Shown: piece after piece, positions 1 to 64,000 of the stretch
How positions within the stretch are numbered: position 1 is the first letter of the stretch
Layout: each line of letters begins with the position of its first letter
Assembly (NCBI RefSeq): GCF_013373065.1
Contig: NZ_JABXIN010000015.1
Span: forward strand, 62,001 to 126,000
Reading direction: 5' to 3'
Length of the DNA stretch: 64,000 bases
Source: Algoriphagus sp.
GTDB lineage: Bacteria; Bacteroidota; Bacteroidia; Cytophagales; Cyclobacteriaceae
The notes under the pieces: generated by a model
The model's database searches: none
What the model saw: only the letters and a program-made list of their open reading frames with translations
Told to the model about the DNA's origin: nothing
Program-made: the position numbers and the translations under genes

Positions 1-987
1 GAAAACATAATCTGCATATACTTCTCCCACTTTATCCAAAATCTCACAAACCTCCTCATAGCTTTCTGCGGTCACCATTTCGGTTCTGTAGGGCTTGAAA
101 TTTGGCATTCCTCTGAAATAATTGGTGTAATGTCGTCGCATTTCAAGGATTCCTAGTTTCTCACCCTTCCATTTGACGGAGAAATCTAGGTGCTTTTTGG
201 CAACATTTAGACGCTCCACCAAGTCGGGTTGAGGTAGCTTTTCTCCAGTTTGGAGGTAATGCTTGATTTCATTAAAAATCCAAGGATATCCTATGGATGC
301 ACGGCCGATCATCATCCCATCCACATTATACTTGGCTTTGTATTCAGCAGCTTTTTCAGGAGAATCGATATCCCCATTTCCAAATACTGGAATGCTCAAC
401 CGCGGATTGTCTTTCACCTTATTGAGATAAGTCCAATCAGCTTCCCCTTTATACATTTGTTGTCTGGTGCGCGCATGGATGGAGATGGCCTGAATACCTA
501 CATCCTGAAGTCGCTCTGCCACTTCTACAATGCGGATGGTATCGTGGCTCCAGCCAAGACGGGTTTTTACGGTCACAGGTATACTCACAGCCTTGACAAT
601 TTCTTCAGTCATGGATACCATTTTATCAATATCCAAAAGAATTCCAGCTCCTGCACCTTTGCAAGCTACCTTATGAACAGGGCAGCCGTAATTAATATCC
701 AGAATATCCGGTCCGGCAGCTTCGGCAATCGCCGCTGCTTCCCGCATGGACTCAATATCATTGCCAAAAATCTGAATCCCTATAGGTCGCTCATATTCAA
801 AAATATCAAGCTTTTGAACGCTTTTTGCCGCATCACGAATCAGTCCCTCTGAGCTGATAAATTCCGTATACATCAAATCAGCACCATTTTCCTTGCAAAC
901 TGCACGGAATGGGGGATCGCTGACATCTTCCATCGGTGCCAGTAACAAGGGGAATTCTCCCAGCTCCAACTTTCCTATCTTTACCAC
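1..987 (-). CDS. dusB: tRNA-dihydrouridine synthase DusB, 3' end cut by window edge
   Basis: This gene reduces uridine to dihydrouridine in the D-loop of tRNAs using FMN and NAD(P)H in the cytosol. Reading the minus strand from a GTG at 987 gives 329 codons open to the window edge; the family is about 330-340 residues, so little is missing. Near the N-terminus is LAPMEDVSDPPFR, the family's FMN-site signature. DINYGCPV carries the catalytic Cys (about residue 102), and a VKTRLGW-type segment and GRASIGYPWIF follow as in DusB. GTG is chosen because an in-frame TAA lies two codons upstream and no ATG precedes the conserved LAPMED motif. It diverges from the CPBP gene with only 37 bases between the starts. 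The family is clear; DusB rather than another Dus is likely. Confidence 0.9.
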   Translation of the reverse strand, partial: MVKIGKLELGEFPLLLAPMEDVSDPPFRAVCKENGADLMYTEFISSEGLIRDAAKSVQKLDIFEYERPIGIQIFGNDIESMREAAAIAEAAGPDILDINYGCPVHKVACKGAGAGILLDIDKMVSMTEEIVKAVSIPVTVKTRLGWSHDTIRIVEVAERLQDVGIQAISIHARTRQQMYKGEADWTYLNKVKDNPRLSIPVFGNGDIDSPEKAAEYKAKYNVDGMMIGRASIGYPWIFNEIKHYLQTGEKLPQPDLVERLNVAKKHLDFSVKWKGEKLGILEMRRHYTNYFRGMPNFKPYRTEMVTAESYEEVCEILDKVGEVYADYVF

Positions 988-1024
988 TGCTTATTCTAAA
1001 TTTGGCGTAAATTTACTGCCAATT

Positions 1025-1978
1025 ATGGAGATTTACGAAACTCAACGAGAAATCGCCCAGCGGAAAAGCTGGCTCTTATCCCTGGTAGTCATAGTTTTAG
1101 TGTCTTTTGGCGTATTAATAGTCCTTCAGGGCATTGCTTTGGGATTGGTTCCTTATCTATTTGGGATTGAGCTTCCAGATATAATTTCACTTTTATCCGG
1201 TGATTTTTCGGTCCCAAATGGTCGGATGGCTTTATTTTTTATCCAAGGTTTGGGCTCAGGTATTGGCTTTATAGTGGCAGGCTATATCATTTCTAAGTGG
1301 ATTGATAAAGCAGATCTTCATTGGGATGTACAATTGAAAAGGTCTCAAGGAAAGAAAATATTGGTTACCGTCTTTCTAACATTTGGTGCCATGCTTTTCA
1401 ATGCCTTATTGGTCTATTGGAATGCCCAAATGGAACTGCCGTCGGCACTTTCAGGATTGGAAAGCTGGATGAAGGAAATGGAAAAGGACCTCATGGAAAT
1501 GACCATATTCCTAACAGATTTTCAAAATACAACCGAATTATTGATGGGTATTTTGGTAATCGGAGTGTTTGCGGGTTTAGGTGAGGAGTTGTTTTTTAGG
1601 GGGGTGCTTCAGCCTAAAATGCATTTATATACAGGCTCTTACCATTGGGGTATTTGGTTGACGGCTGCGATATTTTCTGCGATCCACATGCAGTTCTATG
1701 GGTTTTTACCCCGTTTATTTTTAGGGGCTTTGTTTGGCTATCTTTATGTTTTTTCGGGCAGCTTGATCTATCCTATTTTAGCTCATATTTTCAATAATTC
1801 CTTTACCGTATTGATGGTTTATGCTGCTGGTCAGGGATGGATTGAGTTTGATTTGGAATCTACCGATACCGTTTCCTACCCCATGTCAATTCTAGGACTA
1901 TTGGTTCTTTCGGCAGGAATCTATTATTTTAAAAAAACGAAGCCCTCCCAGCATGAAGGATTGGATCAAAGTATTTGA
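1025..1978 (+). CDS. CPBP family intramembrane glutamic endopeptidase
   Basis: A 317-residue polytopic membrane protein of the CPBP (Abi/CaaX protease and bacteriocin-processing) family. All three catalytic motifs are visible: GEELFFRG (Glu187, Glu188, Arg192), FSAIHMQF (His221) and HIFNNS (His254, Asn258). Hydrophobic segments lie at about residues 17-45, 68-92, 112-132, 172-190, 208-222, 230-258 and 275-300. The ATG at 1025 is chosen over an upstream in-frame ATG at 893, because the earlier one would run back into divergent dusB and adds residues with no membrane or catalytic character. Its last 26 bases overlap the DUF2007 gene, suggesting translational coupling with it and cdsA. Substrates are unknown; bacterial members act in prenyl-protein-like processing or in immunity to peptides. 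Confidence 0.87.
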   Translation: MEIYETQREIAQRKSWLLSLVVIVLVSFGVLIVLQGIALGLVPYLFGIELPDIISLLSGDFSVPNGRMALFFIQGLGSGIGFIVAGYIISKWIDKADLHWDVQLKRSQGKKILVTVFLTFGAMLFNALLVYWNAQMELPSALSGLESWMKEMEKDLMEMTIFLTDFQNTTELLMGILVIGVFAGLGEELFFRGVLQPKMHLYTGSYHWGIWLTAAIFSAIHMQFYGFLPRLFLGALFGYLYVFSGSLIYPILAHIFNNSFTVLMVYAAGQGWIEFDLESTDTVSYPMSILGLLVLSAGIYYFKKTKPSQHEGLDQSI

Positions 1979-2159
1979 AAGCCCACAGCAAATTCGAGCT
2001 GAAATTGTCAAAGGTGTTTTGGAAGAAAACGAAATCCCTGCTGTGGTTTTGAACAAAAAAGAAACGGTTTATCAGGTGTTTGGTCTATATGAAGTTCATG
2101 TAAACCGTGCTGACGCTTTGAGAGCCACTACTCTGATCAATAATGAGATCTCGTTTTAA
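1953..2159 (+). CDS. DUF2007 domain-containing small protein
   Basis: A 68-residue cytosolic protein matching the DUF2007 (putative signal-transducing protein) pattern: a WIKVFESPQ opening, an alpha-beta core, then EENEIPAVVLNKK and YEVHVNR. This family resembles a PII/ferredoxin-like fold and often appears as a short stand-alone protein in Bacteroidota. No catalytic residues are recognised and the biochemical function is not known. It overlaps the preceding CPBP gene by 26 bases and the following cdsA by 17 bases, so the three are probably one transcript. The ATG at 1953 is the first that includes the conserved WxKV(F/Y) start of the domain. Confidence 0.78.
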   Translation: MKDWIKVFESPQQIRAEIVKGVLEENEIPAVVLNKKETVYQVFGLYEVHVNRADALRATTLINNEISF

Positions 2160-2982
2160 TATCAATAATTATAGCAATCTGGGTCAGCGTGCCATCACTG
2201 CTCTAGTGGGTGCCGCCATAGTAATTTCATCAATTATCTATTCAGATTGGACTTATTTTTTGGTTTTTGCTTGTATTCTTGGCTTTTCTCAAATGGAATT
2301 TTACAAGCTGTGTGGCTTGGATGGAATGCTTCCTCTCAAGAGTTTTGGGACATTTTTGGGTCTGCTCATTTTCACACTTACCTTCATGATAGAAAAGGAG
2401 CAATTGCCCAATGAATATCTCTACCTTATTTTTCCCATTATTTCCTTGACGTTTTTCATCAAGCTCTATAAGAAAACCGATAAAAAACCTTTTACAGGAG
2501 TAGCATTTACCTATTTGGGCATTTTTTACGTTGCTGTGCCTTTTTCCCTATTGAATCTCGCTGTTTTTTCAGTTGAAAAAATTTACCATTTCGAGATTAT
2601 CCTAGGTTGTTTGATGATTTTATGGGCGAGTGATACAGGTGCCTATTTTGCGGGAACCAAATTTGGAAAGACCAAGCTCTTTGAACGTGTTTCTCCGAAA
2701 AAATCGTGGGAAGGTTTTCTTGGAGGAGCCTTTTCAGCCATTGCGGTAGCGTTTTTATTGGCCCGATATTTTCAGACTATTCAGGACTGGAAGTGGTTAG
2801 TCATTGCTGGGATTATCATTATTGCCGGGACCTATGGAGATTTGATCGAATCCTTGTTCAAACGATCGATTGAAATCAAGGATTCAGGTCATGGATTGCC
2901 GGGTCATGGTGGATTTATGGATCGCTTTGATGGATTGTTGCTTTCTGCTCCATTTATTACGGCCTTTTTGAAAATCTTCTGA
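2143..2982 (+). CDS. cdsA: Phosphatidate cytidylyltransferase CdsA
   Basis: Transfers CMP from CTP to phosphatidic acid, making CDP-diacylglycerol for phospholipid synthesis in the inner membrane. The 279-residue product has about eight hydrophobic helices. Near residues 185-195 it carries SPKKSWEGFLGG, and near the C-terminus (about 245-270) the diagnostic signature SLFKRSIEIKD followed by GHGGFMDRFD, with the metal-binding acidic residues. Length is normal for the family. It starts inside the DUF2007 gene, in line with coupled translation. A phosphatidylserine decarboxylase gene lies 1.4 kb downstream on the same strand, so two steps of phosphatidylethanolamine synthesis are close together, split by a dehydrogenase gene. 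Confidence 0.95.
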   Translation: MRSRFNINNYSNLGQRAITALVGAAIVISSIIYSDWTYFLVFACILGFSQMEFYKLCGLDGMLPLKSFGTFLGLLIFTLTFMIEKEQLPNEYLYLIFPIISLTFFIKLYKKTDKKPFTGVAFTYLGIFYVAVPFSLLNLAVFSVEKIYHFEIILGCLMILWASDTGAYFAGTKFGKTKLFERVSPKKSWEGFLGGAFSAIAVAFLLARYFQTIQDWKWLVIAGIIIIAGTYGDLIESLFKRSIEIKDSGHGLPGHGGFMDRFDGLLLSAPFITAFLKIF

Positions 2983-3054
2983 TCCTTCGGCAGGGCTAAT
3001 CTGAAAAACTACGTAATATTGTATTGCATTTCACTACTCTAATTTAAACCCAAT

Positions 3055-4332
3055 ATGGCTTACATTGAACCAGCTCCAATTAAGGATAGAGAGAATCCTC
3101 TGGAGTCAATGATGGAAAGATTCAATATCGCAGCTGAAAAGCTCGGTCTTTCCGAGGAAGTTTACAATGTCTTAAAAAATCCCGCCCGCCAAGTAATTGT
3201 TTCCTTGCCCATTACGATGGACAATGGTAAAATTCAGGTTTTCGAAGGAATTCGAGTGGTTCACTCGAATATTTTGGGACCTGCAAAAGGGGGTATTCGA
3301 TTCGCTCCGGATGTTCATTTGGACGAAGTGAAGGCTCTTGCTGCCTGGATGACCTGGAAGTGTGCGGTAGTAGATATTCCTTATGGAGGTGGTAAGGGAG
3401 GAGTGCGATGCAATCCTCGCGAAATGTCCAAAGGTGAAATAGAACGTCTGATGCGGGCCTACACCATGGCCATGATTGATGTATTTGGTCCGGATAAGGA
3501 TATTCCTGCACCCGATATGGGCACTGGCCCTCGAGAGATGGCTTGGTTGATGGATGAATATTCCAAAGCGCATGGGATGACTGTTAACTCCGTAGTAACC
3601 GGGAAACCACTGGTTTTGGGAGGTTCTCTCGGTCGTACAGAGGCTACAGGACGAGGAGTGATGGTTTCTGCATTGGCGGCAATGCAAAAATTGAAAATCA
3701 ATCCATTCCAAGCGACCTGTGCAGTTCAAGGTTTTGGAAACGTGGGTTCTTGGGCCGCTCGATTGTTAGAAGAAAGAGGATTGAAGGTTGTTGCAATTTC
3801 AGACCATACAGGAGCTTTTTATGATCCAAATGGGATTGATATTGTGAAAGCAATTGAGTTCCGCGATGCAAACGGTGGACACTTGGAAGGCTTTAAAGAA
3901 GCGGATAAAATGGACGATCCTATGGATCTTCTTACCTTGGATGTGGATGTATTGGTTCCAGCAGCCGTTGAGGATGTGATCACTGCGAAAAATGTGGATC
4001 AAATCAAGGCTAAATTGATTGTTGAAGGTGCAAACGGACCAACTTCTGCAAAAGCAGATGCCATCATCAATGAAAAAGGGATCATGGCAGTTCCTGATAT
4101 TTTGGCAAATGCTGGCGGGGTTACCGTTTCTTATTTTGAATGGGTTCAAAACCGTCTAGGTTATAAATGGACTGCTGACAGGGTAAACCGTCGCTCTGAC
4201 CGAATCATGAAGGACGCCTTTGAGCATGTCTACGAAGCATCCAAGAAATACGATGTTCCCATGCGAATCGCTGCCTATATCGTAGCGATTGACAAGGTGG
4301 CTAAGACTTATACCTTCCGTGGAGGATATTAA
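3055..4332 (+). CDS. Glu/Leu/Phe/Val dehydrogenase, probably glutamate dehydrogenase
   Basis: A 425-residue cytosolic dehydrogenase that reversibly deaminates glutamate to 2-oxoglutarate with NAD(P). GPAKGGIRF (Lys78) and PYGGGKGGVR (Lys114) give the two active-site lysines, PDMGTGPREMAW follows, and the Rossmann motif GFGNVGSWAARLL sits near residues 226-238. The C-terminal segment NAGGVTVSYFEWVQN is typical of hexameric glutamate dehydrogenases of about 420 residues, so Glu is the likely substrate, though Leu or Phe specificity cannot be excluded by eye. It has its own upstream spacer of 72 bases and is followed by a hairpin terminator, so it is likely a single-gene transcript. Its product feeds the 2-oxoglutarate dehydrogenase encoded further on. 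Confidence 0.9.
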   Translation: MAYIEPAPIKDRENPLESMMERFNIAAEKLGLSEEVYNVLKNPARQVIVSLPITMDNGKIQVFEGIRVVHSNILGPAKGGIRFAPDVHLDEVKALAAWMTWKCAVVDIPYGGGKGGVRCNPREMSKGEIERLMRAYTMAMIDVFGPDKDIPAPDMGTGPREMAWLMDEYSKAHGMTVNSVVTGKPLVLGGSLGRTEATGRGVMVSALAAMQKLKINPFQATCAVQGFGNVGSWAARLLEERGLKVVAISDHTGAFYDPNGIDIVKAIEFRDANGGHLEGFKEADKMDDPMDLLTLDVDVLVPAAVEDVITAKNVDQIKAKLIVEGANGPTSAKADAIINEKGIMAVPDILANAGGVTVSYFEWVQNRLGYKWTADRVNRRSDRIMKDAFEHVYEASKKYDVPMRIAAYIVAIDKVAKTYTFRGGY

Positions 4333-4365
4333 AAAATCAAAGTAAAGTTAGAATCATGTATCTTT

Positions 4366-4396
4366 ATGGCGCAGGTTTACCTGCGCCATTTATTTT
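4366..4396 (+). terminator. Rho-independent terminator after the dehydrogenase
   Basis: Eleven-base perfect arms at 4366-4376 and 4379-4389 with a GC-rich core (GGCGCAGG/CCTGCGCC), followed by a short T-rich stretch. It lies between the dehydrogenase stop and the psd start at 4405. The T tract is interrupted, so termination may be partial. Confidence 0.6.
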
Positions 4397-4404
4397 AAGG
4401 AACT

Positions 4405-5067
4405 ATGACTATACATCGGGAAGGACGTGTACTCTTGTTTTGGCTGATGATCATTTTGGTTGCCGGCAATTACCTTCTTTATTATTTCTACCCGGACGCT
4501 CGTTTTTGGCTGAATGTAAGTATGCTGGTAAGTATCGTGTTTTACTTGCTGATCTTGCAGTTTTTCAGAAATCCCATTTTCCCCCTCCCTAATGAAGAGG
4601 GAGTGGTTTTTGCACCAGCAGATGGAAAAGTAGTGGTGATTGAAGAAGCAAATGAATCTGAATATTTGAAGGAGAAGCGAATTCAGGTTTCCATTTTTAT
4701 GTCACCATTAAATGTCCATGTTAACCGATCTCCTATCAAAGGAATCGTGGAGTTTTTTAGGTACCATCCCGGAAAATATTTAGTCGCTTGGCATCCTAAA
4801 TCCAGTACTGAGAATGAGCGAACGACGATGGTTCTCCGCACAGAATCAGGTACTAAAATTTTGGTGCGTCAAATCGCTGGCGCCTTAGCTCGTCGGATCA
4901 AATGGTATGTCAAAGAAGGAGATGCTCTACCTCAGGGTGGGGAATTCGGCTTTATCAAATTCGGTTCCCGAGTGGATGTTTTCTTGCCTTTAGATACTGA
5001 AATTTTGGTGTCGTTAGAGCAAAAAACAAAAGGGGGACGAACGCCGATTGCCCGCTTAAAATCATAA
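4405..5067 (+). CDS. psd: Phosphatidylserine decarboxylase family protein
   Basis: Decarboxylates phosphatidylserine to phosphatidylethanolamine in the inner membrane. The 220-residue protein begins with two hydrophobic helices (about 8-29 and 33-52). It then shows the PSD core with FAPADGKV (Asp73), NVHVNRSP (His105) and KFGSRVDVF (Ser188). By family knowledge the chain self-cleaves at the Gly-Ser bond so that the Ser becomes the pyruvoyl cofactor. The short size matches the compact class common in Bacteroidota and archaeal-type decarboxylases. It lies downstream of cdsA on the same strand but behind a hairpin, so it may use its own promoter. A bidirectional terminator separates it from convergent mnmD. 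Confidence 0.93.
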   Translation: MTIHREGRVLLFWLMIILVAGNYLLYYFYPDARFWLNVSMLVSIVFYLLILQFFRNPIFPLPNEEGVVFAPADGKVVVIEEANESEYLKEKRIQVSIFMSPLNVHVNRSPIKGIVEFFRYHPGKYLVAWHPKSSTENERTTMVLRTESGTKILVRQIAGALARRIKWYVKEGDALPQGGEFGFIKFGSRVDVFLPLDTEILVSLEQKTKGGRTPIARLKS

Positions 5068-5095
5068 AAAAAGGCAGATTTTACTCTGCCTTTTT
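5066..5095. terminator. Bidirectional terminator between psd and mnmD
   Basis: Arms AAAAAGGCAGA (5068-5078) and TCTGCCTTTTT (5085-5095) around a six-base loop, with A and T runs on opposite sides, so it can act for both convergent genes. The mnmD stop codon at 5081-5083 lies in the loop. Confidence 0.8.
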
Positions 5096-5770
5096 CCATG
5101 CTCTTGTCATTTCTTTTTTTCCGGGAGGTCCTGGTGGTGTTTCAACTTCCAAACCTAAATTATTCAAATCTCGCTTGAGTTGTCCTTTGGCACTGTAAGT
5201 GGTAAAAACAGCTCCAGGCCGCATACTATTCACTACTTTCTCAAGCATATCTTTCTCCCAAAGTTCAGGTTGTTTGCTTGGGGCAAACGCATCGAAAAAG
5301 ACTACATCTGTGGGATAAAGTTGGGCCTCTTCAAGCGTCACCTGATCTTTTTTAAAATTAAAGTACTCCGAAATAGGGCCGCCTTCATTCCAGGGGGCTT
5401 GATGAAGCGCTTCAAAATATTTATGATAGTGCCAAATTGCATCGTTTTGGTGAATGAAATTCAGCTGGGAATAAATTTCTTTCGATAGTGGGAAAGGCTC
5501 TATGGTGTGGTAAAGGACAGGGATTTGATACTGCTCAGCCCATACTAAAGTCAACCAGGCATTTAATCCAGTCCCGAACCCTACTTCAAAAATTCGAATG
5601 GGATATTTTTTTGGATTCATGGCTACCCAAGAATCCAGACCATAAATCATAAATACATGCAGTGACTCTCGATAAGCCCCATGAAAGCTATGGTATGTTT
5701 CTTTCAGTTCTTCGTGGTACAAAGAATGGGAGCCATCCTCTGTCGTGATGATTTTTATTTTCTCACTCAT
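5081..5770 (-). CDS. mnmD: tRNA 5-methylaminomethyl-2-thiouridine methyltransferase MnmD
   Basis: A 229-residue SAM-dependent methyltransferase equal to the N-terminal (methylating) domain of MnmC. It completes the mnm5s2U modification at the wobble base of certain tRNAs. The SAM site FEVGFGTGLNAWL is at about residues 61-73, and VVFFDAFAPSKQPELW near 160 is the DAFAP(S/x)K motif characteristic of this family. The C-terminal oxidase domain of fused MnmC is absent, as is usual in Bacteroidota, so the name MnmD is preferred. Its start overlaps the ispF stop by four bases (ATGA type), indicating coupled translation in a run with the M16 peptidase gene. Confidence 0.87.
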   Translation of the reverse strand: MSEKIKIITTEDGSHSLYHEELKETYHSFHGAYRESLHVFMIYGLDSWVAMNPKKYPIRIFEVGFGTGLNAWLTLVWAEQYQIPVLYHTIEPFPLSKEIYSQLNFIHQNDAIWHYHKYFEALHQAPWNEGGPISEYFNFKKDQVTLEEAQLYPTDVVFFDAFAPSKQPELWEKDMLEKVVNSMRPGAVFTTYSAKGQLKRDLNNLGLEVETPPGPPGKKEMTRAWKKAE

Positions 5771-6249
5771 ACCTCATAAATCAATGCCACACAATAGGCA
5801 GAAACTCCTTCCTCCCGGCCAACAAAACCCAACCATTCGGTGGTGGTAGCTTTAATGGAAATGTCTCCCTCGTTCACAGCCATTACTTCAGAAAGGCAGG
5901 TTTTCATAGCCGGAATATGTGGGTTGATTTTAGGATTTTGAAGGCAAATCGTCATGTCCAAGTTGCCAATCTCATAACCAGCTTCCCGAAGGAGTTTCAA
6001 AACTTCTTTTAGAAGAATTTTGCTGTCAATTCCTTTGTATTTGGGGTCCTTGTCAGAAAAATGGTAACCGATGTCTCGTAGGTTAGCTGCACCAAGTAAG
6101 GCGTCGCAAATAACATGGATCAAAACATCAGCATCGGAGTGGCCTACCGCTCCTTTGGTATGCGGGATTTTAATTCCACCCAACCAAAAATCTTGGTCTT
6201 CTTTTAATTGATGGACATCATAGCCAAATCCTACTCGAAATTTGCTCAT
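5767..6249 (-). CDS. ispF: 2-C-methyl-D-erythritol 2,4-cyclodiphosphate synthase IspF
   Basis: Catalyses the fifth step of the non-mevalonate (MEP) isoprenoid pathway, forming the cyclodiphosphate from CDP-methylerythritol phosphate. The 160-residue product opens with RVGFGYDVHQL, whose Asp and His bind the divalent metal. GHSDADVLIHVICDALLGA follows, then the IGYHFSDKDPKYKG segment and the C-terminal TTTEWLGFVGREEG, all standard for the homotrimeric enzyme. Length is normal. The gene overlaps both neighbours by four bases, so it is translated as part of a tight three-gene run. It shows that this organism uses the MEP route. Confidence 0.97.
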   Translation of the reverse strand: MSKFRVGFGYDVHQLKEDQDFWLGGIKIPHTKGAVGHSDADVLIHVICDALLGAANLRDIGYHFSDKDPKYKGIDSKILLKEVLKLLREAGYEIGNLDMTICLQNPKINPHIPAMKTCLSEVMAVNEGDISIKATTTEWLGFVGREEGVSAYCVALIYEV

Positions 6250-7490
6250 TTTTTTGTCGATTGATAATGTAAAACTGTGGACTTTTCAGGTTTAATCAAA
6301 GCATGAGCCCAGTCCATAATTTGGTTGGCTGATAGGGAAGATTTCTTTTCAAACTCTTCCCAATACAAGTCCGGATGGCCCAAATTAGCATAAAAGGCAA
6401 GGTTCATGACCCGATTAATCAATTGAATGGATTCGTAGGTTTTCATGGCCTCTCCTTGATTTTTGACTTTTTGAAGTGTCAATTCATCAACTCCTTTTTC
6501 AAGAAACTGGTTTAAGAATTCATCGAGTTTAGCCTCGGCATCTTGACTACTGATTCCTGCTTCCATTTTTCCAGAAAAAATCAGTAATCCCGGATCTAAA
6601 CTCCCTAAAATATAGGCCCCACCTGAGGCAAATTCTTTTCCCCCTCGAACCAACTGTTGTTCGATCGGAGATGATTTTCCAAAACCAAGGATATCTGTAA
6701 TCAGATCAGCTTCCAAGTATCCCGGTTTTCCTTTTCCAGGCATTTTAAAAGTTTTGTACAAAATATCTGTAGGAACAGCTGCCTGATGGAATTTTTCTCG
6801 TCTTTCAATCTGCTCTGGTTCTTGAGAAATAGAATCTTGTGGTTTGGAGGCCGGAGGAATAGAGCCAAACCATTTTTCGGCCAATTTCAGAACTTCTTTT
6901 GCTGACACATCTCCCCCTACCACTAGAATAGCATGATTGGGGGCATAATTTTTTTTGTAAAATCCCCATACATCTTCCTCAGAATACCCTTCGATGTCCA
7001 CAGGGCTTGCTCCAATGGTAGGCCACCGATAGGGATGTTCCATAAATGCCAATGGTCGTAATAAATGCCAGGCATCACCATAGGGTTGATTGAGATACCG
7101 CTGCTTGAATTCCTCCAACACAACCTTCCGTTGTGTTTCGATGGTTTTTTCTACGAGTGTGAGGTGCAGCATTCGATCCGATTCCAACCAAAAAGCTGTT
7201 TCCAAATTGCTTACCGGAAGAGTCATGTAATAATTGGTGATGTCTGGGCTTGTGAAAGCATTACAATTACCACCAACTCGCTCCAAGGCTCGATCAAAAA
7301 CGGGTACATTTTGGGAGCTTCCAAACATCAAATGTTCGAAAAAATGGGCCAAGCCTGTTTTTCCCGAATGTTCATTTCGAGACCCTACTTTATAAAGTAA
7401 ATTGAAAACGGCAATTTTGGAATGAGGGTCTGGATGGATGATCACCTCAAGCCCATTGTCAAGAAAATGTCTTTCGTAGGGAAATTTCAT
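6246..7490 (-). CDS. M16 family zinc metallopeptidase
   Basis: A 414-residue insulinase-family peptidase. The inverted zinc site HFFEH is at residues 49-53, with the downstream LEEF glutamates near 126-127 completing the site. The second half has the non-catalytic M16_C fold with no zinc site, as expected. No signal peptide is evident in the N-terminus (MKFPYERHFLDNG...), so it would act in the cytoplasm unless exported by another route. At 414 residues it is a compact active-subunit type and may pair with an inactive partner encoded elsewhere. It is first in a minus-strand run with ispF and mnmD and diverges from bshC. Confidence 0.9.
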   Translation of the reverse strand: MKFPYERHFLDNGLEVIIHPDPHSKIAVFNLLYKVGSRNEHSGKTGLAHFFEHLMFGSSQNVPVFDRALERVGGNCNAFTSPDITNYYMTLPVSNLETAFWLESDRMLHLTLVEKTIETQRKVVLEEFKQRYLNQPYGDAWHLLRPLAFMEHPYRWPTIGASPVDIEGYSEEDVWGFYKKNYAPNHAILVVGGDVSAKEVLKLAEKWFGSIPPASKPQDSISQEPEQIERREKFHQAAVPTDILYKTFKMPGKGKPGYLEADLITDILGFGKSSPIEQQLVRGGKEFASGGAYILGSLDPGLLIFSGKMEAGISSQDAEAKLDEFLNQFLEKGVDELTLQKVKNQGEAMKTYESIQLINRVMNLAFYANLGHPDLYWEEFEKKSSLSANQIMDWAHALIKPEKSTVLHYQSTKK

Positions 7491-7680
7491 CGGGAAGCAA
7501 AACTACACTTTTTGAATTTGACTGAACCTATCAAATAAACCAATTTTGGACAAATAGTTCTTCCCCACAGTTGGTGAAAGAAACCGTCCGTCTATGTAAG
7601 AGTGTGGGTATTTTCCCAAAAAAACCGAACTTTGGCTACATATCAGTAGTTTGTCAAGCGAAATCCATCATCATAGCCCC

Positions 7681-9240
7681 ATGAAGCATCACTGTATTGA
7701 CCTGAAAGGTACCGGACAATTCTCTGACTTTTTTTTGGATTACCTGGAGGGGAAAGCTGCTTTACGACCATTTTATGCGCATCTCCCGAAAATTGAAAGT
7801 TTTCAAAAAGCAATAGAAGAAAAAACGTTTTCAGATACTCATCGCGAAACGTTGATTGCAAGCTTACGCGCTCAATATGATGGAGTGGATCTTTTCGAGG
7901 AAGAAGAGGCTTCTCTACAAAAATTAGCTTTTTCCAAAACGTTCACAGTTACTACAGGTCATCAATTAAACCTTTATACAGGGCCACTTTATTTTATTTA
8001 TAAGATCGTTTCTACGATTCGGTTAGCTGAGGAGTTGAAAAAAGCCTATCCAGCCTATGATTTTGTTCCAATTTATTGGATGGCGACAGAAGACCATGAT
8101 TTTGATGAGATCAACTATTTCAAACTGGATGGGAAAAAGTATGAATGGAACTCTGATCAAAAGGGAGCTGTAGGCAATTTTGAATTGGATTATAGTTTCC
8201 GTGAGTTTGAAAAATCGATTCCTTTCGTAGCTGAAGTGTTTAAATCAGCCTATGGGAATGCAAAAACCTTAAAGGAAGCGGTTCTAAATTATGTCCATGA
8301 ATTGTTTGGGAAAAAGGGGTTATTGGTTGTGGATGCACAATCGCCTTCTCTGAAAGGGCTATTTAGAGAAGTCATGTTTGAAGATGTCTTTTCCCATACA
8401 CCACATAAAGAAGTTGTCTTAAAAACAGAATCCCTAGAGTCTCTAGGGTATTCAGGTCAGATTTTCCCGCGAGAGATCAATTTCTTTTACATGGATCATG
8501 GGATTCGGGAACGGATTGAGCAGCAAGGCGAGGAATATGTCGTGTTGAATTCAGACTTGCGTTTTACCCGCTCAGAATTGGAAAAAATAATTGAAGAACA
8601 TCCGGAACGATTGAGTCCAAATGTGGTCTTACGTCCTTTATATCAAGAGACAATTCTGCCAAACCTTGCTTATTTGGGAGGACCCGCGGAGGTGGTGTAT
8701 TGGTTGCAACTGAAAGGGGTTTTTGATCACTTCGATGTTCCTTTTCCGATTTTATTGCCACGAAATTTCGCCTTGGTATTAGAGCCTCTGATCGTTCAGA
8801 AAATGGAAGAATTAGGATGGTCTGTTTCTGATTTATTCCGGGATTTTGACGATTGGAAAAAGAAATTTGTAGCCCAGGAAGCATCAGTGGAATTTGAATG
8901 TTCGAAAGAGCGGATTGATTTGGCTGCTATTTTTGATAACAAGGGGAAGGAGGCCGAAAAGCTTGAAAAAAGTCTTGGAGAATCTTTTGAGGCTGCAAAA
9001 GTTCGTGCACTTAAAATTCTCGATCAGATGGGAGCAAAAGTTCGAAAAGCTGAAGAAAGAAGGCTTCAAGTTCAAATTGATCGCGCGAAGGCAATTTTTG
9101 ATTATATCCAACCTGGGGGAAGTCCACAGGAGCGGGTAGTCAACATGATGCAATTTTATCTTGCTGATCCATCGTTTATAGAGAAACTTTACGCTGTGTT
9201 TGATCCTTTGGATTTTTGCATGAATGTCATTGAGGCATGA
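7681..9240 (+). CDS. bshC: Bacillithiol biosynthesis cysteine-adding enzyme BshC
   Basis: Adds cysteine to glucosaminyl-malate in the last step of bacillithiol synthesis. The 519-residue product starts at the ATG at 7681; a TTG 30 bases upstream is also in frame but is a weaker start. The conserved opening IDLKGTGQFSDFFLDYL, VTTGHQLNLYTGPLYFIYK, YWMATEDHDFDEI and YLGGPAEVVYWLQLK are all recognised family blocks. A charged helical stretch (about residues 410-470) matches the coiled-coil arm of the family. It overlaps the next gene by four bases (ATGA). Presence of BshC implies bshA and bshB elsewhere in the genome. Confidence 0.93.
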   Translation: MKHHCIDLKGTGQFSDFFLDYLEGKAALRPFYAHLPKIESFQKAIEEKTFSDTHRETLIASLRAQYDGVDLFEEEEASLQKLAFSKTFTVTTGHQLNLYTGPLYFIYKIVSTIRLAEELKKAYPAYDFVPIYWMATEDHDFDEINYFKLDGKKYEWNSDQKGAVGNFELDYSFREFEKSIPFVAEVFKSAYGNAKTLKEAVLNYVHELFGKKGLLVVDAQSPSLKGLFREVMFEDVFSHTPHKEVVLKTESLESLGYSGQIFPREINFFYMDHGIRERIEQQGEEYVVLNSDLRFTRSELEKIIEEHPERLSPNVVLRPLYQETILPNLAYLGGPAEVVYWLQLKGVFDHFDVPFPILLPRNFALVLEPLIVQKMEELGWSVSDLFRDFDDWKKKFVAQEASVEFECSKERIDLAAIFDNKGKEAEKLEKSLGESFEAAKVRALKILDQMGAKVRKAEERRLQVQIDRAKAIFDYIQPGGSPQERVVNMMQFYLADPSFIEKLYAVFDPLDFCMNVIEA

Positions 9241-9809
9241 TCTCCGAAAAATCAGAAATCAGGAAGAAATACAAGCAAAAAAGAGCAAGTCTTTCTGCTT
9301 CGGAAAAAGAAGATAGGTCCCAAGCTATTTTTAATAAATTGGTCCAATGGCTGGAAAATTGGAATAGCTCCAAGCGAGTTCACATGTATTTTCCAATCCA
9401 AAAACAGGGAGAGGTTAATACCTACCCCATTTTGCACTGGTTTTGGGAGCAGGGTTGGGAAGTATATGGTTCAGTTGTAGATCGAGAGTCGGATAAAATG
9501 TTCACGGTCCGCATTCCCAAGGGGATGGAATTCGTGGAGGATAAGTGGGGAATTCCTGTTCCTCAACCCATTGATAAGGCTATTCAAGCTTCTTTTGATT
9601 TAATTTTGGTTCCGCTACTGGCATTTGATCAGGAAGGGTGGAGGATTGGTTTCGGGAAAGGTTATTATGATCAATTCCTCGCAGCCCTAGAGTTTGAGCC
9701 CGTGAAAGTGGGTTTGAGTTTTTTCGATTCGGAAGAATTATTGCCCAGAGAACCTCATGATATTCCTTTGAATTTTTGCATTACTCCTGAAAAAGTCATT
9801 AGATTTTGA
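9237..9809 (+). CDS. 5-formyltetrahydrofolate cyclo-ligase
   Basis: A 190-residue cytosolic enzyme that converts 5-formyl-THF to 5,10-methenyl-THF with ATP, returning a storage folate to one-carbon metabolism. It shows the N-terminal basic helix (EIRKKYKQKRASLS), the YFPIQKQGEVNT substrate segment, and the diagnostic ATP-site motif GFGKGYYDQFL near residue 140. Length is normal for the family. It is coupled to bshC by an ATGA overlap, a pairing that probably reflects shared expression rather than pathway. Confidence 0.92.
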   Translation: MISEKSEIRKKYKQKRASLSASEKEDRSQAIFNKLVQWLENWNSSKRVHMYFPIQKQGEVNTYPILHWFWEQGWEVYGSVVDRESDKMFTVRIPKGMEFVEDKWGIPVPQPIDKAIQASFDLILVPLLAFDQEGWRIGFGKGYYDQFLAALEFEPVKVGLSFFDSEELLPREPHDIPLNFCITPEKVIRF

Positions 9810-9824
9810 TTCAAATAATTAGTT

Positions 9825-10310
9825 ATGAAAAAAGCATTGTTTCTTTTTTTCTTTTTCGGAATCCTCTCTTTTGCTTCTAGGGCACAAGTTGGAGCTTATA
9901 ATACGATGGTTGGAGTGACCGGTGGAACCAATGTGGGTGGAACGGTCAAGCAATTCATTTCTGAAACGGGAGCTGTTGATTTGCTTGTGTACAATCGCTG
10001 GAAAGGCTGGGTCGGGGCTTTGCTATATGAGTATCATTGGGATGTTCGAGAATTTGAGGGATTAGAATGGTATGTAGGGGCAGGAGCTCATTATGGGATA
10101 TGGAAAGATGGCAAGGGAGAGCCACCTTGGGTGTATAAAATTGATCAGGATTATAAGGTGTTTGGAGTAGATGCGATTGTAGGAATAGAGTACAATATCA
10201 ACCATAGTAATTTCTATGTTGGATTGTATTGGAAGCCAGCGTATAACTTCGAAGAGTTTACCAAACTCTGGGAAGATGAAGCAGCCGTTACCTTAAGGTA
10301 TTCATTTTAA
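9825..10310 (+). CDS. Small exported, probably outer-membrane protein of unknown function
   Basis: A 161-residue product with a clear signal peptide (MKKALFLFFFFGILSFASRAQ, cut after Ala20 or Gln21). The mature part alternates aromatic and small residues (GWVGALLYEYHW, LEWYVGAGAHYG, NFYVGLYWKPAYNF) and ends in VTLRYSF. That ends on a terminal Phe with alternating hydrophobics, as expected of a short outer-membrane beta-barrel. No named family was recognised. It lies 15 bases after the folate gene and could be co-transcribed. A long AT-rich stretch follows. Confidence 0.7.
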   Translation: MKKALFLFFFFGILSFASRAQVGAYNTMVGVTGGTNVGGTVKQFISETGAVDLLVYNRWKGWVGALLYEYHWDVREFEGLEWYVGAGAHYGIWKDGKGEPPWVYKIDQDYKVFGVDAIVGIEYNINHSNFYVGLYWKPAYNFEEFTKLWEDEAAVTLRYSF

Positions 10311-10887
10311 AATTTCTGATATCTCCAAAAAAAAGAACCTGATTTTATTGATTTTTCAAAAAATCGAGGGCAAGGCTGATTTTTTTGACCCTAGTCAATT
10401 AAAAAAATGAATTTTTGGAAAGAGTATTTTCATAATAAAATAAGATTCAAAATATTATTTTATTATAAAATGAATTTATAATAATTAATTTTTTAAAAGT
10501 AGCACATGACAAAAATCAGCCACTTTATTTTCTATTTTTTCGATTAAAAATTTTTTGCTTGGATTTTAAAGAAAGTGAAATAACCAAATTTTGTTTTGCT
10601 GATTTTAAAATATCTAAATCAAACAGTTAATATTTCTTAAATGGCTGTAGAAAGCCAAATAATCATTTTTTAACACCATTCACACAAAATTTTCACCGTT
10701 TATTTCCAATTTTTCCGATTAAATTGACTTATTCAAATAATTCATTTGAAAAATATATGATTTAAAATTAAAATAGTAATAAAATAAGAAAAAGTAGATT
10801 TTAAATAATAATAAAATGAAGGTTTTCTGATTTTGAATTTCCACAGAAAGGAATTTTCTTTACGCATCAACTAAACTAAAATACCTT
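10311..10887. other. Long AT-rich leader/promoter region upstream of SusC
   Basis: 577 bases without a plausible gene, strikingly AT-rich with many A and T runs (for example 10480-10620 and 10740-10830). It must hold the promoter and 5' leader of the SusC operon. I found no exact TAnnTTTG box at a convincing spacing; TAGATTTT near 10795 and TGATTTTG near 10830 are one-mismatch candidates. No recognised riboswitch or strong hairpin was seen. Confidence 0.6.
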
Positions 10888-13800
10888 ATGAGAAAAGCTT
10901 TACTCTTTGTTGTTGCGCTTTTCACCATGATGCTCAGTTATGAAGTATCGGCGCAACAGCGGGTAATTACCGGACAGGTAATTTCCGACGAAGATGGCCT
11001 TGGCTTGCCAGGTGCTACCGTTCTCGTGAAGGGTACAACTGTAGGTACTACCACCGATTTGGATGGTAATTACTCTATTAGTGTCCCTGAAGGCGGTGAG
11101 ATCCTGATTTTCTCTTTCGTTGGTCTAGAGACCAAAGAGGAAGTCATCGGCAACCGGACCGTGATCAACGTGACCCTGACGACTGACGCAGCCCAGCTAT
11201 CCGAGGTGGTAGTTACTGCGATCGGTATCGAAAGGGAGAAAAAAGCCTTGGGTTATGCAGTTACCTCCGTAGGTAACGAGCAACTCGAAAACCGTCCTGA
11301 GCAAGACGTAGCCCGCGTATTGCAAGGAAAAGTACCAGGTGTGAACATTACTTCCACCAACGGTATGTCAGGTTCTGGTACCAACATGGTAATCCGTGGT
11401 TATTCTTCTGCGACTGGTTCTAACCAGCCATTGTTCGTAGTAGATGGTGTTCCTTTCAACACTAGCACAAACAACCAAAACGGATTTACTACTGGTGGTG
11501 CAACCACTTCTTCCCGATTCTTGGATATTGATCCTAACAACATCGAGTCTATCTCCGTGTTGAAAGGTCTTTCCGCAACTGTACTTTACGGTGATCAGGG
11601 ACGAAATGGTGTAATTTTGATTACAACAAAATCTGGAGCTTCTAAGCGTAAAGCTGCTGAGGTAACGATCAACCAATCCATCTTTACCAATGAGGCGGCT
11701 TCCTTGCCAACTTATGGTACTACTTATGGTAACGGTTTCCAGCAAGCGCCAGGATTCTTCTTCTCCAACTTTGGACCAAGATTGGATGAAGGTAGAACTG
11801 TAAATCACCCATATGCTACTTCTTCTGTTCAAAAGGTTCGAGAAGCATTTCCGGAGTTTTGGGTAGATGGTATTGTAGGTGGTACTCCAGTTCAGTACGA
11901 GTATAAGTCTTATGCAGATCCTTCTGAAATTTTCTTCAGAACTGGCTTAATTTCTAATACTTCGGTACAAATTGCTGGTGGTTCTGATCGAACAGGATTT
12001 AATGCCAGCTTTGGCTACACTGACGAAGCGGGTTTTACGCCAGGTAACAACTTGAAGAAATACAACTTCGGCCTAGGTATTAACTCTTCTGTTAATGACA
12101 AGCTTTCTGTGAAGTCTTCCTTCACTTTCGCAATCACTGATTTGGAGTCTCCTCCAGTGAACGCAGCCTTCGGTTCAGGACCTTCCGGTGGTATTCCTTC
12201 AGTATTTGCCCACGTATTGTATACACCACGTTCTGTGGATTTGGGAGGTCTTCCATTTGAAAATCCAATTGACAGAAGTTCTGTTTACTATCGAGGTGGT
12301 AATGATATCGTGAACCCTAACTGGTTGGTGAAATACTATCAGAATACTTCTGACGTACAACGTTTCTTCAACTCTACTTCTTTGATTTACGATATCAATG
12401 ACGATTTCTCTGTTACGTATCGTATCGGTTTGGATACTTACTCTGAATTGCAAGAATTGAGATACAACAGAGGTGGACCTTCTGCTTCTTTGGCAACTAC
12501 TTCTGGTTACTACAGATCTGTAAACGTTCAGAATACTATTTGGAACCAAGATTTGATCATCAACTGGAAGAAGCAATTCTCTGATAAGTTTGGAATGAGT
12601 GCTTTGATCGGTGGTAACTCTCGTTATGACACTTATGCTCAAAACGGTGTAGCTTCTCAAGGTCAGTTGGCATTCGGATTGTTCCGTCACTCCAACTTCA
12701 CCAACTCATCATCTAATGATGCTTACAGCGGTGGTAACTTAAACTACACTCAGGAAGAAAGAAGAATGGGGGTTTACGCTAACGTAACCTTGGATTACTC
12801 CAACTACCTATATTTCAACCTTTCTGCTCGTAATGACTGGACTTCTACAGTAGAGCCTGAGAATAGAAGAATCTTGTATCCTGGTGCTTCCGTTTCCTTC
12901 ATTCCAAGTACTGCTTTCAACTGGAATAGCAGCGTAGTAAATGATTTGAAATTGCGTTTAGGATATGGTACTTCTGCAGGTTTCCCTGCTCCATATAGAA
13001 CAAGAAACGTATTGGTTCAAAGTGCGCGAGCATTTGACCGTGACGGATCTGTTACACAGACTCACTCGGTATCCAATACCTTGGGTAACCCTAACTTGAA
13101 GCCTGAGCTTCATGAAGAAACTGAATTCGGTGTGGAAGGTGTGATGTTCAACAACAAATTGAGATTCGATCTCTCTTTGTATCAGAAAAACACCAGAGAC
13201 TTGATTACACAGTCTCCGATTGACCCATCAACTGGATTTACTTCAACTGCTATCAACATTGGTAAAATCAGAACTCGTGGTATCGAATTCCAAGCTACAG
13301 TAACTCCGGTTTCTACAGCTTCAGGATTTGAATGGAACTCTACGATCAACTGGGGTATGTATCGCTCTGTAACAGTTGAATTGGGAGCTGGTCTTGACGA
13401 AATCGTAGTAGCAGGTTTTACAACCTTGGGTAACTTCGCTATTCCTGGTGAACCGTTCAACGTAATCAAGGGTATCGGATTCGAAAGAGATGAGCAAACT
13501 GGTCAGCCAATTGTACTTTCCAATGGTATCTACAAGCCAGCTGCTGATCTTCAAGTCTTGGGTGATCCTAACCCACGATGGAATGGATCTTGGATTAACT
13601 CCTTCTCTTACAAAGGATTCACTTTGAATGCGATGTTGGAGTATCGTCACAAAGGTGCGGTGTTCTCAAATACTGTAACTGCAACGCTAGCTCGTGGTGT
13701 GACCAAAGACCCAGTTGTTGATCGTGAATTTGCTTTCATCATGCCAGGTGTGAAAGAAGACGGAACTCCTAATGATATTATGATTACCGCTTCTGATTAC

Positions 13801-14103
13801 TTCTTCTCTGGATATCAAGGAGCTACTGATGAACCAAACGTATTTGATGGTTCTATGGTCAGATTGAGAGAACTTTCTTTGGGATATGAGTTGCCTTCTA
13901 CTTTGATGGCTAAGACTCCATTCAAGAGAGCTTCTATCGCCTTGAGTGGTACTAACCTTTGGTTCCTAGCCTTGAACTTCCCACCAAACATGAATTATGA
14001 TGTGGACGTGTTGGGTACAGGTGTAGGTAACGGTTTGGGCTTTGACTTTGTAACAGGTCCTAGCTCTAGAAGATTCGGTGGAACTGTAACCCTTACATTC
14101 TAA
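10888..14103 (+). CDS. SusC/RagA family TonB-linked outer-membrane protein
   Basis: A 1071-residue TonB-dependent transporter of the SusC family, the outer-membrane channel under a SusD lid. It has a signal peptide (cut near SAQQ, residue 22), a carboxypeptidase-like regulatory domain at about 25-105 (ITGQVISDEDGLGLPGATV), then the SusC linker VVVTAIGIEREKKALGYAV. The plug covers about 115-240 (VLQGKVPGVNI, GNQ-type PLFVVDGVPF, ISVLKGLSATVLYG). A beta-barrel follows to a C-terminal TVTLTF. The coding region prefers GGT, GTA, AAC and TCT codons, suggesting high expression. No sigma/anti-sigma pair, hybrid sensor or glycoside hydrolase is adjacent, so the ligand cannot be inferred. SusD follows 18 bases later. 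Confidence 0.96.
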   Translation: MRKALLFVVALFTMMLSYEVSAQQRVITGQVISDEDGLGLPGATVLVKGTTVGTTTDLDGNYSISVPEGGEILIFSFVGLETKEEVIGNRTVINVTLTTDAAQLSEVVVTAIGIEREKKALGYAVTSVGNEQLENRPEQDVARVLQGKVPGVNITSTNGMSGSGTNMVIRGYSSATGSNQPLFVVDGVPFNTSTNNQNGFTTGGATTSSRFLDIDPNNIESISVLKGLSATVLYGDQGRNGVILITTKSGASKRKAAEVTINQSIFTNEAASLPTYGTTYGNGFQQAPGFFFSNFGPRLDEGRTVNHPYATSSVQKVREAFPEFWVDGIVGGTPVQYEYKSYADPSEIFFRTGLISNTSVQIAGGSDRTGFNASFGYTDEAGFTPGNNLKKYNFGLGINSSVNDKLSVKSSFTFAITDLESPPVNAAFGSGPSGGIPSVFAHVLYTPRSVDLGGLPFENPIDRSSVYYRGGNDIVNPNWLVKYYQNTSDVQRFFNSTSLIYDINDDFSVTYRIGLDTYSELQELRYNRGGPSASLATTSGYYRSVNVQNTIWNQDLIINWKKQFSDKFGMSALIGGNSRYDTYAQNGVASQGQLAFGLFRHSNFTNSSSNDAYSGGNLNYTQEERRMGVYANVTLDYSNYLYFNLSARNDWTSTVEPENRRILYPGASVSFIPSTAFNWNSSVVNDLKLRLGYGTSAGFPAPYRTRNVLVQSARAFDRDGSVTQTHSVSNTLGNPNLKPELHEETEFGVEGVMFNNKLRFDLSLYQKNTRDLITQSPIDPSTGFTSTAINIGKIRTRGIEFQATVTPVSTASGFEWNSTINWGMYRSVTVELGAGLDEIVVAGFTTLGNFAIPGEPFNVIKGIGFERDEQTGQPIVLSNGIYKPAADLQVLGDPNPRWNGSWINSFSYKGFTLNAMLEYRHKGAVFSNTVTATLARGVTKDPVVDREFAFIMPGVKEDGTPNDIMITASDYFFSGYQGATDEPNVFDGSMVRLRELSLGYELPSTLMAKTPFKRASIALSGTNLWFLALNFPPNMNYDVDVLGTGVGNGLGFDFVTGPSSRRFGGTVTLTF

Positions 14104-14121
14104 TCGCAAACAGAATCAATT

Positions 14122-15774
14122 ATGAAAAAGAGAATATATAGTTTATTGTTGGCGGCAAGTACGTTGTTTGCGGTTTCCTGTGATCTTGATCTTTTGGAAA
14201 ACCCAAATGCGGTAAACGCTGACACCGCTTCCCCTGATTTTCTGTTAAACAGAATTCAGCTGGATTATCAAGGCCTATTTAATACGATAGGTGATGACGG
14301 AATGAGATTGACCCGAATTATCAACCAGGGATCGGCTCAGTACGAAGGCGCATATACTCCTGTTACTACTAACGGGTATTGGAGTAATGCTTATGCAAAC
14401 ATCTTGGCAGATATTCAGTTTCTAGAGCCTTTGGCTGAAGAAGCACAATTCTTAAGACACTTGGGAATTGCCAAAACTATCAAGGCCATGGTACTATTTC
14501 ACTTGGTAGATTCTTATGGAGATGTTCCTTATTCTGAGGCTTTAAATCCAGATGAATTTAACCCTGGAGTAGATTCAGGTGAGTCTGTTTATTTTGCAGC
14601 ACTTGATGCTTTGAATGAAGCACAGGCTCATTTCCAAGCTTCTACAAGTTCTGGTTCTCCTAATGATTATTATTATGGAAGAAACTACACTAAATGGATC
14701 CGATTGATTAACACCTTGAAATTAAGATACCATCTTAACAGAAAGTTGGTTGATCCTTCGGGAGCTACTGCTGCTATCAATGCCTTGGTTGCTGAAGATA
14801 ATTTCTTGAAAGAAGGTGATGATTTTGTATTCCAATTTGGAACTACAGCTGCTGACCCTGATTCTCGTCATCCAAGATTTGCTGGTCAGTACACCTCTGG
14901 TGGTGGTGATTACCAGTCTACCTACTACATGTGGCACTTGACTGAAGCAAAAGGATTTGATGATCCAAGAGCAAGATTCTATTTCTATCGTCAAGTATTG
15001 GTTAATTCAACCAATCCAGACGAGATCGAGTGTATCACTCAGTTGCCTCCTCCTCAGTACCTTGTAGGTGGTTTTATCTACTGTCTACCAGGAGAAAGAG
15101 GATACTGGGGTCGTGATCACCTGGATCCTGACGGTATTCCACCAGATGGTTTGAAGCGTACTGCATGGGGTGTATATCCTGCAGGAGGTCGTTTTGACGA
15201 TGACTCTGCTTCTCCTGTGAACAACCCATCTTTGGGAGCGCAGGGTGCTGGTGTACATCCTATCATGTTGGCTGCTTATGTAGATTTTATGTTAGCTGAA
15301 GCTGCCTTAACCTTGGGTACTTCTGGTGATGCAAAAGATTATATGCTTAGTGGAATCGAAAAGCATATGAACTATGTGTATGATTGGAGTATGGGTACTT
15401 CTCAAGCTGGAGCAATCTCTTCATTCTTAGGTGATGAAGGAATTGATTACGATCAGCAGGTTGCTAATTACCTTACTTATGTTGGAGATGAATACGATGA
15501 TGCTGCTTCAGCTGATGATCGTATGGATATTATCGGTCGTGAGTATTGGTTGTCTCTATTTGGTAGCGGTATTGAGGCGTTTAACTTGTACAGAAGAACT
15601 GGTAAGCCTGATAATATGCAGCCAGGATTGGAGCCTAACCCAGGTACTTTCCCTCGGTCATTCTTCTATCCAAACAACTACATGGTTACTAACAACAAGG
15701 CTGTTCAGAAAGCAGATCAATCCGTACAGGTGTTCTGGGATACAAATCCTCCGGGTAACGCTTGGGTTTATTAA
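14122..15774 (+). CDS. SusD/RagB family nutrient-binding outer-membrane lipoprotein
   Basis: A 550-residue surface lipoprotein that caps the SusC barrel and binds the imported nutrient. The signal peptide ends at the lipobox FAVSC (Cys20) and is followed by acidic residues (CDLDLL), as in surface-exposed Bacteroidota lipoproteins. The early SusD-like helical region (about 85-210, with RHLGIAKTIKAMVLFHLVDSYGDVPYSEAL) and the conserved late motif near SADDRMDIIGREYWLSLFG are visible, placing it in the SusD-like-2 (RagB) subgroup. It is the second gene of a three-gene operon and shares its codon preference. The ligand (glycan, peptide or other) cannot be told from the sequence. Confidence 0.94.
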   Translation: MKKRIYSLLLAASTLFAVSCDLDLLENPNAVNADTASPDFLLNRIQLDYQGLFNTIGDDGMRLTRIINQGSAQYEGAYTPVTTNGYWSNAYANILADIQFLEPLAEEAQFLRHLGIAKTIKAMVLFHLVDSYGDVPYSEALNPDEFNPGVDSGESVYFAALDALNEAQAHFQASTSSGSPNDYYYGRNYTKWIRLINTLKLRYHLNRKLVDPSGATAAINALVAEDNFLKEGDDFVFQFGTTAADPDSRHPRFAGQYTSGGGDYQSTYYMWHLTEAKGFDDPRARFYFYRQVLVNSTNPDEIECITQLPPPQYLVGGFIYCLPGERGYWGRDHLDPDGIPPDGLKRTAWGVYPAGGRFDDDSASPVNNPSLGAQGAGVHPIMLAAYVDFMLAEAALTLGTSGDAKDYMLSGIEKHMNYVYDWSMGTSQAGAISSFLGDEGIDYDQQVANYLTYVGDEYDDAASADDRMDIIGREYWLSLFGSGIEAFNLYRRTGKPDNMQPGLEPNPGTFPRSFFYPNNYMVTNNKAVQKADQSVQVFWDTNPPGNAWVY

Positions 15775-15793
15775 CCAAAAATTCTAGAAAAAT

Positions 15794-16747
15794 ATGAAAA
15801 TGTTAAAATATAGTTTTGGTTTGCTAGCAAGTGCGCTGATGTTGTTCAGCTCTTGTAGAGACTTTGTTGAGCCGAATATCCCTTATACCGACTTCGATAC
15901 AGGGGCATATTTGCGAACAATTGCTCGAACTAGCACAACCTTCAATTTCTTCGATTTGGCTAATTCCAAGTTTGCATTGACTTTGGAAGCTGTTGATGCT
16001 GAAGATGGTAATTCCGTTGAAACGGTTGAGATTTATGTTCGTCATAGACGATTGATCCCAGGTGTCGGTTTGGAATTTACGCCTGCTACTGGAGATAATT
16101 TGGTTTTGACTCTTCAGAAGTCAGATTTTGCACCTAATTCTGAGTCCAGATTCCTTCGGACTTCTTTCGAAATTTCTGCACTTGATGCGATTCAGGCGGT
16201 AGGATTGACCCCTACTGATGTTGAAGGTGCAGATGTGTTTGAATTCCGTTTGGTATTGAATGATCGTTTTGGTCGTTCGTTCACAAATACATCTGTGAAT
16301 AACAACGTGGCAGGTGCGCCGTTCTATGCATCTCCTTTCCAGTACAATGTCAGCGTGATCTGTCCATCTGATTTGGCAGGTACTTATGACTTTGAACAAT
16401 CCAATATGGAGTCTGTTTATGGTTCTTGTCCTGGTACCATTACTGGTACTACTACATGGACTGCAGTAGCAAGTACTCCTGGAGCCTATACCATTTCTGA
16501 TGGTACCTTTGGTTTCTGGGATTGCTATGGTGACTCATGGGGAAATGGTAATGTACGTATAAATGACGCTTGTGGGGCATTAACAATGTCAGGATCTGAT
16601 AAGTATAGTGCATCTTATTCTATGACAGTAGTAAGTGCCGATGCTGATAACTTAGTTATTCAGTGGTTAAATAGTGATGGTGAAACCGGTCTTGTGACTA
16701 TTAAGTCCAATGCTGGCAAGCCTTGGCCTGAATCAATCTTTAAGTAA
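15794..16747 (+). CDS. SusCD-associated surface lipoprotein of unknown function
   Basis: A 317-residue lipoprotein (lipobox MLFSSC, Cys21) directly downstream of SusD by 19 bases and closed by a strong terminator, so it belongs to the same operon. The mature chain is beta-rich. An N-terminal Ig-like half runs to about residue 185 (YNVSVICPSDLAGTYDFE marks the junction). The C-terminal half contains four cysteines (SVYGSCPG, FWDCYGDSW, NDACGALT, plus VICPS) that could form disulfides. Position suggests a SusE/SusF-like accessory binding protein, but no named domain was recognised, so this is inference from context. Confidence 0.75.
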   Translation: MKMLKYSFGLLASALMLFSSCRDFVEPNIPYTDFDTGAYLRTIARTSTTFNFFDLANSKFALTLEAVDAEDGNSVETVEIYVRHRRLIPGVGLEFTPATGDNLVLTLQKSDFAPNSESRFLRTSFEISALDAIQAVGLTPTDVEGADVFEFRLVLNDRFGRSFTNTSVNNNVAGAPFYASPFQYNVSVICPSDLAGTYDFEQSNMESVYGSCPGTITGTTTWTAVASTPGAYTISDGTFGFWDCYGDSWGNGNVRINDACGALTMSGSDKYSASYSMTVVSADADNLVIQWLNSDGETGLVTIKSNAGKPWPESIFK

Positions 16748-16751
16748 ATGT

Positions 16752-16787
16752 ATAATAGCGGTGTAATTTGCACCGCTATTATTTTTT
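16752..16787 (+). terminator. Strong terminator closing the SusC operon
   Basis: Twelve-base perfect arms (16752-16763 and 16771-16782; core AATAGCGGTG/CACCGCTATT), a seven-base loop and a following T6 run. It begins only five bases after the lipoprotein stop. Confidence 0.9.
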
Positions 16788-16841
16788 ATATGCATATTTG
16801 GATAAACGAATATTCAATTTTTTAATACAATTTATTCGGGT

Positions 16842-16849
16842 TAGTTTTG
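16842..16849 (+). promoter_or_regulatory. Candidate Bacteroidota -7 box upstream of the 2-oxoglutarate dehydrogenase operon
   Basis: TAGTTTTG matches the Bacteroidota sigma-A -7 consensus TAnnTTTG exactly and lies 21 bases before the E1 start codon. The expected -33 TTTG is only weakly met by a T run around 16820, so the leader would be very short and the call is tentative. Confidence 0.4.
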
Positions 16850-16870
16850 TTGAGTTAAGACAAAATAACC

Positions 16871-19666
16871 ATGGATAAATTTTCCTTCATCGCAAATGCT
16901 CATGTTTCCTATATCGATGAGTTGTATGCGTCCTATAAATCTGATCCTGAATCCATTGATCCAAGTTGGAAAGATTTTTTTGATGGCTTTGACTTTGCTT
17001 TGACTCAATATGGGGAAAGTGAAGATGGCCCTGCTGCTGTAGTAAGCGCTGCTTCGACTTCGGTTTCCAAGAATGGTTCGCTTGCTACGCCGGGTACAAT
17101 CATGGATATGGAGCAGTTGCCCAAGGAAATAAAAGTTAGAGCTCTGATCCACGCACATCGATCCCGTGCCCACTTACGTTCCAAGACAAACCCTGTCCGG
17201 GAAAGAAGAGACCGGAAAGCCTTGATTGACCCTCAAGACTTCGGCTTAGGGGCGGAAGATATGAATACGGAGTTCCAGGCCGGAAATGAAATTGGCATTG
17301 GAAAGGCAAAGCTTTCCGATATCATCGAAGCTTTAAAGACGATTTATGAAGGCCCTATGGGTTTTGAATATCTCTACATCCGTGATCCTGAGATGTTGGA
17401 TTGGTTCAAAACCAAGGTAGAGAAAGAAGCCCTTGCGTTTAATCCATCTACTGAGGAAAAGAAAAGGATTCTTTTTAAGCTTAATCAAGCGGTTGTTTTT
17501 GAAAACTTTTTGCATACCAAATATTTAGGACAAAAGCGCTTCTCCCTTGAAGGAGGGGAGAGTACTATTCCATTCCTCGATGCGGTGATTACTACTGCAG
17601 CCAATTTAGGAGCTGAAGAAGCCATGATCGGAATGGCACACCGAGGCCGTTTGAATGTGCTGGCCAATATCATGGGGAAAACTTATGAACAGATTTTCTC
17701 TGAATTTGAGGGAACAGCTAAGCCTGACTTGACTATGGGTGATGGTGACGTGAAATATCACATGGGCTATTCATCCGATTTGGTTACTCCCGATAATAAA
17801 AATATTCATCTCAAATTAGCTCCAAATCCCTCACATCTAGAGGCAGTGAACCCTGTGGTGGAAGGGTTTATTAGAGCAAAAATTGACTCGGAGCATAAAG
17901 GTGATGCCAAAAAAGCGCTTCCGATTTTAATCCATGGTGATGCTGCAGTCGCAGGACAAGGCATTGTCTATGAAGTAACTCAGATGGCTGGTCTGAAAGG
18001 TTACAATACCGGAGGAACTATCCATTTTGTGATCAATAATCAAGTCGGTTTTACCACTGATTTTGATGATGCCCGCTCTTCTATCTATTGTACCGACGTT
18101 GCAAAAATTATTGACGCTCCTGTTATCCACGTGAATGGAGATGATGCAGAAGCGGTGGTATTTGCAGCAAAATTGGCGGTTGAATTCAGACAGAAATTCG
18201 GCAGAGATATCTTCGTAGATATGGTTTGTTATCGTCGACATGGACATAATGAATCAGATGAACCGAAGTTCACGCAGCCTGAACTTTATAATATTATTTC
18301 CAAGCATCCGAACCCTCGTGAGGTATATATTAAAAAATTGACAGAGCGAGGTGATATCGATGCGAAGATTGCAAAGCAAATGGACAAGGAGTTCCGTAAA
18401 CTCCTACAGGACCGATTGAATATGGTGAAGGAAAAACCGCTTCCTTACCATATGACCAAATTCGAGCGGGAGTGGGGAAATCTACGACATTCCAAGCCGG
18501 AAGATTTTGAAAAATCTCCTGAAACCGGAATTGCTTCTGAAATGATTGATACAGTTGCTCAAGCATTAACCTTTATTCCAAAAGGCTTCAAGGCAATTAA
18601 GCAGATTGAAGTTCAGATGAAGCAGCGGAAGGAAATGTTCTTTGAATCCAAAAGTTTGAACTGGGCCGCTGCAGAATTGCTGGCTTATGGCTCACTTCTC
18701 TTGGAAGGAAAAACCGTTCGGATTACAGGTCAGGACGTTCAGCGAGGGACTTTTTCCCATCGGCATGCGGTCATTCATGATGCAACCACTAATCAACCTT
18801 ATAATTCCTTGCGGGAAATGCCGGAGCGAAAAGGGCAATTTTACATTTATAATTCCCTTCTTTCCGAATATGCTGTATTAGGTTTTGAATATGGTTATGC
18901 CATGGCGAATCCTCATTCATTGACTATTTGGGAAGCTCAATTTGGTGATTTTGCAAACGGAGCGCAGACCATGATTGACCAGTTTATTTCTTCTGGTGAA
19001 TCCAAATGGCAAAAACAGAATGGAATTGTGATGCTCCTCCCTCATGGATATGAAGGTCAAGGTCCGGAACATTCCAATGCGAGACCAGAGCGATTCTTGC
19101 AACTTTCTGCAGAATACAACATGATCGTAGCAAATATCACGACCCCATCTAATTTCTTCCATTTATTGAGAAGACAGGTGGCTTGGGATTTTAGAAAACC
19201 ATGCGTGGTCATGTCACCTAAATCCTTGTTGCGTCATCCTAAAGTAATGTCTCCTATTGAGGAATTTACTTCCGGCAATTTCAAAGAAATTATTACAGAT
19301 AGCACGGTTGATCCTAAGAAAGTAAAACGTGTTATTCTCTGTACAGGCAAAATTTATTATGACCTCGAGGAGGCTAGGGAAAAAGAGAAAATCGATAATG
19401 TAGCCATCATCCGAATCGAACAAATCTATCCGCTTCCCAAAAAGCAAATCATGGAGGCATTGAAGCAATATAAAAATGCGGAATTGGTTTGGGTACAGGA
19501 GGAACCAGAAAATATGGGCTACTGGACTTATATGCTTCGCCTACTTTACAAAGAACTCAGCTTGGAGTTGATAGCACGGAAAGTATCGGCTTCTCCAGCT
19601 ACAGGTTACAATAAGGTCCATGTCGAAGAGCAAAAAAATATCATAACTAGAGCCCTGAAATTTTAA
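16871..19666 (+). CDS. sucA: 2-oxoglutarate dehydrogenase E1 component
   Basis: The thiamine-diphosphate-dependent decarboxylase of the 2-oxoglutarate dehydrogenase complex, converting 2-oxoglutarate and lipoyl-E2 to succinyl-dihydrolipoyl-E2 in the TCA cycle. The 931-residue chain starts with the E2-binding motif (YIDELYASYKSDPESIDPSW). It contains MGMAHRGRLNVL-like MIGMAHRGRLN, the ThDP motif GDGDVKYHMGYS, HGDAAVAGQG, and the pyrimidine-domain segment FGDFANGAQTMIDQF. SYEGQGPEHS-type YEGQGPEHSNARPERFLQ near 725 is also typical. Length is standard. It leads an operon with E2 67 bases downstream. Confidence 0.97.
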   Translation: MDKFSFIANAHVSYIDELYASYKSDPESIDPSWKDFFDGFDFALTQYGESEDGPAAVVSAASTSVSKNGSLATPGTIMDMEQLPKEIKVRALIHAHRSRAHLRSKTNPVRERRDRKALIDPQDFGLGAEDMNTEFQAGNEIGIGKAKLSDIIEALKTIYEGPMGFEYLYIRDPEMLDWFKTKVEKEALAFNPSTEEKKRILFKLNQAVVFENFLHTKYLGQKRFSLEGGESTIPFLDAVITTAANLGAEEAMIGMAHRGRLNVLANIMGKTYEQIFSEFEGTAKPDLTMGDGDVKYHMGYSSDLVTPDNKNIHLKLAPNPSHLEAVNPVVEGFIRAKIDSEHKGDAKKALPILIHGDAAVAGQGIVYEVTQMAGLKGYNTGGTIHFVINNQVGFTTDFDDARSSIYCTDVAKIIDAPVIHVNGDDAEAVVFAAKLAVEFRQKFGRDIFVDMVCYRRHGHNESDEPKFTQPELYNIISKHPNPREVYIKKLTERGDIDAKIAKQMDKEFRKLLQDRLNMVKEKPLPYHMTKFEREWGNLRHSKPEDFEKSPETGIASEMIDTVAQALTFIPKGFKAIKQIEVQMKQRKEMFFESKSLNWAAAELLAYGSLLLEGKTVRITGQDVQRGTFSHRHAVIHDATTNQPYNSLREMPERKGQFYIYNSLLSEYAVLGFEYGYAMANPHSLTIWEAQFGDFANGAQTMIDQFISSGESKWQKQNGIVMLLPHGYEGQGPEHSNARPERFLQLSAEYNMIVANITTPSNFFHLLRRQVAWDFRKPCVVMSPKSLLRHPKVMSPIEEFTSGNFKEIITDSTVDPKKVKRVILCTGKIYYDLEEAREKEKIDNVAIIRIEQIYPLPKKQIMEALKQYKNAELVWVQEEPENMGYWTYMLRLLYKELSLELIARKVSASPATGYNKVHVEEQKNIITRALKF

Positions 19667-19732
19667 AATAATCAATCCAGAATAATCAAAGTGATGCTTT
19701 GACCGATAGGTAGAAGCCAAAACCATAATCTC

Positions 19733-21265
19733 ATGAGCAAAGAAATCAAAGTTCCGGCCGTTGGGGAATCCATCTCCGAGGTGACGGTAGGTCAGTGGTT
19801 CAAAAAAGACGGTGACCAAGTCGAAATGGACGAAGTGCTGTGTGAATTAGAATCTGATAAAGCAACATTCGAGCTTCCGGCAGAGGCTGCGGGAACACTT
19901 CGCATTAAAGCCCAAGAAGGAGATACACTAGAAATTGGTGCAGTAATTTGTGTCATTGAAGAATCTACTTCTGGCGTTTCTTCTGAAAGACCTAGCTCTA
20001 ATGCTCCAGCAGAAGCAAGTTCAAGTTCTGCTTCTCCAAAAGCTACGGGTGAAGTCAAAGAAATGGTTGTTCCTACAGTAGGTGAATCTATCACAGAGGT
20101 TACTCTAGCCAATTGGTTGAAGGCAGATGGAGATTTTGTGGAACTGGATGAAATTATTGCTGAAGTCGATTCTGATAAAGCAACCTTTGAATTACCTGCG
20201 GAGGCAACTGGTATATTGAGACATGTCGCTCAGGAAGGTGAAACCCTCGAAATCGGTGGATTGATTTGTAAGATTGAGGTGATGGAAGGAAAGCCTGCTG
20301 CTGCTAGCTCTGAAGCTCCATCTTCCACTCCGGCTTCTACTTCAGCTCCTTCCAAGGAATCCTATGCTTCAGGTCATGCTTCACCGGCAGCTTCTAAGAT
20401 TTTGGCAGAAAAAGGAATTAACCCAGAGGAAGTAAAGGGAAGCGGAAAAGATGGTCGAATCACCAAAGAAGATGCTCAAGCCGCTCAAAAACAAGCGCCA
20501 GTAGCACCAAAACAAGAGAATAAAGAAGAGCCAGTGGCACAATCAGCAGTTCGAGTAGCTGGCTCAAGAGATGAAAAACGTGAGAAGATGTCCTCGCTTC
20601 GCCGAACCGTTTCCCGACGGTTGGTTGCGGTGAAAAATGAAACGGCAATGTTGACGACATTTAATGAAGTCAACATGAAACCCATTATGGATCTTCGCTC
20701 CAAGTACAAGGACCTTTTCAAGGAAAAACACGGTGTTGGACTAGGCTTTATGTCATTCTTCACCAAAGCTGTTTGTGTAGCCCTGCAGGAATGGCCAGCT
20801 GTAAATGCAAAAATCGATGGAAACGAAATTGTATATCATGATTATTGTGATATCTCCATTGCGGTATCTGCTCCAAAAGGATTAGTCGTTCCAGTAATTC
20901 GAAATGCAGAAGGGATGAGCTTCGACCAAATCGAGAAAGAGGTCGTTCGCTTAGCTACCAAGGCTCGCGATAATAAATTATCTATCGAAGAGATGACTGG
21001 AGGAACATTCACCATTACCAATGGCGGTGTATTTGGTTCTATGATGTCTACTCCGATCATCAATGCTCCTCAGTCTGCGATTTTAGGAATGCATAATATC
21101 GTTCAGCGTCCGATGGCAGTGAACGGTGAAGTGAAAATCCTTCCTATGATGTATGTGGCTCTTTCTTATGATCACCGCATCATCGATGGACGAGAGTCTG
21201 TGAGCTTCTTGGTACGAGTGAAGCAATTGCTTGAAGAACCAGAGCGATTGTTATTTGGAGTTTAA
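19733..21265 (+). CDS. sucB: 2-oxoglutarate dehydrogenase E2 (dihydrolipoyl succinyltransferase) with two lipoyl domains
   Basis: Transfers the succinyl group from lipoamide to CoA. The 510-residue chain has two tandem lipoyl domains, at about 4-76 (lipoyl Lys43 in [11 protein letters not shown]) and 110-182 (Lys149 in [11 protein letters not shown]), joined by Ser/Ala/Pro-rich linkers. A peripheral subunit-binding domain follows at about 213-248 ([28 protein letters not shown]). The catalytic domain runs from about 285 to the end, with [11 protein letters not shown] giving His481 and Asp485. SucB usually carries a single lipoyl domain, so the duplication is notable. The E3 gene follows but is separated by an inserted small gene. 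Confidence 0.95.
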
Positions 21266-21275
21266 TAGTGAACCA

Positions 21276-21295
21276 AGTACAAAGTATCAAGTACA
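21276..21295. repeat. Left arm of imperfect inverted repeat flanking the four-helix-bundle gene
   Basis: AGTACAAAGTATCAAGTACA, which matches the reverse complement of 21776-21795 at 16 of 20 positions. It lies just after the sucB stop codon. Confidence 0.65.
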
Positions 21296-21415
21296 ATGAT
21301 TTAATCCGAGATATTTTGAGAGCTTGGTATTTGTTTCAAATTGTCCTTGGCTTGATGGATGAAAGAGGATTTTAGGTAATTTGTAGAAAATATATTTTAC
21401 TAAAATTTTTCAATC

Positions 21416-21769
21416 ATGCATCGCTATAAAGAATTAAAAGTATGGCAAAAGGCCATAGATCTTGCTGTAGAAGTGTACCGAGTCACAGAAAAGTTGCCCT
21501 CTGAGGAGAGATTTGGCCTAATTTCTCAAATTAACAGATGTGCAATTTCTATCCCTTCAAATATTGCAGAGGGAGCTGGAAGAAATACTAATAAAGACTT
21601 TAACCATTTCTTAGGTGTTTCGCTGGGTTCTTCTTTTGAATTGGATACTCAAATGATTATTTCAAATCGTTTGGGCTATGTCAATAATGATGATTTTGAA
21701 ATAATTGAAAAAGAGCTTGAACATATTCAAAATATGATAGTAAAGCTCAAACAAAACTTGAATGTATAA
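21416..21769 (+). CDS. Four-helix bundle (23S rRNA intervening-sequence type) protein
   Basis: A 117-residue all-helical protein with the family's hallmark blocks: YKELKVWQKAIDLAVEVYRVT at the start, FGLISQINRCAISIPSNIAEGAGR in the middle (RRAxSIPxNIAEG type), and FNHFLGVSLGSSFELDTQ. The family is known as S23/IVS ORFs and as stand-alone genes scattered through Bacteroidota; it forms a pentameric four-helix bundle of unknown function. It sits between the E2 and E3 genes of the 2-oxoglutarate dehydrogenase complex, inside imperfect inverted repeats built from GTAC-containing units. That suggests it arrived as a small inserted cassette. Confidence 0.9.
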   Translation: MHRYKELKVWQKAIDLAVEVYRVTEKLPSEERFGLISQINRCAISIPSNIAEGAGRNTNKDFNHFLGVSLGSSFELDTQMIISNRLGYVNNDDFEIIEKELEHIQNMIVKLKQNLNV

Positions 21770-21775
21770 CCTCAA

Positions 21776-21795
21776 TATACTTAGTACTTCGTACT
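21776..21795. repeat. Right arm of imperfect inverted repeat flanking the four-helix-bundle gene
   Basis: TATACTTAGTACTTCGTACT, complementary to 21276-21295 with four mismatches. It continues as GAGTACATTGTACAAAG and contains its own small palindrome AGTAC-TTC-GTACT. It ends 25 bases before the lpd start. Confidence 0.65.
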
Positions 21796-21820
21796 GAGTA
21801 CATTGTACAAAGTCTAAAAA

Positions 21821-23218
21821 ATGTACGACTTAATAGTAATTGGCTCAGGACCAGGTGGATATGTGGCGGCTATCAGAGGCGCACAATTGGGAATGAAAAC
21901 AGCCATTATTGAGAAATATCCTACTCTTGGAGGAACTTGTCTCAACGTGGGATGTATTCCATCCAAGGCGCTTTTGGATTCTTCGGAGCATTACCACAAT
22001 GCCCTCCATACATTTAAAACCCATGGAATCAATCTTTCCAATCTTAAGGTAGATTTAAAGCAAATGATTGCTCGGAAAGAGGATGTGGTCAAGCAAAATG
22101 TTGATGGGATTCAATACTTGATGAAAAAGAATAAAATTGAGGTTCATCAAGGAGTGGGTTCATTTGTTGATGCGAATACCATCAAAGTGACCAAGGAAGA
22201 TGGTAGTGAGGAGCAGATTCAAGGAAAGAATATCATCATTGCTACGGGTTCCAAACCGGCATCTCTTCCTTTTATCAAAATCGATAAGGAACGAATCATT
22301 ACCTCTACGGAAGCTTTGAAGCTGAAGGAGATCCCGAAACATTTGATCGTGATCGGCGGAGGAGTAATCGGGATGGAGCTAGGTTCTGTTTATGGTCGAA
22401 TGGGAGCAAAAGTTTCCGTGGTTGAATATTTGGATTCCTTGATTCCATCCATGGATAAAACCATGGGTAAGGAATTGCAAAAGTCCCTCAAGAAGCTGGG
22501 GTTTGATTTTTATCTTAAGCACAAGGTCACTGCTGTAGAAAATAAAGGCAAGGAAGTAATTGTCACTGCAGAAAATAGTAAAGGAGAAGCAGTTGAGTTG
22601 AAAGGAGATTATGTGTTGGTTTCCATTGGCCGCCGGCCATATACGGACGGCTTGAATGCTGAAGCTGCGGGAGTAAAAATCAACGAAAGAGGCCAAGTTG
22701 AAGTTAATGATCATCTTCAAACTTCGGTGCCTCATATCTATGCTATCGGTGATGTTGTGAAGGGAGCCATGCTCGCCCACAAGGCAGAGGAAGAAGGAGT
22801 GTTTGTGGCTGAAACTATTGCAGGTCAAAAGCCACATATCAATTACCTTTTGATTCCAGGAGTTGTATACACTTGGCCGGAAGTGTCTTCTGTAGGTTAC
22901 ACGGAAGAGCAGTTAAAGGAAAGTGGACGAAAATATAAAGTTGGTAAATTCCCATTCATGGCATCAGGTCGTGCGAGAGCCTCTATGGATACTGATGGGC
23001 TGGTGAAGGTGTTAGCGGATGCTGAAACCGACGAAATTCTAGGTGTGCATATGATTGGTCCACGAACTGCAGACATGATTGCTGAGGCTGTTGTTGCGAT
23101 GGAATATCGAGCTTCTGCGGAAGATATCGCACGGATGTCACATGCACATCCAACTTATACAGAAGCATTTAAGGAGGCTTGTTTAGCGGCAACTGAAAAT
23201 CGAGCTTTGCATATTTAA
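21821..23218 (+). CDS. lpdA: Dihydrolipoyl dehydrogenase (E3)
   Basis: Reoxidises dihydrolipoamide on E2 with FAD and NAD, completing the 2-oxoacid dehydrogenase cycle. The 465-residue chain has the FAD motif VIGSGPGGYVAAI (6-18) and the redox-active disulfide in GGTCLNVGCIPSK (Cys40 and Cys45). The NAD motif is VIGGGVIGMELGSVYGRMG, IYAIGDVV gives the second FAD contact, and the C-terminal HAHPTYTE carries the catalytic His-Glu. Length is normal. It may also serve other complexes. It is downstream of the inserted four-helix-bundle gene and is followed by a strong terminator. Confidence 0.96.
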   Translation: MYDLIVIGSGPGGYVAAIRGAQLGMKTAIIEKYPTLGGTCLNVGCIPSKALLDSSEHYHNALHTFKTHGINLSNLKVDLKQMIARKEDVVKQNVDGIQYLMKKNKIEVHQGVGSFVDANTIKVTKEDGSEEQIQGKNIIIATGSKPASLPFIKIDKERIITSTEALKLKEIPKHLIVIGGGVIGMELGSVYGRMGAKVSVVEYLDSLIPSMDKTMGKELQKSLKKLGFDFYLKHKVTAVENKGKEVIVTAENSKGEAVELKGDYVLVSIGRRPYTDGLNAEAAGVKINERGQVEVNDHLQTSVPHIYAIGDVVKGAMLAHKAEEEGVFVAETIAGQKPHINYLLIPGVVYTWPEVSSVGYTEEQLKESGRKYKVGKFPFMASGRARASMDTDGLVKVLADAETDEILGVHMIGPRTADMIAEAVVAMEYRASAEDIARMSHAHPTYTEAFKEACLAATENRALHI

Positions 23219-23240
23219 TTCAAAGATTTAAAAAGAAGGA

Positions 23241-23275
23241 AAGCCAAATTCAATCATTGAATTTGGCTTTTTTAT
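23241..23275 (+). terminator. Terminator after lpdA
   Basis: Thirteen-base perfect arms AAGCCAAATTCAA (23241-23253) and TTGAATTTGGCTT (23257-23269), a three-base loop and a T run. It closes the 2-oxoglutarate dehydrogenase operon. Confidence 0.88.
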
Positions 23276-23302
23276 TTCTGCTAAAAATGATTTAATTCAT
23301 TC

Positions 23303-24076
23303 ATGACTTATAAAATCGCTTTTTTGGGTGCGGGTAATGTTGCATGGCATTTGGCACCTGCGTTGGAGAATGCAGGACATCAAATTACAGAAGTCTATTC
23401 TCGCAATTTAGATCATGCTAAGCACGTCACGGAACGCCTGTATACGGCTCTTCCCAAAGATGATTTAGATTTCTCCGATAGTGAAGCTCGGATTTTTATT
23501 CTATGCGTTAAAGATGATGCTGTTCCCGAGATTGCAGATGCCGTTATTCTTCCTGAGGAAAGTATCTTGGTTCATACCTCCGGTACTTTACCCTTGGATA
23601 TTCTAAACTATAGTTCAGCTTCATATACAGGAATTTTTTATCCTTTGCAGTCTTTTACCAAAGGCCAAAAAACGGATATTTCTGAGGTCTCTTTTTTGTT
23701 GGAATCGGATGACCAGGAAATTTTAAAGATTCTTCGAAAATTGGCGAAAAGCTTATCTCATCACATCTATACTGTCCGATCTAAAGACAGAAAGGCGGTG
23801 CATATCGCTGCGGTTTTTGCCAGCAATTTTACCAATCACATGATTCGAATTGCAGAGGAATTGATGCAAAGACAAGGGTTAGATTTTGAAATGTTGAAAC
23901 CACTCATCGTTGAAACGATTTCAAAAAGTTTGCAGATTGGGGCCAAAAAAGCTCAAACTGGTCCCGCAATCCGGGAAGATTACGAGACCTTGGAAGAGCA
24001 TCACCGTTTTCTAAATTATAATGAACAGTTGGCAGAAATTTACAGACTGATTTCTCAGGACATTATTGATTCTTAG
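23303..24076 (+). CDS. Rossmann-like and DUF2520 domain-containing protein
   Basis: A 257-residue cytosolic protein with an N-terminal NAD(P)-binding Rossmann fold (KIAFLGAGNVAWHLAPALENAGH, residues 4-26) and a helical C-terminal DUF2520 domain. The latter contains KDRKAVHIAAVFASNFTNHM and the TGPAIREDYETLEEH segment with a conserved GPxxRxD core. The arrangement resembles F420/NADP oxidoreductases and pyrroline-5-carboxylate reductase-like proteins, but the substrate is unknown. Its 3' end overlaps the convergent pirin gene by four bases, and no terminator was seen at this junction. Confidence 0.85.
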   Translation: MTYKIAFLGAGNVAWHLAPALENAGHQITEVYSRNLDHAKHVTERLYTALPKDDLDFSDSEARIFILCVKDDAVPEIADAVILPEESILVHTSGTLPLDILNYSSASYTGIFYPLQSFTKGQKTDISEVSFLLESDDQEILKILRKLAKSLSHHIYTVRSKDRKAVHIAAVFASNFTNHMIRIAEELMQRQGLDFEMLKPLIVETISKSLQIGAKKAQTGPAIREDYETLEEHHRFLNYNEQLAEIYRLISQDIIDS

Positions 24077-24930
24077 CCATTCCAAGAACCGAATTTCCCT
24101 GTTTGGTAGTCTTGATAAGCCTCATAAATCTGCTGCTCTGTATTCATGACAAAAGGGCCCTGAGCAACCACGGGCTCATTGAAAGGCAGCGCATGACCCA
24201 GAATCACAACTGAATCCTCATCAGCATTTACTTTCAAAGTTGAACCTTCATTTGAGAATTCGACCAAATTTCTGAATGGAATACTCTGTCCATTCACGCT
24301 TACTTTTCCCCGAACGATGTAAAAGAAAATATTCTCTTCAGCTGGAATTTCTTTTTCAAATTTTCCTCCCTCATCCACATAAATAGTACTTAAACTAACT
24401 GGGAAATTGCCTTCAAAAGCACCGGAAACTCCATTCCATTCTCCGAATAGTTGCTGTACTTTTACTTTCCCTTCGTCCAATTCTAAGGTTGGAATTTCTT
24501 CTTTCTGCAATCCCACATAGTGCGGGGTTACCATTTTTTTTGCTGCAGGTAGATTCATCCATAGTTGTAAAATCTCGAGATCTCCACCCTTCTTTTTGAA
24601 TTCCGAACTGGAGACTTCTGCATGAATGAGGCCTTTTCCAGCAGTCATGTATTGAACTCCTCCTGCCTCAATTACGGATTCATGACCAGAGGAATCCTTA
24701 TGCATAATGTCTCCTTCTAGAATAAAAGTGACGGTTTCCATTCCTCTGTGGGGATGTGGTCCAAAAGGCAGTCCCCGGTTGTTTTCAGGGTAAGTTTGAT
24801 GCCCATGGTGGTTCAGAAAAAGAAAAGGGTCAATCATATCCAAGCTCCGGGTTGGCATCGGGCTATACGTGATCAAATCTGCAATTGGGCGGTATTCTGC
24901 GCCATGTATTTTTTTAATGGATCGTAGCAT
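24073..24930 (-). CDS. Pirin family protein
   Basis: A 285-residue bicupin. The N-terminal cupin has the iron-binding set visible as GPHPHRG (His59 and His61) and GLIHAE (His103 and Glu105), so a metal centre is expected. Family members include quercetin dioxygenases and redox-sensing regulators; which applies here is unknown. The ATG at 24930 is preferred over a TTG nine bases upstream, because MLRSIKKI is the usual family opening and a GAAG stretch precedes it. Length is normal. It converges on the DUF2520 gene. Confidence 0.9.
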   Translation of the reverse strand: MLRSIKKIHGAEYRPIADLITYSPMPTRSLDMIDPFLFLNHHGHQTYPENNRGLPFGPHPHRGMETVTFILEGDIMHKDSSGHESVIEAGGVQYMTAGKGLIHAEVSSSEFKKKGGDLEILQLWMNLPAAKKMVTPHYVGLQKEEIPTLELDEGKVKVQQLFGEWNGVSGAFEGNFPVSLSTIYVDEGGKFEKEIPAEENIFFYIVRGKVSVNGQSIPFRNLVEFSNEGSTLKVNADEDSVVILGHALPFNEPVVAQGPFVMNTEQQIYEAYQDYQTGKFGSWNG

Positions 24931-25008
24931 TATCTTCAATTTAAATTAATTCATGTATAGACATTAAATCATTAATTCAGGAAGAAAGTTCAAGATTTTG
25001 GGCGGAAC

Positions 25009-26301
25009 TTATTTAATCTCTCGATCTAATTGTAAAATGGTATTCAAAAGGACATTTGCTCCATTTGCAATGTCTTCTTTAGTAGAAAATTCTTGTGGAG
25101 AGTGGCTAATTCCATCTTTGCTTGGAATAAATATCATTCCCATTGGGGCAATTCGAGCCATTTCTTGGGCATCATGTCCGGCACCACTTGGAAGGCTTAG
25201 TGTGGATAAACCTAAGGATTCTGCTGTAGATTGAATGACTTTTCGAATTTCAGGATCTGCCAAAGCAGGGGTAGAGGCTACATCGATGTGGCGGATATCC
25301 AATTCAACATTGAATTCTTCAGCAAATTGGTGAGCTTGTTTTTCCAAGCTTCGGTAAATATCCCAAATCTTTTCAGATGAAAGGTCCCGCATTTCCAGAT
25401 TCAATTTCACTTCGGCAGGAATAACATTCCCCGCTCCCGGGAAAGCCTGAATTTTCCCTACTGTTCCAACCTGACGACCTTCAATGGAGCGAATGGTTTC
25501 ATTTACCGCAAGAATGAATTTAGCTGCTGGAAGCATTGGGTCTTGTCTAAGATTCATAGGAGTAGTTCCGGCATGATTTGCGAACCCCTTAAAAGTAAAT
25601 TCCCACCATTCGATGGCAACGATTCCTTCCACTACACCAATATCCAGTTTTTCGTTGTAGAGATTCGCTCCTTGTTCGATATGGAGTTCCAGAAAAGCGG
25701 CTAGATCTCCAGATTTTCTTGCTACTTCGGGAATTCGATCAGGATCACCTCCCAATTTTTTGATTCCTTCATATTGAGTGATTCCTGCATTGCTCACGAC
25801 TTGGAGGGCTTCCTCACTTAATGATCCAACCAATGCCCTGCTTCCAATCACGCCACCTTCTTCATTGGTAAATATGATTACTTCCAATGGGTGTTGTGTT
25901 GAAATGGAATTTTCTTGAAGGGTTTTGATCACTTCAATTGCACTTAATGATCCCACCGGTCCATCATAATCGCCTCCATTGGGTACTTCATCAATATGAG
26001 AACCAAAGGCAATGGGCTTAAGGTTTGGGTTTTGACCTGCTCTTTTTCCAATAATATTTCCTGCAAAATCAATGGAAACATCCAATCCAGCTTCTTTCAT
26101 CAACCCCATCACATAGTTACGTCCTTGGATGTCAAAATCTGAGAAGGCTACTCGATCAGAGCCTCCTTGTGCATTTTTTCCAAAGGTTGAAAGTTTCATC
26201 AAGGTCTCATGCAGTCTATCTGGGTTGACTTTTAATTGCTGAGCGAAGGATTGAGTGGATAGGAATGAAAGAATAAATCCAAGAGTCAGAAGTTTTTTCA
26301 T
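25009..26301 (-). CDS. Exported Zn-dependent M20-type hydrolase (N-carbamoyl-amino-acid/allantoate amidohydrolase family)
   Basis: A 430-residue binuclear zinc amidohydrolase with metal-binding motifs GSHIDEVPNGGDYDGPVG (His102, Asp113) and FTNEEGGVIGSRA (Glu147/148). HIEQG appears in the middle and GAGHDAQEMA near the C-terminus, which places it with hydantoinase/carbamoylase-type and allantoate amidohydrolases. The start is set at 26301 because MKKLLTLGFILSFLSTQSFA is a good signal peptide; a longer in-frame start would spoil it. Most relatives are cytoplasmic, so export is unusual. The exact substrate (N-carbamoyl amino acid, ureidoglycolate or allantoate) cannot be read from the sequence. 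Confidence 0.85.
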   Translation of the reverse strand: MKKLLTLGFILSFLSTQSFAQQLKVNPDRLHETLMKLSTFGKNAQGGSDRVAFSDFDIQGRNYVMGLMKEAGLDVSIDFAGNIIGKRAGQNPNLKPIAFGSHIDEVPNGGDYDGPVGSLSAIEVIKTLQENSISTQHPLEVIIFTNEEGGVIGSRALVGSLSEEALQVVSNAGITQYEGIKKLGGDPDRIPEVARKSGDLAAFLELHIEQGANLYNEKLDIGVVEGIVAIEWWEFTFKGFANHAGTTPMNLRQDPMLPAAKFILAVNETIRSIEGRQVGTVGKIQAFPGAGNVIPAEVKLNLEMRDLSSEKIWDIYRSLEKQAHQFAEEFNVELDIRHIDVASTPALADPEIRKVIQSTAESLGLSTLSLPSGAGHDAQEMARIAPMGMIFIPSKDGISHSPQEFSTKEDIANGANVLLNTILQLDREIK

Positions 26302-26320
26302 GGGTGCAATGTTTTGGAAT

Positions 26321-26348
26321 AAAAAAGTCCTTCCCAAAAAGGAAGGAC
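26321..26348 (-). terminator. Terminator after the acyl-ACP desaturase
   Basis: Eight-base arms GTCCTTCC (26327-26334) and GGAAGGAC (26341-26348) with a six-base loop; on the minus strand a T6 run follows (26321-26326). It sits between the desaturase stop and the hydrolase start. Confidence 0.82.
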
Positions 26349-26355
26349 AATGGTG

Positions 26356-27357
26356 TTATTTTAACCAAGCAAGTTGGACTTCATCGGGAGCTTTCATCCG
26401 ATCTGCCAAACGCATATAGCGATCTGCCAAGTTGGATAAATAATCCTGGGCTTTTGCAGCCACATCATTAAGTCCAGTTAATGCTTCGATTTTCCAATGA
26501 TCTACGAGATGTTGAATAATTCTTGCATAATCCCAACCTGTGTAAATCCCTACTTTTTGGGTAATGGCAGAGAATTGCTCAAAAAGGGATGGATTGCTGC
26601 TTCCTTCTCCCATTAAAACAGCGGGCATTACAATTTGCTTTCGCATCATTTTTTCAAATGCCAGTATAGCTCCGCTTGGGTCGATTTCGAAAATCTTTGA
26701 CATGAATGTCTTATAAGCTTTTTCATGTCTTGCTTCGTCACCTGCAATGGTTTTACAAATTTTTGAAAGGACATGATCTCCTGCCTTATCTGCTAATTTA
26801 CCGGTATTCACATGGGAAATCTTTGTAGCTCGCTCCTGAAAACTGGTATAAATCATGGCCTGATAAGGGTCTGATTCCGATTTTGGGTCAAACCCGTTTG
26901 TGATTAAACGGTGGATTGTTCGCTCCACTGCATTCATATCGACACGGCCCGTGAGATAGAGGTATTTATTTAGCAAATCCCCGTGTCTGTTTTCTTCAGC
27001 AGTCCAAGATTTTGACCAACGGACCCAGCCTGAAGGATTGAGCAATGATCGTTCATCATTGATGCCTTCCAATAGGTTGAAGTAGGTTTGGTAGGAGGGA
27101 AGTGCTTCCTCCGTAATCATATTTCCAATAAGGGAAGTTAAAACTGTGTCGGGGATTCCTTCGGCTCTTTTTTGGAGTAATTTGACTTCTTCGAAAACCT
27201 CAGGGTTTTGAAAATCTGGAAGAAAATCGGATGGTTGCCAGCAATCATCGGGATCAACTAGAATGGTATCTACTGCTTCACCGACGATGTCATCCAACTG
27301 GGAAATTACTTCCATGTTTTTCTCCAGTTCGTGATTGATTGGCTTTGATGTACTCAT
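26356..27357 (-). CDS. Acyl-ACP desaturase (ferritin-like di-iron fatty-acid desaturase)
   Basis: A 333-residue soluble di-iron enzyme that introduces a cis double bond into acyl-ACP chains. The two EExxH-type motifs are EENRHGDLL (Glu121, His125) and GDEARHEKAY (Glu208, His211), with bridging glutamates near 84 and 175. This is the type-2 family shared with plant stearoyl-ACP and mycobacterial DesA desaturases. The N-terminus has no signal or membrane segment. It has a long upstream spacer and its own terminator, so it is probably monocistronic. It would supply unsaturated fatty acids aerobically. Confidence 0.93.
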   Translation of the reverse strand: MSTSKPINHELEKNMEVISQLDDIVGEAVDTILVDPDDCWQPSDFLPDFQNPEVFEEVKLLQKRAEGIPDTVLTSLIGNMITEEALPSYQTYFNLLEGINDERSLLNPSGWVRWSKSWTAEENRHGDLLNKYLYLTGRVDMNAVERTIHRLITNGFDPKSESDPYQAMIYTSFQERATKISHVNTGKLADKAGDHVLSKICKTIAGDEARHEKAYKTFMSKIFEIDPSGAILAFEKMMRKQIVMPAVLMGEGSSNPSLFEQFSAITQKVGIYTGWDYARIIQHLVDHWKIEALTGLNDVAAKAQDYLSNLADRYMRLADRMKAPDEVQLAWLK

Positions 27358-27481
27358 AATTTAGCTTTAATGCTGGTTTGAGAAAGTAATATTCCTACAA
27401 GGTACGGACTAATAGGCAGAAATAGTATTAAAAAAGCTAAATCGCGGTTTGGCTTCCACCAAAGGGTGTTTTTTGGGATAT

Positions 27482-27511
27482 AAAAAAAGCCTGCAAAATT
27501 TTGCAGGCTTT
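27482..27511 (-). terminator. Terminator after the beta-propeller lipoprotein gene
   Basis: Thirteen-base perfect palindromic arms AAAGCCTGCAAAA (27486-27498) and TTTTGCAGGCTTT (27499-27511), with extra A on the left that reads as a T run on the minus strand. It lies 21 bases beyond the stop codon. Confidence 0.85.
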
Positions 27512-27532
27512 AAAGCTAAAACCTTTGACGAA

Positions 27533-28417
27533 TTAATAGTCTAATTTATAGGCCGCCACCTTATTTTTAAAGAAGGTTGGAACGTAAACGATGTTTTCAG
27601 AAGCGTTGAATCCGATGTCAGCCGTATTGGATTCAGCTTCTTTGGTATCCAGCATTTTTGTTGCGCCATCAGGAGATACAAACCAAATTTCTCCAACCCA
27701 TCGGGAAGCTACAAAATTGTCATTCCCCAAAATCACCAATCCATCTCCACCAGTTACTTCAGCATTTACAATTGTGGTGCTTCCATCTGCATTCCACTTT
27801 TTTAGGCCGCTTTCATCTAATCCATAAATGTTTCCGTCATTGGCAACAGCAATTCCATTGATAGAAGTATGACCTTCAGAAACAGTAGAAATGCTTCCGT
27901 TTTGATATCTGTGAACCTTTCCAGTATTCATGTCAGTGAAATAAACCACTCCATCATGTGCAGCAACATCATTCAAGAATTGAGAACCTTCCACAGCCCA
28001 TTTGTTGGTAATTTCACCTGACTCAAGGTTGATTTCTACCAATTGATCGATATCAGTCACATACAAATGACCATTGGAAATAGCCATCCCTTTAGGGGCA
28101 TTCAAACCAGTCACCCAGTCCTGCTCGATGATGCTTCCATCGGTTCCGATAATGGAAATGGATCCCTTGCCGTCTTTTTCCAGTGGATCCATACCGATAA
28201 TGTTGGAAGTGTAAATTTTTCCAGTGGATTCATCAAATAATACAGATTCCACAGTTTCTAATGTTTCCGGAGTTTCCCAAACTAAGGTTAGGCTGGGTGT
28301 TTTTACTTCTTCTACGATGACAGTTTCTTCGGTTTCAGTAGTTTTTTGAGGAGTACATTGCGCTAAAAGCACAATAGCTCCGATTCCATAAATCGATGCT
28401 TTGAGATAGTTTTTCAT
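27533..28417 (-). CDS. SMP-30/gluconolactonase-like beta-propeller lipoprotein
   Basis: A 294-residue lipoprotein (lipobox VLLAQC, Cys21) with an acidic TEETVIVEEV linker and then six-bladed propeller repeats. Repeated units such as SVLFDESTGKIYTSNI, APKGMAISNGHLYVTDID, NDVAAHDGVVYFTDMNTGKV and SINGIAVANDGNIYGLD match the SMP-30/NHL pattern. A lactonase or a binding role is possible; the metal ligands of true gluconolactonases could not be confirmed by eye. It begins five bases after the stop of the upstream esterase-like gene, so the two form an operon. Confidence 0.8.
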   Translation of the reverse strand: MKNYLKASIYGIGAIVLLAQCTPQKTTETEETVIVEEVKTPSLTLVWETPETLETVESVLFDESTGKIYTSNIIGMDPLEKDGKGSISIIGTDGSIIEQDWVTGLNAPKGMAISNGHLYVTDIDQLVEINLESGEITNKWAVEGSQFLNDVAAHDGVVYFTDMNTGKVHRYQNGSISTVSEGHTSINGIAVANDGNIYGLDESGLKKWNADGSTTIVNAEVTGGDGLVILGNDNFVASRWVGEIWFVSPDGATKMLDTKEAESNTADIGFNASENIVYVPTFFKNKVAAYKLDY

Positions 28418-28422
28418 GAGTT

Positions 28423-30150
28423 TTAATTTTTGGTTAGTGTCCAGTTTTTAAGATTAAAATTAGAAGGGGCAGAGTTTTCTAGACGTTTCTGGATTTTGTC
28501 CAAATAAAGAGTATTGTACCGAAGTCGGCTTATGTAATTTGGTAAATCCGGATCGCCATTCCAGCAATGCTCGGCCCGATCACCATATGCAACTTCTCCA
28601 TCATAGTAAGGGTTTTCGGTTTTTTCCAAAAATTCCTCTGTTAAGTACACGGCATTGTTCAAATAGTAATTGTCCATGTCTCCACAGTAAATATGGATCT
28701 TCCCCTCAAGCTTTGGACCCAGTGTTTTCCAATCCCGCTCCATGATGTGGCGAAGATCATAATTTTCTCGCCAATAGTCAGCAACAACTGGATCGATTTC
28801 CCCGCTGTATCGATCCCAAATTGGGACAGGGTAACCATCGTCCCCTACTGGAGAAAATACAGCCTGCCAAATATCAAATTGGTCGCCTGATCGGGATTTA
28901 GGTCCGCCGATTGCTAATTCTCGGTGATTCATATCCCGTAGCATTGCATCTACATGCCCCAAGTAGTTGCGGTGGCCTGGACGAAGCGTATTTCGGAATG
29001 GACCAGTTTGATAATAGGCGTTTTCATCTTCATAAATATTGACAGAAGTATAGGCGCGAAAGTCAATGGGATCAGGACAAGCAGCAAAGCATCCATTGTA
29101 TTCATCAGGATAAAATACTTGTACTGCTAAGGCTTCCCAACCGCCAGTAGATCCACCATACAAGAATCTGGACCATCCTTCGCCGATTCCCCTAAATTGC
29201 TCTTCGATGTAAGGAATCAGTTCATAGGTGATAGCATCTCCATAGGGACCTAAATTTTCCGAATTGACGGCATAGCTGTCATCATAATATGGGTTGGCAT
29301 GCTGAATTTCAATCACGATAAAGCGCTTAAAGTCCGGGGAAATCCATTTTTGATAAAAATCATAAGCCTCCTGCTGCTGGATTTTTTCATATCCATAGAT
29401 TCCAAATCGGGCATTGTAATTATCTTCAGGAAGGTTGGGGTCGGGTGGAATGGTCCGAAAACCTCCAAAATCGGAAGGGAAATGACCATGAAAGACCATC
29501 AGAGGATAGTATTGATTAGGATTTTCATTGAATCCTTCGGGTAACAATACATGTGCTCCTAAATACATATCTCTCCCCCAAAATTCGGATAGTTTTTCCG
29601 ATTTGATTTTAATATGCTTGATGTATTCAGTGTCTTCAGGCTCATCCACCGGTGGTATGATCTGATCGATGGTTAGTTCAAGGGCCTTTCCTTTACTCCA
29701 TTTGATTTGCTGAGGAGTACTGTAAATATTATTTGGAGCTCGGGCCCATTGTCTTCCTTCTCCTTGATCCATAGGGAGCTTGACTGTATGCCCATCTTCC
29801 CGATTGAATGTTTCATGTTTTTGGATAAAAGCCTGTATCGTGTAGTCTCCTTCAGGAAGGGATTCAATATTTTCCACAGGGTAACCAAAACTATCCTTGT
29901 CAAAATTTATAGCTTCACCTGAATGGTAATTTTCGAAATCCATTCCAAAAACCTGATTAGTCGTTGCTCTGTCATTGATGCCAAAGCGAGGTTCGACATC
30001 TGGATTTGTTGAGAAAATGAGCAATAGTCTTCCATCTTTCAAATCGGATTGGAGCTCAGGGTTAATCTGAATGGTGATCGGAGCGTGTTCTGTTGATTGG
30101 CAGGAAAAAATAAGCCAAAGACCTATTAGGGGAAGGAAAAGCCTTTTCAT
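28423..30150 (-). CDS. Alpha/beta-hydrolase-fold (esterase-like) lipoprotein
   Basis: A 575-residue lipoprotein (lipobox LIFSC, Cys17). An N-terminal beta-rich domain runs to about residue 175, followed by an alpha/beta hydrolase domain. Its nucleophile motif is LYGGSTGGWEA (Ser334) and its early strand is YYPLMVFHGHFP, as in the esterase D/enterochelin-esterase group. The start is placed at 30150 because MKRLFLPLIGLWLIFSC is a clean lipoprotein signal; a longer in-frame opening upstream gives a basic, non-signal sequence. It diverges from the dipeptidase gene and is coupled with the downstream propeller gene. The substrate is unknown. Confidence 0.78.
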   Translation of the reverse strand: MKRLFLPLIGLWLIFSCQSTEHAPITIQINPELQSDLKDGRLLLIFSTNPDVEPRFGINDRATTNQVFGMDFENYHSGEAINFDKDSFGYPVENIESLPEGDYTIQAFIQKHETFNREDGHTVKLPMDQGEGRQWARAPNNIYSTPQQIKWSKGKALELTIDQIIPPVDEPEDTEYIKHIKIKSEKLSEFWGRDMYLGAHVLLPEGFNENPNQYYPLMVFHGHFPSDFGGFRTIPPDPNLPEDNYNARFGIYGYEKIQQQEAYDFYQKWISPDFKRFIVIEIQHANPYYDDSYAVNSENLGPYGDAITYELIPYIEEQFRGIGEGWSRFLYGGSTGGWEALAVQVFYPDEYNGCFAACPDPIDFRAYTSVNIYEDENAYYQTGPFRNTLRPGHRNYLGHVDAMLRDMNHRELAIGGPKSRSGDQFDIWQAVFSPVGDDGYPVPIWDRYSGEIDPVVADYWRENYDLRHIMERDWKTLGPKLEGKIHIYCGDMDNYYLNNAVYLTEEFLEKTENPYYDGEVAYGDRAEHCWNGDPDLPNYISRLRYNTLYLDKIQKRLENSAPSNFNLKNWTLTKN

Positions 30151-30318
30151 GATGCTGGGGTTTGATTTATAGAAATTTACGAATATTCGATTGATTATTT
30201 GGAATTGGGGGAAAGTATAAATCCGAATTGAACATTTCTTTGGGTGTAGTGGCCTTCTATGTATTTTTTTGGGATTAGCCAGCGAAAGCATTTATCTTCC
30301 AAGTCAAATTATCATGAA

Positions 30319-31563
30319 ATGAAAAATTCCATTTTCCTAGTTGTTGCTCTTTTGATTGCTTTTGCCTGTCAGCCCAAAGAAGAGGCGGTAGATTACACTA
30401 AAATGTCCGATGCGGAACGTTTTGAAGTCGCAAAAGAAATTGCCCAATCCACCATTATGGTCGATGGCCATGTGGATCTTCCCTACCGAATGAAGGTTGG
30501 GGGCTTTACTCTTCAGCGAGAAATATTAGACGTCTCAGTACGTACTCCTGATGGAAATTTTGATTATCCCCGGTCCAAGGAGGGAGGCCTCGATGCGCCA
30601 TTTATGTCGATTTACATTCCTGCAGGAAATCAACAAATACCTGGAGCGTCAAAAGCTTTGGCGGATTCCTTGATTTTGATGACTGAGCGTCTAGCTCAAA
30701 CATTCCCGGATAAGTTTGCCATGGCCTACAGCCCAGCTGATATCGAAGCCAATTTCGCCAAGGGATTGATTTCTCTGCCTATGGGCATGGAGAATGGAGC
30801 TGGACTAGAGGATGATATCAAAAATGTGGAATACTTTCACCAACGAGGCATCCGGTATATTACTCTTACGCATGGAAAAGCCAATTTAATTGGAGATAGT
30901 AGTTATGATTCATTAAGACCACATGGAGGATTGAGTGAGTATGGTGAGCAAGTGGTGAAGGAAATGAATCGGGTAGGAATTATGGTGGATTTGAGCCATG
31001 TATCTGATGAGACTTTTCTGGATGCATTGGCGATCACCCAAGTTCCAGTCATTGCTTCCCATTCTTCCGCAAGAAAGTTTACACCCGGTTTTGAGCGAAA
31101 TATGAGTGACGAACTGGTCAAAGCAATGGCTGAAAATGGGGGAGTAATGATGATTAATTTTGGTGGAAGCTTCATTGATTCTACCTATGCTGCTGGTCAG
31201 GCAAAAGTCCGGGAGCATATTGTGAATTGGCTCGCAGAAAACAATTTGAGCAGAAGAGATTCTGCCGCTCAAGCTTACATCGCTGAATATGCAGCTGCGA
31301 ATAATCCTTTTCCTACCGTTCAAAAAGTTGCCGATCATATCGACCACGTAGTTAGTCTAGTTGGGGTTGATTATGTGGGTTTCGGATCTGATTTTGATGG
31401 AGTAGGAGATTCTTTGCCGACAGGTTTAAAGGATGTTTCGATGTTTCCAAATTTGATTGCCGAACTTCTGAAGAGAGGCTATTCTCGTGAGGATATTGAA
31501 AAAATTTGCTACAAAAATATTTTTCGAGTTTGGAAGGCTGTGGAGGAGTTTTCTTCCAAGTAA
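30319..31563 (+). CDS. Membrane dipeptidase (peptidase M19) lipoprotein
   Basis: A 414-residue renal-dipeptidase-type zinc enzyme of the amidohydrolase fold, cleaving dipeptides (L,D or L,L) outside the inner membrane. The lipobox is LIAFAC (Cys17). Metal-binding motifs are VDGHVDLP (His51, Asp53), the central MENGAGL glutamate, VDLSHVSD and IASHSSARKF, and GFGSDFDG near the end. The ATG at 30319 is chosen because it gives the lipoprotein signal; an in-frame start 60 bases upstream would add a non-signal leader and overlap the divergent gene. A strong terminator follows. Confidence 0.93.
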   Translation: MKNSIFLVVALLIAFACQPKEEAVDYTKMSDAERFEVAKEIAQSTIMVDGHVDLPYRMKVGGFTLQREILDVSVRTPDGNFDYPRSKEGGLDAPFMSIYIPAGNQQIPGASKALADSLILMTERLAQTFPDKFAMAYSPADIEANFAKGLISLPMGMENGAGLEDDIKNVEYFHQRGIRYITLTHGKANLIGDSSYDSLRPHGGLSEYGEQVVKEMNRVGIMVDLSHVSDETFLDALAITQVPVIASHSSARKFTPGFERNMSDELVKAMAENGGVMMINFGGSFIDSTYAAGQAKVREHIVNWLAENNLSRRDSAAQAYIAEYAAANNPFPTVQKVADHIDHVVSLVGVDYVGFGSDFDGVGDSLPTGLKDVSMFPNLIAELLKRGYSREDIEKICYKNIFRVWKAVEEFSSK

Positions 31564-31592
31564 GGTTTTAATTTATTGCTTCGAAAGAGTTG

Positions 31593-31630
31593 AAAATCCA
31601 GACTTGAGAAAGTCTGGATTTTTATTTTTT
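31593..31630 (+). terminator. Terminator after the M19 dipeptidase
   Basis: Thirteen-base arms AAAATCCAGACTT (31593-31605) and AAGTCTGGATTTT (31610-31622) with a GAGA loop, followed by a T-rich tract to 31630. Confidence 0.88.
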
Positions 31631-31733
31631 GGAGATATGTAAGGATAGGAAATTGTATTTTTTCAAGGAAAGTATTTCTCTTAAAATCAGTGCTTTATAG
31701 ATAAATCCTTATATTTAGTATAAATATTTTTTT

Positions 31734-34700
31734 ATGAAACTTAACTATAAACAATTTTATTGGCCTGGTGCTTGGATTTCCACTATTTCACTTCTAATTC
31801 TTCAAGTTGTCTTTGCATGTCAACCTTCCTTGCCAGACGAAGTAGAATTGGCATATTCGGAATTGCCTGATCAAATCGATTACAATTTTCATGTAAAACC
31901 AATCTTGGCTGACCGATGCTATGCCTGTCATGGGCCGGATGAGGGGTCGAGAAAAGCAGGGCTTAGGTTGGATATCGAATCTGAGGCGTTTGAGAAATTA
32001 GCTTCAGGTAAAAAGGCTTTTGTTAAAGGAAATCTAAAATCCAGTGAGGTTTTTCACCGGATGATCAGTTTGAATCCAGAGACAATCATGCCTCCACCTG
32101 AATCAAATCTATCGCTAAGTCCGAAGGAAATTGCCATCATAGCCAAATGGGTGCAACAAGGAGCAGAATGGAAAGATCATTGGTCTTTTATTCCGGTTGA
32201 ATCTCCTGAAATACCTAGTTTAGATACGGATTGGAAAAGAAATAATCCAATCGACCATTTTATTCAAAAGGAACTGCAGCAGCAGAATCTTACACCTAAT
32301 CCCATAGCTGATAAAGAAAGGCTCTTACGAAGAGTCACGATGGATTTGACCGGACTTCCTCCAACTATCCAAGAAATGGATGCTTTTCTTTCCGATGAAT
32401 CACCTGATGCTTTTGAAAAAGTGGTTGATAGACTTCTCGAATCCCAAGAACATGCGGAGCGTCTAACAATGGAATGGCTAGATGTGGCTCGATATTCTGA
32501 TTCACACGGAGTGTCTTTTGATGGGTATAGAGAGATGTGGCCTTATCGGGATTGGGTGATAGAAGCGTTCAAAAGCAATATGTCTCATCGGGATTTTATC
32601 ACGAAACAGGTTGCAGGAGATTTACTGCCTAATGCCTCTACAGATGATAAACTTGCAACTGCATTTTATAGGTTGAATCCCATGGAAGCATCTGCGGGGT
32701 CTGTTTCAGAGGAATATCGAGTAGAATATGTTGCTGAGCGGACATCCACCACCGGCACGGCATTTTTGGGCCTGACCATGGGCTGTGCGAGGTGTCACGA
32801 CCATAAATTTGACCCAATTAGCCAAAAGAATTTTTTCCAGCTATCCGCTTTTTTCAACAGCATTGATGAATATGGATTGGGACCAACAGATTTGAACCGG
32901 CCTCCTACACTTCTTCTTTTTAAGGATTCCCAAAAAAGTGAATTAGATTCTTTGGACAAATTGATTTTGGAAAAAGAAAATGAATTAAAGAGAATAAAGG
33001 CCTCCGAGATCAAGGATTATGTGGCTGAAATTGGGGGAATAAAAAAGATAGAAAATGAAGTTGGCGCTTTTTCCTTTGAGTCTTTTGAAAAGACAAAACG
33101 TCCTAAAAAGCAGATGAATCCATTTGCTGAGGAGGAAGCTGAAGAGTATAAGAAAAAGTCACCGAAGGAAAAGGCTAAGATTGACTCTATTAAAAAGGCA
33201 AAGAAAAAGAAAGTCGAATTTGAGGAGGTATTAATTCTCGATAAGAATAAAAAATCTGAGGCAACACTTGGGGTAGAATTAGTTGAAGGTAAGTTTGGAA
33301 AAGGAGTTTCTTTCGATGATGACTATGATTATGTCAGCTTAAATGAATCTGGGTTTTATGATCTCTATGATCCCTTCAGTGTGAGCCTATGGATTAATCC
33401 CAAAAAAGAAGATACAAGGCACATTCAAAATATTATTGGAAACAGTGGGAATTTCGGCAGTTTTTATCGGGGATGGGAAATGTTTCTCGATTCCACTAAT
33501 CATCTCAATCTCCGTCTAATTCACCGCCTTCCGGATGATTATATTGAGGTGACAACAAAGCAGGTGGTAGAATTTGCTCGCTGGTCTCAAGTTGGATTTA
33601 CTTATGATGGGACAGGTAAGGCTTCAGGAATTTCAATCTTTATCAATGGTGAAAATCAAGAACTATCAATTCTAACCGATAAATTAAGTCGAAGTATTCT
33701 TCCAATTCATGAATACACTTCCAAATTGGATACGCTTCCAGTTCGGCTTGGAAAAAGCTACAGGCTTTTCTCATTTGATCCTGGAATTTACAGGGGAGTA
33801 ATGGATGAAGTGAAGTTGTATGATCGGGAATTGTCTTCTATAGAAATGGCTTCTCTCGGCGGTTTGGAGGAGAATTCAATTTCAGAGTCTTTGGCATTAG
33901 AGCATCTTATTTCGCAAGAGAAATCTGCCATTGATCTCAGGAATGAGATTCGAGAATTGAGAAAAAGAAAAACGGCTCTATTAGGCTCTGTTCGGGAAGT
34001 GATGGTCATGGAAGATATGCCTAAACCTCGACCAACTTATTTATTGAGTCGAGGAATTTATAATCAGTATCTCGAAGAAGTTCAGCCAAGCACTCCGGAG
34101 TATATTTTACCCTTTCCGGAGGATTATCCCAGAAATCGACTAGGCCTTGCTAAATGGCTAGTAAATCCAGAAAATCCACTCACTTCTCGAGTAATTATTA
34201 ATCGCTATTGGCAAATGATTTTTGGGAAGGGGATTGTAAAGACCTCGGAGGATTTTGGAATCCAAGGTGATTTGCCCACGCATCCTGAACTTTTGGATTG
34301 GCTTGCGAACGAGTTCATGGAGAGTGATTGGGATTTGAGAAAAATGTTGAAGTTGATGGTGATGTCAGCAACGTACCAGCAGTCTTCCTTTGCGGATGAA
34401 GAAAAATACGAGCAAGATCCTGATAATAAGTATTATGCTCGGGCTAGCAGTTATCGCTTACCGGCGGAATTTATCCGAGATAATGCTTTGGCTTCAAGTG
34501 GCATTTTAAATAAAGAGGTGGGAGGGCCTAGCGTGAAACCATATCAGCCAGAAGGTCTTTGGGCTGAGTTAGGAGATTTCTCTTTCAAACTTCATAAATA
34601 CAAGCAGGATACTGGATTGAATTTATACAGAAGGAGTTTATACACCTTTTCAAGAAGATTTTCTCCAGCACCTTTTATGGTTACGTTTGATGCTGGAAAC

Positions 34701-35081
34701 CGTGAAATTTGTATTACCAGAAGGGAAAATACCAATACTCCGCTTCAGGCTTTGAACCTGTTAAATGCTCCTCAATTTGTGGAGGCATCTAGATTTTTAT
34801 CGGAGCTCGTGATCAAAGAAAAGGAATCATTGGAAGAGAGGCTTACGCTTAGTTTCCGGCTATCCACAGGAGTGAGTCCCAATGATCAGCTTTTGAATAC
34901 CTTGAAGGAACATTACGAAAGTGCTTTCAAATATTTCCAGGAAAATCCGGCCCGTGCTGATTCATTGCTGGCAGTCGGGGAAAGGCCACGGGATCCAATG
35001 CTGGATAAAATCCAAACCGCTGCGCTCGCAGTAGTTGCTAACTCCATTTATAATTTCGATGAAACTTACATGAAAAGGTAA
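31734..35081 (+). CDS. Planctomycete-type cytochrome c / DUF1549 / LamG / DUF1553 lipoprotein
   Basis: An 1115-residue exported multidomain protein. Its lipobox is VVFAC (Cys29). A Planctomycete-type cytochrome c domain follows at about 50-145, with haem motif CYACH (62-66) and candidate axial Met119 in TIMPPPE. The DUF1549 (PSCyt2) domain spans about 170-380 and includes a second CxxCH, CARCH (351-355). A Lys/Glu-rich linker covers roughly 415-500. A LamG-like concanavalin-fold domain runs about 505-690 and DUF1553 (PSD1) about 825-1085. These families are best known in Planctomycetes and recur in Bacteroidota; the biochemical role is not established. The DUF1501 gene begins two bases after the stop codon, so the products surely work together. 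Confidence 0.92.
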   Translation: MKLNYKQFYWPGAWISTISLLILQVVFACQPSLPDEVELAYSELPDQIDYNFHVKPILADRCYACHGPDEGSRKAGLRLDIESEAFEKLASGKKAFVKGNLKSSEVFHRMISLNPETIMPPPESNLSLSPKEIAIIAKWVQQGAEWKDHWSFIPVESPEIPSLDTDWKRNNPIDHFIQKELQQQNLTPNPIADKERLLRRVTMDLTGLPPTIQEMDAFLSDESPDAFEKVVDRLLESQEHAERLTMEWLDVARYSDSHGVSFDGYREMWPYRDWVIEAFKSNMSHRDFITKQVAGDLLPNASTDDKLATAFYRLNPMEASAGSVSEEYRVEYVAERTSTTGTAFLGLTMGCARCHDHKFDPISQKNFFQLSAFFNSIDEYGLGPTDLNRPPTLLLFKDSQKSELDSLDKLILEKENELKRIKASEIKDYVAEIGGIKKIENEVGAFSFESFEKTKRPKKQMNPFAEEEAEEYKKKSPKEKAKIDSIKKAKKKKVEFEEVLILDKNKKSEATLGVELVEGKFGKGVSFDDDYDYVSLNESGFYDLYDPFSVSLWINPKKEDTRHIQNIIGNSGNFGSFYRGWEMFLDSTNHLNLRLIHRLPDDYIEVTTKQVVEFARWSQVGFTYDGTGKASGISIFINGENQELSILTDKLSRSILPIHEYTSKLDTLPVRLGKSYRLFSFDPGIYRGVMDEVKLYDRELSSIEMASLGGLEENSISESLALEHLISQEKSAIDLRNEIRELRKRKTALLGSVREVMVMEDMPKPRPTYLLSRGIYNQYLEEVQPSTPEYILPFPEDYPRNRLGLAKWLVNPENPLTSRVIINRYWQMIFGKGIVKTSEDFGIQGDLPTHPELLDWLANEFMESDWDLRKMLKLMVMSATYQQSSFADEEKYEQDPDNKYYARASSYRLPAEFIRDNALASSGILNKEVGGPSVKPYQPEGLWAELGDFSFKLHKYKQDTGLNLYRRSLYTFSRRFSPAPFMVTFDAGNREICITRRENTNTPLQALNLLNAPQFVEASRFLSELVIKEKESLEERLTLSFRLSTGVSPNDQLLNTLKEHYESAFKYFQENPARADSLLAVGERPRDPMLDKIQTAALAVVANSIYNFDETYMKR

Positions 35082-35083
35082 TC

Positions 35084-36496
35084 ATGGGACACAATCATAT
35101 ACATACACCTTTGACAAGGAGAGAATTTTTGACTAGAACTTCACTGGGGATTGGTGCAGTATCTTTAGCTTCTTTACTCAATCCAACCACACTTTTTGCA
35201 TCTACTACCGGGCCTCACTTTGTCCCAAAAGCAAAGAGAATTATTTACCTATACATGGCAGGTGCTCCTTCCCAATTGGATCTGTTTGATTATAAACCTC
35301 AGTTGGTGAAAATGAATGGACAGGATCTTCCAGGTAGCGTTTTGGGAGACCGAGTGACAGGGACTGTATCTGCTCAGAATTCTCTTCCACTCGTAGGAAC
35401 TCGCTGGAATTTCAAACAGAATGGCCAAAGCGGTATGTGGATGAGTGATTTGATGCCCTACATGTCGAAGATTACGGATGAACTCTGCAAAATCCAATCG
35501 ATGTATACAGCTTCGGTTCAGCATGAGCCTGCTCAAATGTTCACCAATACGGGGTCAGAACTTCCAGGCCGGCCATCATTTGGTTCTTGGATTAGCTATG
35601 GTCTGGGATCTGATAATGAAAATCTTCCTGCCTTTATTGTTCTCAAAACAGAAGGTTTGGAAGGAGGGTTTGCAGGTTTGTATTCAAGTGCCTTTTTACC
35701 AGCTGAACATCAAGGGGTTCGTTTTAGAGGAGGCAAAGATCCAGTTTTGTTTTTGACCAATCCTCCTGGAGTATCTGAATCAGCCCGAAGAGAGCAATTG
35801 GATTACCTGAAGAAAATGCAGGAAGGTGCTTTCGAATTTTGGGAGGATCCTGCGATCAAAGCAAAAATGGCTCAATACGAAATGGCTTTTCGAATGCAAA
35901 CTTCTGTTCCGGAGGTAGTTGACACGAAGGGTGAGCCAGACTATATCTATGAGCAATATGGGGAGGATAGTAAAAAGCCTGGAACCTTCGCTAGTAATTG
36001 TCTTCTTGCAAGAAGGCTCGCAGAGCGTGGCGTAAAGTTTATTCAGGTATATCATGGAGGATGGGATCATCACAGTGATTTACCCAAAGAAATTGGAAAG
36101 AGGGCCAAAGAAGTAGATCAAGCAAGCGCTGCTCTAATTATGGATTTGAAACAGCGGGGATTGTTGGAAGATACTCTGGTCGTTTGGGGAGGAGAGTTTG
36201 GTCGAACCTGCTTTTCTCAAGGTCAATTGACCAAAGATAATTTTGGTAGGGACCATCATCCGGATGCCTATACGATGTTGTTGGCTGGAGCGGGAGTGAA
36301 GGCTGGATTAACATATGGAAGAACCGATGAGTTTGGCTACCATGTTGTGGAGGACCCTGTGCATGTCCATGATTTAAATGCGACTCTGCTTCACCTGATG
36401 GGTTTGGATCATGAACGGCTTACTTACAAATTCCAGGGAAGAAGATTCAGGCTTACAGATGTTGAAGGAAGGGTGGTTAAGGATATTTTAAGTTAA
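35084..36496 (+). CDS. Tat-exported DUF1501 domain-containing protein
   Basis: A 470-residue protein of the DUF1501 family, related to the alkaline-phosphatase/sulfatase fold. A twin-arginine motif TRREFL is at residues 11-16, followed by a hydrophobic stretch (GIGAVSLASLL), so it is exported folded, probably with a bound cofactor or metal. Candidate metal or active-site segments include YHGGWDHHSDLP, VWGGEFGRT and GRDHHPDAYTMLLAGAG, all characteristic of the family. It follows the DUF1553 gene by two bases, the usual pairing of these families. Function is unknown; hydrolysis of sulfate or phosphate esters is possible only by fold analogy. Confidence 0.92.
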   Translation: MGHNHIHTPLTRREFLTRTSLGIGAVSLASLLNPTTLFASTTGPHFVPKAKRIIYLYMAGAPSQLDLFDYKPQLVKMNGQDLPGSVLGDRVTGTVSAQNSLPLVGTRWNFKQNGQSGMWMSDLMPYMSKITDELCKIQSMYTASVQHEPAQMFTNTGSELPGRPSFGSWISYGLGSDNENLPAFIVLKTEGLEGGFAGLYSSAFLPAEHQGVRFRGGKDPVLFLTNPPGVSESARREQLDYLKKMQEGAFEFWEDPAIKAKMAQYEMAFRMQTSVPEVVDTKGEPDYIYEQYGEDSKKPGTFASNCLLARRLAERGVKFIQVYHGGWDHHSDLPKEIGKRAKEVDQASAALIMDLKQRGLLEDTLVVWGGEFGRTCFSQGQLTKDNFGRDHHPDAYTMLLAGAGVKAGLTYGRTDEFGYHVVEDPVHVHDLNATLLHLMGLDHERLTYKFQGRRFRLTDVEGRVVKDILS

Positions 36497-36505
36497 CCAA
36501 CCTGG

Positions 36506-38065
36506 TTATTGGATTTTGAGGCATGCCTGATTTCCGGCTGCATCGGATGCGCATATTTCGATATTATTCTCTTCTCCTACATTTTTGAATTGAGCTCGCC
36601 ATAGGTATTCTCCATACCATTGCATGGCTATTGTGTCCATGTTGACTTTTAAATAAACTGATTCCCAATCTTCAGGAATGCTGGGGCTTTTGTTGTCATG
36701 AATCCTAGCCCTAACTTCAAATATTTCTTGCTCCGATTCTAGTAACTCAAAATGAGAGATGATGGGTTTTGCCCTATCTTCTGGAATTGCTTTTCCTATA
36801 AAAATTCGCTCTTCAATATCCTTTTCCCCTTCCCCTTGACCCATGACTAGGTCCATTTTGTGGTCGTTATTGATATCGGCAAAAACCAGAGATAGTGTAT
36901 GAGGGGTATCTTTTCCGGAAAGAACCTTCTGTCTCAATTGGAATTTACCTAATCCATCATTGACCAGAAGCCGATCTTCACCGGTAAGGCTGCTCAAAAT
37001 AAAATCGGGATCGCCATCCGAATCAAAATCCAAGAAGGCAACATTATTATCGTCTTCACCAATATTATCCGGGTCTTGCCAAAGCTGAGCTGTTGCATCA
37101 ATAAATCCCTTGGCACTGTCATTTAAAAAAATATGCTCTCTCCTTGACCAAGAAACTTGGCCAACAATTTCCCCGTCATTGACAGTCACCAGATCCAAAT
37201 AACCGTCTTGGTTGATGTCTATAGCTTCAAATTCATAATTATTTGTATAGGCAGGCAGCAGGTATTTATCCTCGAATTTCCCGGTACCATCATTCACGAA
37301 TAACCGACTTGTTCCACACCGTTTGCAGGAAATGGCAATATCCAGATCAAAGTCATTATCAAAATCAATAAACTCCAGATCCCAGGAAAACTGAATCAAA
37401 ATATCGGGCATTTGAGAGGCGGTAGCATCTTCGAATTTCCCGTTTCCATCATTCAACCAAAGCATGGTTCTTCCTCCATTATTCTCCATATTAGAGCCAG
37501 GTCCCCAATCAGCCAAAATGATATCGAGATCCCCATCATTGTCTACATCCCCAAATTCCAAATCGCTAATACTCGCTAAAATCGCAGGAAGGTTGGTGGA
37601 AGTTTTTCGAATAAAGCCACCCTCTTCGGTACCAAAATAGAGTTCGCTTTGTGTTTGAAAGGTATTTCCAATCACCAGGTCCAAATAGCCATCCTTATTC
37701 AAATCTCGAGCTTTGATCACTCGTGCATAGAACTTCGCTTCACCAAAAACCCTGTCAGTAATTTCAAGGAATTGTCTTTCCGGACCCTGATTTAAAAATA
37801 CTCGGCTTGACTCGAGTTCTCCCGCTTCTGAATAATTCCCGCCATTCGCAAAAATCAAATCTATCATTCCGTCTTTGTTCAAATCTGTTACTTCAACTCG
37901 ATTGGTCCACTCGGCTGTTTCGGGAAGATAAATAGTTGTTTGATCTTCCCAGAGATAGCTGTCTGATTTTTGCGATTGAGGGGTGTCAGTAGCTTTTTTA
38001 CAAGAAAAAATCAAAAATGGGATGAAAAAAAGTAGTGCATAAAACTTCAAAAATTTAGAATTCAT
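36506..38065 (-). CDS. FG-GAP/VCBS-repeat lipoprotein
   Basis: A 519-residue lipoprotein (lipobox FLIFSC) made of about seven calcium-binding FG-GAP repeats. Examples are DLNKDGMIDLIFANGG, DLNKDGYLDLVIGN, DVDNDGDLDIILAD, DFDNDFDLDIAIS, DINQDGYLDLVTVN, DFDSDGDPDFILSS and DINNDHKMDLVMGQ, which together form an integrin-like propeller. A C-terminal Ig-like domain with two cysteines (EICASDAAGNQACLK) ends the chain. It is convergent with the DUF1501 gene and divergent from the cytochrome-LRR gene, so it is embedded in that block though on the other strand. It probably binds ligands or partner proteins at the cell surface. Confidence 0.85.
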   Translation of the reverse strand: MNSKFLKFYALLFFIPFLIFSCKKATDTPQSQKSDSYLWEDQTTIYLPETAEWTNRVEVTDLNKDGMIDLIFANGGNYSEAGELESSRVFLNQGPERQFLEITDRVFGEAKFYARVIKARDLNKDGYLDLVIGNTFQTQSELYFGTEEGGFIRKTSTNLPAILASISDLEFGDVDNDGDLDIILADWGPGSNMENNGGRTMLWLNDGNGKFEDATASQMPDILIQFSWDLEFIDFDNDFDLDIAISCKRCGTSRLFVNDGTGKFEDKYLLPAYTNNYEFEAIDINQDGYLDLVTVNDGEIVGQVSWSRREHIFLNDSAKGFIDATAQLWQDPDNIGEDDNNVAFLDFDSDGDPDFILSSLTGEDRLLVNDGLGKFQLRQKVLSGKDTPHTLSLVFADINNDHKMDLVMGQGEGEKDIEERIFIGKAIPEDRAKPIISHFELLESEQEIFEVRARIHDNKSPSIPEDWESVYLKVNMDTIAMQWYGEYLWRAQFKNVGEENNIEICASDAAGNQACLKIQ

Positions 38066-38160
38066 AGAGTTGAAGGAGATTGAATTTAAATAATAAGTCT
38101 TTGTAATACAGTAAGGTAAGGTACAAAATTGTTATCTTTAAATAAGTCAATTTTACTCTT

Positions 38161-39642
38161 ATGTATATCCTTTTACAGTCCGAGACTACACTTTTTTTGG
38201 GTCGGTTTCATTCACTTTCGGTTCATTTACCTATTGGCTTTCTTCTTTTAGCGGCAATTCTTTTTCTGCTCTCCTATTCAAAAAGGTTTCGATTTCTTCT
38301 CAATGCTTTGCCCCTAACACTTTTTCTTGGAGCACTTTCCGCAATTGTATCTGTCATTTTAGGGTTCTTTCTAGCGGAAGAAGGGGGATATCCTTCAGAA
38401 AATCTTTTTTGGCATCGAGTAATGGGAATAGCGGTAGCTGTACTTTCGATAGGTGCTGTTCTGTTAATGTTGGGATATTTTAGAAAAAGTGAGAAAGGGC
38501 TTCCCTTCAATTCAAGATTGAAAATTGATCGAATGGAACGAGCAATTCTTAATCAAAAATCCTCCTTTGGAATGCTCATTGGAGCTATAGTTATAAGTGT
38601 TTCAATTACTGGTCATTTGGGAGGAGGCTTGACCCATGGAGAAAATTACCTATATACCTATGCTCCTGAATTTGTTCAGGACCTTTTTCTAAGTACAAAT
38701 TATGAGCAGGACTCATTGGCATTCCCCTCAGACTCAGATTCGACGCTGATTTTTGAACATATTATTGGGCCTACCATCCGTCAAAAATGTGCGAATTGCC
38801 ATAATGCAGATTCTCCAAAGGGAGGCTTGAATGTTAATTCACTTGAAGATTTACTTGCTGGAGGGGATAGTGGTCCGGCTATCGAAAAAGGTTCTCCTGA
38901 ATCCAGTGAGCTTTTTGGCAGAGTGACCCTAAATCCTACGAGTAAGAAGTATATGCCACCAAAAGGTGCGGGGCTTTCCTATGGAGAAATCACGCTTTTG
39001 GATTTTTGGATAAAAAATGGGATGTCTCCCGAATTGGCAATAACGGATGAGAGTATTCCTGAGGAGATTCAATCTTTTTTAGAGAATACTTATGGATTAT
39101 CAACCAAAAGAAAAGCTCACTATGAAAAAATTCAAGTTGCTAAACTTCCTGAAGAGGATTTGAAGAAATTGCGAGAACAAGGTTTTAAGGTCTCAACCCT
39201 TTCTGATGATAACAATTTTCTTGACGTAGTCGGAGGTGGAAATCTTACCAAGGAAAATATTCAAGTCTTGGATTTAGCAAGGGAGCAAATCACTTGGTTG
39301 GATTTGGGCGGCTCTGGAGCAGAGGATTCATGGTTGGAAATTATTGGGGGGTTCCCAAACCTGACTAGACTCAGGCTCGATAATAATGAAATAACTGATG
39401 AAGGGATTTCCATGCTTGCCAAATTGGAGAACCTTGAATCCATTAATCTATACAATACTTCGGTTGGGGACTCTTCTTTAATTCGTCTTTCTGAGATGAA
39501 AAATCTAAACCGAATCTATCTTTGGAATTCAAATATTTCAAAGCAACAAATTGCTCGGATTCAGGATGAGTATCCTGGTTTGATGATTGACCAGGGAATG
39601 CTTTTTGAGAAAATTGAGAAAGAAATTTCATCTAAAAAGTGA
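38161..39642 (+). CDS. Membrane protein fusing four helices, a cytochrome c domain and leucine-rich repeats
   Basis: A 493-residue protein with four membrane helices at about 22-40, 49-71, 84-106 and 135-152 (DUF2231-like). A Planctomycete-type cytochrome c domain follows, with CANCH at 210-214 and candidate axial Met265 in KYMPPKG. The C-terminal half has leucine-rich repeats of the internalin-like kind (about 350-470: ITWLDLGGSG, NLTRLRLDNNEITDEGISML, NLESINLYNTSVGD, NLNRIYLWNSNIS). The haem and LRR domains should lie in the periplasm. It reads the same way as the DUF1553-DUF1501 pair 1.7 kb upstream. An electron-transfer or sensing role in that module is inference. Confidence 0.85.
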   Translation: MYILLQSETTLFLGRFHSLSVHLPIGFLLLAAILFLLSYSKRFRFLLNALPLTLFLGALSAIVSVILGFFLAEEGGYPSENLFWHRVMGIAVAVLSIGAVLLMLGYFRKSEKGLPFNSRLKIDRMERAILNQKSSFGMLIGAIVISVSITGHLGGGLTHGENYLYTYAPEFVQDLFLSTNYEQDSLAFPSDSDSTLIFEHIIGPTIRQKCANCHNADSPKGGLNVNSLEDLLAGGDSGPAIEKGSPESSELFGRVTLNPTSKKYMPPKGAGLSYGEITLLDFWIKNGMSPELAITDESIPEEIQSFLENTYGLSTKRKAHYEKIQVAKLPEEDLKKLREQGFKVSTLSDDNNFLDVVGGGNLTKENIQVLDLAREQITWLDLGGSGAEDSWLEIIGGFPNLTRLRLDNNEITDEGISMLAKLENLESINLYNTSVGDSSLIRLSEMKNLNRIYLWNSNISKQQIARIQDEYPGLMIDQGMLFEKIEKEISSKK

Positions 39643-39831
39643 ATAAACTTTCTTCGAGTTCTTGAATTTTTTAGGAAGAAAAATCAGGCTTTATTTTTCT
39701 ATTTTTAATGGAAAGGTAAAGTGGCCAATTATAAAAAGAACCAGCAAAATTGATTTGGTGTAAAAGGGTGGGTTTTTCAAAAATTTATTTCGAAATTCCG
39801 ACCACATTAAAATTAAATAATTAAAAAAGTG

Positions 39832-40347
39832 ATGCATAAAAGATTTTTACTCGTTTTTTCATTTCTTGTTAGTAGTCTAACAGGATTTTCTCAAATAGCT
39901 CCTACTACCGAAAACAGCATTTTCATGCAGGGTGTGAAAGGTTGCTATTCGGATTATTACATCGAGTTTTACAATAGAGGTGCAAATAAGGCTACGGATG
40001 GAGAGTATGAGGTAGTTATTTCAATTATCAATACCAACAATTCCCAAAGTGAATGCTATATGGGAAAGGCCACTGTCCAAAATGGAAAATTGATGACTCC
40101 GGTATATATCCAAAAAACAGATGGCTCCTACATGCCTTTAAACCGGATGATCAAGGCTCTTGATCAAAATTGGCTTGATAGCCAAGATATGAATACCATC
40201 AGTGATGTTTCTGATGGAATGACGACGCTCTTTTATACACAGGAGAAATATTGGGTCAGATTATTTTTCCCATCCTTGATTAACAGCAAGTCAGTAAGCA
40301 ATCAGAAAGCTCCACCTGCAAAAGAGCTTTTGAAGTCAGGAAATTAA
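39832..40347 (+). CDS. Exported protein of unknown function
   Basis: A 171-residue product with a signal peptide (MHKRFLLVFSFLVSSLTGFSQ). The mature part is mixed alpha/beta with two cysteines (GVKGCYSDYY and SQSECYMGK) that could pair, and repeated aromatic patches (EYEVVISI, WVRLFFPSL). No family was recognised. An in-frame GTG lies one codon before the chosen ATG. It has spacers on both sides and a terminator downstream, so it is probably transcribed alone. Confidence 0.65.
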   Translation: MHKRFLLVFSFLVSSLTGFSQIAPTTENSIFMQGVKGCYSDYYIEFYNRGANKATDGEYEVVISIINTNNSQSECYMGKATVQNGKLMTPVYIQKTDGSYMPLNRMIKALDQNWLDSQDMNTISDVSDGMTTLFYTQEKYWVRLFFPSLINSKSVSNQKAPPAKELLKSGN

Positions 40348-40391
40348 AAAACAGCATTAGTTCCTGTATAATTTAATTGTCAAAACTTTCG

Positions 40392-40425
40392 ATCCCCCTT
40401 AGTTGAAATTTTGGGGGATTTTTTT
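40392..40425 (+). terminator. Terminator after the exported 171-residue protein
   Basis: Seven-base arms ATCCCCC (40392-40398) and GGGGGAT (40413-40419) with a 14-base loop and a T run to 40425. It lies 44 bases after the stop. Confidence 0.75.
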
Positions 40426-40490
40426 CTGCCAAAATTTCCTAATCAACTCAAATAGGGGTGGTTTTTCAGTCATTCTGGCCGAAAAATCGC

Positions 40491-40519
40491 TTTGGAGGTG
40501 GATTTGCTAAATAGATTTA
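40491..40519 (+). promoter_or_regulatory. Candidate promoter of clpB
   Basis: TTTG at 40491-40494 and TAGATTTA at 40512-40519 (one mismatch to TAnnTTTG) are separated by 17 bases, within the reported Bacteroidota range but at its short end. The start codon is 35 bases downstream. No CIRCE-like inverted repeat was seen. Confidence 0.3.
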
Positions 40520-40554
40520 TGAGAATCAAAAAGCAACTAAACCACTAGCGATAC

Positions 40555-43179
40555 ATGGATTTCAAGCAATTTACTATCAAATCTCAGGAGGCGATCCAGA
40601 AAGCCGTTGAGCTGGCAATGGGTGCAGGGCAACCTACCATTGAGCCAGCTCATTTGCTGAAAGGAGTCTTTTTTGAGGATGAAAACGTCACCGATTTTGT
40701 CTTCAAAAAACTCGGAGCGAATAAGCAGTTGATTTCCCAAAAGCTTGATGAGCAATTGGGAAAGCTCCCTAAAGTAAGCGGAGATAATCAGCAGCCATAT
40801 CTATCAAGTGCTGCTAACCAGGCATTGACCAAAGCGAAGGATTATCTCAAAACCTTTGGGGATGAATTTGTCGCCATTGAGCATTTGCTCTTGGGGATTT
40901 TGGCAGGTGCAGATGCCACTGCCCAACTCTTGAAGGATCAAGGTGTGGCCGAAAAGCCCCTGATCGAAGCAATTAAAGAATTACGAAAAGGAACTAAAGT
41001 GACTGACCCTAACGCAGAAAGTAAGTATAGGGCTTTGGAAAAGTATTCCAAAAACCTAAATGAGTTGGCCAAAAAGGGCAAAATAGACCCTGTCATTGGC
41101 CGTGATGAAGAGATTAGGCGCGTATTGCAAATCTTGGCAAGACGTACAAAAAATAATCCTATCCTTTTGGGGGAACCCGGGGTAGGTAAAACAGCAATTG
41201 TAGAAGGATTGGCTCAGCGAATCGTTTCCGGGGATGTGCCCGAAAACCTAAAATCCAAAACGCTTATCTCCTTGGATATGGGTTTGTTGGTAGCTGGTGC
41301 GAAATACAAAGGTGAATTCGAGGAGAGACTGAAAGCGGTGATCAAGGAAGTGACTGACTCTGAAGGGGAGATTATTCTCTTCATTGACGAGATTCATACC
41401 TTGATCGGAGCCGGAGGTGGAGGGGAAGGCGCCATGGATGCCGCCAACTTATTGAAGCCAGCTTTGGCAAGAGGTGAATTGCATGCCATTGGTGCAACTA
41501 CTCTTAAAGAATATCAGAAATATATCGAAAAGGATAAAGCGCTTGAGCGTCGATTCCAAGCGGTTATCGTCGATGAACCGGATGCTGCGGATGCAATCTC
41601 CATCCTTAGAGGAATTAAGGATAAGTATGAATTACACCACGGAGTTAGGATCAAAGATGATGCGGTAATTGCAGCCGTTGAATTATCCCAGCGCTATATC
41701 ACCGATCGATTCTTGCCCGATAAGGCGATTGACTTGATGGATGAGGCAGCAGCCAAACTGAGAATGGAGATTGATTCCCTACCTCAGGAATTGGATGAGT
41801 TGAATCGTCGCATCATGCAATTGGAAATTGAGCGGGAAGCGATTCGAAGAGAAAATAACAAGGATAAGGAAGCCTCCTTGAGCAAGGAGATTGCTGAGCT
41901 TTCCGAAAAACGTCAGTCTGTAAAGGCGAAGTGGGAAAGCGAAAAGGCTGTCATCATGGGCATTCAGCGAGAAAAAGAGAACATTGATAAGTTCAAGCTG
42001 GAAGCCGAGCAAGCTGAACGAGCGGGTGACTTCGGAAAAGTAGCAGAAATCCGATACGGAAAGATTGTGGAGTCTGAAAAGAAACTTGAATCTTTCCAAA
42101 AGCAATTAATAGAGATGCAATCCGGTTCTCCTTTGTTAAAAGAAGAAGTGGATGCTGAGGATATTGCTGCTGTCGTTTCTAAATGGACGGGGATTCCAGT
42201 AAGCAAGATGATACAGTCCGAACGGGAAAAATTACTCCATTTGGAAGATGAATTGGGTCGACGAGTGGCAGGACAGAAGGAGGCAATTGCGGCCCTTTCT
42301 GACGCTGTACGTCGAAGCAGAGCAGGATTGCAGGATCCAAGACGTCCGATCGGTAGCTTCATCTTTATGGGGACTACAGGGGTCGGTAAAACCGAATTGG
42401 CGAAAGCTTTGGCAGAGTATCTTTTCAACGATGAAAATGCCATGGTACGAATCGATATGTCCGAATATCAAGAGCGACATGCCGTCAGCCGATTGGTGGG
42501 GGCACCTCCAGGATACGTGGGATACGATGAAGGCGGGCAATTGACTGAAGCAGTTCGAAGAAAGCCTTACTCTGTTATTCTCTTGGATGAGATTGAGAAA
42601 GCCCATCCAGATGTATTTAATATCCTGTTGCAAGTTCTGGATGATGGCCGATTGACGGATAACAAGGGCCGAATCGCCAACTTCAAGAATACGATCATCA
42701 TCATGACCACCAATATTGGTTCGCACTTGATTCAGGAGCGATTTGCTGAGATGGAGGGTTGGAACAAGGAAGAGATCTTGGAAAAGACGAAAGCAGAAGT
42801 CTTCGACTTATTGAAGAAGTCAGTTCGTCCAGAATTCTTGAACCGAATCGATGAAACCATCATGTTCGAGCCGCTCAACAAAGAGATTATCCGCAAAATT
42901 GTGGATATCCAATGGAGAGAGATTCAGAAACGATTGTCTGAATCCAATATTGAAATAGAGGCTACGCCAGAGGTGTTGGATTACTTGGCTGAAGTTGGGT
43001 TTGACCCGCAGTTTGGTGCCAGACCATTGAAGCGAACCATGCAGCGATTGATCTTGAATGAGCTTTCCAAGGAAATCTTGGCGGGTTACATCAAAAATGA
43101 TTCAGCTGTCTTGGTTGACTTGGATGCTGATAAACAGGTGTATTTCAAGAATATTGAGACACCGGTGGAGGTGGAGTAA
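40555..43179 (+). CDS. clpB: ATP-dependent chaperone ClpB
   Basis: An 874-residue hexameric disaggregase that works with DnaK to resolubilise aggregated proteins. Domains in order: a Clp N domain (1-145, two repeats); NBD1 with Walker A GEPGVGKT (206-213) and Walker B ILFIDEIH; and a long coiled-coil M domain (about 405-530, rich in Glu, Lys and Arg) that separates ClpB from ClpA and ClpC. NBD2 follows with Walker A GTTGVGKT (near 606) and [14 protein letters not shown], then a C-terminal ClpB-D2 domain with [13 protein letters not shown]. No ClpP-binding loop was noticed. Length is standard, and a terminator follows at once. Confidence 0.98.
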
Positions 43180-43199
43180 TCTTCGCCCAAACCTAAATC

Positions 43200-43232
43200 A
43201 ACCCTCGGGAAGAATCTTCTCGAGGGTTTTTT
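43200..43232 (+). terminator. Terminator after clpB
   Basis: Eight-base outer arms AACCCTCG (43200-43207) and CGAGGGTT (43221-43228) extended inward by a further short pairing (GGAAG/CTTCT with one G-T), then a T6 run. It also abuts the end of the convergent gene at 43231. Confidence 0.87.
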
Positions 43233-43983
43233 ATGTATGCTGATGATTGGGATCGGTGCAGTATTGAGGTTTTTTCGCTTTGAAAATCTGCTTTATCTTT
43301 TGCCAAAAAGTTGGTTTTATGTAGATAATTTCACCCATCAGGGCTGTGTCATCTTCGTATAATTCAATTTCACCTAATTGGACTGGCAATTGAGTGTCAT
43401 AGATAGTCACTTCTCTAATTTTATATCCAACAAAAGAAAGTTGTATAGTAATTTTTTGATCAGTGATTGAATCTGGGACTTCAAGTTCAAAGTACCCATC
43501 CGTGTCAGCAGTAGTTCCGATAGAATAATCTTTAATTTTTATTGTTGCCCCAGCTAATGGTTGTTTTTCATTAAAGTAGAAACTTATCGCTTTACCTTTA
43601 ATTGTTCTACTAAAGAATGAATGGGTATCGGTTTTTAAATTCAAATTATCATCAATAGGAGTTTGCTCCAATGGATGAGGGAGGGAAGATTGAGAAAATG
43701 CAGGTAAAGAAAATCCCATTAATCCTAAAAAACCAAAAGCCCAGATCCCTTGGAATTTCACTTTTCTGATTGGACTCTCTTGGATTGGTAATTGATTAGG
43801 AGAAAATATGCCACACGGTTTAGACGGATTTTTTGATAAAAAAGAGAGAATTTCTCGTTTGTTCTTTCCTCTAAAATCAACCACTTCCTTTTGGCAATGT
43901 TGGCAAAACCCACCACTTGAAGTCGGCTTGAAATTTTTCGGTTTTTCAGAACAAGGCTTTGGGATATGGATTTTAGCCTTCAT
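43231..43983 (-). CDS. Carboxypeptidase-like regulatory domain membrane protein with N-terminal CxxC
   Basis: A 250-residue protein of a Bacteroidota type. The N-terminus has a zinc-ribbon-like cysteine set (Cys11, then GFCQHCQKEVVDF with Cys27 and Cys30). One hydrophobic helix is at about 80-97 (GIWAFGFLGLMGFSLPAF). A carboxypeptidase D-like beta-sandwich domain is at about 128-210 (GKAISFYFNEKQPLAGATIKIKD, DTDGYFELEVP). A short basic, aromatic tail ends the chain. The topology would put the cysteine motif in the cytoplasm and the beta domain outside. Function is not known; the CxxC-x-KxVVDF motif recurs in such Bacteroidota proteins. Confidence 0.75.
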   Translation of the reverse strand: MKAKIHIPKPCSEKPKNFKPTSSGGFCQHCQKEVVDFRGKNKREILSFLSKNPSKPCGIFSPNQLPIQESPIRKVKFQGIWAFGFLGLMGFSLPAFSQSSLPHPLEQTPIDDNLNLKTDTHSFFSRTIKGKAISFYFNEKQPLAGATIKIKDYSIGTTADTDGYFELEVPDSITDQKITIQLSFVGYKIREVTIYDTQLPVQLGEIELYEDDTALMGEIIYIKPTFWQKIKQIFKAKKPQYCTDPNHQHT

Positions 43984-44192
43984 TTACAATATACTCAAAT
44001 GGAAAATATTAACTATAAATTTAAAATTTTTATCAAAACCTAAAAATTGTTTTCGCTTTCATTTTGGCCAAAATATTTTTACCCCATAGAAAAAACTTAG
44101 GTCTAATCTTCTCTTAAAAGGTTCTTTTCTATTTTTTCTAAAGTTTATCATATCCTTTTGTATCTTACCTTTTACCACCAAATCTATCAATC

Positions 44193-47100
44193 ATGAAGAC
44201 CAAATTTATCCCAGTTATTTTGGGACTTATTTTTCTTTTTTCGCCCGAAAGTTCCTTTTCCCAGAAATCGAAAAAGAAATCTGAGACTACTCAAGAGGCG
44301 AGTTTTGACACCGCTCTTTACAATGCGATGGAATTTCGTCTTGTCGGTCCTTTTCGAGGAGGCAGAGCCACAGCAGTTGCTGGAGTTGTCCAAGAGCCAC
44401 TGACTTTTTACATGGGTTCTGTTGGTGGAGTTTGGAAAACCACCGATGCTGGCGAAAGCTGGTTTAATGTTTCCGATGGCTATTTTGGTACGGCTTCAGT
44501 TGGAGCGATTACCGTAGCCGAATCTGACCCCAATGTAGTCTATGTTGGGATGGGTGAAGCACCTGTCCGAGGTGTGATGACTTCCCATGGAGATGGAGTT
44601 TACAAATCAGTCGATGGGGGAAAGACCTGGAAGCATATGGGGCTATCTGAAATTCGACAGATTTCCAAAATAGTTGTTCACCCAAGCAATCCTGACTTAG
44701 TCATCGTGGGTGGACAAGGAAGTCCCTACGGCGCTACCGATGCACGAGGGATTTATCGCTCTGAAGATGGAGGGGAGACTTGGGAAAAAGTACATTATGT
44801 AGATGAAAATTCCGGAGTTTCGGATTTGAGCATGGATATGAAAAATCCACGAATGATCTATGCAGCTTATTGGGATCATCGCCGTTTCCCTTGGAAAGTA
44901 CAGAGCGGAGGTCCCAGTTCAGGGATTTACAAGTCTTCGGATATGGGCAAAACTTGGGAAAAGCTTTCGGAAGGCCTTCCGAAAGGTGTAATGGGTAAAA
45001 TTGGGATCTCTGTTTCCCGCGCCAATAACAATATCGTTTGGGCAATTATTGAAGCCGAAGATGGGGGGCTTTATCGCTCGAATGATGCTGGTAAGTCTTG
45101 GCGCTTGGTTAATGGGGATCGGTTGCTTCGTGCTAGATCTTGGTATTACATGCACATCTTGGCTCACCCAACTGAGCCCGAAACAGTGTATATCATGAAT
45201 GCTCCTTTAGTGGAATCAAAAGATGGAGGAAAAACATTCGTCAATCTTCGAACGAGACATGGAGACAACCATCAGCTTTGGATCAATCCAGCACATCCCC
45301 AATACATGGTGAATGCCAATGATGGGGGAGGGAATGTTTCCATTGATGGTGGAAAAACCTGGTCTCGGCAGGATAATCAGCCAACTGCTCAATTCTACCG
45401 GGTGAATGTGGACAAACAGTTTCCATATCGAATTTATGGAGGACAACAGGATAATTCTTCTGTTTCCATTGCATCAAGAGCAAATGGTGGAGGGATTGGC
45501 TGGGATGAGTTTTATCCGGTTGGGGGCTGTGAATCGGCTTACTCTGCTTTTGACCCTGAAAATCCTATCTATGTGTATTCAGGTTGTTACCAAGGAATCA
45601 TCACGGAGTGGAATTCCCAAACCAAATTGGAAAAGGATGTGATGGCTTATCCTTACCAGGGATTGGCTTCCAAGCCTGCCGAAGTTAAGTACCGCTTCAA
45701 CTGGAATGCACCAATTATTGCATCGAAGCATGATCCTTCGGTGATTTACCATGCAGGAAATGTGGTTTTAAAGACAACAAATCGAGGATTAAGCTGGGAG
45801 GAAGTTTCTCCGGATTTGACTAAAAATGATCCAGCACATTTGGATTATGGTGGAGGTCCAATTACAAATGAAGGAGCAGGTGGGGAAGTTTTTCACACCA
45901 TCATGTACTTGGCAGAATCTCCTCACACTCCGGATGTTTTGTATACAGGAGCGGATGATGGTCTTTTGCATGTGACCAAGGATGGAGGTCAAAGTTGGAC
46001 CAACATCACCATCCCTAATACACCGGAAGGCATGGTTAATCAGATTGAAGTTTCACCCCATGATCCGGCGACAGTTTATGTTGCTTTCACTAGTTACAAA
46101 TACAATGATTTCACACCTCACGTATTCAAATCTATCGACTATGGAGCGACTTGGACTCGCTTGGTGAATGGCATTGAGGAGGAAGCTTTTGTTCGGGTGG
46201 TTCGAGAAGATCCCAATCAGAAAGACTTGCTGTATGCTGGAACTGAAACTGGTCTCTATGTTTCTTTCAATGGAGGCCAAAAATGGGAGAAATTCCAACA
46301 GAACTTACCGGTGGTACCGATCAATGATTTGATGATTCAGGATAATGACTTGATCATTGCCACTTCAGGAAGAGCATTTTGGGTGATGGATGATTTGAAT
46401 CCTTTGTATGAATTGCAGGAAGCTGCTTCATCAGATTTCTTTGTCTATGAACCAGAAGCTGCAATACGGGATTATGCCATGCGGGGGAATAACCCTCAAT
46501 TAGGACAAAATCCTTATCCAGGTTTCACCGTGATGTATTACCTCAAAGAAAATGCTGATTCAGTCATTTTGGAAGCGGAATTGCAAGATATGAATGGAAA
46601 AGTGCTTCGAAAATTCACGACGGATTCCAAAGCAAAGACCGGAAAAATTAAGAAAGAGGCAGGAATGAATAGGCTCAATTGGGATTTGAGTTTGGATGCT
46701 TTTGAGGGAGTGGAAGGAGTATTTTCAGGAATTGGTTCTTCGGCCCAACGAGTGATTCCCGGTAATTACAAACTCGTGATGCGCTATGGGGATCAACAAA
46801 TCACCAAAGACCTTACTGTCAAAGCAGATCCTAGATGGACAGCAACTGCTGCACAGTATCAGGAACAAGAAAGCCAACTATTGACTTTGCGAGAAGCGAT
46901 TATCGATACTAGAAAGATGGCTGAAGATCTGCGGAGCATCCGTGGTCAAATCAAAGATTTGACAGCTCGAGTGGATGCTGAGAAATACAAAGATTGGCAT
47001 GATCAGGCAAAAGTAGTTCTCACTACAATAGATGAAGCGGAATCAGAATTGATTCAGACCAAACAGAAGACCTTCCAGGATGTTATTAACTTCCCGAATA

Positions 47101-47309
47101 AACTGGATGCAGATCTTCTACATATTTACGGTGCGATCAATGAGGGTGAGCCACCAATTACAGAAGGACAAAAGCAACGGGTAAAAGATCTTTTGAGTGT
47201 TTTCGAAAGAGTCAAAGGCCAAGTCGATGCAGTGATGGCTTCAACTCAGGCTTTGGAAAAATCCATGATTGATCAAAAGATCCCGATTTTGGCTCCGAAG
47301 AAGGATTAA
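44193..47309 (+). CDS. Exported BNR/sortilin-like beta-propeller protein
   Basis: A 1038-residue exported protein with signal peptide MKTKFIPVILGLIFLFSPES (cut near SFSQ). It has long arrays of BNR/Asp-box repeats such as WKTTDAGESWFNV, YKSVDGGKTWKHM, YRSEDGGETWEKV, YKSSDMGKTWEKL, YRSNDAGKSWRLV, VSIDGGKTWSR, HVTKDGGQSWTNI and FKSIDYGATWTRL. Together they form one or two VPS10/sortilin-like propellers. The last 250 residues are a beta-sandwich then a helical coiled-coil tail (about 900-1030). Such proteins are often annotated as glycosyl hydrolases, but no catalytic residues could be confirmed, so a binding or secreted enzyme role stays open. A dispersed-type hairpin follows. Confidence 0.85.
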   Translation: MKTKFIPVILGLIFLFSPESSFSQKSKKKSETTQEASFDTALYNAMEFRLVGPFRGGRATAVAGVVQEPLTFYMGSVGGVWKTTDAGESWFNVSDGYFGTASVGAITVAESDPNVVYVGMGEAPVRGVMTSHGDGVYKSVDGGKTWKHMGLSEIRQISKIVVHPSNPDLVIVGGQGSPYGATDARGIYRSEDGGETWEKVHYVDENSGVSDLSMDMKNPRMIYAAYWDHRRFPWKVQSGGPSSGIYKSSDMGKTWEKLSEGLPKGVMGKIGISVSRANNNIVWAIIEAEDGGLYRSNDAGKSWRLVNGDRLLRARSWYYMHILAHPTEPETVYIMNAPLVESKDGGKTFVNLRTRHGDNHQLWINPAHPQYMVNANDGGGNVSIDGGKTWSRQDNQPTAQFYRVNVDKQFPYRIYGGQQDNSSVSIASRANGGGIGWDEFYPVGGCESAYSAFDPENPIYVYSGCYQGIITEWNSQTKLEKDVMAYPYQGLASKPAEVKYRFNWNAPIIASKHDPSVIYHAGNVVLKTTNRGLSWEEVSPDLTKNDPAHLDYGGGPITNEGAGGEVFHTIMYLAESPHTPDVLYTGADDGLLHVTKDGGQSWTNITIPNTPEGMVNQIEVSPHDPATVYVAFTSYKYNDFTPHVFKSIDYGATWTRLVNGIEEEAFVRVVREDPNQKDLLYAGTETGLYVSFNGGQKWEKFQQNLPVVPINDLMIQDNDLIIATSGRAFWVMDDLNPLYELQEAASSDFFVYEPEAAIRDYAMRGNNPQLGQNPYPGFTVMYYLKENADSVILEAELQDMNGKVLRKFTTDSKAKTGKIKKEAGMNRLNWDLSLDAFEGVEGVFSGIGSSAQRVIPGNYKLVMRYGDQQITKDLTVKADPRWTATAAQYQEQESQLLTLREAIIDTRKMAEDLRSIRGQIKDLTARVDAEKYKDWHDQAKVVLTTIDEAESELIQTKQKTFQDVINFPNKLDADLLHIYGAINEGEPPITEGQKQRVKDLLSVFERVKGQVDAVMASTQALEKSMIDQKIPILAPKKD

Positions 47310-47334
47310 GGAGGAAAATGAATTAATAGAGTTT

Positions 47335-47406
47335 CGTCATCGCGAACTTAGTGAAGCAATCTCTTTCGAAAAAGATCGCGTCGCTTCGCTCGCGATGACG
47401 TTTTTT
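47335..47406. repeat. Dispersed-type palindromic repeat, possible terminator
   Basis: Perfect 11-base outer arms CGTCATCGCGA (47335-47345) and TCGCGATGACG (47390-47400), with inner imperfect pairing (GTGAAGC/GCTTCGC and TCTCTTTCGAAAAAGA). A T6 run follows. It resembles the GTCATTGCGA-type dispersed repeats of Bacteroidota intergenic regions. Because of the T run it may end transcription of the BNR gene. Confidence 0.75.
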
Positions 47407-47452
47407 GTAGGGGATCTAATCAACTTTTTCCTCCTTCACCTGTTTAATTTCT

Positions 47453-47635
47453 ATGCACGAACACTTCTTCCAGTGCCCCCATTGCTTTCAGGAGATTTCT
47501 ATGCTTCTCGACCTCTCGGTTTCCCGACAGGAGTACATTGAGGACTGCGAAGTTTGCTGCAATCCAATCGAGATTCAGATAGAATTTGAGGAGGGAGTAT
47601 TGGTCTATTTTGAAGCTAACTCAATTGAACAGTAA
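47453..47635 (+). CDS. CPXCG motif-containing cysteine-rich small protein
   Basis: A 60-residue protein with two zinc-knuckle-like pairs, FQCPHCFQE (residues 7-14) and EDCEVCCNPIEI (near 31-40), matching the CPXCG family. Here the first motif reads CPHC followed by Phe rather than Gly. The acidic remainder (EFEEGVLVYFEANS) is typical. It probably binds one zinc or iron; the role is unknown. Its stop codon overlaps the next start as TAATG, so it is coupled with the PNPOx-like gene. Confidence 0.85.
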   Translation: MHEHFFQCPHCFQEISMLLDLSVSRQEYIEDCEVCCNPIEIQIEFEEGVLVYFEANSIEQ

Positions 47636-48201
47636 TGCTTTTTTCAAAAGAAGACTCTTTGGTAGAAATTTGGCAAGTGGTCAAGCATGAACTTCATCGT
47701 GGTGCATTGGACGTAAAACACCCTTTTCATTGGGTGAATTTGGGTACCATCTCAGGGGATTTTCCCTCGGTACGAACCGTGGTGATGAGGAGGGTAAGTG
47801 AGGAGCTTCATTTTTTTGTCTATACCGATTACCGATCAAAAAAGTGCTCGGATTTAAAGGTCAACCCGAATGCTACGCTTCATTTTTATCATCCCAAAAA
47901 GCAGGTTCAAATCCGGGTGAAGACTAAGGCTAAGCTCCATTTTCAGGATGAATTGGCTGAAAACCTTTGTAAAACAATTCCAGCCCACCGAGGATCAGAA
48001 TATACTGGTGCCAAAGCTCCAGGAACTCCTATTTCAAACTCCCTAGAAGGATGGAACCAAGGAGATTTAGAAAACCACTTTTTCACCGTTTTGGAGTTGG
48101 AGCCTTTTGAAATCGATGTGCTGCAGCTTCGAAAGGAGGGGCATCTTCGAGTACTGTTTGCTAAAGATAAAGATTGGGAGGGGACTTGGCTGGTGCCTTA
48201 A
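47635..48201 (+). CDS. Pyridoxamine 5'-phosphate oxidase family (FMN-binding split barrel) protein
   Basis: A 188-residue FMN-binding split-barrel protein. HWVNLGTISGDFPSVRTVVMRRV and FFVYTDYRSKKCSDLKVNPNATLHFY are the usual FMN-site blocks, and WNQGDLENHFFTVLELEPFEIDVLQL is the C-terminal half. It is shorter than classic PdxH and lacks the RxxR(V/L)xG C-terminal substrate motif, so it is probably a flavin reductase-like or general oxidase rather than the vitamin B6 enzyme. It is coupled to the CPXCG gene and overlaps the convergent DUF5916 gene by four bases. Confidence 0.82.
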   Translation: MLFSKEDSLVEIWQVVKHELHRGALDVKHPFHWVNLGTISGDFPSVRTVVMRRVSEELHFFVYTDYRSKKCSDLKVNPNATLHFYHPKKQVQIRVKTKAKLHFQDELAENLCKTIPAHRGSEYTGAKAPGTPISNSLEGWNQGDLENHFFTVLELEPFEIDVLQLRKEGHLRVLFAKDKDWEGTWLVP

Positions 48202-50381
48202 ATATTCCACCAATAGGTGAATTTGAGAACAATTGAGCGGTTTTTGGTGTAAAATGGGGCCGGTAAATAATTGTCCGTGTAGACGATAAAAAGATCTGAA
48301 GCTGGCTTAAATCGCCATTGGAATCGTGTATTTAAATTGATGTTTTCGATTTGTTCATTGTATTGAACAAAAGCCGTAAAGAACAAGGTGTTGGTCATAG
48401 TCACATCAATCCGAGGACCTACCAACCAGAAATCCGTGTTTCCCCAAGGTTCTGGTAGATTGATTCGATTGAAATTGGTACTCAAGGCAAGACTGACATA
48501 AGGCTGGAATCGGTAGCCGAGATCTGTGGTAAAATTATATCGTTTGCCACCGGCATAATAGCCTCCCAAGCGGGTGGTAAAACTATAGGTAAATAAACTT
48601 TGGGGTTTGGAGTTGTATTCCGCACCTATGGCACTCCATGAATGTTCAGTTCCTGCCGGAAGAGTTTCTCCAGAAAAGTTGGTAGGATCAAATGGCCGTT
48701 GCAAGAGAATGTAATCGGAAGCTGTCCAAAGCATAAAAGTGCTTTGGCTTCGCCATTTGATATTGTAGGCTAAATAGGTAGTGTTATCGGTTTTTTCACC
48801 CTCTTTATTGAAGAAAAAAGTAGTGCCAAAATCCGGACCATGACTGAGGATTTTTTCACTGACCGGAAACCATCGATAACCAATCGTCGGATTGATTTTG
48901 GTATAGCCTCTTCGTGGAACATAGCCAACTTCTGCTGTGTAGTTTTCAGAAACCAGTTCATGCTGCCAGTTCCAGGTCAGGTTTCCGGAAGCATATTTTA
49001 AGTTGGCTGCATGGACAAAACCATTTGCCTGATTATCCGGACCGAAGCTTTGAAGTAGCATGGCCTTCCCGGTCCATAAATTATTGGAAGAGGCCAGGTT
49101 GTATTCCAATCCCACATTTCGGTTGAATTGGGAATAAATGGGGTCTTCTGAATTGGGATCAGGATTGTAGTTTAAGGATTGTTTATTAATGAAAATTCCC
49201 GTGACATTACTCCTTGCCCCGACTTGCCGTTGCAAGGCCATCACTGTGAAATTCTGCGAAGGGAGCCCTTCTTCACTTACCTCACCTGTTTGCATATTCA
49301 TGGCTCCAATACGCCAATCTTTGTTGATTTTTCCACTTAGGCGAGCCCCAAATTGAATGGGAGCATTCAGCCCTATTCTTCTGGAAAAGAAAGGACGAAT
49401 GGTGCTGTAGCCAAAGTTGGCGAAGAGGTCTCCGTTTTCCAGAAAGAATTGGCGTCTTTCCGGAAAGAATAATTCAAATCGATCCAGATTGGTCACCTGC
49501 CGGTCTACTTCCACTTGGGAAAAATCAGGATTGACAGTAAGGTCCAAGTTCAGAGAAGAAGTCAGAGAAATTTTGGCATCCATACCGATTTCTCTTCGAT
49601 AGGAAGTTTCACCATTATTCTCAAAATCCTTGGAAACTCCCCCCAATAGATAGGGGATGACTGAAATATTTGCACCGGGATCCGGTGGAGGATTATCCCA
49701 AACCAGAATACCTGTGTAAGCTAAAGATGCTGAGGGGAACTGCCGCGGTACAGGGGCCCAACCAGACTTTTCGGTAGTTTTCAAATCGAGTCGGGAAAAA
49801 TTAACTCCCCACTCTTTGATACCTTTTTTGTATCGGATGGATTTGAAAGGGATGGCAGCTTCAAAAATCCATTTGTCTTCATAGTTTCTGACCTTGGAAG
49901 TCCATTTATTGTCCCAACTGAGATCTACAGAACCCCCATTGTACATGATGCCGTCCCACTGCGCGCCTGCCGCATTTGCCCCGAAAGAAAAGCCATTTGT
50001 CTGATCATCAAAGGGGTCCATGAAAAGCAGGAAGTTGTCATTTTTTCCAAAACTGAAATCTCTACGGAGCGATTCCACCATGTAAGGGCCTTCTACGGCA
50101 TGGTGGTTGACTACGATCAGGTATAAATGCTGGTCGTCGTAGGTCATGCGGACATCAGTTTTGACCTGGGCGAAACTTGTATCCATGGGAGTAATCATGA
50201 AAAAATCAGTCGCTACTTCGGCATCAAGCCAGGCTTGTTCGTCTAGAACGCCATCTATGATGATTTCCGAACTTGCCTTTCGGATTTGCAAGCGATAGTC
50301 ATCGTTTATTTTTTGAGCTTTGGCAACAAAAACGAGCAAAAAACCAAAGAGAAAGATTGATAGGGTGAGTGATCGGGTCAT
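48198..50381 (-). CDS. DUF5916 / CBM9-like outer-membrane protein
   Basis: A 727-residue exported protein with signal peptide (MTRSLTLSIFLFGFLLVFVAKAQ). An N-terminal carbohydrate-binding family 9-like domain (about 30-215: SSEIIIDGVLDEQAWLDAE, YDDQHLYLIVV, WIFEAAIPFKSIRY) precedes a DUF5916 beta-barrel region. That region has repeated aromatic strands, includes FELFFPERRQFFLENGDLF near 300, and ends at a C-terminal KFTYWWNI. This architecture is common in Bacteroidota and probably forms an outer-membrane pore or binding protein. The substrate is unknown. It lies downstream of the TonB-dependent receptor on the same strand with a 76-base gap. Confidence 0.85.
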   Translation of the reverse strand: MTRSLTLSIFLFGFLLVFVAKAQKINDDYRLQIRKASSEIIIDGVLDEQAWLDAEVATDFFMITPMDTSFAQVKTDVRMTYDDQHLYLIVVNHHAVEGPYMVESLRRDFSFGKNDNFLLFMDPFDDQTNGFSFGANAAGAQWDGIMYNGGSVDLSWDNKWTSKVRNYEDKWIFEAAIPFKSIRYKKGIKEWGVNFSRLDLKTTEKSGWAPVPRQFPSASLAYTGILVWDNPPPDPGANISVIPYLLGGVSKDFENNGETSYRREIGMDAKISLTSSLNLDLTVNPDFSQVEVDRQVTNLDRFELFFPERRQFFLENGDLFANFGYSTIRPFFSRRIGLNAPIQFGARLSGKINKDWRIGAMNMQTGEVSEEGLPSQNFTVMALQRQVGARSNVTGIFINKQSLNYNPDPNSEDPIYSQFNRNVGLEYNLASSNNLWTGKAMLLQSFGPDNQANGFVHAANLKYASGNLTWNWQHELVSENYTAEVGYVPRRGYTKINPTIGYRWFPVSEKILSHGPDFGTTFFFNKEGEKTDNTTYLAYNIKWRSQSTFMLWTASDYILLQRPFDPTNFSGETLPAGTEHSWSAIGAEYNSKPQSLFTYSFTTRLGGYYAGGKRYNFTTDLGYRFQPYVSLALSTNFNRINLPEPWGNTDFWLVGPRIDVTMTNTLFFTAFVQYNEQIENINLNTRFQWRFKPASDLFIVYTDNYLPAPFYTKNRSIVLKFTYWWNI

Positions 50382-50457
50382 GAGCTATGGGCTTACAAAG
50401 TTAGAGTTTTTGTTAGCCATTTTTTGTGACTTTTATAGCAAAGGCTTCTTAATGGGC

Positions 50458-52842
50458 TTATTGTTTGACTCGGAAAGAGAATGTGAGATTGATTTGTCTT
50501 CGGATAAACTGAGAATCTCCTTCTGTAAAGAAGTTTTCTCCTTCCGTAATGAATCGATTTCTTCTGGAATTGAGGATATCATTCACGGTCAAAATCAATC
50601 GGCCGCGTTCTTGCATAATTTGTTTACTAGCTGAAAGGTCTAAAAAGAAAATGCCTTTTCGCACTCCTTGAGCGGTCTTTTGCCTGGCATCATAGTTTGT
50701 TCGGAGTTGTAAATCCCATCCATTCTCCAAGGTGAATCGGGAAGTTTGTCGGGCTAAGAAAGAAGTGGTTTTTGCTTGAAAATCAGCTTGAATATTACTT
50801 CCATCGATATCAGCATGGAAGAAATTTAAGTTCAGATCCAGTTTCCACCAATCTGTGGGTCGATAGTCAGCACTGAATTCCAAGCCGAAGGATTGCTCAC
50901 CCGTTAAATTGTAAGGGAGCGTCGTCGCAAACCCCTCTTCGTTAACGCTTCGGATTCGCTCGATTTTATCAACAGTATTTCGAAAATAGGCAGTGGAAAA
51001 TAGGGTGCCTTTATCGAAATACTTGATGTGTCCCAATTCGAAGGCGTCAGTAAATTCAGGATTCAAATCTGGATTTCCACTGAAAAAATTTCGCTGATCG
51101 GAAAAGGTAACATAAGGACTCAGGTCGTTATAAACGGGTCTGCGAACACGGCGGGAATAGCTAAGTTGAAATGCATTTTCCTCGGAAATGTTGTAAGTCA
51201 AATGGGCGCTAGGGAAGAGGTTGGTATAATTTCTGGGATTGCGCTCGTTGGTTTCGGCTAGAATGGTTTCGACGTCGGTATGTTCTGCACGAAGACCTGC
51301 TTGATAACTCCAGTTTCCAGTTTTGTTCCCAATGATTCCATAGGCAGCCAAGATATTTTCATTGTAGAGGAAAATATTATCGAGCCCGGGTAAAGGAACT
51401 AATTCACCGCTTTCATTTTCCTCGGAAACGATGAAGTCATTTTCCATTTCCCGAAAACTGGTACGAACCCCGGTTTCGAATTTACCTTCTGAACCTATGG
51501 GTTTTACATAATCCAGTTGAAAGAGGTATTGATTTTCAAATTCATCGTTGAGAGAGGTTTGTACCAAATCTTCCTCGGGAACAGGCTGTCCTCCTGCATC
51601 AAAACGAAACTCGGTAAATAGCTGATCGGAATTTTCCCAATAGTTCAAATAGGTAAAGGTAGCAGTCAGTTCATGGCCTTTTTCTGCAAAACTTCGCTTG
51701 TAATTCAAGGCAATCTCTGAATTGGGTTCTTTTTCCTTTTCGTCTTGTCTTCTCAGGGAGTAGCCCAGGAAATTATCAAGAGAGTTCAGGTAATCATCGT
51801 AGCGGATATCGGTGATTCTTCTTCCGTCTGTTCTTCGCCAAAGGTAGGACATGGTCAGAACGCTTTGTTCCGAAAAGAAATAATCCAAACCGCCGCGGAT
51901 GTTATTATTCCAGCCCCGAAGTTCACCGGAATTGGCCTGATTCAAGATGAGTGTTTCTCCGTTTTCGTAGACCTCTTGGTATTGTTCGCTGACATAAGGC
52001 TGATAGCGACGCGCAAAGCCATAATTGATGAACCAGTTGATTCGGTTTTTTCGATAATTCAAATTCGCGGAGAATCCAAGATTAAGAGGTGTACCTGCAA
52101 TTACTTCAAAGGACCCATTGAAACCTTGTTTGTTGTCCTTTTTCAAAATAATATTGATTACTCCGGCCATTCCTTCGGCTTCATAGCGAGCAGAAGGATT
52201 GGTAATGACTTCTACCCGTTCGACAAGATTGGCAGGGAGTTGACGCAAGCCAGAGGAGCCTTTGAAACTTACCAATCCAGAAGGTTTTCCATCGATTAAA
52301 ATCCGCACATTCGAAGATCCTCTCAGGCGGACATTTCCCTCAGGGTCTACGGCTACCGAGGGGAGGTTCATTAAAATATCCGTAGCCGTACCGCCTGCAT
52401 TGGCGAGGTCTTTTCCGACATTAAAGATTCGCTTATCCAGGGATAGTTCCATGATGGTCTTTTCTCCCTGCACCACTACTTCGTCTAAATCTTCTGCAGA
52501 TGACTTCAGTAAAATAATACCCAAATCCTTTTGATTGGTTGATCGGCTAAGCTCGAAAACGTCAGTCTTGAAGGTTTCAAAGCCCATGAATTCAATGAGG
52601 ACATAAAATTTCCCTAAGGGAAGATCGATGGAAAAATTTCCATTTTCTTCGGTAATCCCACCTCCAATTAGGCTATCTGTTGGGGAATAAACGGCTACGG
52701 AGGCAAAGGAAAGAGCCTGTTTGGAATTTAGCTCCTGTACTGTTCCGCGTAATTTTCCTTGGGAGAAAACAGAAAAAGTAAGCGAAAAGAATAGCAAACA
52801 TCCAACCAAGGCCGGTCTAATGAGGTATGGGCTGGTCATCAT
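50458..52842 (-). CDS. TonB-dependent receptor / outer-membrane beta-barrel family protein
   Basis: A 794-residue outer-membrane receptor. A signal peptide ends near FSQG (about residue 28). A carboxypeptidase-like regulatory domain covers about 30-115 (LRGTVQELNSKQALSFASVAV) and a plug about 120-245 (DILMNLPSVAVDPEGNVRLRG, VRILIDGKP, VERVEVITNPSARYEAEGMAGVINIILKK). A large barrel follows to the C-terminal LTFSFRVKQ. This is the non-SusC, Cir/FepA-like group common in Bacteroidota (often called outer membrane beta-barrel family protein). No adjacent ferric-siderophore genes are seen, so the ligand is unknown. Two ATGs are adjacent; the first is given. Confidence 0.92.
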   Translation of the reverse strand: MMTSPYLIRPALVGCLLFFSLTFSVFSQGKLRGTVQELNSKQALSFASVAVYSPTDSLIGGGITEENGNFSIDLPLGKFYVLIEFMGFETFKTDVFELSRSTNQKDLGIILLKSSAEDLDEVVVQGEKTIMELSLDKRIFNVGKDLANAGGTATDILMNLPSVAVDPEGNVRLRGSSNVRILIDGKPSGLVSFKGSSGLRQLPANLVERVEVITNPSARYEAEGMAGVINIILKKDNKQGFNGSFEVIAGTPLNLGFSANLNYRKNRINWFINYGFARRYQPYVSEQYQEVYENGETLILNQANSGELRGWNNNIRGGLDYFFSEQSVLTMSYLWRRTDGRRITDIRYDDYLNSLDNFLGYSLRRQDEKEKEPNSEIALNYKRSFAEKGHELTATFTYLNYWENSDQLFTEFRFDAGGQPVPEEDLVQTSLNDEFENQYLFQLDYVKPIGSEGKFETGVRTSFREMENDFIVSEENESGELVPLPGLDNIFLYNENILAAYGIIGNKTGNWSYQAGLRAEHTDVETILAETNERNPRNYTNLFPSAHLTYNISEENAFQLSYSRRVRRPVYNDLSPYVTFSDQRNFFSGNPDLNPEFTDAFELGHIKYFDKGTLFSTAYFRNTVDKIERIRSVNEEGFATTLPYNLTGEQSFGLEFSADYRPTDWWKLDLNLNFFHADIDGSNIQADFQAKTTSFLARQTSRFTLENGWDLQLRTNYDARQKTAQGVRKGIFFLDLSASKQIMQERGRLILTVNDILNSRRNRFITEGENFFTEGDSQFIRRQINLTFSFRVKQ

Positions 52843-53067
52843 AGGTTTATAGGCTGGTCAGGTAAGTATGTACTTGCCAATTGAGATAAACAATTTAAAA
52901 TACTTGCCTGGGAATTAAATCTTAATTTCTACCAATGGTGGGATGATAGTCTTAGATTAAAGATTGAGAATATCAGTATCAAGTAATAATTCCCAACAAA
53001 CAAAGCTAGCTATATGATTTTCAGCTAAATCTACCTACCTTTTTACAATGCTATAAAATCAAATTTT

Positions 53068-53646
53068 ATGAAAAAGATAGGCTTAGCTTGCTTGGTGATT
53101 TTCCTAGGGTTTTCTCTGAAGGCCATTGCTCAGGAAGAAGTTCCACCCCATATCAAAGATCATATTACCTATCCCGTTTTGGATTTTCATCCCTTTGTAG
53201 GAGTAATGCCTATTCAGGATCCAGCTTTGATGTATGATTCTACCTTGGATTACAAGGTTGTGTTGGATTTATATGGAAGAATTCGGGATACGACTGCTAT
53301 TCATCAGACTTTTTTGGAAGTGGCAAGAACCTATAATTTGGGCATTGCTACTGGTGTGCCCGCTGAAAAACTCCATATCGCAGCTGTTATTCATGGAGGC
53401 TTGGTTCAGGCGATTTTGAATGATCAGGAATACCAGGAAAAATATGGGAAGCCTAATCCAAATTTGGAGGCGATAAAACTGCTACATGAGGTTGGAGTAA
53501 AGTTCTATGTATGCGGGCAAAGTATGGGATTCTTGAATGTCAAGGAGGAGGATATCTCACCGCTAATTCATCCTGCGATTTCAGCAAAATATTCCTTTGT
53601 TAGCTTGGATCAACAAGGCTATACTTACTTGAATATTAGTAATTAG
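53068..53646 (+). CDS. Exported DsrE family protein
   Basis: A 192-residue protein with a signal peptide (MKKIGLACLVIFLGFSLKAIA, cut before QEE) and a DsrE/DsrF-like fold. IAAVIHGGLVQAILND and the Cys-containing segment VKFYVCGQSMGF are typical, the latter with the single conserved cysteine of sulfur-relay family members. Classical DsrE/TusD proteins are cytoplasmic sulfur carriers; an exported form implies a different or periplasmic redox job. It is divergent from the TonB-receptor gene and has its own terminator. An exact function cannot be assigned. Confidence 0.82.
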   Translation: MKKIGLACLVIFLGFSLKAIAQEEVPPHIKDHITYPVLDFHPFVGVMPIQDPALMYDSTLDYKVVLDLYGRIRDTTAIHQTFLEVARTYNLGIATGVPAEKLHIAAVIHGGLVQAILNDQEYQEKYGKPNPNLEAIKLLHEVGVKFYVCGQSMGFLNVKEEDISPLIHPAISAKYSFVSLDQQGYTYLNISN

Positions 53647-53666
53647 GAACGAAAAGTATTTAAAAG

Positions 53667-53702
53667 AAATCCCCCGATATATATACACCGGGGGATTTTT
53701 TT
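53667..53702 (+). terminator. Terminator after the DsrE gene
   Basis: Ten-base arms AAATCCCCCG (53667-53676) and CGGGGGATTT (53689-53698), a 12-base loop and a T run to 53702. It is also near the end of the convergent S9 peptidase gene. Confidence 0.85.
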
Positions 53703-53729
53703 GACACTAGCCTCTAAATAAAGATTCTC

Positions 53730-56669
53730 TTAGAAAGCCCTTTCTTTCAAGTGATCATCCAAATCGAGTAATTCAATTCCCTTATCCAACCAGTTAGGTG
53801 CAGTTTGACCTTTTAGGTGATGGTTAAAGAATTCCATCATTCGAACACTGTAGTCCTTTCTGTTTTCCAACTTACTTAAACCGTGGTTTTCGCCTTTGTA
53901 TTGAACCAAAACCACAGGTTTTTTCAATCTCCTTAAAGCAGAGTAATACTCTATTCCTTGGGTAAAGTCCACTGCACCATCTTTGTCATTATGAAGCATC
54001 AAAAGAGGAGTAGTTACGTTTTTCACATGGTAAACCGGGCTATTTCGCTCATAGGCTTCCCAGTTTTCCCAAGGTCCTCCCCGGAATCTACCTTGTGAAG
54101 CTTCAAAGATGGACATGTTTCCACCACCCGAGTTCCAATAGATCAAATCGTACATGGAAATCATATTGGTCAAAGGCGCTCCTGCGGCGGCGGCCTTAAA
54201 CATATTGGTTTGGGTGATCAAGAAGGAAGTTTGGTAGCCTCCCCAAGAGTGGCCGTGAATGCCAATGTTGTTTTCGTCAATCACACCGGTTTTGATGGCT
54301 TCCTTCACAGCAGGAATCACACACCAAACAGCCGACATTCCCGGATCATCCAATTTGTACACAATATCTGGAATAAAGACTGCAAAACCATTGGAGGTGT
54401 ACACGTTGGGATTCCAACCCGTACCGCTATAGCCCGGATTCGACCAGTTGTGACGGGTTTGGGAAAGCTTTTCGTAGTAATAAACTACAGTTGGATATTT
54501 CTGACCTTCAACATAGCCAGCTGGTAAAAAGAGCGTTCCCTGTAATTTATCTCCTTTATCTGAAACATAATCCACCAACATCGTACCTGCTGACCAAGCG
54601 TATTTATCTGCATCCGGTGCATTTTCTGTCACTTGCTTGGGGTTGGAAAGGGATGCGTCTGTCAAGTAAACCTGAGTAGGTTCGTTGAATTTCTCCTGGA
54701 AGAAATAATAGCTATCGGCATTTTTGGCTTTGGATAGATTTCCTACATTGAAATCATCCCAAATCAGCATAGTTGCTCCCGGTGTTAATCCTCCTTTTTT
54801 GGCAGGGGAGAGTTGAGCAATACCAGATTTTTTGGTCCACTCTCCATAGGTACGGATATAGGCTGGCTTGCTTAGGTCGATTCCTTTTTCTTCCGGATCC
54901 AAAGTGAATCGATACTGATAGCGGATTTGATCGGCTCTTCCGTTTATAGTTAAATTAATAGGCATTTCTTTGGAAGAAGCCACCGGAACTTGCCAAATAT
55001 CCCATCCATCTCGGAGCAGGACATATTTGCTATCTGAACTCCAGCCCAACGCACTGTACAATGGTTTTTCCACATTGTGATCGTCTTCAACATTAACAAA
55101 AGAAACAGACATTCCCTCTGTGATATTTTTGCTCTGACCGGTAGGGATATCATAGATGTAGTAATGTCCATCGAGTCCATAAATCAACTTGGTCCCATCC
55201 GGTGATTCTCTTGGGAAAGAGCCAAATGATGGCAAATAGAATTTTTTGAATAGCTCTTTTCGCTCTCCGGTTTTCAAATCCACGATGTAAAAATCCTGGT
55301 AACGCTGTCCATCCAAGTTCATATCTAGTTCGTAGGCTGAGTAATCAGCTCCGAGGGCATAGTGCTGCTTGTCCAAGATATTCAGGTCTCGCATGCTGCT
55401 GTCCTGCAATTGGATATGCTTTCCTGCATTGATATCATACATCGCCCAGAAGCTGTAGTTTTTGTCCTGATTTTGCATGACCTGCTGTCGGGATTGGAGA
55501 CGGCTATCATTCCAGTGCCATATGGTCATATCCGGCTTTTTGGCATCATTCTCTTTCTTGTCTTTCACCTTTCCAGAATCCAATTTGGCGATTGCCTTTT
55601 GTAGGTCTGAAATGGATTTGATGGTCGTATCAGCCATGATTTTTTTCATGGCTTCAGCTTCAGCTTTTTTTACGGAGTCTTGATCTACCTCTTTTTTCTC
55701 CTCTTTCTTCTCGGCTAATTCCAGTGGATGAATTCCATAGAATAGACGGGTCAAATCCTCCGACCACATGGGTCTTCTGTTTGGAGAAATGGTGTAAGCT
55801 TGGTCAAAATTGACTGAGTCTTTCTCGGGATTGTATACCGTAACCTGAGGAGCACTTAGGTTTTTCACTCCTACAACTTGTCCTTTATCCTGCTTGTATT
55901 TTTTATCCTTTACCATCTTCAATGCAGCAAAAGCATCTCCTTTTTCGGTCCAAGCCAAGGATCTGTAGGAGGCTTTGTCAGAATCCAAGATTTGGATGTT
56001 ATTCCCTGCTACATTCATTAGATATACTCCATTTCCGGATTGATTGGCTGCATCGACTGTATAGGCGAGGTAATTGCCTGCCTTGTTAAAAGAGAAATCA
56101 GCCACATTTCCAAGGTTTTGGGATTTTTCGCTATTGAGATGATAAATCAATAAATCAGATCCTCGCACATCGCCACCATTTCCATTTCCTTCTTTGGAAA
56201 GGTTTACTGCCAAAACAGTGGAGGCTTTCCCATTGAATGCGTAATTGCTGACACTTTCGAACTCTATTTTGTCATCATTTCCTAATTTGATCAGAACAGC
56301 CTTGTTCTTGAGCGGTTTTCCCTTGCTCTTTTCATTGGCTTTTTTCTGTGAAAAAGTCGGGTATTCGGTGTAGGCAAACCATTTTCCATCCTCACTGAAT
56401 TGCATAGACGGGAAGTTGGTTGAACCGATTTTGAAGGTTTTCTTACTGGATTCATCGCCTACTTTTTGCAGGATGATTTCTCCGTCTCCTTCGAGTTGAA
56501 CGAGTCCGTAAGCCATCCACTGTCCGTCAGGGGAGAGCTGAAATGCCGAACCTGGCATGTATTTCCAGGTAGGAATGTCTTTCCAAGTGATGGGTTTGGT
56601 GTCTTGGGCAATTGCCAAACTGGCAAAAAGGAAAAGTGCCCAAAACGCGAGTAAATGTTTTCTTTTCAT
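53730..56669 (-). CDS. Exported S9 family prolyl-oligopeptidase-type peptidase
   Basis: A 979-residue serine peptidase with signal peptide MKRKHLLAFWALFLFASLAI (cut before QDT). An N-terminal WD40/DPP-like propeller runs to about residue 680 and an alpha/beta-hydrolase domain follows. The nucleophile is in GIHGHSWGGYQT (Ser808), a catalytic Asp near 897 (HNDKDGAVDF) and a His near 929 (GENHGLSK). A highly charged insertion (about 330-390, rich in Lys, Glu and Asp) interrupts the propeller. ATG at 56669 is chosen over a TTG nine bases upstream. Family members release dipeptides or cleave short peptides outside the cytoplasm. Confidence 0.93.
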   Translation of the reverse strand: MKRKHLLAFWALFLFASLAIAQDTKPITWKDIPTWKYMPGSAFQLSPDGQWMAYGLVQLEGDGEIILQKVGDESSKKTFKIGSTNFPSMQFSEDGKWFAYTEYPTFSQKKANEKSKGKPLKNKAVLIKLGNDDKIEFESVSNYAFNGKASTVLAVNLSKEGNGNGGDVRGSDLLIYHLNSEKSQNLGNVADFSFNKAGNYLAYTVDAANQSGNGVYLMNVAGNNIQILDSDKASYRSLAWTEKGDAFAALKMVKDKKYKQDKGQVVGVKNLSAPQVTVYNPEKDSVNFDQAYTISPNRRPMWSEDLTRLFYGIHPLELAEKKEEKKEVDQDSVKKAEAEAMKKIMADTTIKSISDLQKAIAKLDSGKVKDKKENDAKKPDMTIWHWNDSRLQSRQQVMQNQDKNYSFWAMYDINAGKHIQLQDSSMRDLNILDKQHYALGADYSAYELDMNLDGQRYQDFYIVDLKTGERKELFKKFYLPSFGSFPRESPDGTKLIYGLDGHYYIYDIPTGQSKNITEGMSVSFVNVEDDHNVEKPLYSALGWSSDSKYVLLRDGWDIWQVPVASSKEMPINLTINGRADQIRYQYRFTLDPEEKGIDLSKPAYIRTYGEWTKKSGIAQLSPAKKGGLTPGATMLIWDDFNVGNLSKAKNADSYYFFQEKFNEPTQVYLTDASLSNPKQVTENAPDADKYAWSAGTMLVDYVSDKGDKLQGTLFLPAGYVEGQKYPTVVYYYEKLSQTRHNWSNPGYSGTGWNPNVYTSNGFAVFIPDIVYKLDDPGMSAVWCVIPAVKEAIKTGVIDENNIGIHGHSWGGYQTSFLITQTNMFKAAAAGAPLTNMISMYDLIYWNSGGGNMSIFEASQGRFRGGPWENWEAYERNSPVYHVKNVTTPLLMLHNDKDGAVDFTQGIEYYSALRRLKKPVVLVQYKGENHGLSKLENRKDYSVRMMEFFNHHLKGQTAPNWLDKGIELLDLDDHLKERAF

Positions 56670-56796
56670 AATTATCAATTTTCTAGAATGGGAAAATAGG
56701 GAAAAATGGTAGAAACTCCGATTTCATTTATTATCAGAGGAATGTGAGGATTTAGATTTCAATTTTTTATTTGTTTCAAATTCACAAGCGAATTAT

Positions 56797-56835
56797 AAAA
56801 AATAGACCTGCCAAGTATTTGTGCCTGACAGGTCT
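56797..56835 (-). terminator. Hairpin terminator after the amidohydrolase gene
   Basis: Arms AGACCTG (56804-56810) and CAGGTCT (56829-56835) with partly pairing inner bases (CCAAG...). On the minus strand a T-rich tract (complement of 56794-56803) follows. It lies between the amidohydrolase stop and the S9 start, in a 242-base spacer that otherwise shows nothing. Confidence 0.65.
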
Positions 56836-56911
56836 GAATTATATTTTTTATTAAAAGTCCTCTTTCGACTCCGCTCTGGATAATCAGAAAAGAAGTGACA
56901 TACTGATGATA

Positions 56912-58618
56912 TTACTCTTGGCTAAATACCACATTTCCCCCCATCACCGTCATTGCTACTTTCGTTTTGAGGATATCATCCTCCGGGACTTCCATGATAT
57001 TTTGGTCGAAAATGGTGAAGTCGGCAGCTTTACCCACTTCGATGGAGCCTTTGAAATCTTCCTCAAACTCGGCAAAAGCACCGTCTAAGGTGTAGGATTT
57101 TAGGGCTTCTTCCCGTGTCATTTTCTGATCTGCTTCATAACCTCCTTCCGGAAGTCCTTCCAAAGTTTTGCGGGTCACTGAAGCATAAAAAGAGGGAATA
57201 GGATCTACTGGTTCCACTGGGGCATCTGTTCCATTCGTCACCACAGCACCGGTTTTCATCAATTTCTGCCAAACATAGGCTCCATCAATAATCCGTTTTT
57301 CCCCTAATCGATCAATAGCCCAAGGCCGATCCGAACTCAAATGAATGGCTTGCATCGCAGCAATCACGCCCAACTGACCAAAACGCGGAATATCATCTGG
57401 ATGGATATGTTGAGCATGTTCGATACGGAAACGGTGATCCGTGATTTCTGGATTCTTCGCAAAGGCAGCTTCATATCGATCCAAAATTTCCTGATTGGCG
57501 CGGTCGCCAATGGCATGAGAGCAAACTTGAAAACCTAGAGGAAGTGCCTTTTCAGAAACCTCCGTCACCACAGACATAGGAAGTGTCTCATGTCCACGAT
57601 GGCCTGGTCTATCCGCATAGTCTTCCAGCAACCAAGCTCCTCTCGGCCCTAAGGCTCCGTCGCAATTCAATTTGATGGATCTGACAGTCAACAAATGATC
57701 TTCTGAGTCTATCATCGGTCCCTTTTTGTACCACTCTTCCAAAAGCTCTGGCTGACGGCCGGTAAGCATGATATACTGACGAACGGTGAGTTTACCCTCG
57801 TCTTTGAATTTTTGAACCAAGTCGATTACATCCTGACCGGAACCTGCATCATGAAAGGATGTAATGCCTTTCTCTACCAGCTCCTGCAATGCCAATGTCA
57901 AAGCTTCTTCTGCTCTTTCGGGAGTTTCCTCAGGAACTAATCTAGCCACTAGACTCGACGCTCTCTCAGTCAAAACACCGGTAGGATTACCTAATTCATC
58001 GGTGATGATTTCTCCGCCTTCTACCTCACCTGGTCTTTCTCCCTTCAAGTTGGCGATTCCAGCCAATTCCAGTGCTTTCGCATTGGCAAAGGAAGCATGA
58101 CCGGAAGCATGGCGAAGGAATACCGGATTATTGGGAGAAACGGCATTCAATTGGTCATTGGTCTGGAATCCTTTTACCATTTTTTCAGGTTTTTCGATCC
58201 ATTTATCTTGATGCCATCCTCGACCCGTAATCCAATCACCAGGATTCGCTTTTTCAACTGCTTCAGCTACCTTTTCAACTAATTCATCATAGGTTTTGAC
58301 ATACATAAGATCAAGCTCCAACTTGTTGTAGCCGATTCCCATCAAGTGTCCGTGGGACTCGATAAAACCTGGTGTCATAGTTTTGCCTTGAAGGTCGACC
58401 ACTTCGGTATTTTCACCGACGAGTTCCTGGATTTCAGCTGTAGTTCCAACGGCTTGAATCATGCCGTGTTTGACAGCAACAGCTTCCACTTTAGGATTGG
58501 TTTCATCCACGGTATAGATGATTCCATTAATAAATACGGAGTCAGCCGGATTTTCAGGACCTGAACTACAGGAAAACCCGAAAAAAGCCACTAGGGCGAG
58601 GATATATAATTTTCTCAT
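56912..58618 (-). CDS. Amidohydrolase family (YtcJ-like) lipoprotein
   Basis: A 568-residue metal-dependent hydrolase of the amidohydrolase-3/YtcJ group, on a lipoprotein anchor (lipobox FFGFSC, Cys17). The sequence shows MTPGFIESHGHLMG (metal His-x-His), FHDAGSGQDVIDL, SIKLNCDGALGPRGAWL, CSHAIGDRANQEIL, RIEHAQHIHPDD, and VTNGTDAPVEPVDPIPSFYASVTR with the catalytic Asp. KAADFTIFDQNIMEV is the typical C-terminus. Length is normal for YtcJ-type enzymes; substrates are unassigned formamides or amides. It is the second of three minus-strand exported-protein genes, but spacers of 64 and over 240 bases suggest separate transcription. Confidence 0.9.
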   Translation of the reverse strand: MRKLYILALVAFFGFSCSSGPENPADSVFINGIIYTVDETNPKVEAVAVKHGMIQAVGTTAEIQELVGENTEVVDLQGKTMTPGFIESHGHLMGIGYNKLELDLMYVKTYDELVEKVAEAVEKANPGDWITGRGWHQDKWIEKPEKMVKGFQTNDQLNAVSPNNPVFLRHASGHASFANAKALELAGIANLKGERPGEVEGGEIITDELGNPTGVLTERASSLVARLVPEETPERAEEALTLALQELVEKGITSFHDAGSGQDVIDLVQKFKDEGKLTVRQYIMLTGRQPELLEEWYKKGPMIDSEDHLLTVRSIKLNCDGALGPRGAWLLEDYADRPGHRGHETLPMSVVTEVSEKALPLGFQVCSHAIGDRANQEILDRYEAAFAKNPEITDHRFRIEHAQHIHPDDIPRFGQLGVIAAMQAIHLSSDRPWAIDRLGEKRIIDGAYVWQKLMKTGAVVTNGTDAPVEPVDPIPSFYASVTRKTLEGLPEGGYEADQKMTREEALKSYTLDGAFAEFEEDFKGSIEVGKAADFTIFDQNIMEVPEDDILKTKVAMTVMGGNVVFSQE

Positions 58619-58682
58619 AATCGTTGAATTCTAAAACGAAAGCTAGTGCTTTTATGCAATCCGACCAAAACCAGTCCTGTAA

Positions 58683-60749
58683 TTAGCGAATCCAGATTTT
58701 TTTGGAAACCAAGCTTCGGTTAGAAGTCTCCAATTGAAAAATATATACCCCAGGGGTTAAAAATCCAGCTTGAATTTCCAATTCTTGGCCTGCATTGATG
58801 GTAATATCCGAAAGAAGAACCTGACCCATGATAGAAATTAATCTTCCTGTTCCGTTTTGATTGCTGATAACTTTTATAGGTCCGTCGGATGGATTAGGAT
58901 AAAGTAAAACCTGAATCGATTCAGAAGGAGGAGAGGAAGATGCGAAAGCAGACAGATAAATCAATCCTCCTCCTCTTGTTCCCAAAATCAAATCTGGATT
59001 GTCTCCGAGAAGATTTGGAACGAATGTTATCCACGTATTTCTCCCCAAACGAGTAGGAAAATCCAAGTTTTCGATTCGGATTTTCACCTCTTTACGTTGA
59101 GAATTTTCCATGAAATCTTCGATATATAGGATGATTCCCCGTTGATCCACTGTATACAGCTTAGGCCGATCTCCTGAGCTAACCGCTATACTCAGATTTC
59201 GATTTGCAGGATTATCCTGAAAGCCCAAAAAGTCTGTTTCCAAAAGCCGGGCTGAGAAAGCATCCCAATTCATTTCAAAAAGGTCCAATCCCCCATTTTG
59301 ACGAGCTGCCAAGAAGTATTCTCTGTTTTCATATGAAAAGAATTGCAGGTAGTCTCCTCGATTGGGTTCATATCCAGAAATCGAAATTTCTTGCCAATTT
59401 CCTTCTAAAGATTCAAAAAGTAACTGCTTTGGAATAGAGCCTTCAAATCGGATTCCACTGATGAGTTTATGGGACTTGTTTTGGATGTCTGTGTATTCCA
59501 AATATTGGATTTCTGTCAAATTCAGCTCTCGAAGTTCTTGATCCCGAGAAGCCAATTCGAATTGACCGTTTTGAAAAGAAAAGGAAGACAATTCGCCCAA
59601 AACTTCTTCGTCCTTAGTCACATTGGAAGTGATCCATAATTCTCCGCCAATTTGATTTCCTTTAAAAAAAGGACGGGTATTTTCTCCCAAGTCCAGTGTT
59701 TGATTTTGTAAAAAGGGAGTGGACGACCCATTGAAAACGAAAAGGGATGATTCGTAATCAATTCCATAAACAATTGCTGCCTCGTTTGAATTGAGACTGA
59801 TTACTAATTGATCCTCTATCCAGGAGGCATTATGAAAAGATGGGAATTCTGGTAGAGAGCCCAGATTGGGTAAACTATTCGAAAATTCATCAAAGAGCGG
59901 TTCTTCTTTCGATCCTTTATTTGGTAGAAAATACAGGACTTGGCATTCATCCCTACCAAGCAATAAGTCTGGGATCTCATCTCCGTTGAAATCCTGATAC
60001 AAAATGGAATGTCCGCCGGCGTGCAGGATACGTAGGTTTTCGTTTGGATTTTGGCTTAAATCCAAACCGCTACAGGTTTTTCCAAAGGAAATGTCTCCGC
60101 AGGCACAAAATTCAAAATTCCCCCAATGGGTCTTTGGAAATTCAAAGCCATCAATATCCGGAGTTTCTTTCCGGTCTACTGAGGTGTTTTCATAGAATTC
60201 TAGGTAATCTCCGGATGCGAAATTGAAAATCACTAAGTCCAAATCCCCATCTTGGTCTAAATCTTTGATCAATGGGGTGTCCAAATTGTTTGCTTGGATA
60301 TTGGATCCATTGTCCAGAGGAAGAAAGTTTCGTTCCAATTCCCAGGAAATTTTATCTCCTGTTGAAGTGTTTTTATAGGCTTTGATTCCCAAAGCCGTGG
60401 AGGTGAAAAGATCCTTTTTTCCATCTCCATTGAAGTCTGCCAAAACTAAAAAACCGCTGATATCGCTTGGAAAGAAATAAGCCCATTCGGGACGTAGGGT
60501 GAAGTTTTCTCCAGATTTTTCAAATACACTCAGTTGTCTAGAATTAATATCCCAAACCACCCATTCCTCGATTTCATCTCCATTTAAATCAATGGTCTGA
60601 ATTTGCGCTGAATTGATTCCTCCGCTCCAAGCTGAGGATAAGTTTTGGGCATTTTGGAGGATTGCAGGCGAGTTGTCAAGAGAAAAAGTAGTTTGCCCAA
60701 CCGCAAGGAAGGAATTCAGAAAAAGAAGTAAGAATAAAGCGTTGCGCAT
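58683..60749 (-). CDS. FG-GAP-repeat protein with Por (type IX) secretion sorting domain
   Basis: A 688-residue secreted protein with signal peptide MRNALFLLLFLNSFLAVGQ. FG-GAP/VCBS repeats include DLNGDEIEEWVVWD, DFNGDGKKDLFTS, DLDQDGDLDLVIFN and DFNGDEIPDLLLGRD. The last 75 residues form a type A sorting domain (VLLYPNPSDGPIKV, GTGRLISIMGQVLL, LTPGVYIFQLETSNRSLVSKKIWI), which directs export through the type IX system and surface attachment. A cysteine-rich patch (EFCACGDISFGKTCSG) is near residue 200. The start at 60749 gives the signal peptide; an in-frame TTG 18 bases upstream is rejected. It diverges from murF. Function is unknown, probably surface binding. Confidence 0.88.
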   Translation of the reverse strand: MRNALFLLLFLNSFLAVGQTTFSLDNSPAILQNAQNLSSAWSGGINSAQIQTIDLNGDEIEEWVVWDINSRQLSVFEKSGENFTLRPEWAYFFPSDISGFLVLADFNGDGKKDLFTSTALGIKAYKNTSTGDKISWELERNFLPLDNGSNIQANNLDTPLIKDLDQDGDLDLVIFNFASGDYLEFYENTSVDRKETPDIDGFEFPKTHWGNFEFCACGDISFGKTCSGLDLSQNPNENLRILHAGGHSILYQDFNGDEIPDLLLGRDECQVLYFLPNKGSKEEPLFDEFSNSLPNLGSLPEFPSFHNASWIEDQLVISLNSNEAAIVYGIDYESSLFVFNGSSTPFLQNQTLDLGENTRPFFKGNQIGGELWITSNVTKDEEVLGELSSFSFQNGQFELASRDQELRELNLTEIQYLEYTDIQNKSHKLISGIRFEGSIPKQLLFESLEGNWQEISISGYEPNRGDYLQFFSYENREYFLAARQNGGLDLFEMNWDAFSARLLETDFLGFQDNPANRNLSIAVSSGDRPKLYTVDQRGIILYIEDFMENSQRKEVKIRIENLDFPTRLGRNTWITFVPNLLGDNPDLILGTRGGGLIYLSAFASSSPPSESIQVLLYPNPSDGPIKVISNQNGTGRLISIMGQVLLSDITINAGQELEIQAGFLTPGVYIFQLETSNRSLVSKKIWIR

Positions 60750-60842
60750 GCCTGATTTGAAAATCAAAATTAAATATAAAACGATGTCTGTACTTCCAAG
60801 ATGCGTCAGATTGGTTTATTTTGGGGAAAATTGATTGGAAAC

Positions 60843-62138
60843 ATGAATATTGTTACGCTTTACCAAGCATTTCTAGATAGTACCGGTGTCAGTACAGATA
60901 CACGTCAAATCCAAAAGGGTAACTTATTTTTTGCCTTAAAAGGTCCCAATTTCAACGCTAATGAGTTCGCGGCAAAAGCGTTGGAAATGGGTGCATCAGG
61001 AGTAGTGGTGGATGATCCCGCTTTCTATGAAGAAGGAGATGATCGTTATTTTATTTGTCAAGATGCCTTGATATGCTTACAAAAGTTAGCAAACTATCAC
61101 CGGCACCAGTTTGATATCCCTGTTATTGGTCTTACCGGTTCCAATGGAAAAACAACTTCCAAGGAATTGCTCAATGCAGTTTTGAGCAAAAAATATAAAA
61201 CCTTGGCTACCAAAGGAAATCTCAATAACCACATCGGAGTTCCCCTTACCTTGCTTCAACTAAAGGTAGAACATCAGATCGCCATTATTGAGATGGGCGC
61301 CAACAAGCAAGGAGATATTCAAGAACTCTGTGAAATTGCCGAGCCTACCCATGGGTTTATCACGAACATAGGAAAAGCCCATCTGGAAGGAATGGGAGGT
61401 CCGGAAGGCGTTTTGAAGACCAAAACGGAGCTTTATCAGCATTTAAGAGAAAATAAAGGAACGGTATTTATCAATTCTCAGGATCCAATCCTTTCCAATA
61501 TGATCAAGCGATTTTCCCATCCTGTTTTGTATCCATCGAAGGGGGATTTTTGCGAGGTGAATTTTTTGGGAGCAGATCCTTTTGTAAAATTTTATGTTGA
61601 AGGTGTCGAAGGAGAGCATTTGACTAGCCTGATTGGAGCCTACAACTTTGGAAATATTGCTACTGCCTTAACCATTGGAAAGTATTTTGAAGTACCCATG
61701 CAAGATGCAGTGGAGGCTATCGTCAATTACAAGCCTGAAAACATGCGCTCCCAGCTGATTGAAAAGCGCAGTAATTTAATCATCCTAGATGCCTATAATG
61801 CAAATCCATCCAGCATGGAGGTGGCGATCCGGACATTTGGGGACATGACAGGCAGAAAGCATAAAATGATCATTTTGGGAGATATGTTTGAGCTGGGGGA
61901 GCATGCCGAAGAAGAACATCGAAAGATCGGAGAGATTGTTAGCGAATATCCGATCGACAAAGTGTGTTTCACTGGAAAACTTATTGTTTCTGCACTTGAA
62001 AAAGCCCCTAAAGCCTTGTATTTCCCGGATCCTTTTTCCTTTAGAAACTGGCTTCAGGATAGCAAATTGGAAGACTATCTGATTTTGATCAAAGGTAGCC
62101 GAGGGATGAAATTAGAAACCTTGGTGGATTTTATTTAA
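60843..62138 (+). CDS. murF: UDP-N-acetylmuramoyl-tripeptide--D-alanyl-D-alanine ligase MurF
   Basis: Adds D-Ala-D-Ala to UDP-MurNAc-tripeptide, the last cytosolic step of peptidoglycan precursor synthesis. The 431-residue protein has the N-terminal substrate domain (VSTDTRQIQKGNLFFALKG), the ATP loop GLTGSNGKTTSKE (97-109) and NLNNHIGVPLTLL. EMGANKQGDIQELCEIAEPTHGFITNIGKAHLEG is the Mur ligase core, and LDAYNANPSSMEVAI is the C-domain signature. The ATG at 60843 is preferred over one 42 bases upstream, because MNIVTLYQAFLDSTGVSTDTR fits the family start. It stands outside a dcw cluster. Confidence 0.95.
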   Translation: MNIVTLYQAFLDSTGVSTDTRQIQKGNLFFALKGPNFNANEFAAKALEMGASGVVVDDPAFYEEGDDRYFICQDALICLQKLANYHRHQFDIPVIGLTGSNGKTTSKELLNAVLSKKYKTLATKGNLNNHIGVPLTLLQLKVEHQIAIIEMGANKQGDIQELCEIAEPTHGFITNIGKAHLEGMGGPEGVLKTKTELYQHLRENKGTVFINSQDPILSNMIKRFSHPVLYPSKGDFCEVNFLGADPFVKFYVEGVEGEHLTSLIGAYNFGNIATALTIGKYFEVPMQDAVEAIVNYKPENMRSQLIEKRSNLIILDAYNANPSSMEVAIRTFGDMTGRKHKMIILGDMFELGEHAEEEHRKIGEIVSEYPIDKVCFTGKLIVSALEKAPKALYFPDPFSFRNWLQDSKLEDYLILIKGSRGMKLETLVDFI

Positions 62139-62194
62139 ACTCTCTTTTCTTGAGGTAGTTAGGATATTAGGGATCAATTAAATCGAATAAAACT

Positions 62195-62872
62195 ATGAGG
62201 CCATATTTGAAATTTCTTTCCGAACTCGCGGAGAACAATCATAAAGATTGGATGGATGCGAATAAGTCTTGGTATCAAGATACCAGAAAGGAATTTTTGG
62301 CTGACGTGGAAGTTTTGCTCAAAAATCTCTCAGAAATCGAGCCTGCTTTTTCCTCTTTTCAAGCCAAGAATTGTGTGTTCCGTCAAAACCGGGATATACG
62401 ATTTTCTGCCAATAAGAATCCTTACAAAACCAATTTTGCAGCTTATTTTTCTCCAAAAGGAAAGAAATCCGAAGGTCCCGGGTGGTATCTACATATTCAA
62501 CCTGGACAATCATTCTATGGAGGAGGAATATGGATGCCGATGTCGGACACCTTGAAGAAGATTCGGAAGGAAATTGATTATTCGGGTGCTGAATTGGATG
62601 GGATTTTAAATGAACCCGAATTCAAGGGAATGTTTCCTGAATTGGAAGGGGAGAAACTGAAAACCAGTCCTCGGGAATATGAAGCTGATCACCCATATAT
62701 CGAGTTTCTTCGGCTAAAAAGTTTTGTAGTCTCTCATCCTGTTGCTGATAAGGATGTGAATTCGGGAAATTTCATTCACCAAGCCCTTCATGGATTCCGG
62801 ACCATGCACCCCTTCTTACAATTCTTGGAAAGAGCTGTAGAAGAGGTAGAAGATGGCAGTGGGATTTTGTAG
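62195..62872 (+). CDS. DUF2461 domain-containing protein
   Basis: A 225-residue cytosolic protein of the DUF2461 (TIGR02453) family. It shows the diagnostic opening LKFLSELAENNHKDWMDANKSWY, the central FRQNRDIRFSANKNPYKTNFAAYFSP, the glycine-rich GPGWYLHIQPGQSFYGGGIWMP and PREYEADHPYIEFLRLKSFVVSH. Length is standard. The family is widespread and uncharacterised. It follows murF by 56 bases on the same strand, so co-transcription is possible. Confidence 0.92.
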   Translation: MRPYLKFLSELAENNHKDWMDANKSWYQDTRKEFLADVEVLLKNLSEIEPAFSSFQAKNCVFRQNRDIRFSANKNPYKTNFAAYFSPKGKKSEGPGWYLHIQPGQSFYGGGIWMPMSDTLKKIRKEIDYSGAELDGILNEPEFKGMFPELEGEKLKTSPREYEADHPYIEFLRLKSFVVSHPVADKDVNSGNFIHQALHGFRTMHPFLQFLERAVEEVEDGSGIL

Positions 62873-62885
62873 GTGTTTTTCTGGC

Positions 62886-63146
62886 TTACCAATCCATTTG
62901 ATCGGAGAAGCTGGTGAAAAAACCGATTCCAATAATGGAAATGATAATCACTCCAATTAGGAAACCGATTAAGCGGATGATTAATTCGGATTTTGCCCAG
63001 TTGGCTTTATTTGGTTCGGTGGATTTATCCACAGCCCAAACGATCAAAACTATAAAACCGACAAGCGGGATTTTGGAAATGATCAAATTGATGATCCAAT
63101 CGCCTAGTGTGAGCGGTGGTTTTTTAAATTCTTCTGGGAAATTCAT
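62886..63146 (-). CDS. Small two-helix membrane protein of unknown function
   Basis: An 86-residue product with hydrophobic segments at about 18-37 (IINLIISKIPLVGFIVLIVWAV) and 52-78 (ELIIRLIGFLIGVIIISIIGIGFF). The acidic start MNFPEEFKKPPLTLGDW and the short charged loop DKSTEPNKANWAKS suggest a DUF4870-like or related small integral protein, but this is only a resemblance. Start 63146 is chosen over an in-frame ATG at 63191 that would overlap the upstream lipoprotein gene more deeply. It is the distal gene of a two-gene minus-strand pair. Confidence 0.6.
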   Translation of the reverse strand: MNFPEEFKKPPLTLGDWIINLIISKIPLVGFIVLIVWAVDKSTEPNKANWAKSELIIRLIGFLIGVIIISIIGIGFFTSFSDQMDW

Positions 63147-63162
63147 ATAGTTAGGGTTAAAG

Positions 63163-63588
63163 TTAGAAGAAGTCTTTTGTTTCAAATTCATGCTCCTGGA
63201 GAGCGAAATTCTCCGGATTTATTGGGTCAGTCTGCACAAACTGCACAATGATTTTCTCATAGTTATGTGCGTTTTTAAAGTCTGAAAGATAGATTTCGGC
63301 ACATTTTCTGGCTAAAATTTCAGGTTGGTTCGAAAGTATTTTAGGATCTCCGTTTTCCAGCCTTAAAATGATGATTGATTCATCATTCGTCCGTTGTAAA
63401 TTAACCGAAGTGCTTTCAAAATCCCCTAATGCACGGATTTCTTCCGATGGCAAAAAACCTTCCCCCATCATTTTTTCTATTCCCTTAAAGGCATATCTAA
63501 CCAGGTCTTCGGGTTCACACGAGCATGAAGAAAAAAAACTCAAAAAGACGAGAGCAATCAAAGGATATCTCAAAAAGTTGATCTTCAT
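63163..63588 (-). CDS. Putative lipoprotein of unknown function
   Basis: A 141-residue protein with a lipoprotein signal (LSFFSSCSC; Cys22 or Cys24 is the likely acylated residue). The mature part is acidic, with alpha/beta content (SIIILRLENGDPKIL, KCAEIYLSDF, KIIVQFVQTDP). No family was recognised. It ends 17 bases before the chosen start of the small two-helix membrane protein, so the two are likely one transcript. Confidence 0.65.
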   Translation of the reverse strand: MKINFLRYPLIALVFLSFFSSCSCEPEDLVRYAFKGIEKMMGEGFLPSEEIRALGDFESTSVNLQRTNDESIIILRLENGDPKILSNQPEILARKCAEIYLSDFKNAHNYEKIIVQFVQTDPINPENFALQEHEFETKDFF

Positions 63589-63746
63589 AATTCCGCTTTT
63601 CGTTCAAGTTACGATTACTTGATCAATTTTTCAAAGCCAAGGGGAAGGGCTAAAATCAAATCCGATTTCGGGCAAAAGTCGATGATTTTTAAGGTGAATT
63701 ACCATTCTTGGAATCATTTGGATTAGTACTTGATAGAAAATAAATA

Positions 63747-63879
63747 AAGCCTCTTTATTAAGAAGCTTTATTGGTGGAGGATAACGGAGTCGAACCGATG
63801 ACCTTCCCGACAAACGTCGGGACGCTCTGACCTTCTTATAGCTATCGAGATGAGCTAATTCAGATTGTATTAAATAAAA
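63747..63879 (-). repeat. tRNA-derived tandem repeat, copy 1 (133 bases)
   Basis: One unit of a tandem array. It holds a hairpin (AAGCCTCTTTATTAAGAAGCTT) that on the minus strand is followed by a T-rich stretch, then a tRNA-like segment. The next unit begins 133 bases on with the same hairpin (AAGTCTCTCTATTGAGAAGCTT). It is 26 bases longer than copy 2 because it still keeps a recognisable anticodon-arm region. Confidence 0.75.
63772..63858 (-). pseudogene. Decayed tRNA copy 1 (3' half intact, 5' acceptor strand lost)
   Basis: On the minus strand this reads TTAGCTCA (D-arm start), then GGTCAGAGCGTCCCGACG..., a T-arm GGTCATCGGTTCGACTCC and 3' acceptor GTTATCCTCCACCA with encoded CCA. The 5' acceptor strand expected to pair (GGAGGAT) is replaced by unrelated bases, and the anticodon arm is a strict palindrome (CCCGAC GTTT GTCGGG) without a seven-base loop. 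A normal tRNA cannot form. The parent gene may lie to the right of the window; its amino acid identity is not certain (Val-type is possible from the GGAGGAT/ATCCTCC acceptor). Confidence 0.6.
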
Positions 63880-63986
63880 AAGTCTCTCTATTGAGAAGCT
63901 TTAATGGTGGAGGATAACGGAGTCGAACCGATGACCTTCCCGATAGCTATCGGGATGAGCTAATATCAGATGGTATTAAATAAAAA
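63880..63986 (-). repeat. tRNA-derived tandem repeat, copy 2 (107 bases)
   Basis: The second unit of the array, sharing the leading hairpin, T-arm and acceptor segment with copy 1. The tail ATCAGATGGTATTAAAT corresponds to TTCAGATTGTATTAAAT there. A third unit begins at 63987 (AAGCCTCTCTATTG) and runs off the window. Confidence 0.75.
63905..63963 (-). pseudogene. Decayed tRNA copy 2 with anticodon arm replaced by a palindrome
   Basis: It carries the same T-arm and CCA-ending acceptor 3' strand as copy 1, but between the D-arm start (TTAGCTCA) and the T-arm only CCCGATAGCTATCGGG (63939-63954), a perfect 16-base palindrome, remains. The 5' acceptor strand is absent. It is not a functional tRNA. 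Confidence 0.6.
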
Positions 63987-64000
63987 AAGCCTCTCTATTG

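Follow-up and report, generated by a model that had tools for sequence, protein, structure and literature searches.

The window analysed here, the whole stretch of 64,000 nucleotides from an Algoriphagus sp. contig, ends on its right side in two degenerate tRNA-Ala units on the minus strand, a proximal one at 63967-63875 and a distal one at 63861-63747. Extension of the sequence to the right, which had been proposed as the way to find the parent tRNA, located an intact tRNA-Ala(GGC) gene next door, preceded by recR. The features of this region are as follows.

64012-64088 (window-equivalent numbering, outside the window): intact tRNA-Ala(GGC), its 3' end 12 bp past the window edge
63982-64000, minus strand: end of the terminator of the intact tRNA-Ala(GGC), initially taken for a partial third unit
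63956-63967, minus strand: proximal unit, D-arm remnant GATATTAGCTCA
63938-63955, minus strand: proximal unit, perfect palindrome TCCCGATAGCTATCGGGA at the anticodon-arm position
63905-63937, minus strand: proximal unit, copy of tRNA-Ala from position 45 to CCA
about 63875-63901, minus strand: proximal unit, terminator-like hairpin and T tract
63851-63861, minus strand: distal unit, D-arm remnant GAATTAGCTCA
63834-63850, minus strand: distal unit, second, decayed palindrome TCTCGATAGCTATAAGA at the D-arm position
63823-63833, minus strand: distal unit, D-arm-like remnant AGGTCAGAGCG
63805-63822, minus strand: distal unit, palindrome TCCCGACGTTTGTCGGGA at the anticodon-arm position
63772-63804, minus strand: distal unit, copy of tRNA-Ala from position 45 to CCA
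about 63747-63768, minus strand: distal unit, terminator-like hairpin

In both units a TCCCG-N8-CGGGA palindrome takes the place of the anticodon arm, and in the distal unit TCCCGACGTTTGTCGGGA with its flanks matches the strict signature AGCG-TCCCGN8CGGGA-AGGTC. By eye, the 33-nt 3' parts of the two units do not differ from one another or from the intact tRNA; the alignment spans 31 of the 33 positions. The initial annotation had described tandem minus-strand tRNA 3' ends with palindromes and terminator-like hairpins, in at least three units spaced by 133 and 107 bp. The repeats are real and both spacings hold, 133 bp from unit to unit and 107 bp between the proximal unit and the intact tRNA; the supposed third unit is the terminator of the intact gene, which leaves two degenerate units. 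A progressive replacement of the anticodon arm, also suggested there, is not what the units display, as the palindrome substitutes outright with no stepwise wear. No complete functional tRNA was found in these bases: ARAGORN predicted no tRNA over the window, and Rfam, run on the window units (L003, E up to 0.1), matched the intact tRNA alone. By eye, the sequence TATATTTG, which we take to be promoter-like, lies upstream of the intact tRNA only and not of the units.

With up to two mismatches, CCCGATAGCTATCGGG had a single occurrence in the window and was absent from all 100 shuffles. The strand of the 254-nt region folds 3.07 SD below its shuffles, and one shuffle in 200 folds as well. A looser pattern, CCCGAN6TCGGG with one mismatch, was found twice in the window against 1.21 expected, which is not significant, and we therefore relied on the stricter match and on comparative data. 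The window array is a real relic, and its own content is modest. Tandem repeats that lie downstream of a tRNA gene and contain its 3' end, as in the window array, occur at tyrT/rtT of E. coli; to our knowledge, those repeats have neither a palindromic substitution of the anticodon arm nor a GIY-YIG gene.

A search for the same array in related genomes, which the initial annotation had proposed, covered 58 genomes including the window's own and found matches in 46, many of them at tRNA-Ala and several with a GIY-YIG gene. At the same locus in several genus-mates, the order is tRNA, terminator, small GIY-YIG nuclease gene, palindrome and tRNA 3' part, so that the nuclease gene fills the gap between the intact tRNA and the palindrome copy. 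By eye, the nuclease frame begins soon after the tRNA terminator, and at several loci it runs into the D arm of the broken copy and takes its stop codon from there. The tRNA-Ala locus of G021 contains three cassettes in tandem, with one nuclease frame broken by a stop. In G029 the lipoprotein gene downstream is, by eye, the one also present in the window genome, yet a cassette is there. Presence and absence at one conserved site are seen among the relatives. Among 33 tRNA-Ala loci of the genus, a nuclease lies within 700 bp downstream in 15, upstream in one (G022) and in neither place in 17, and hence 16 of the 33 carry one. In the 18 loci without a downstream nuclease, which include the window genome and G022, the palindrome motif was present in nine, no more than 700 bp 3' or 160 bp 5' of the tRNA. 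The G022 locus (L130, G022:C24; reverse strand, 1510-1900) holds a mirrored cassette: a tRNA-Ala 5' part, a long palindrome, the nuclease and a complete tRNA-Ala; the stop codon of the nuclease overlaps, or is supplied by, the opening bases of that tRNA.

The window's own genome also contains GIY-YIG cassettes, at tRNA-Asp (joined by inference across two contig ends), tRNA-Met and tRNA-Val, and on contig C4 a GIY-YIG cassette adjoins copies of a tRNA 3' end. The window contig has no GIY-YIG cassette and the window locus no nuclease remnant; for this reason the origin of the array there is inferred from its relatives.

To describe the nuclease across the genus, we used 119 unique small GIY-YIG domains from 35 genomes, among the matches listed; this set leaves out open frames of at least 230 aa (UvrC and others), lacks four listed small-frame places (G033, G029, G018 and G017), and includes some loci that entered through the tRNA-Ala array search. 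Among these matches, 64 of the 119 domains lay within 250 bp downstream of a same-strand tRNA predicted by ARAGORN, 48 of them at 36-61 bp, and no domain had a tRNA on the opposite strand inside 250 bp; for 4 of the 64 the predicted "tRNA" is itself a palindrome-armed copy. A further 18 lay at 250-950 bp, in arrays, 35 had no upstream tRNA and 2 were at edges. G022 was the sole one of these 35 with a tRNA start between -60 and +400 of the domain end. For about 45 tRNA genes in 4.5 Mb, roughly one placement in 800 is expected by chance.

In the genus tree the tRNA-linked nucleases group by isotype, the labels needing 15 changes where 13 is the least possible and shuffles average 68.2, although this tree, like that of the named loci below, has few columns and many open forks. 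The Val, Lys, Leu(UAA), Asp and Ala clades have 96-99% SH-aLRT support, the Asp clade including the edge row of the window's own genome and the Ala clade including rows labelled by palindrome-armed copies that ARAGORN had called. Support is lower or absent for the Leu(CAA), Arg, Thr and Pro clades, and two changes are required for Met. Rows without an upstream tRNA (34 of 107) fall mostly in separate clades. The association of nuclease lineages with particular isotypes is plain from these data.

The GIY-YIG genes at the homologous loci (there is none in the window) match Pfam PF01541 above its cut-off. The conserved Tyr, Tyr-x-Gly, Arg and Glu columns of the GIY-YIG active site are kept in 71, 71, 73, 72 and 72 of 73 linked rows, and 11 alignment columns, catalytic ones included, are kept in more than 85% of these rows. 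The median dN/dS was 0.18 and the maximum 0.42, from the 31 of 199 pairs that were usable, the other 168 being saturated; purifying selection acts on the tRNA-linked nuclease. Open frames shorter than 70 aa, due to stops, frameshifts or contig ends, were found for 10 of the 119 domains. The nearest solved chains are UPF0213 proteins and the structure-specific nuclease subunit SLX1. NCBIfam, applied to four proteins, gave weak matches to group I intron endonucleases in two, far under the cut-off. Plasmids gave no match to the Ala-linked protein at E 1e-5, and phage matches to the Ala-linked query came from ten Rhizobium phage records at 38% identity.

Relatives beyond the genus were collected by a protein-pattern scan of GTDB species genomes, of which the best 80 of 450 were kept; these come from Bacteroidota, Neomarinimicrobiota, Calditrichota, Cloacimonadota, Ignavibacteriales and a few unplaced records. 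A same-strand tRNA lay within 250 bp upstream at 59 of these 80 named loci, a count to be read knowing that the query was built from tRNA-linked nucleases, that a few loci have less than 100 bp of upstream sequence, and that the ARAGORN "tRNA" at L216 and L278 is a palindrome-armed copy. No opposite-strand tRNA was seen within 600 bp at any of the best 80 of 450. In the tree of these named loci (again the best 80 of 450), isotype requires 11 changes and taxonomic class 22. A further count, 15 + 7 of 57, is biased, with 20 regions chosen partly as tandem and L175 belonging to the same genus.

Of 395 genomes of the phylum, 8 had the strict signature, one of them being that of the window; a reversed-pattern control gave none. 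A tRNA-Ala or tRNA-Val is present in the fetched stretch for seven of the eight, and the eighth is near a contig end. A nuclease was found within the fetched locus in two of the eight and none was seen in the other six, so that nuclease-less scars like that of the window are common; such scars may persist or spread on their own.

We then compared the sequences that flank the nuclease. A piece of the locus's own tRNA isotype lies 3' of the nuclease at 50 of 59 genus loci and 51 of 58 named loci (from the best 80 of 450), and it beats all ten other-isotype controls at 48 genus and 43 named loci; 2 of 61 genus and 1 of 59 named records drop out of this scoring with downstream stretches that are too short, and one per set out of the motif count that follows. 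CCCG..CGGG occurs within 110 nt after the nuclease at 27 of 60 genus loci and 47 of 58 named loci, against shuffle expectations of 0.59 and 0.50, and after 1 of 33 GIY genes without an upstream tRNA. Upstream, the motif is present at 19 of 60 genus and 26 of 58 named loci. The retained 3' part starts at tRNA position 44-45 in 31 of the 46 scored loci among 59, the 13 further loci having no scorable 3' part, and at these position-44/45 loci the anticodon arm is cleanly replaced. The commonest junction is therefore the anticodon arm, at tRNA position 44/45. Other palindromes or positions are found for Leu, Thr, Arg and part of Met; in Leu(UAA), a CCTGCCTG..CAGACAGG palindrome sits in the T arm.

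The palindromes had been selected by their outer five pairs, and for this reason the inner pairs alone count as evidence of covariation. Stem pairs 6-13 and 7-12 were standard in all 32 distinct 18-nt palindromes, where shuffles reached at most 27 and 23; the variable pairs include several compensatory types, and the next pair is standard in 18 of 32. Some palindromes lie away from tRNAs. In the window's own genome TCCCGAWNNNNWTCGGGA occurs at 9 places (control, 0), two of them in tRNA cassettes and four of the others, when viewed, without a tRNA, and exact CCCGATAGCTATCGGG occurs at 2 places.

These junctions bear on one origin offered initially, namely that serial integration at a tRNA 3' end left att-like scars. 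Insertion scars in a tRNA gene come close to the picture in related genomes; the likely agent, however, is a small GIY-YIG nuclease cassette and not a phage-type integrase acting at the 3' end. tRNA genes are classic integration sites, and a duplicated 3' end with CCA is the scar that a tyrosine recombinase of a phage or ICE would be expected to leave. However, the search for an integrase beside the array found no tyrosine or serine recombinase by Pfam in eight neighbouring genes, two of which match no family at all, the commonest junction falls at the anticodon arm, and relatives carry a GIY-YIG gene at the site. We regard phage or ICE integration as very improbable.

If an element had entered a resident tRNA gene, the gene should be split around it. 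Many loci do have, immediately 5' of the intact tRNA, a broken copy whose 5' end is preserved and which carries a palindrome. Should this piece and the one downstream derive from a single resident gene, agreement between their acceptor strands would be expected. Four loci (L229, L133, L041 and L245) have two halves that each depart from the intact tRNA. At L229, in Algoriphagus locisalis, the intact tRNA has A5-T68, and the halves have G5 and C68. At L133, the tRNA-Lys of G017, the intact pair is T7-A66 and the halves have G7 and C66, where the C66 half belongs to the final one of two cassettes in tandem. L041 (G033) has the same pair as L229, its downstream half bearing a further change and being more decayed. 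All 7 acceptor pairs form between the halves at L229, L133 and L041, and 5 of 7 at L245, which has a deletion. If G-T wobble counts (G5-T68), the upstream half at L229 and L041 also forms all 7 pairs with the 3' strand of the intact tRNA; the downstream C68, in turn, is unable to pair with A5 of the intact tRNA. The remaining loci have the same allele throughout (most loci with both halves), a difference on one side, or decayed or mismatched pieces.

The alleles can also be traced among species. The halves in A. locisalis match the tRNA-Ala of A. winogradskyi (RecR 94%, last 150 aa), and its intact tRNA equals, by eye, that of the more distant G009 (RecR 86%); G017, the nearest to A. locisalis by RecR (94.7%), has a third tRNA-Ala allele. 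The two clean split loci (L229 and L133) and the weaker one (L041) are the strongest sign that a complete foreign tRNA together with its nuclease may have been inserted into a resident gene. The terminators give a mixed picture: the left one looks imported and the right one ancestral in G010 (by score), G014 and G033 (by eye), G034 has the opposite, and at many loci the right copies are equal, missing or misassigned. Several automatic right picks were unrelated sequence, and the resulting count of 7 in 26 was not used; G014, G033 and G034 were judged by eye.

The initial annotation had alternatively proposed a tRNA transcription unit that was duplicated and then decayed, to which one may add that the palindromes arrived later as dispersed repeats and the GIY-YIG genes are passengers. 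The tRNA 3' end and terminator do repeat in tandem, left and right terminators are equal in G021 and G004, acceptor alleles equal those of the intact tRNA at most loci with two halves, and in five genomes TCCCGAW..WTCGGGA palindromes occupy 9 to 16 places each, some of them away from tRNAs. Simple duplication and decay are nevertheless insufficient, since they leave unexplained a palindrome with covarying stems at one tRNA position in several phyla and a compensated pair that is common to the halves and absent from the intact tRNA at three loci; the sorting of the nuclease clades by isotype also speaks against them. We consider this origin unlikely.

An explanation at the RNA level, which we hold to be improbable to a similar degree, takes the anticodon arm of the cognate tRNA as the target of the GIY-YIG protein, the palindrome-armed mimics as decoy or antitoxin RNAs, and arrays without a GIY-YIG gene as protective leftovers. 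It would fit the isotype specificity of the nuclease clades, the tandem mimic arrays beside Lys and Asp tRNAs and the frequency of GIY-less arrays. With Rfam, the palindrome-armed copies in G021 and L233 reach tRNA scores of 27.6-31.7 bits, around the cut-off of 29, and an Slx1-like domain has been described as fused to a tRNA-methyltransferase homologue (PMC1564403). In contrast, most downstream copies have no 5' acceptor strand and the nuclease frame often enters the D arm, so that a full mimic cannot form from those copies. The Leu(UAA) palindrome lies in the T arm, and the nearest solved relatives of the protein are the UPF0213 proteins and the SLX1 subunit named above.

Taken together, these findings suggest that the units in the window are probably remnants, now lacking the nuclease, of a mobile element that inserts itself into tRNA genes. 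In its fullest form the putative element would consist of a palindrome, a short tRNA fragment with spacer, a complete tRNA gene, a terminator, the GIY-YIG gene, a D-arm fragment and a second palindrome, the order in which these parts lie at the loci described. It would sit inside a resident tRNA gene, most often at the anticodon arm, with the resident 5' half remaining upstream and the resident 3' half and terminator downstream, and the tRNA carried by the element would serve the cell. The mirrored form, in which a resident 5' half precedes the nuclease and a complete tRNA follows it, occurs at least once (G022). We infer that the resident tRNA gene is cut by the nuclease, at the anticodon arm or close to it, and that repair of the break from an element-bearing copy would copy the cassette in. 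Recombination among the tRNA copies may then produce tandem arrays or remove the nuclease gene, and loss of that gene would leave scars of palindrome and 3' tRNA as in the window. One observation does not follow from such homing. No protective allele was found in the intact tRNA of invaded genomes, where the commonest anticodon-arm alleles were equally frequent with and without a downstream nuclease (11/11 and 4/4). Simple homing therefore fails to explain how the carried tRNA escapes cutting, and the resistance could be located elsewhere than in the anticodon arm.

In its general form we hold this proposal tentatively, at slightly less than an even chance: there may be a class of integrase-free elements in which a lone Slx1-like GIY-YIG nuclease, in a cassette bounded by hairpins, recognises the anticodon-arm (or T-arm) hairpin of one tRNA gene, swaps that hairpin for TCCCG..CGGGA, splits the gene and supplies a full replacement tRNA. 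Such elements would form isotype-specific lineages in Bacteroidota and related phyla and leave arrays like that of the window.

Several known systems resemble parts of this arrangement. As described in the available parts of two reports, SegB, a GIY-YIG endonuclease of T-even phages, cuts within tRNA genes, and tRNA-Tyr and segB amplify together in tandem in a SegB-dependent manner (PMC13096335, PMC2988022). The cassettes here are like SegB and other free-standing homing endonucleases of T-even phages in placing a GIY-YIG gene beside tRNA genes; SegB differs in being phage-borne, and those parts of the reports describe no palindrome and no resident tRNA that is split and replaced (PMC13096335, PMC2988022). 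The co-localisation of SegB with tRNAs, as given there, favours no isotype (PMC13096335, PMC2988022), unlike the isotype-specific clades found here. In the mORFs of fungal mitochondria, according to the portion of the account at hand, an endonuclease cassette enters a conserved gene with a replacement 3' part and leaves the native 3' part downstream, and one of four mORFs in Glomus sp., that in atp9, is of GIY-YIG type (PMC3630166). The likeness is that a cassette inside a conserved gene supplies a replacement part; mORFs differ in lying in organellar protein genes, and that portion describes neither a tRNA target nor a palindrome (PMC3630166). The prokaryotic Slx1-like stand-alone nucleases share the minimal GIY-YIG domain without other domains, and differ in that the accessible text on them mentions no linkage to tRNA genes (PMC1564403).

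Among titles and abstract openings of the open-access literature, we found no account of tRNA-linked GIY-YIG cassettes with palindromes in bacterial chromosomes. The family apparently is an undescribed one of isotype-specific, tRNA-invading GIY-YIG elements, a variant of free-standing homing elements. If this is true, it explains the arrays of tRNA fragments and palindromes beside tRNA genes in such bacteria, and many small GIY-YIG genes gain a role. It would offer a way for a nuclease element to inhabit an essential tRNA gene without splicing, by bringing a working replacement, and a natural source of tRNA gene replacement and amplification. It also raises a testable question, whether a minimal Slx1-like nuclease can drive site-specific mobility through recognition of a DNA hairpin.

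Some loci showed further arrangements. Upstream of an intact tRNA-Lys, G009 (L137, about 820-1400) has five tandem palindrome-armed tRNA-Lys copies about 112 bp apart, together with a second array, with a longer inserted palindrome, downstream of a nuclease; G059 (L156 and L161) likewise has tandem palindrome-armed tRNA-Lys copies upstream of its intact tRNA-Lys. At L178 (G143:C12, reverse strand, about 121-1434), an array just upstream of a GIY-YIG gene contains six tRNA-Asp predicted by ARAGORN and three more genes that have this tRNA body but GCC (Gly) as anticodon, with palindrome-armed copies interspersed. If charged with Asp, the GCC copies could misread Gly codons. At tRNA-Arg(CCT) in L146 (G061) and L149 (G023), a copy that looks nearly complete, apart from a long palindrome, GCCCGCCCGGCTGACGCCAGTCGGACGGG, in its D loop, follows the GIY-YIG gene, and the anticodon arm of the copy equals, by eye, the intact tRNA of the other genome. 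Rfam, applied to six loci, reported tRNA only, plus a sub-threshold Plastid-ycf2 match opposite a tRNA.

Palindromes were also seen in other settings. At L035 (G000:C25, 1150-1600), TCCCGATAGNTATCGGGA palindromes stand in another repeated context (..TTGGTTCTTTTGGG..) where no tRNA was predicted. At L157 (G021) and L165 (G000:C8), about 1501-1518, the palindrome apparently lies inside coding sequence (by eye), at L157 within a start resembling a signal peptide (by eye). Viral contigs gave two matches to the strict signature, L307 and L308. L307 looks like a chance match in GC-rich sequence. L308 (IMGVR_UViG_3300031707_006572, a GC-rich viral contig; 1-800) holds three palindrome-armed tRNA-Pro copies and a GIY-YIG gene with an intact tRNA-Pro directly 3' of it, in a cassette-like arrangement.
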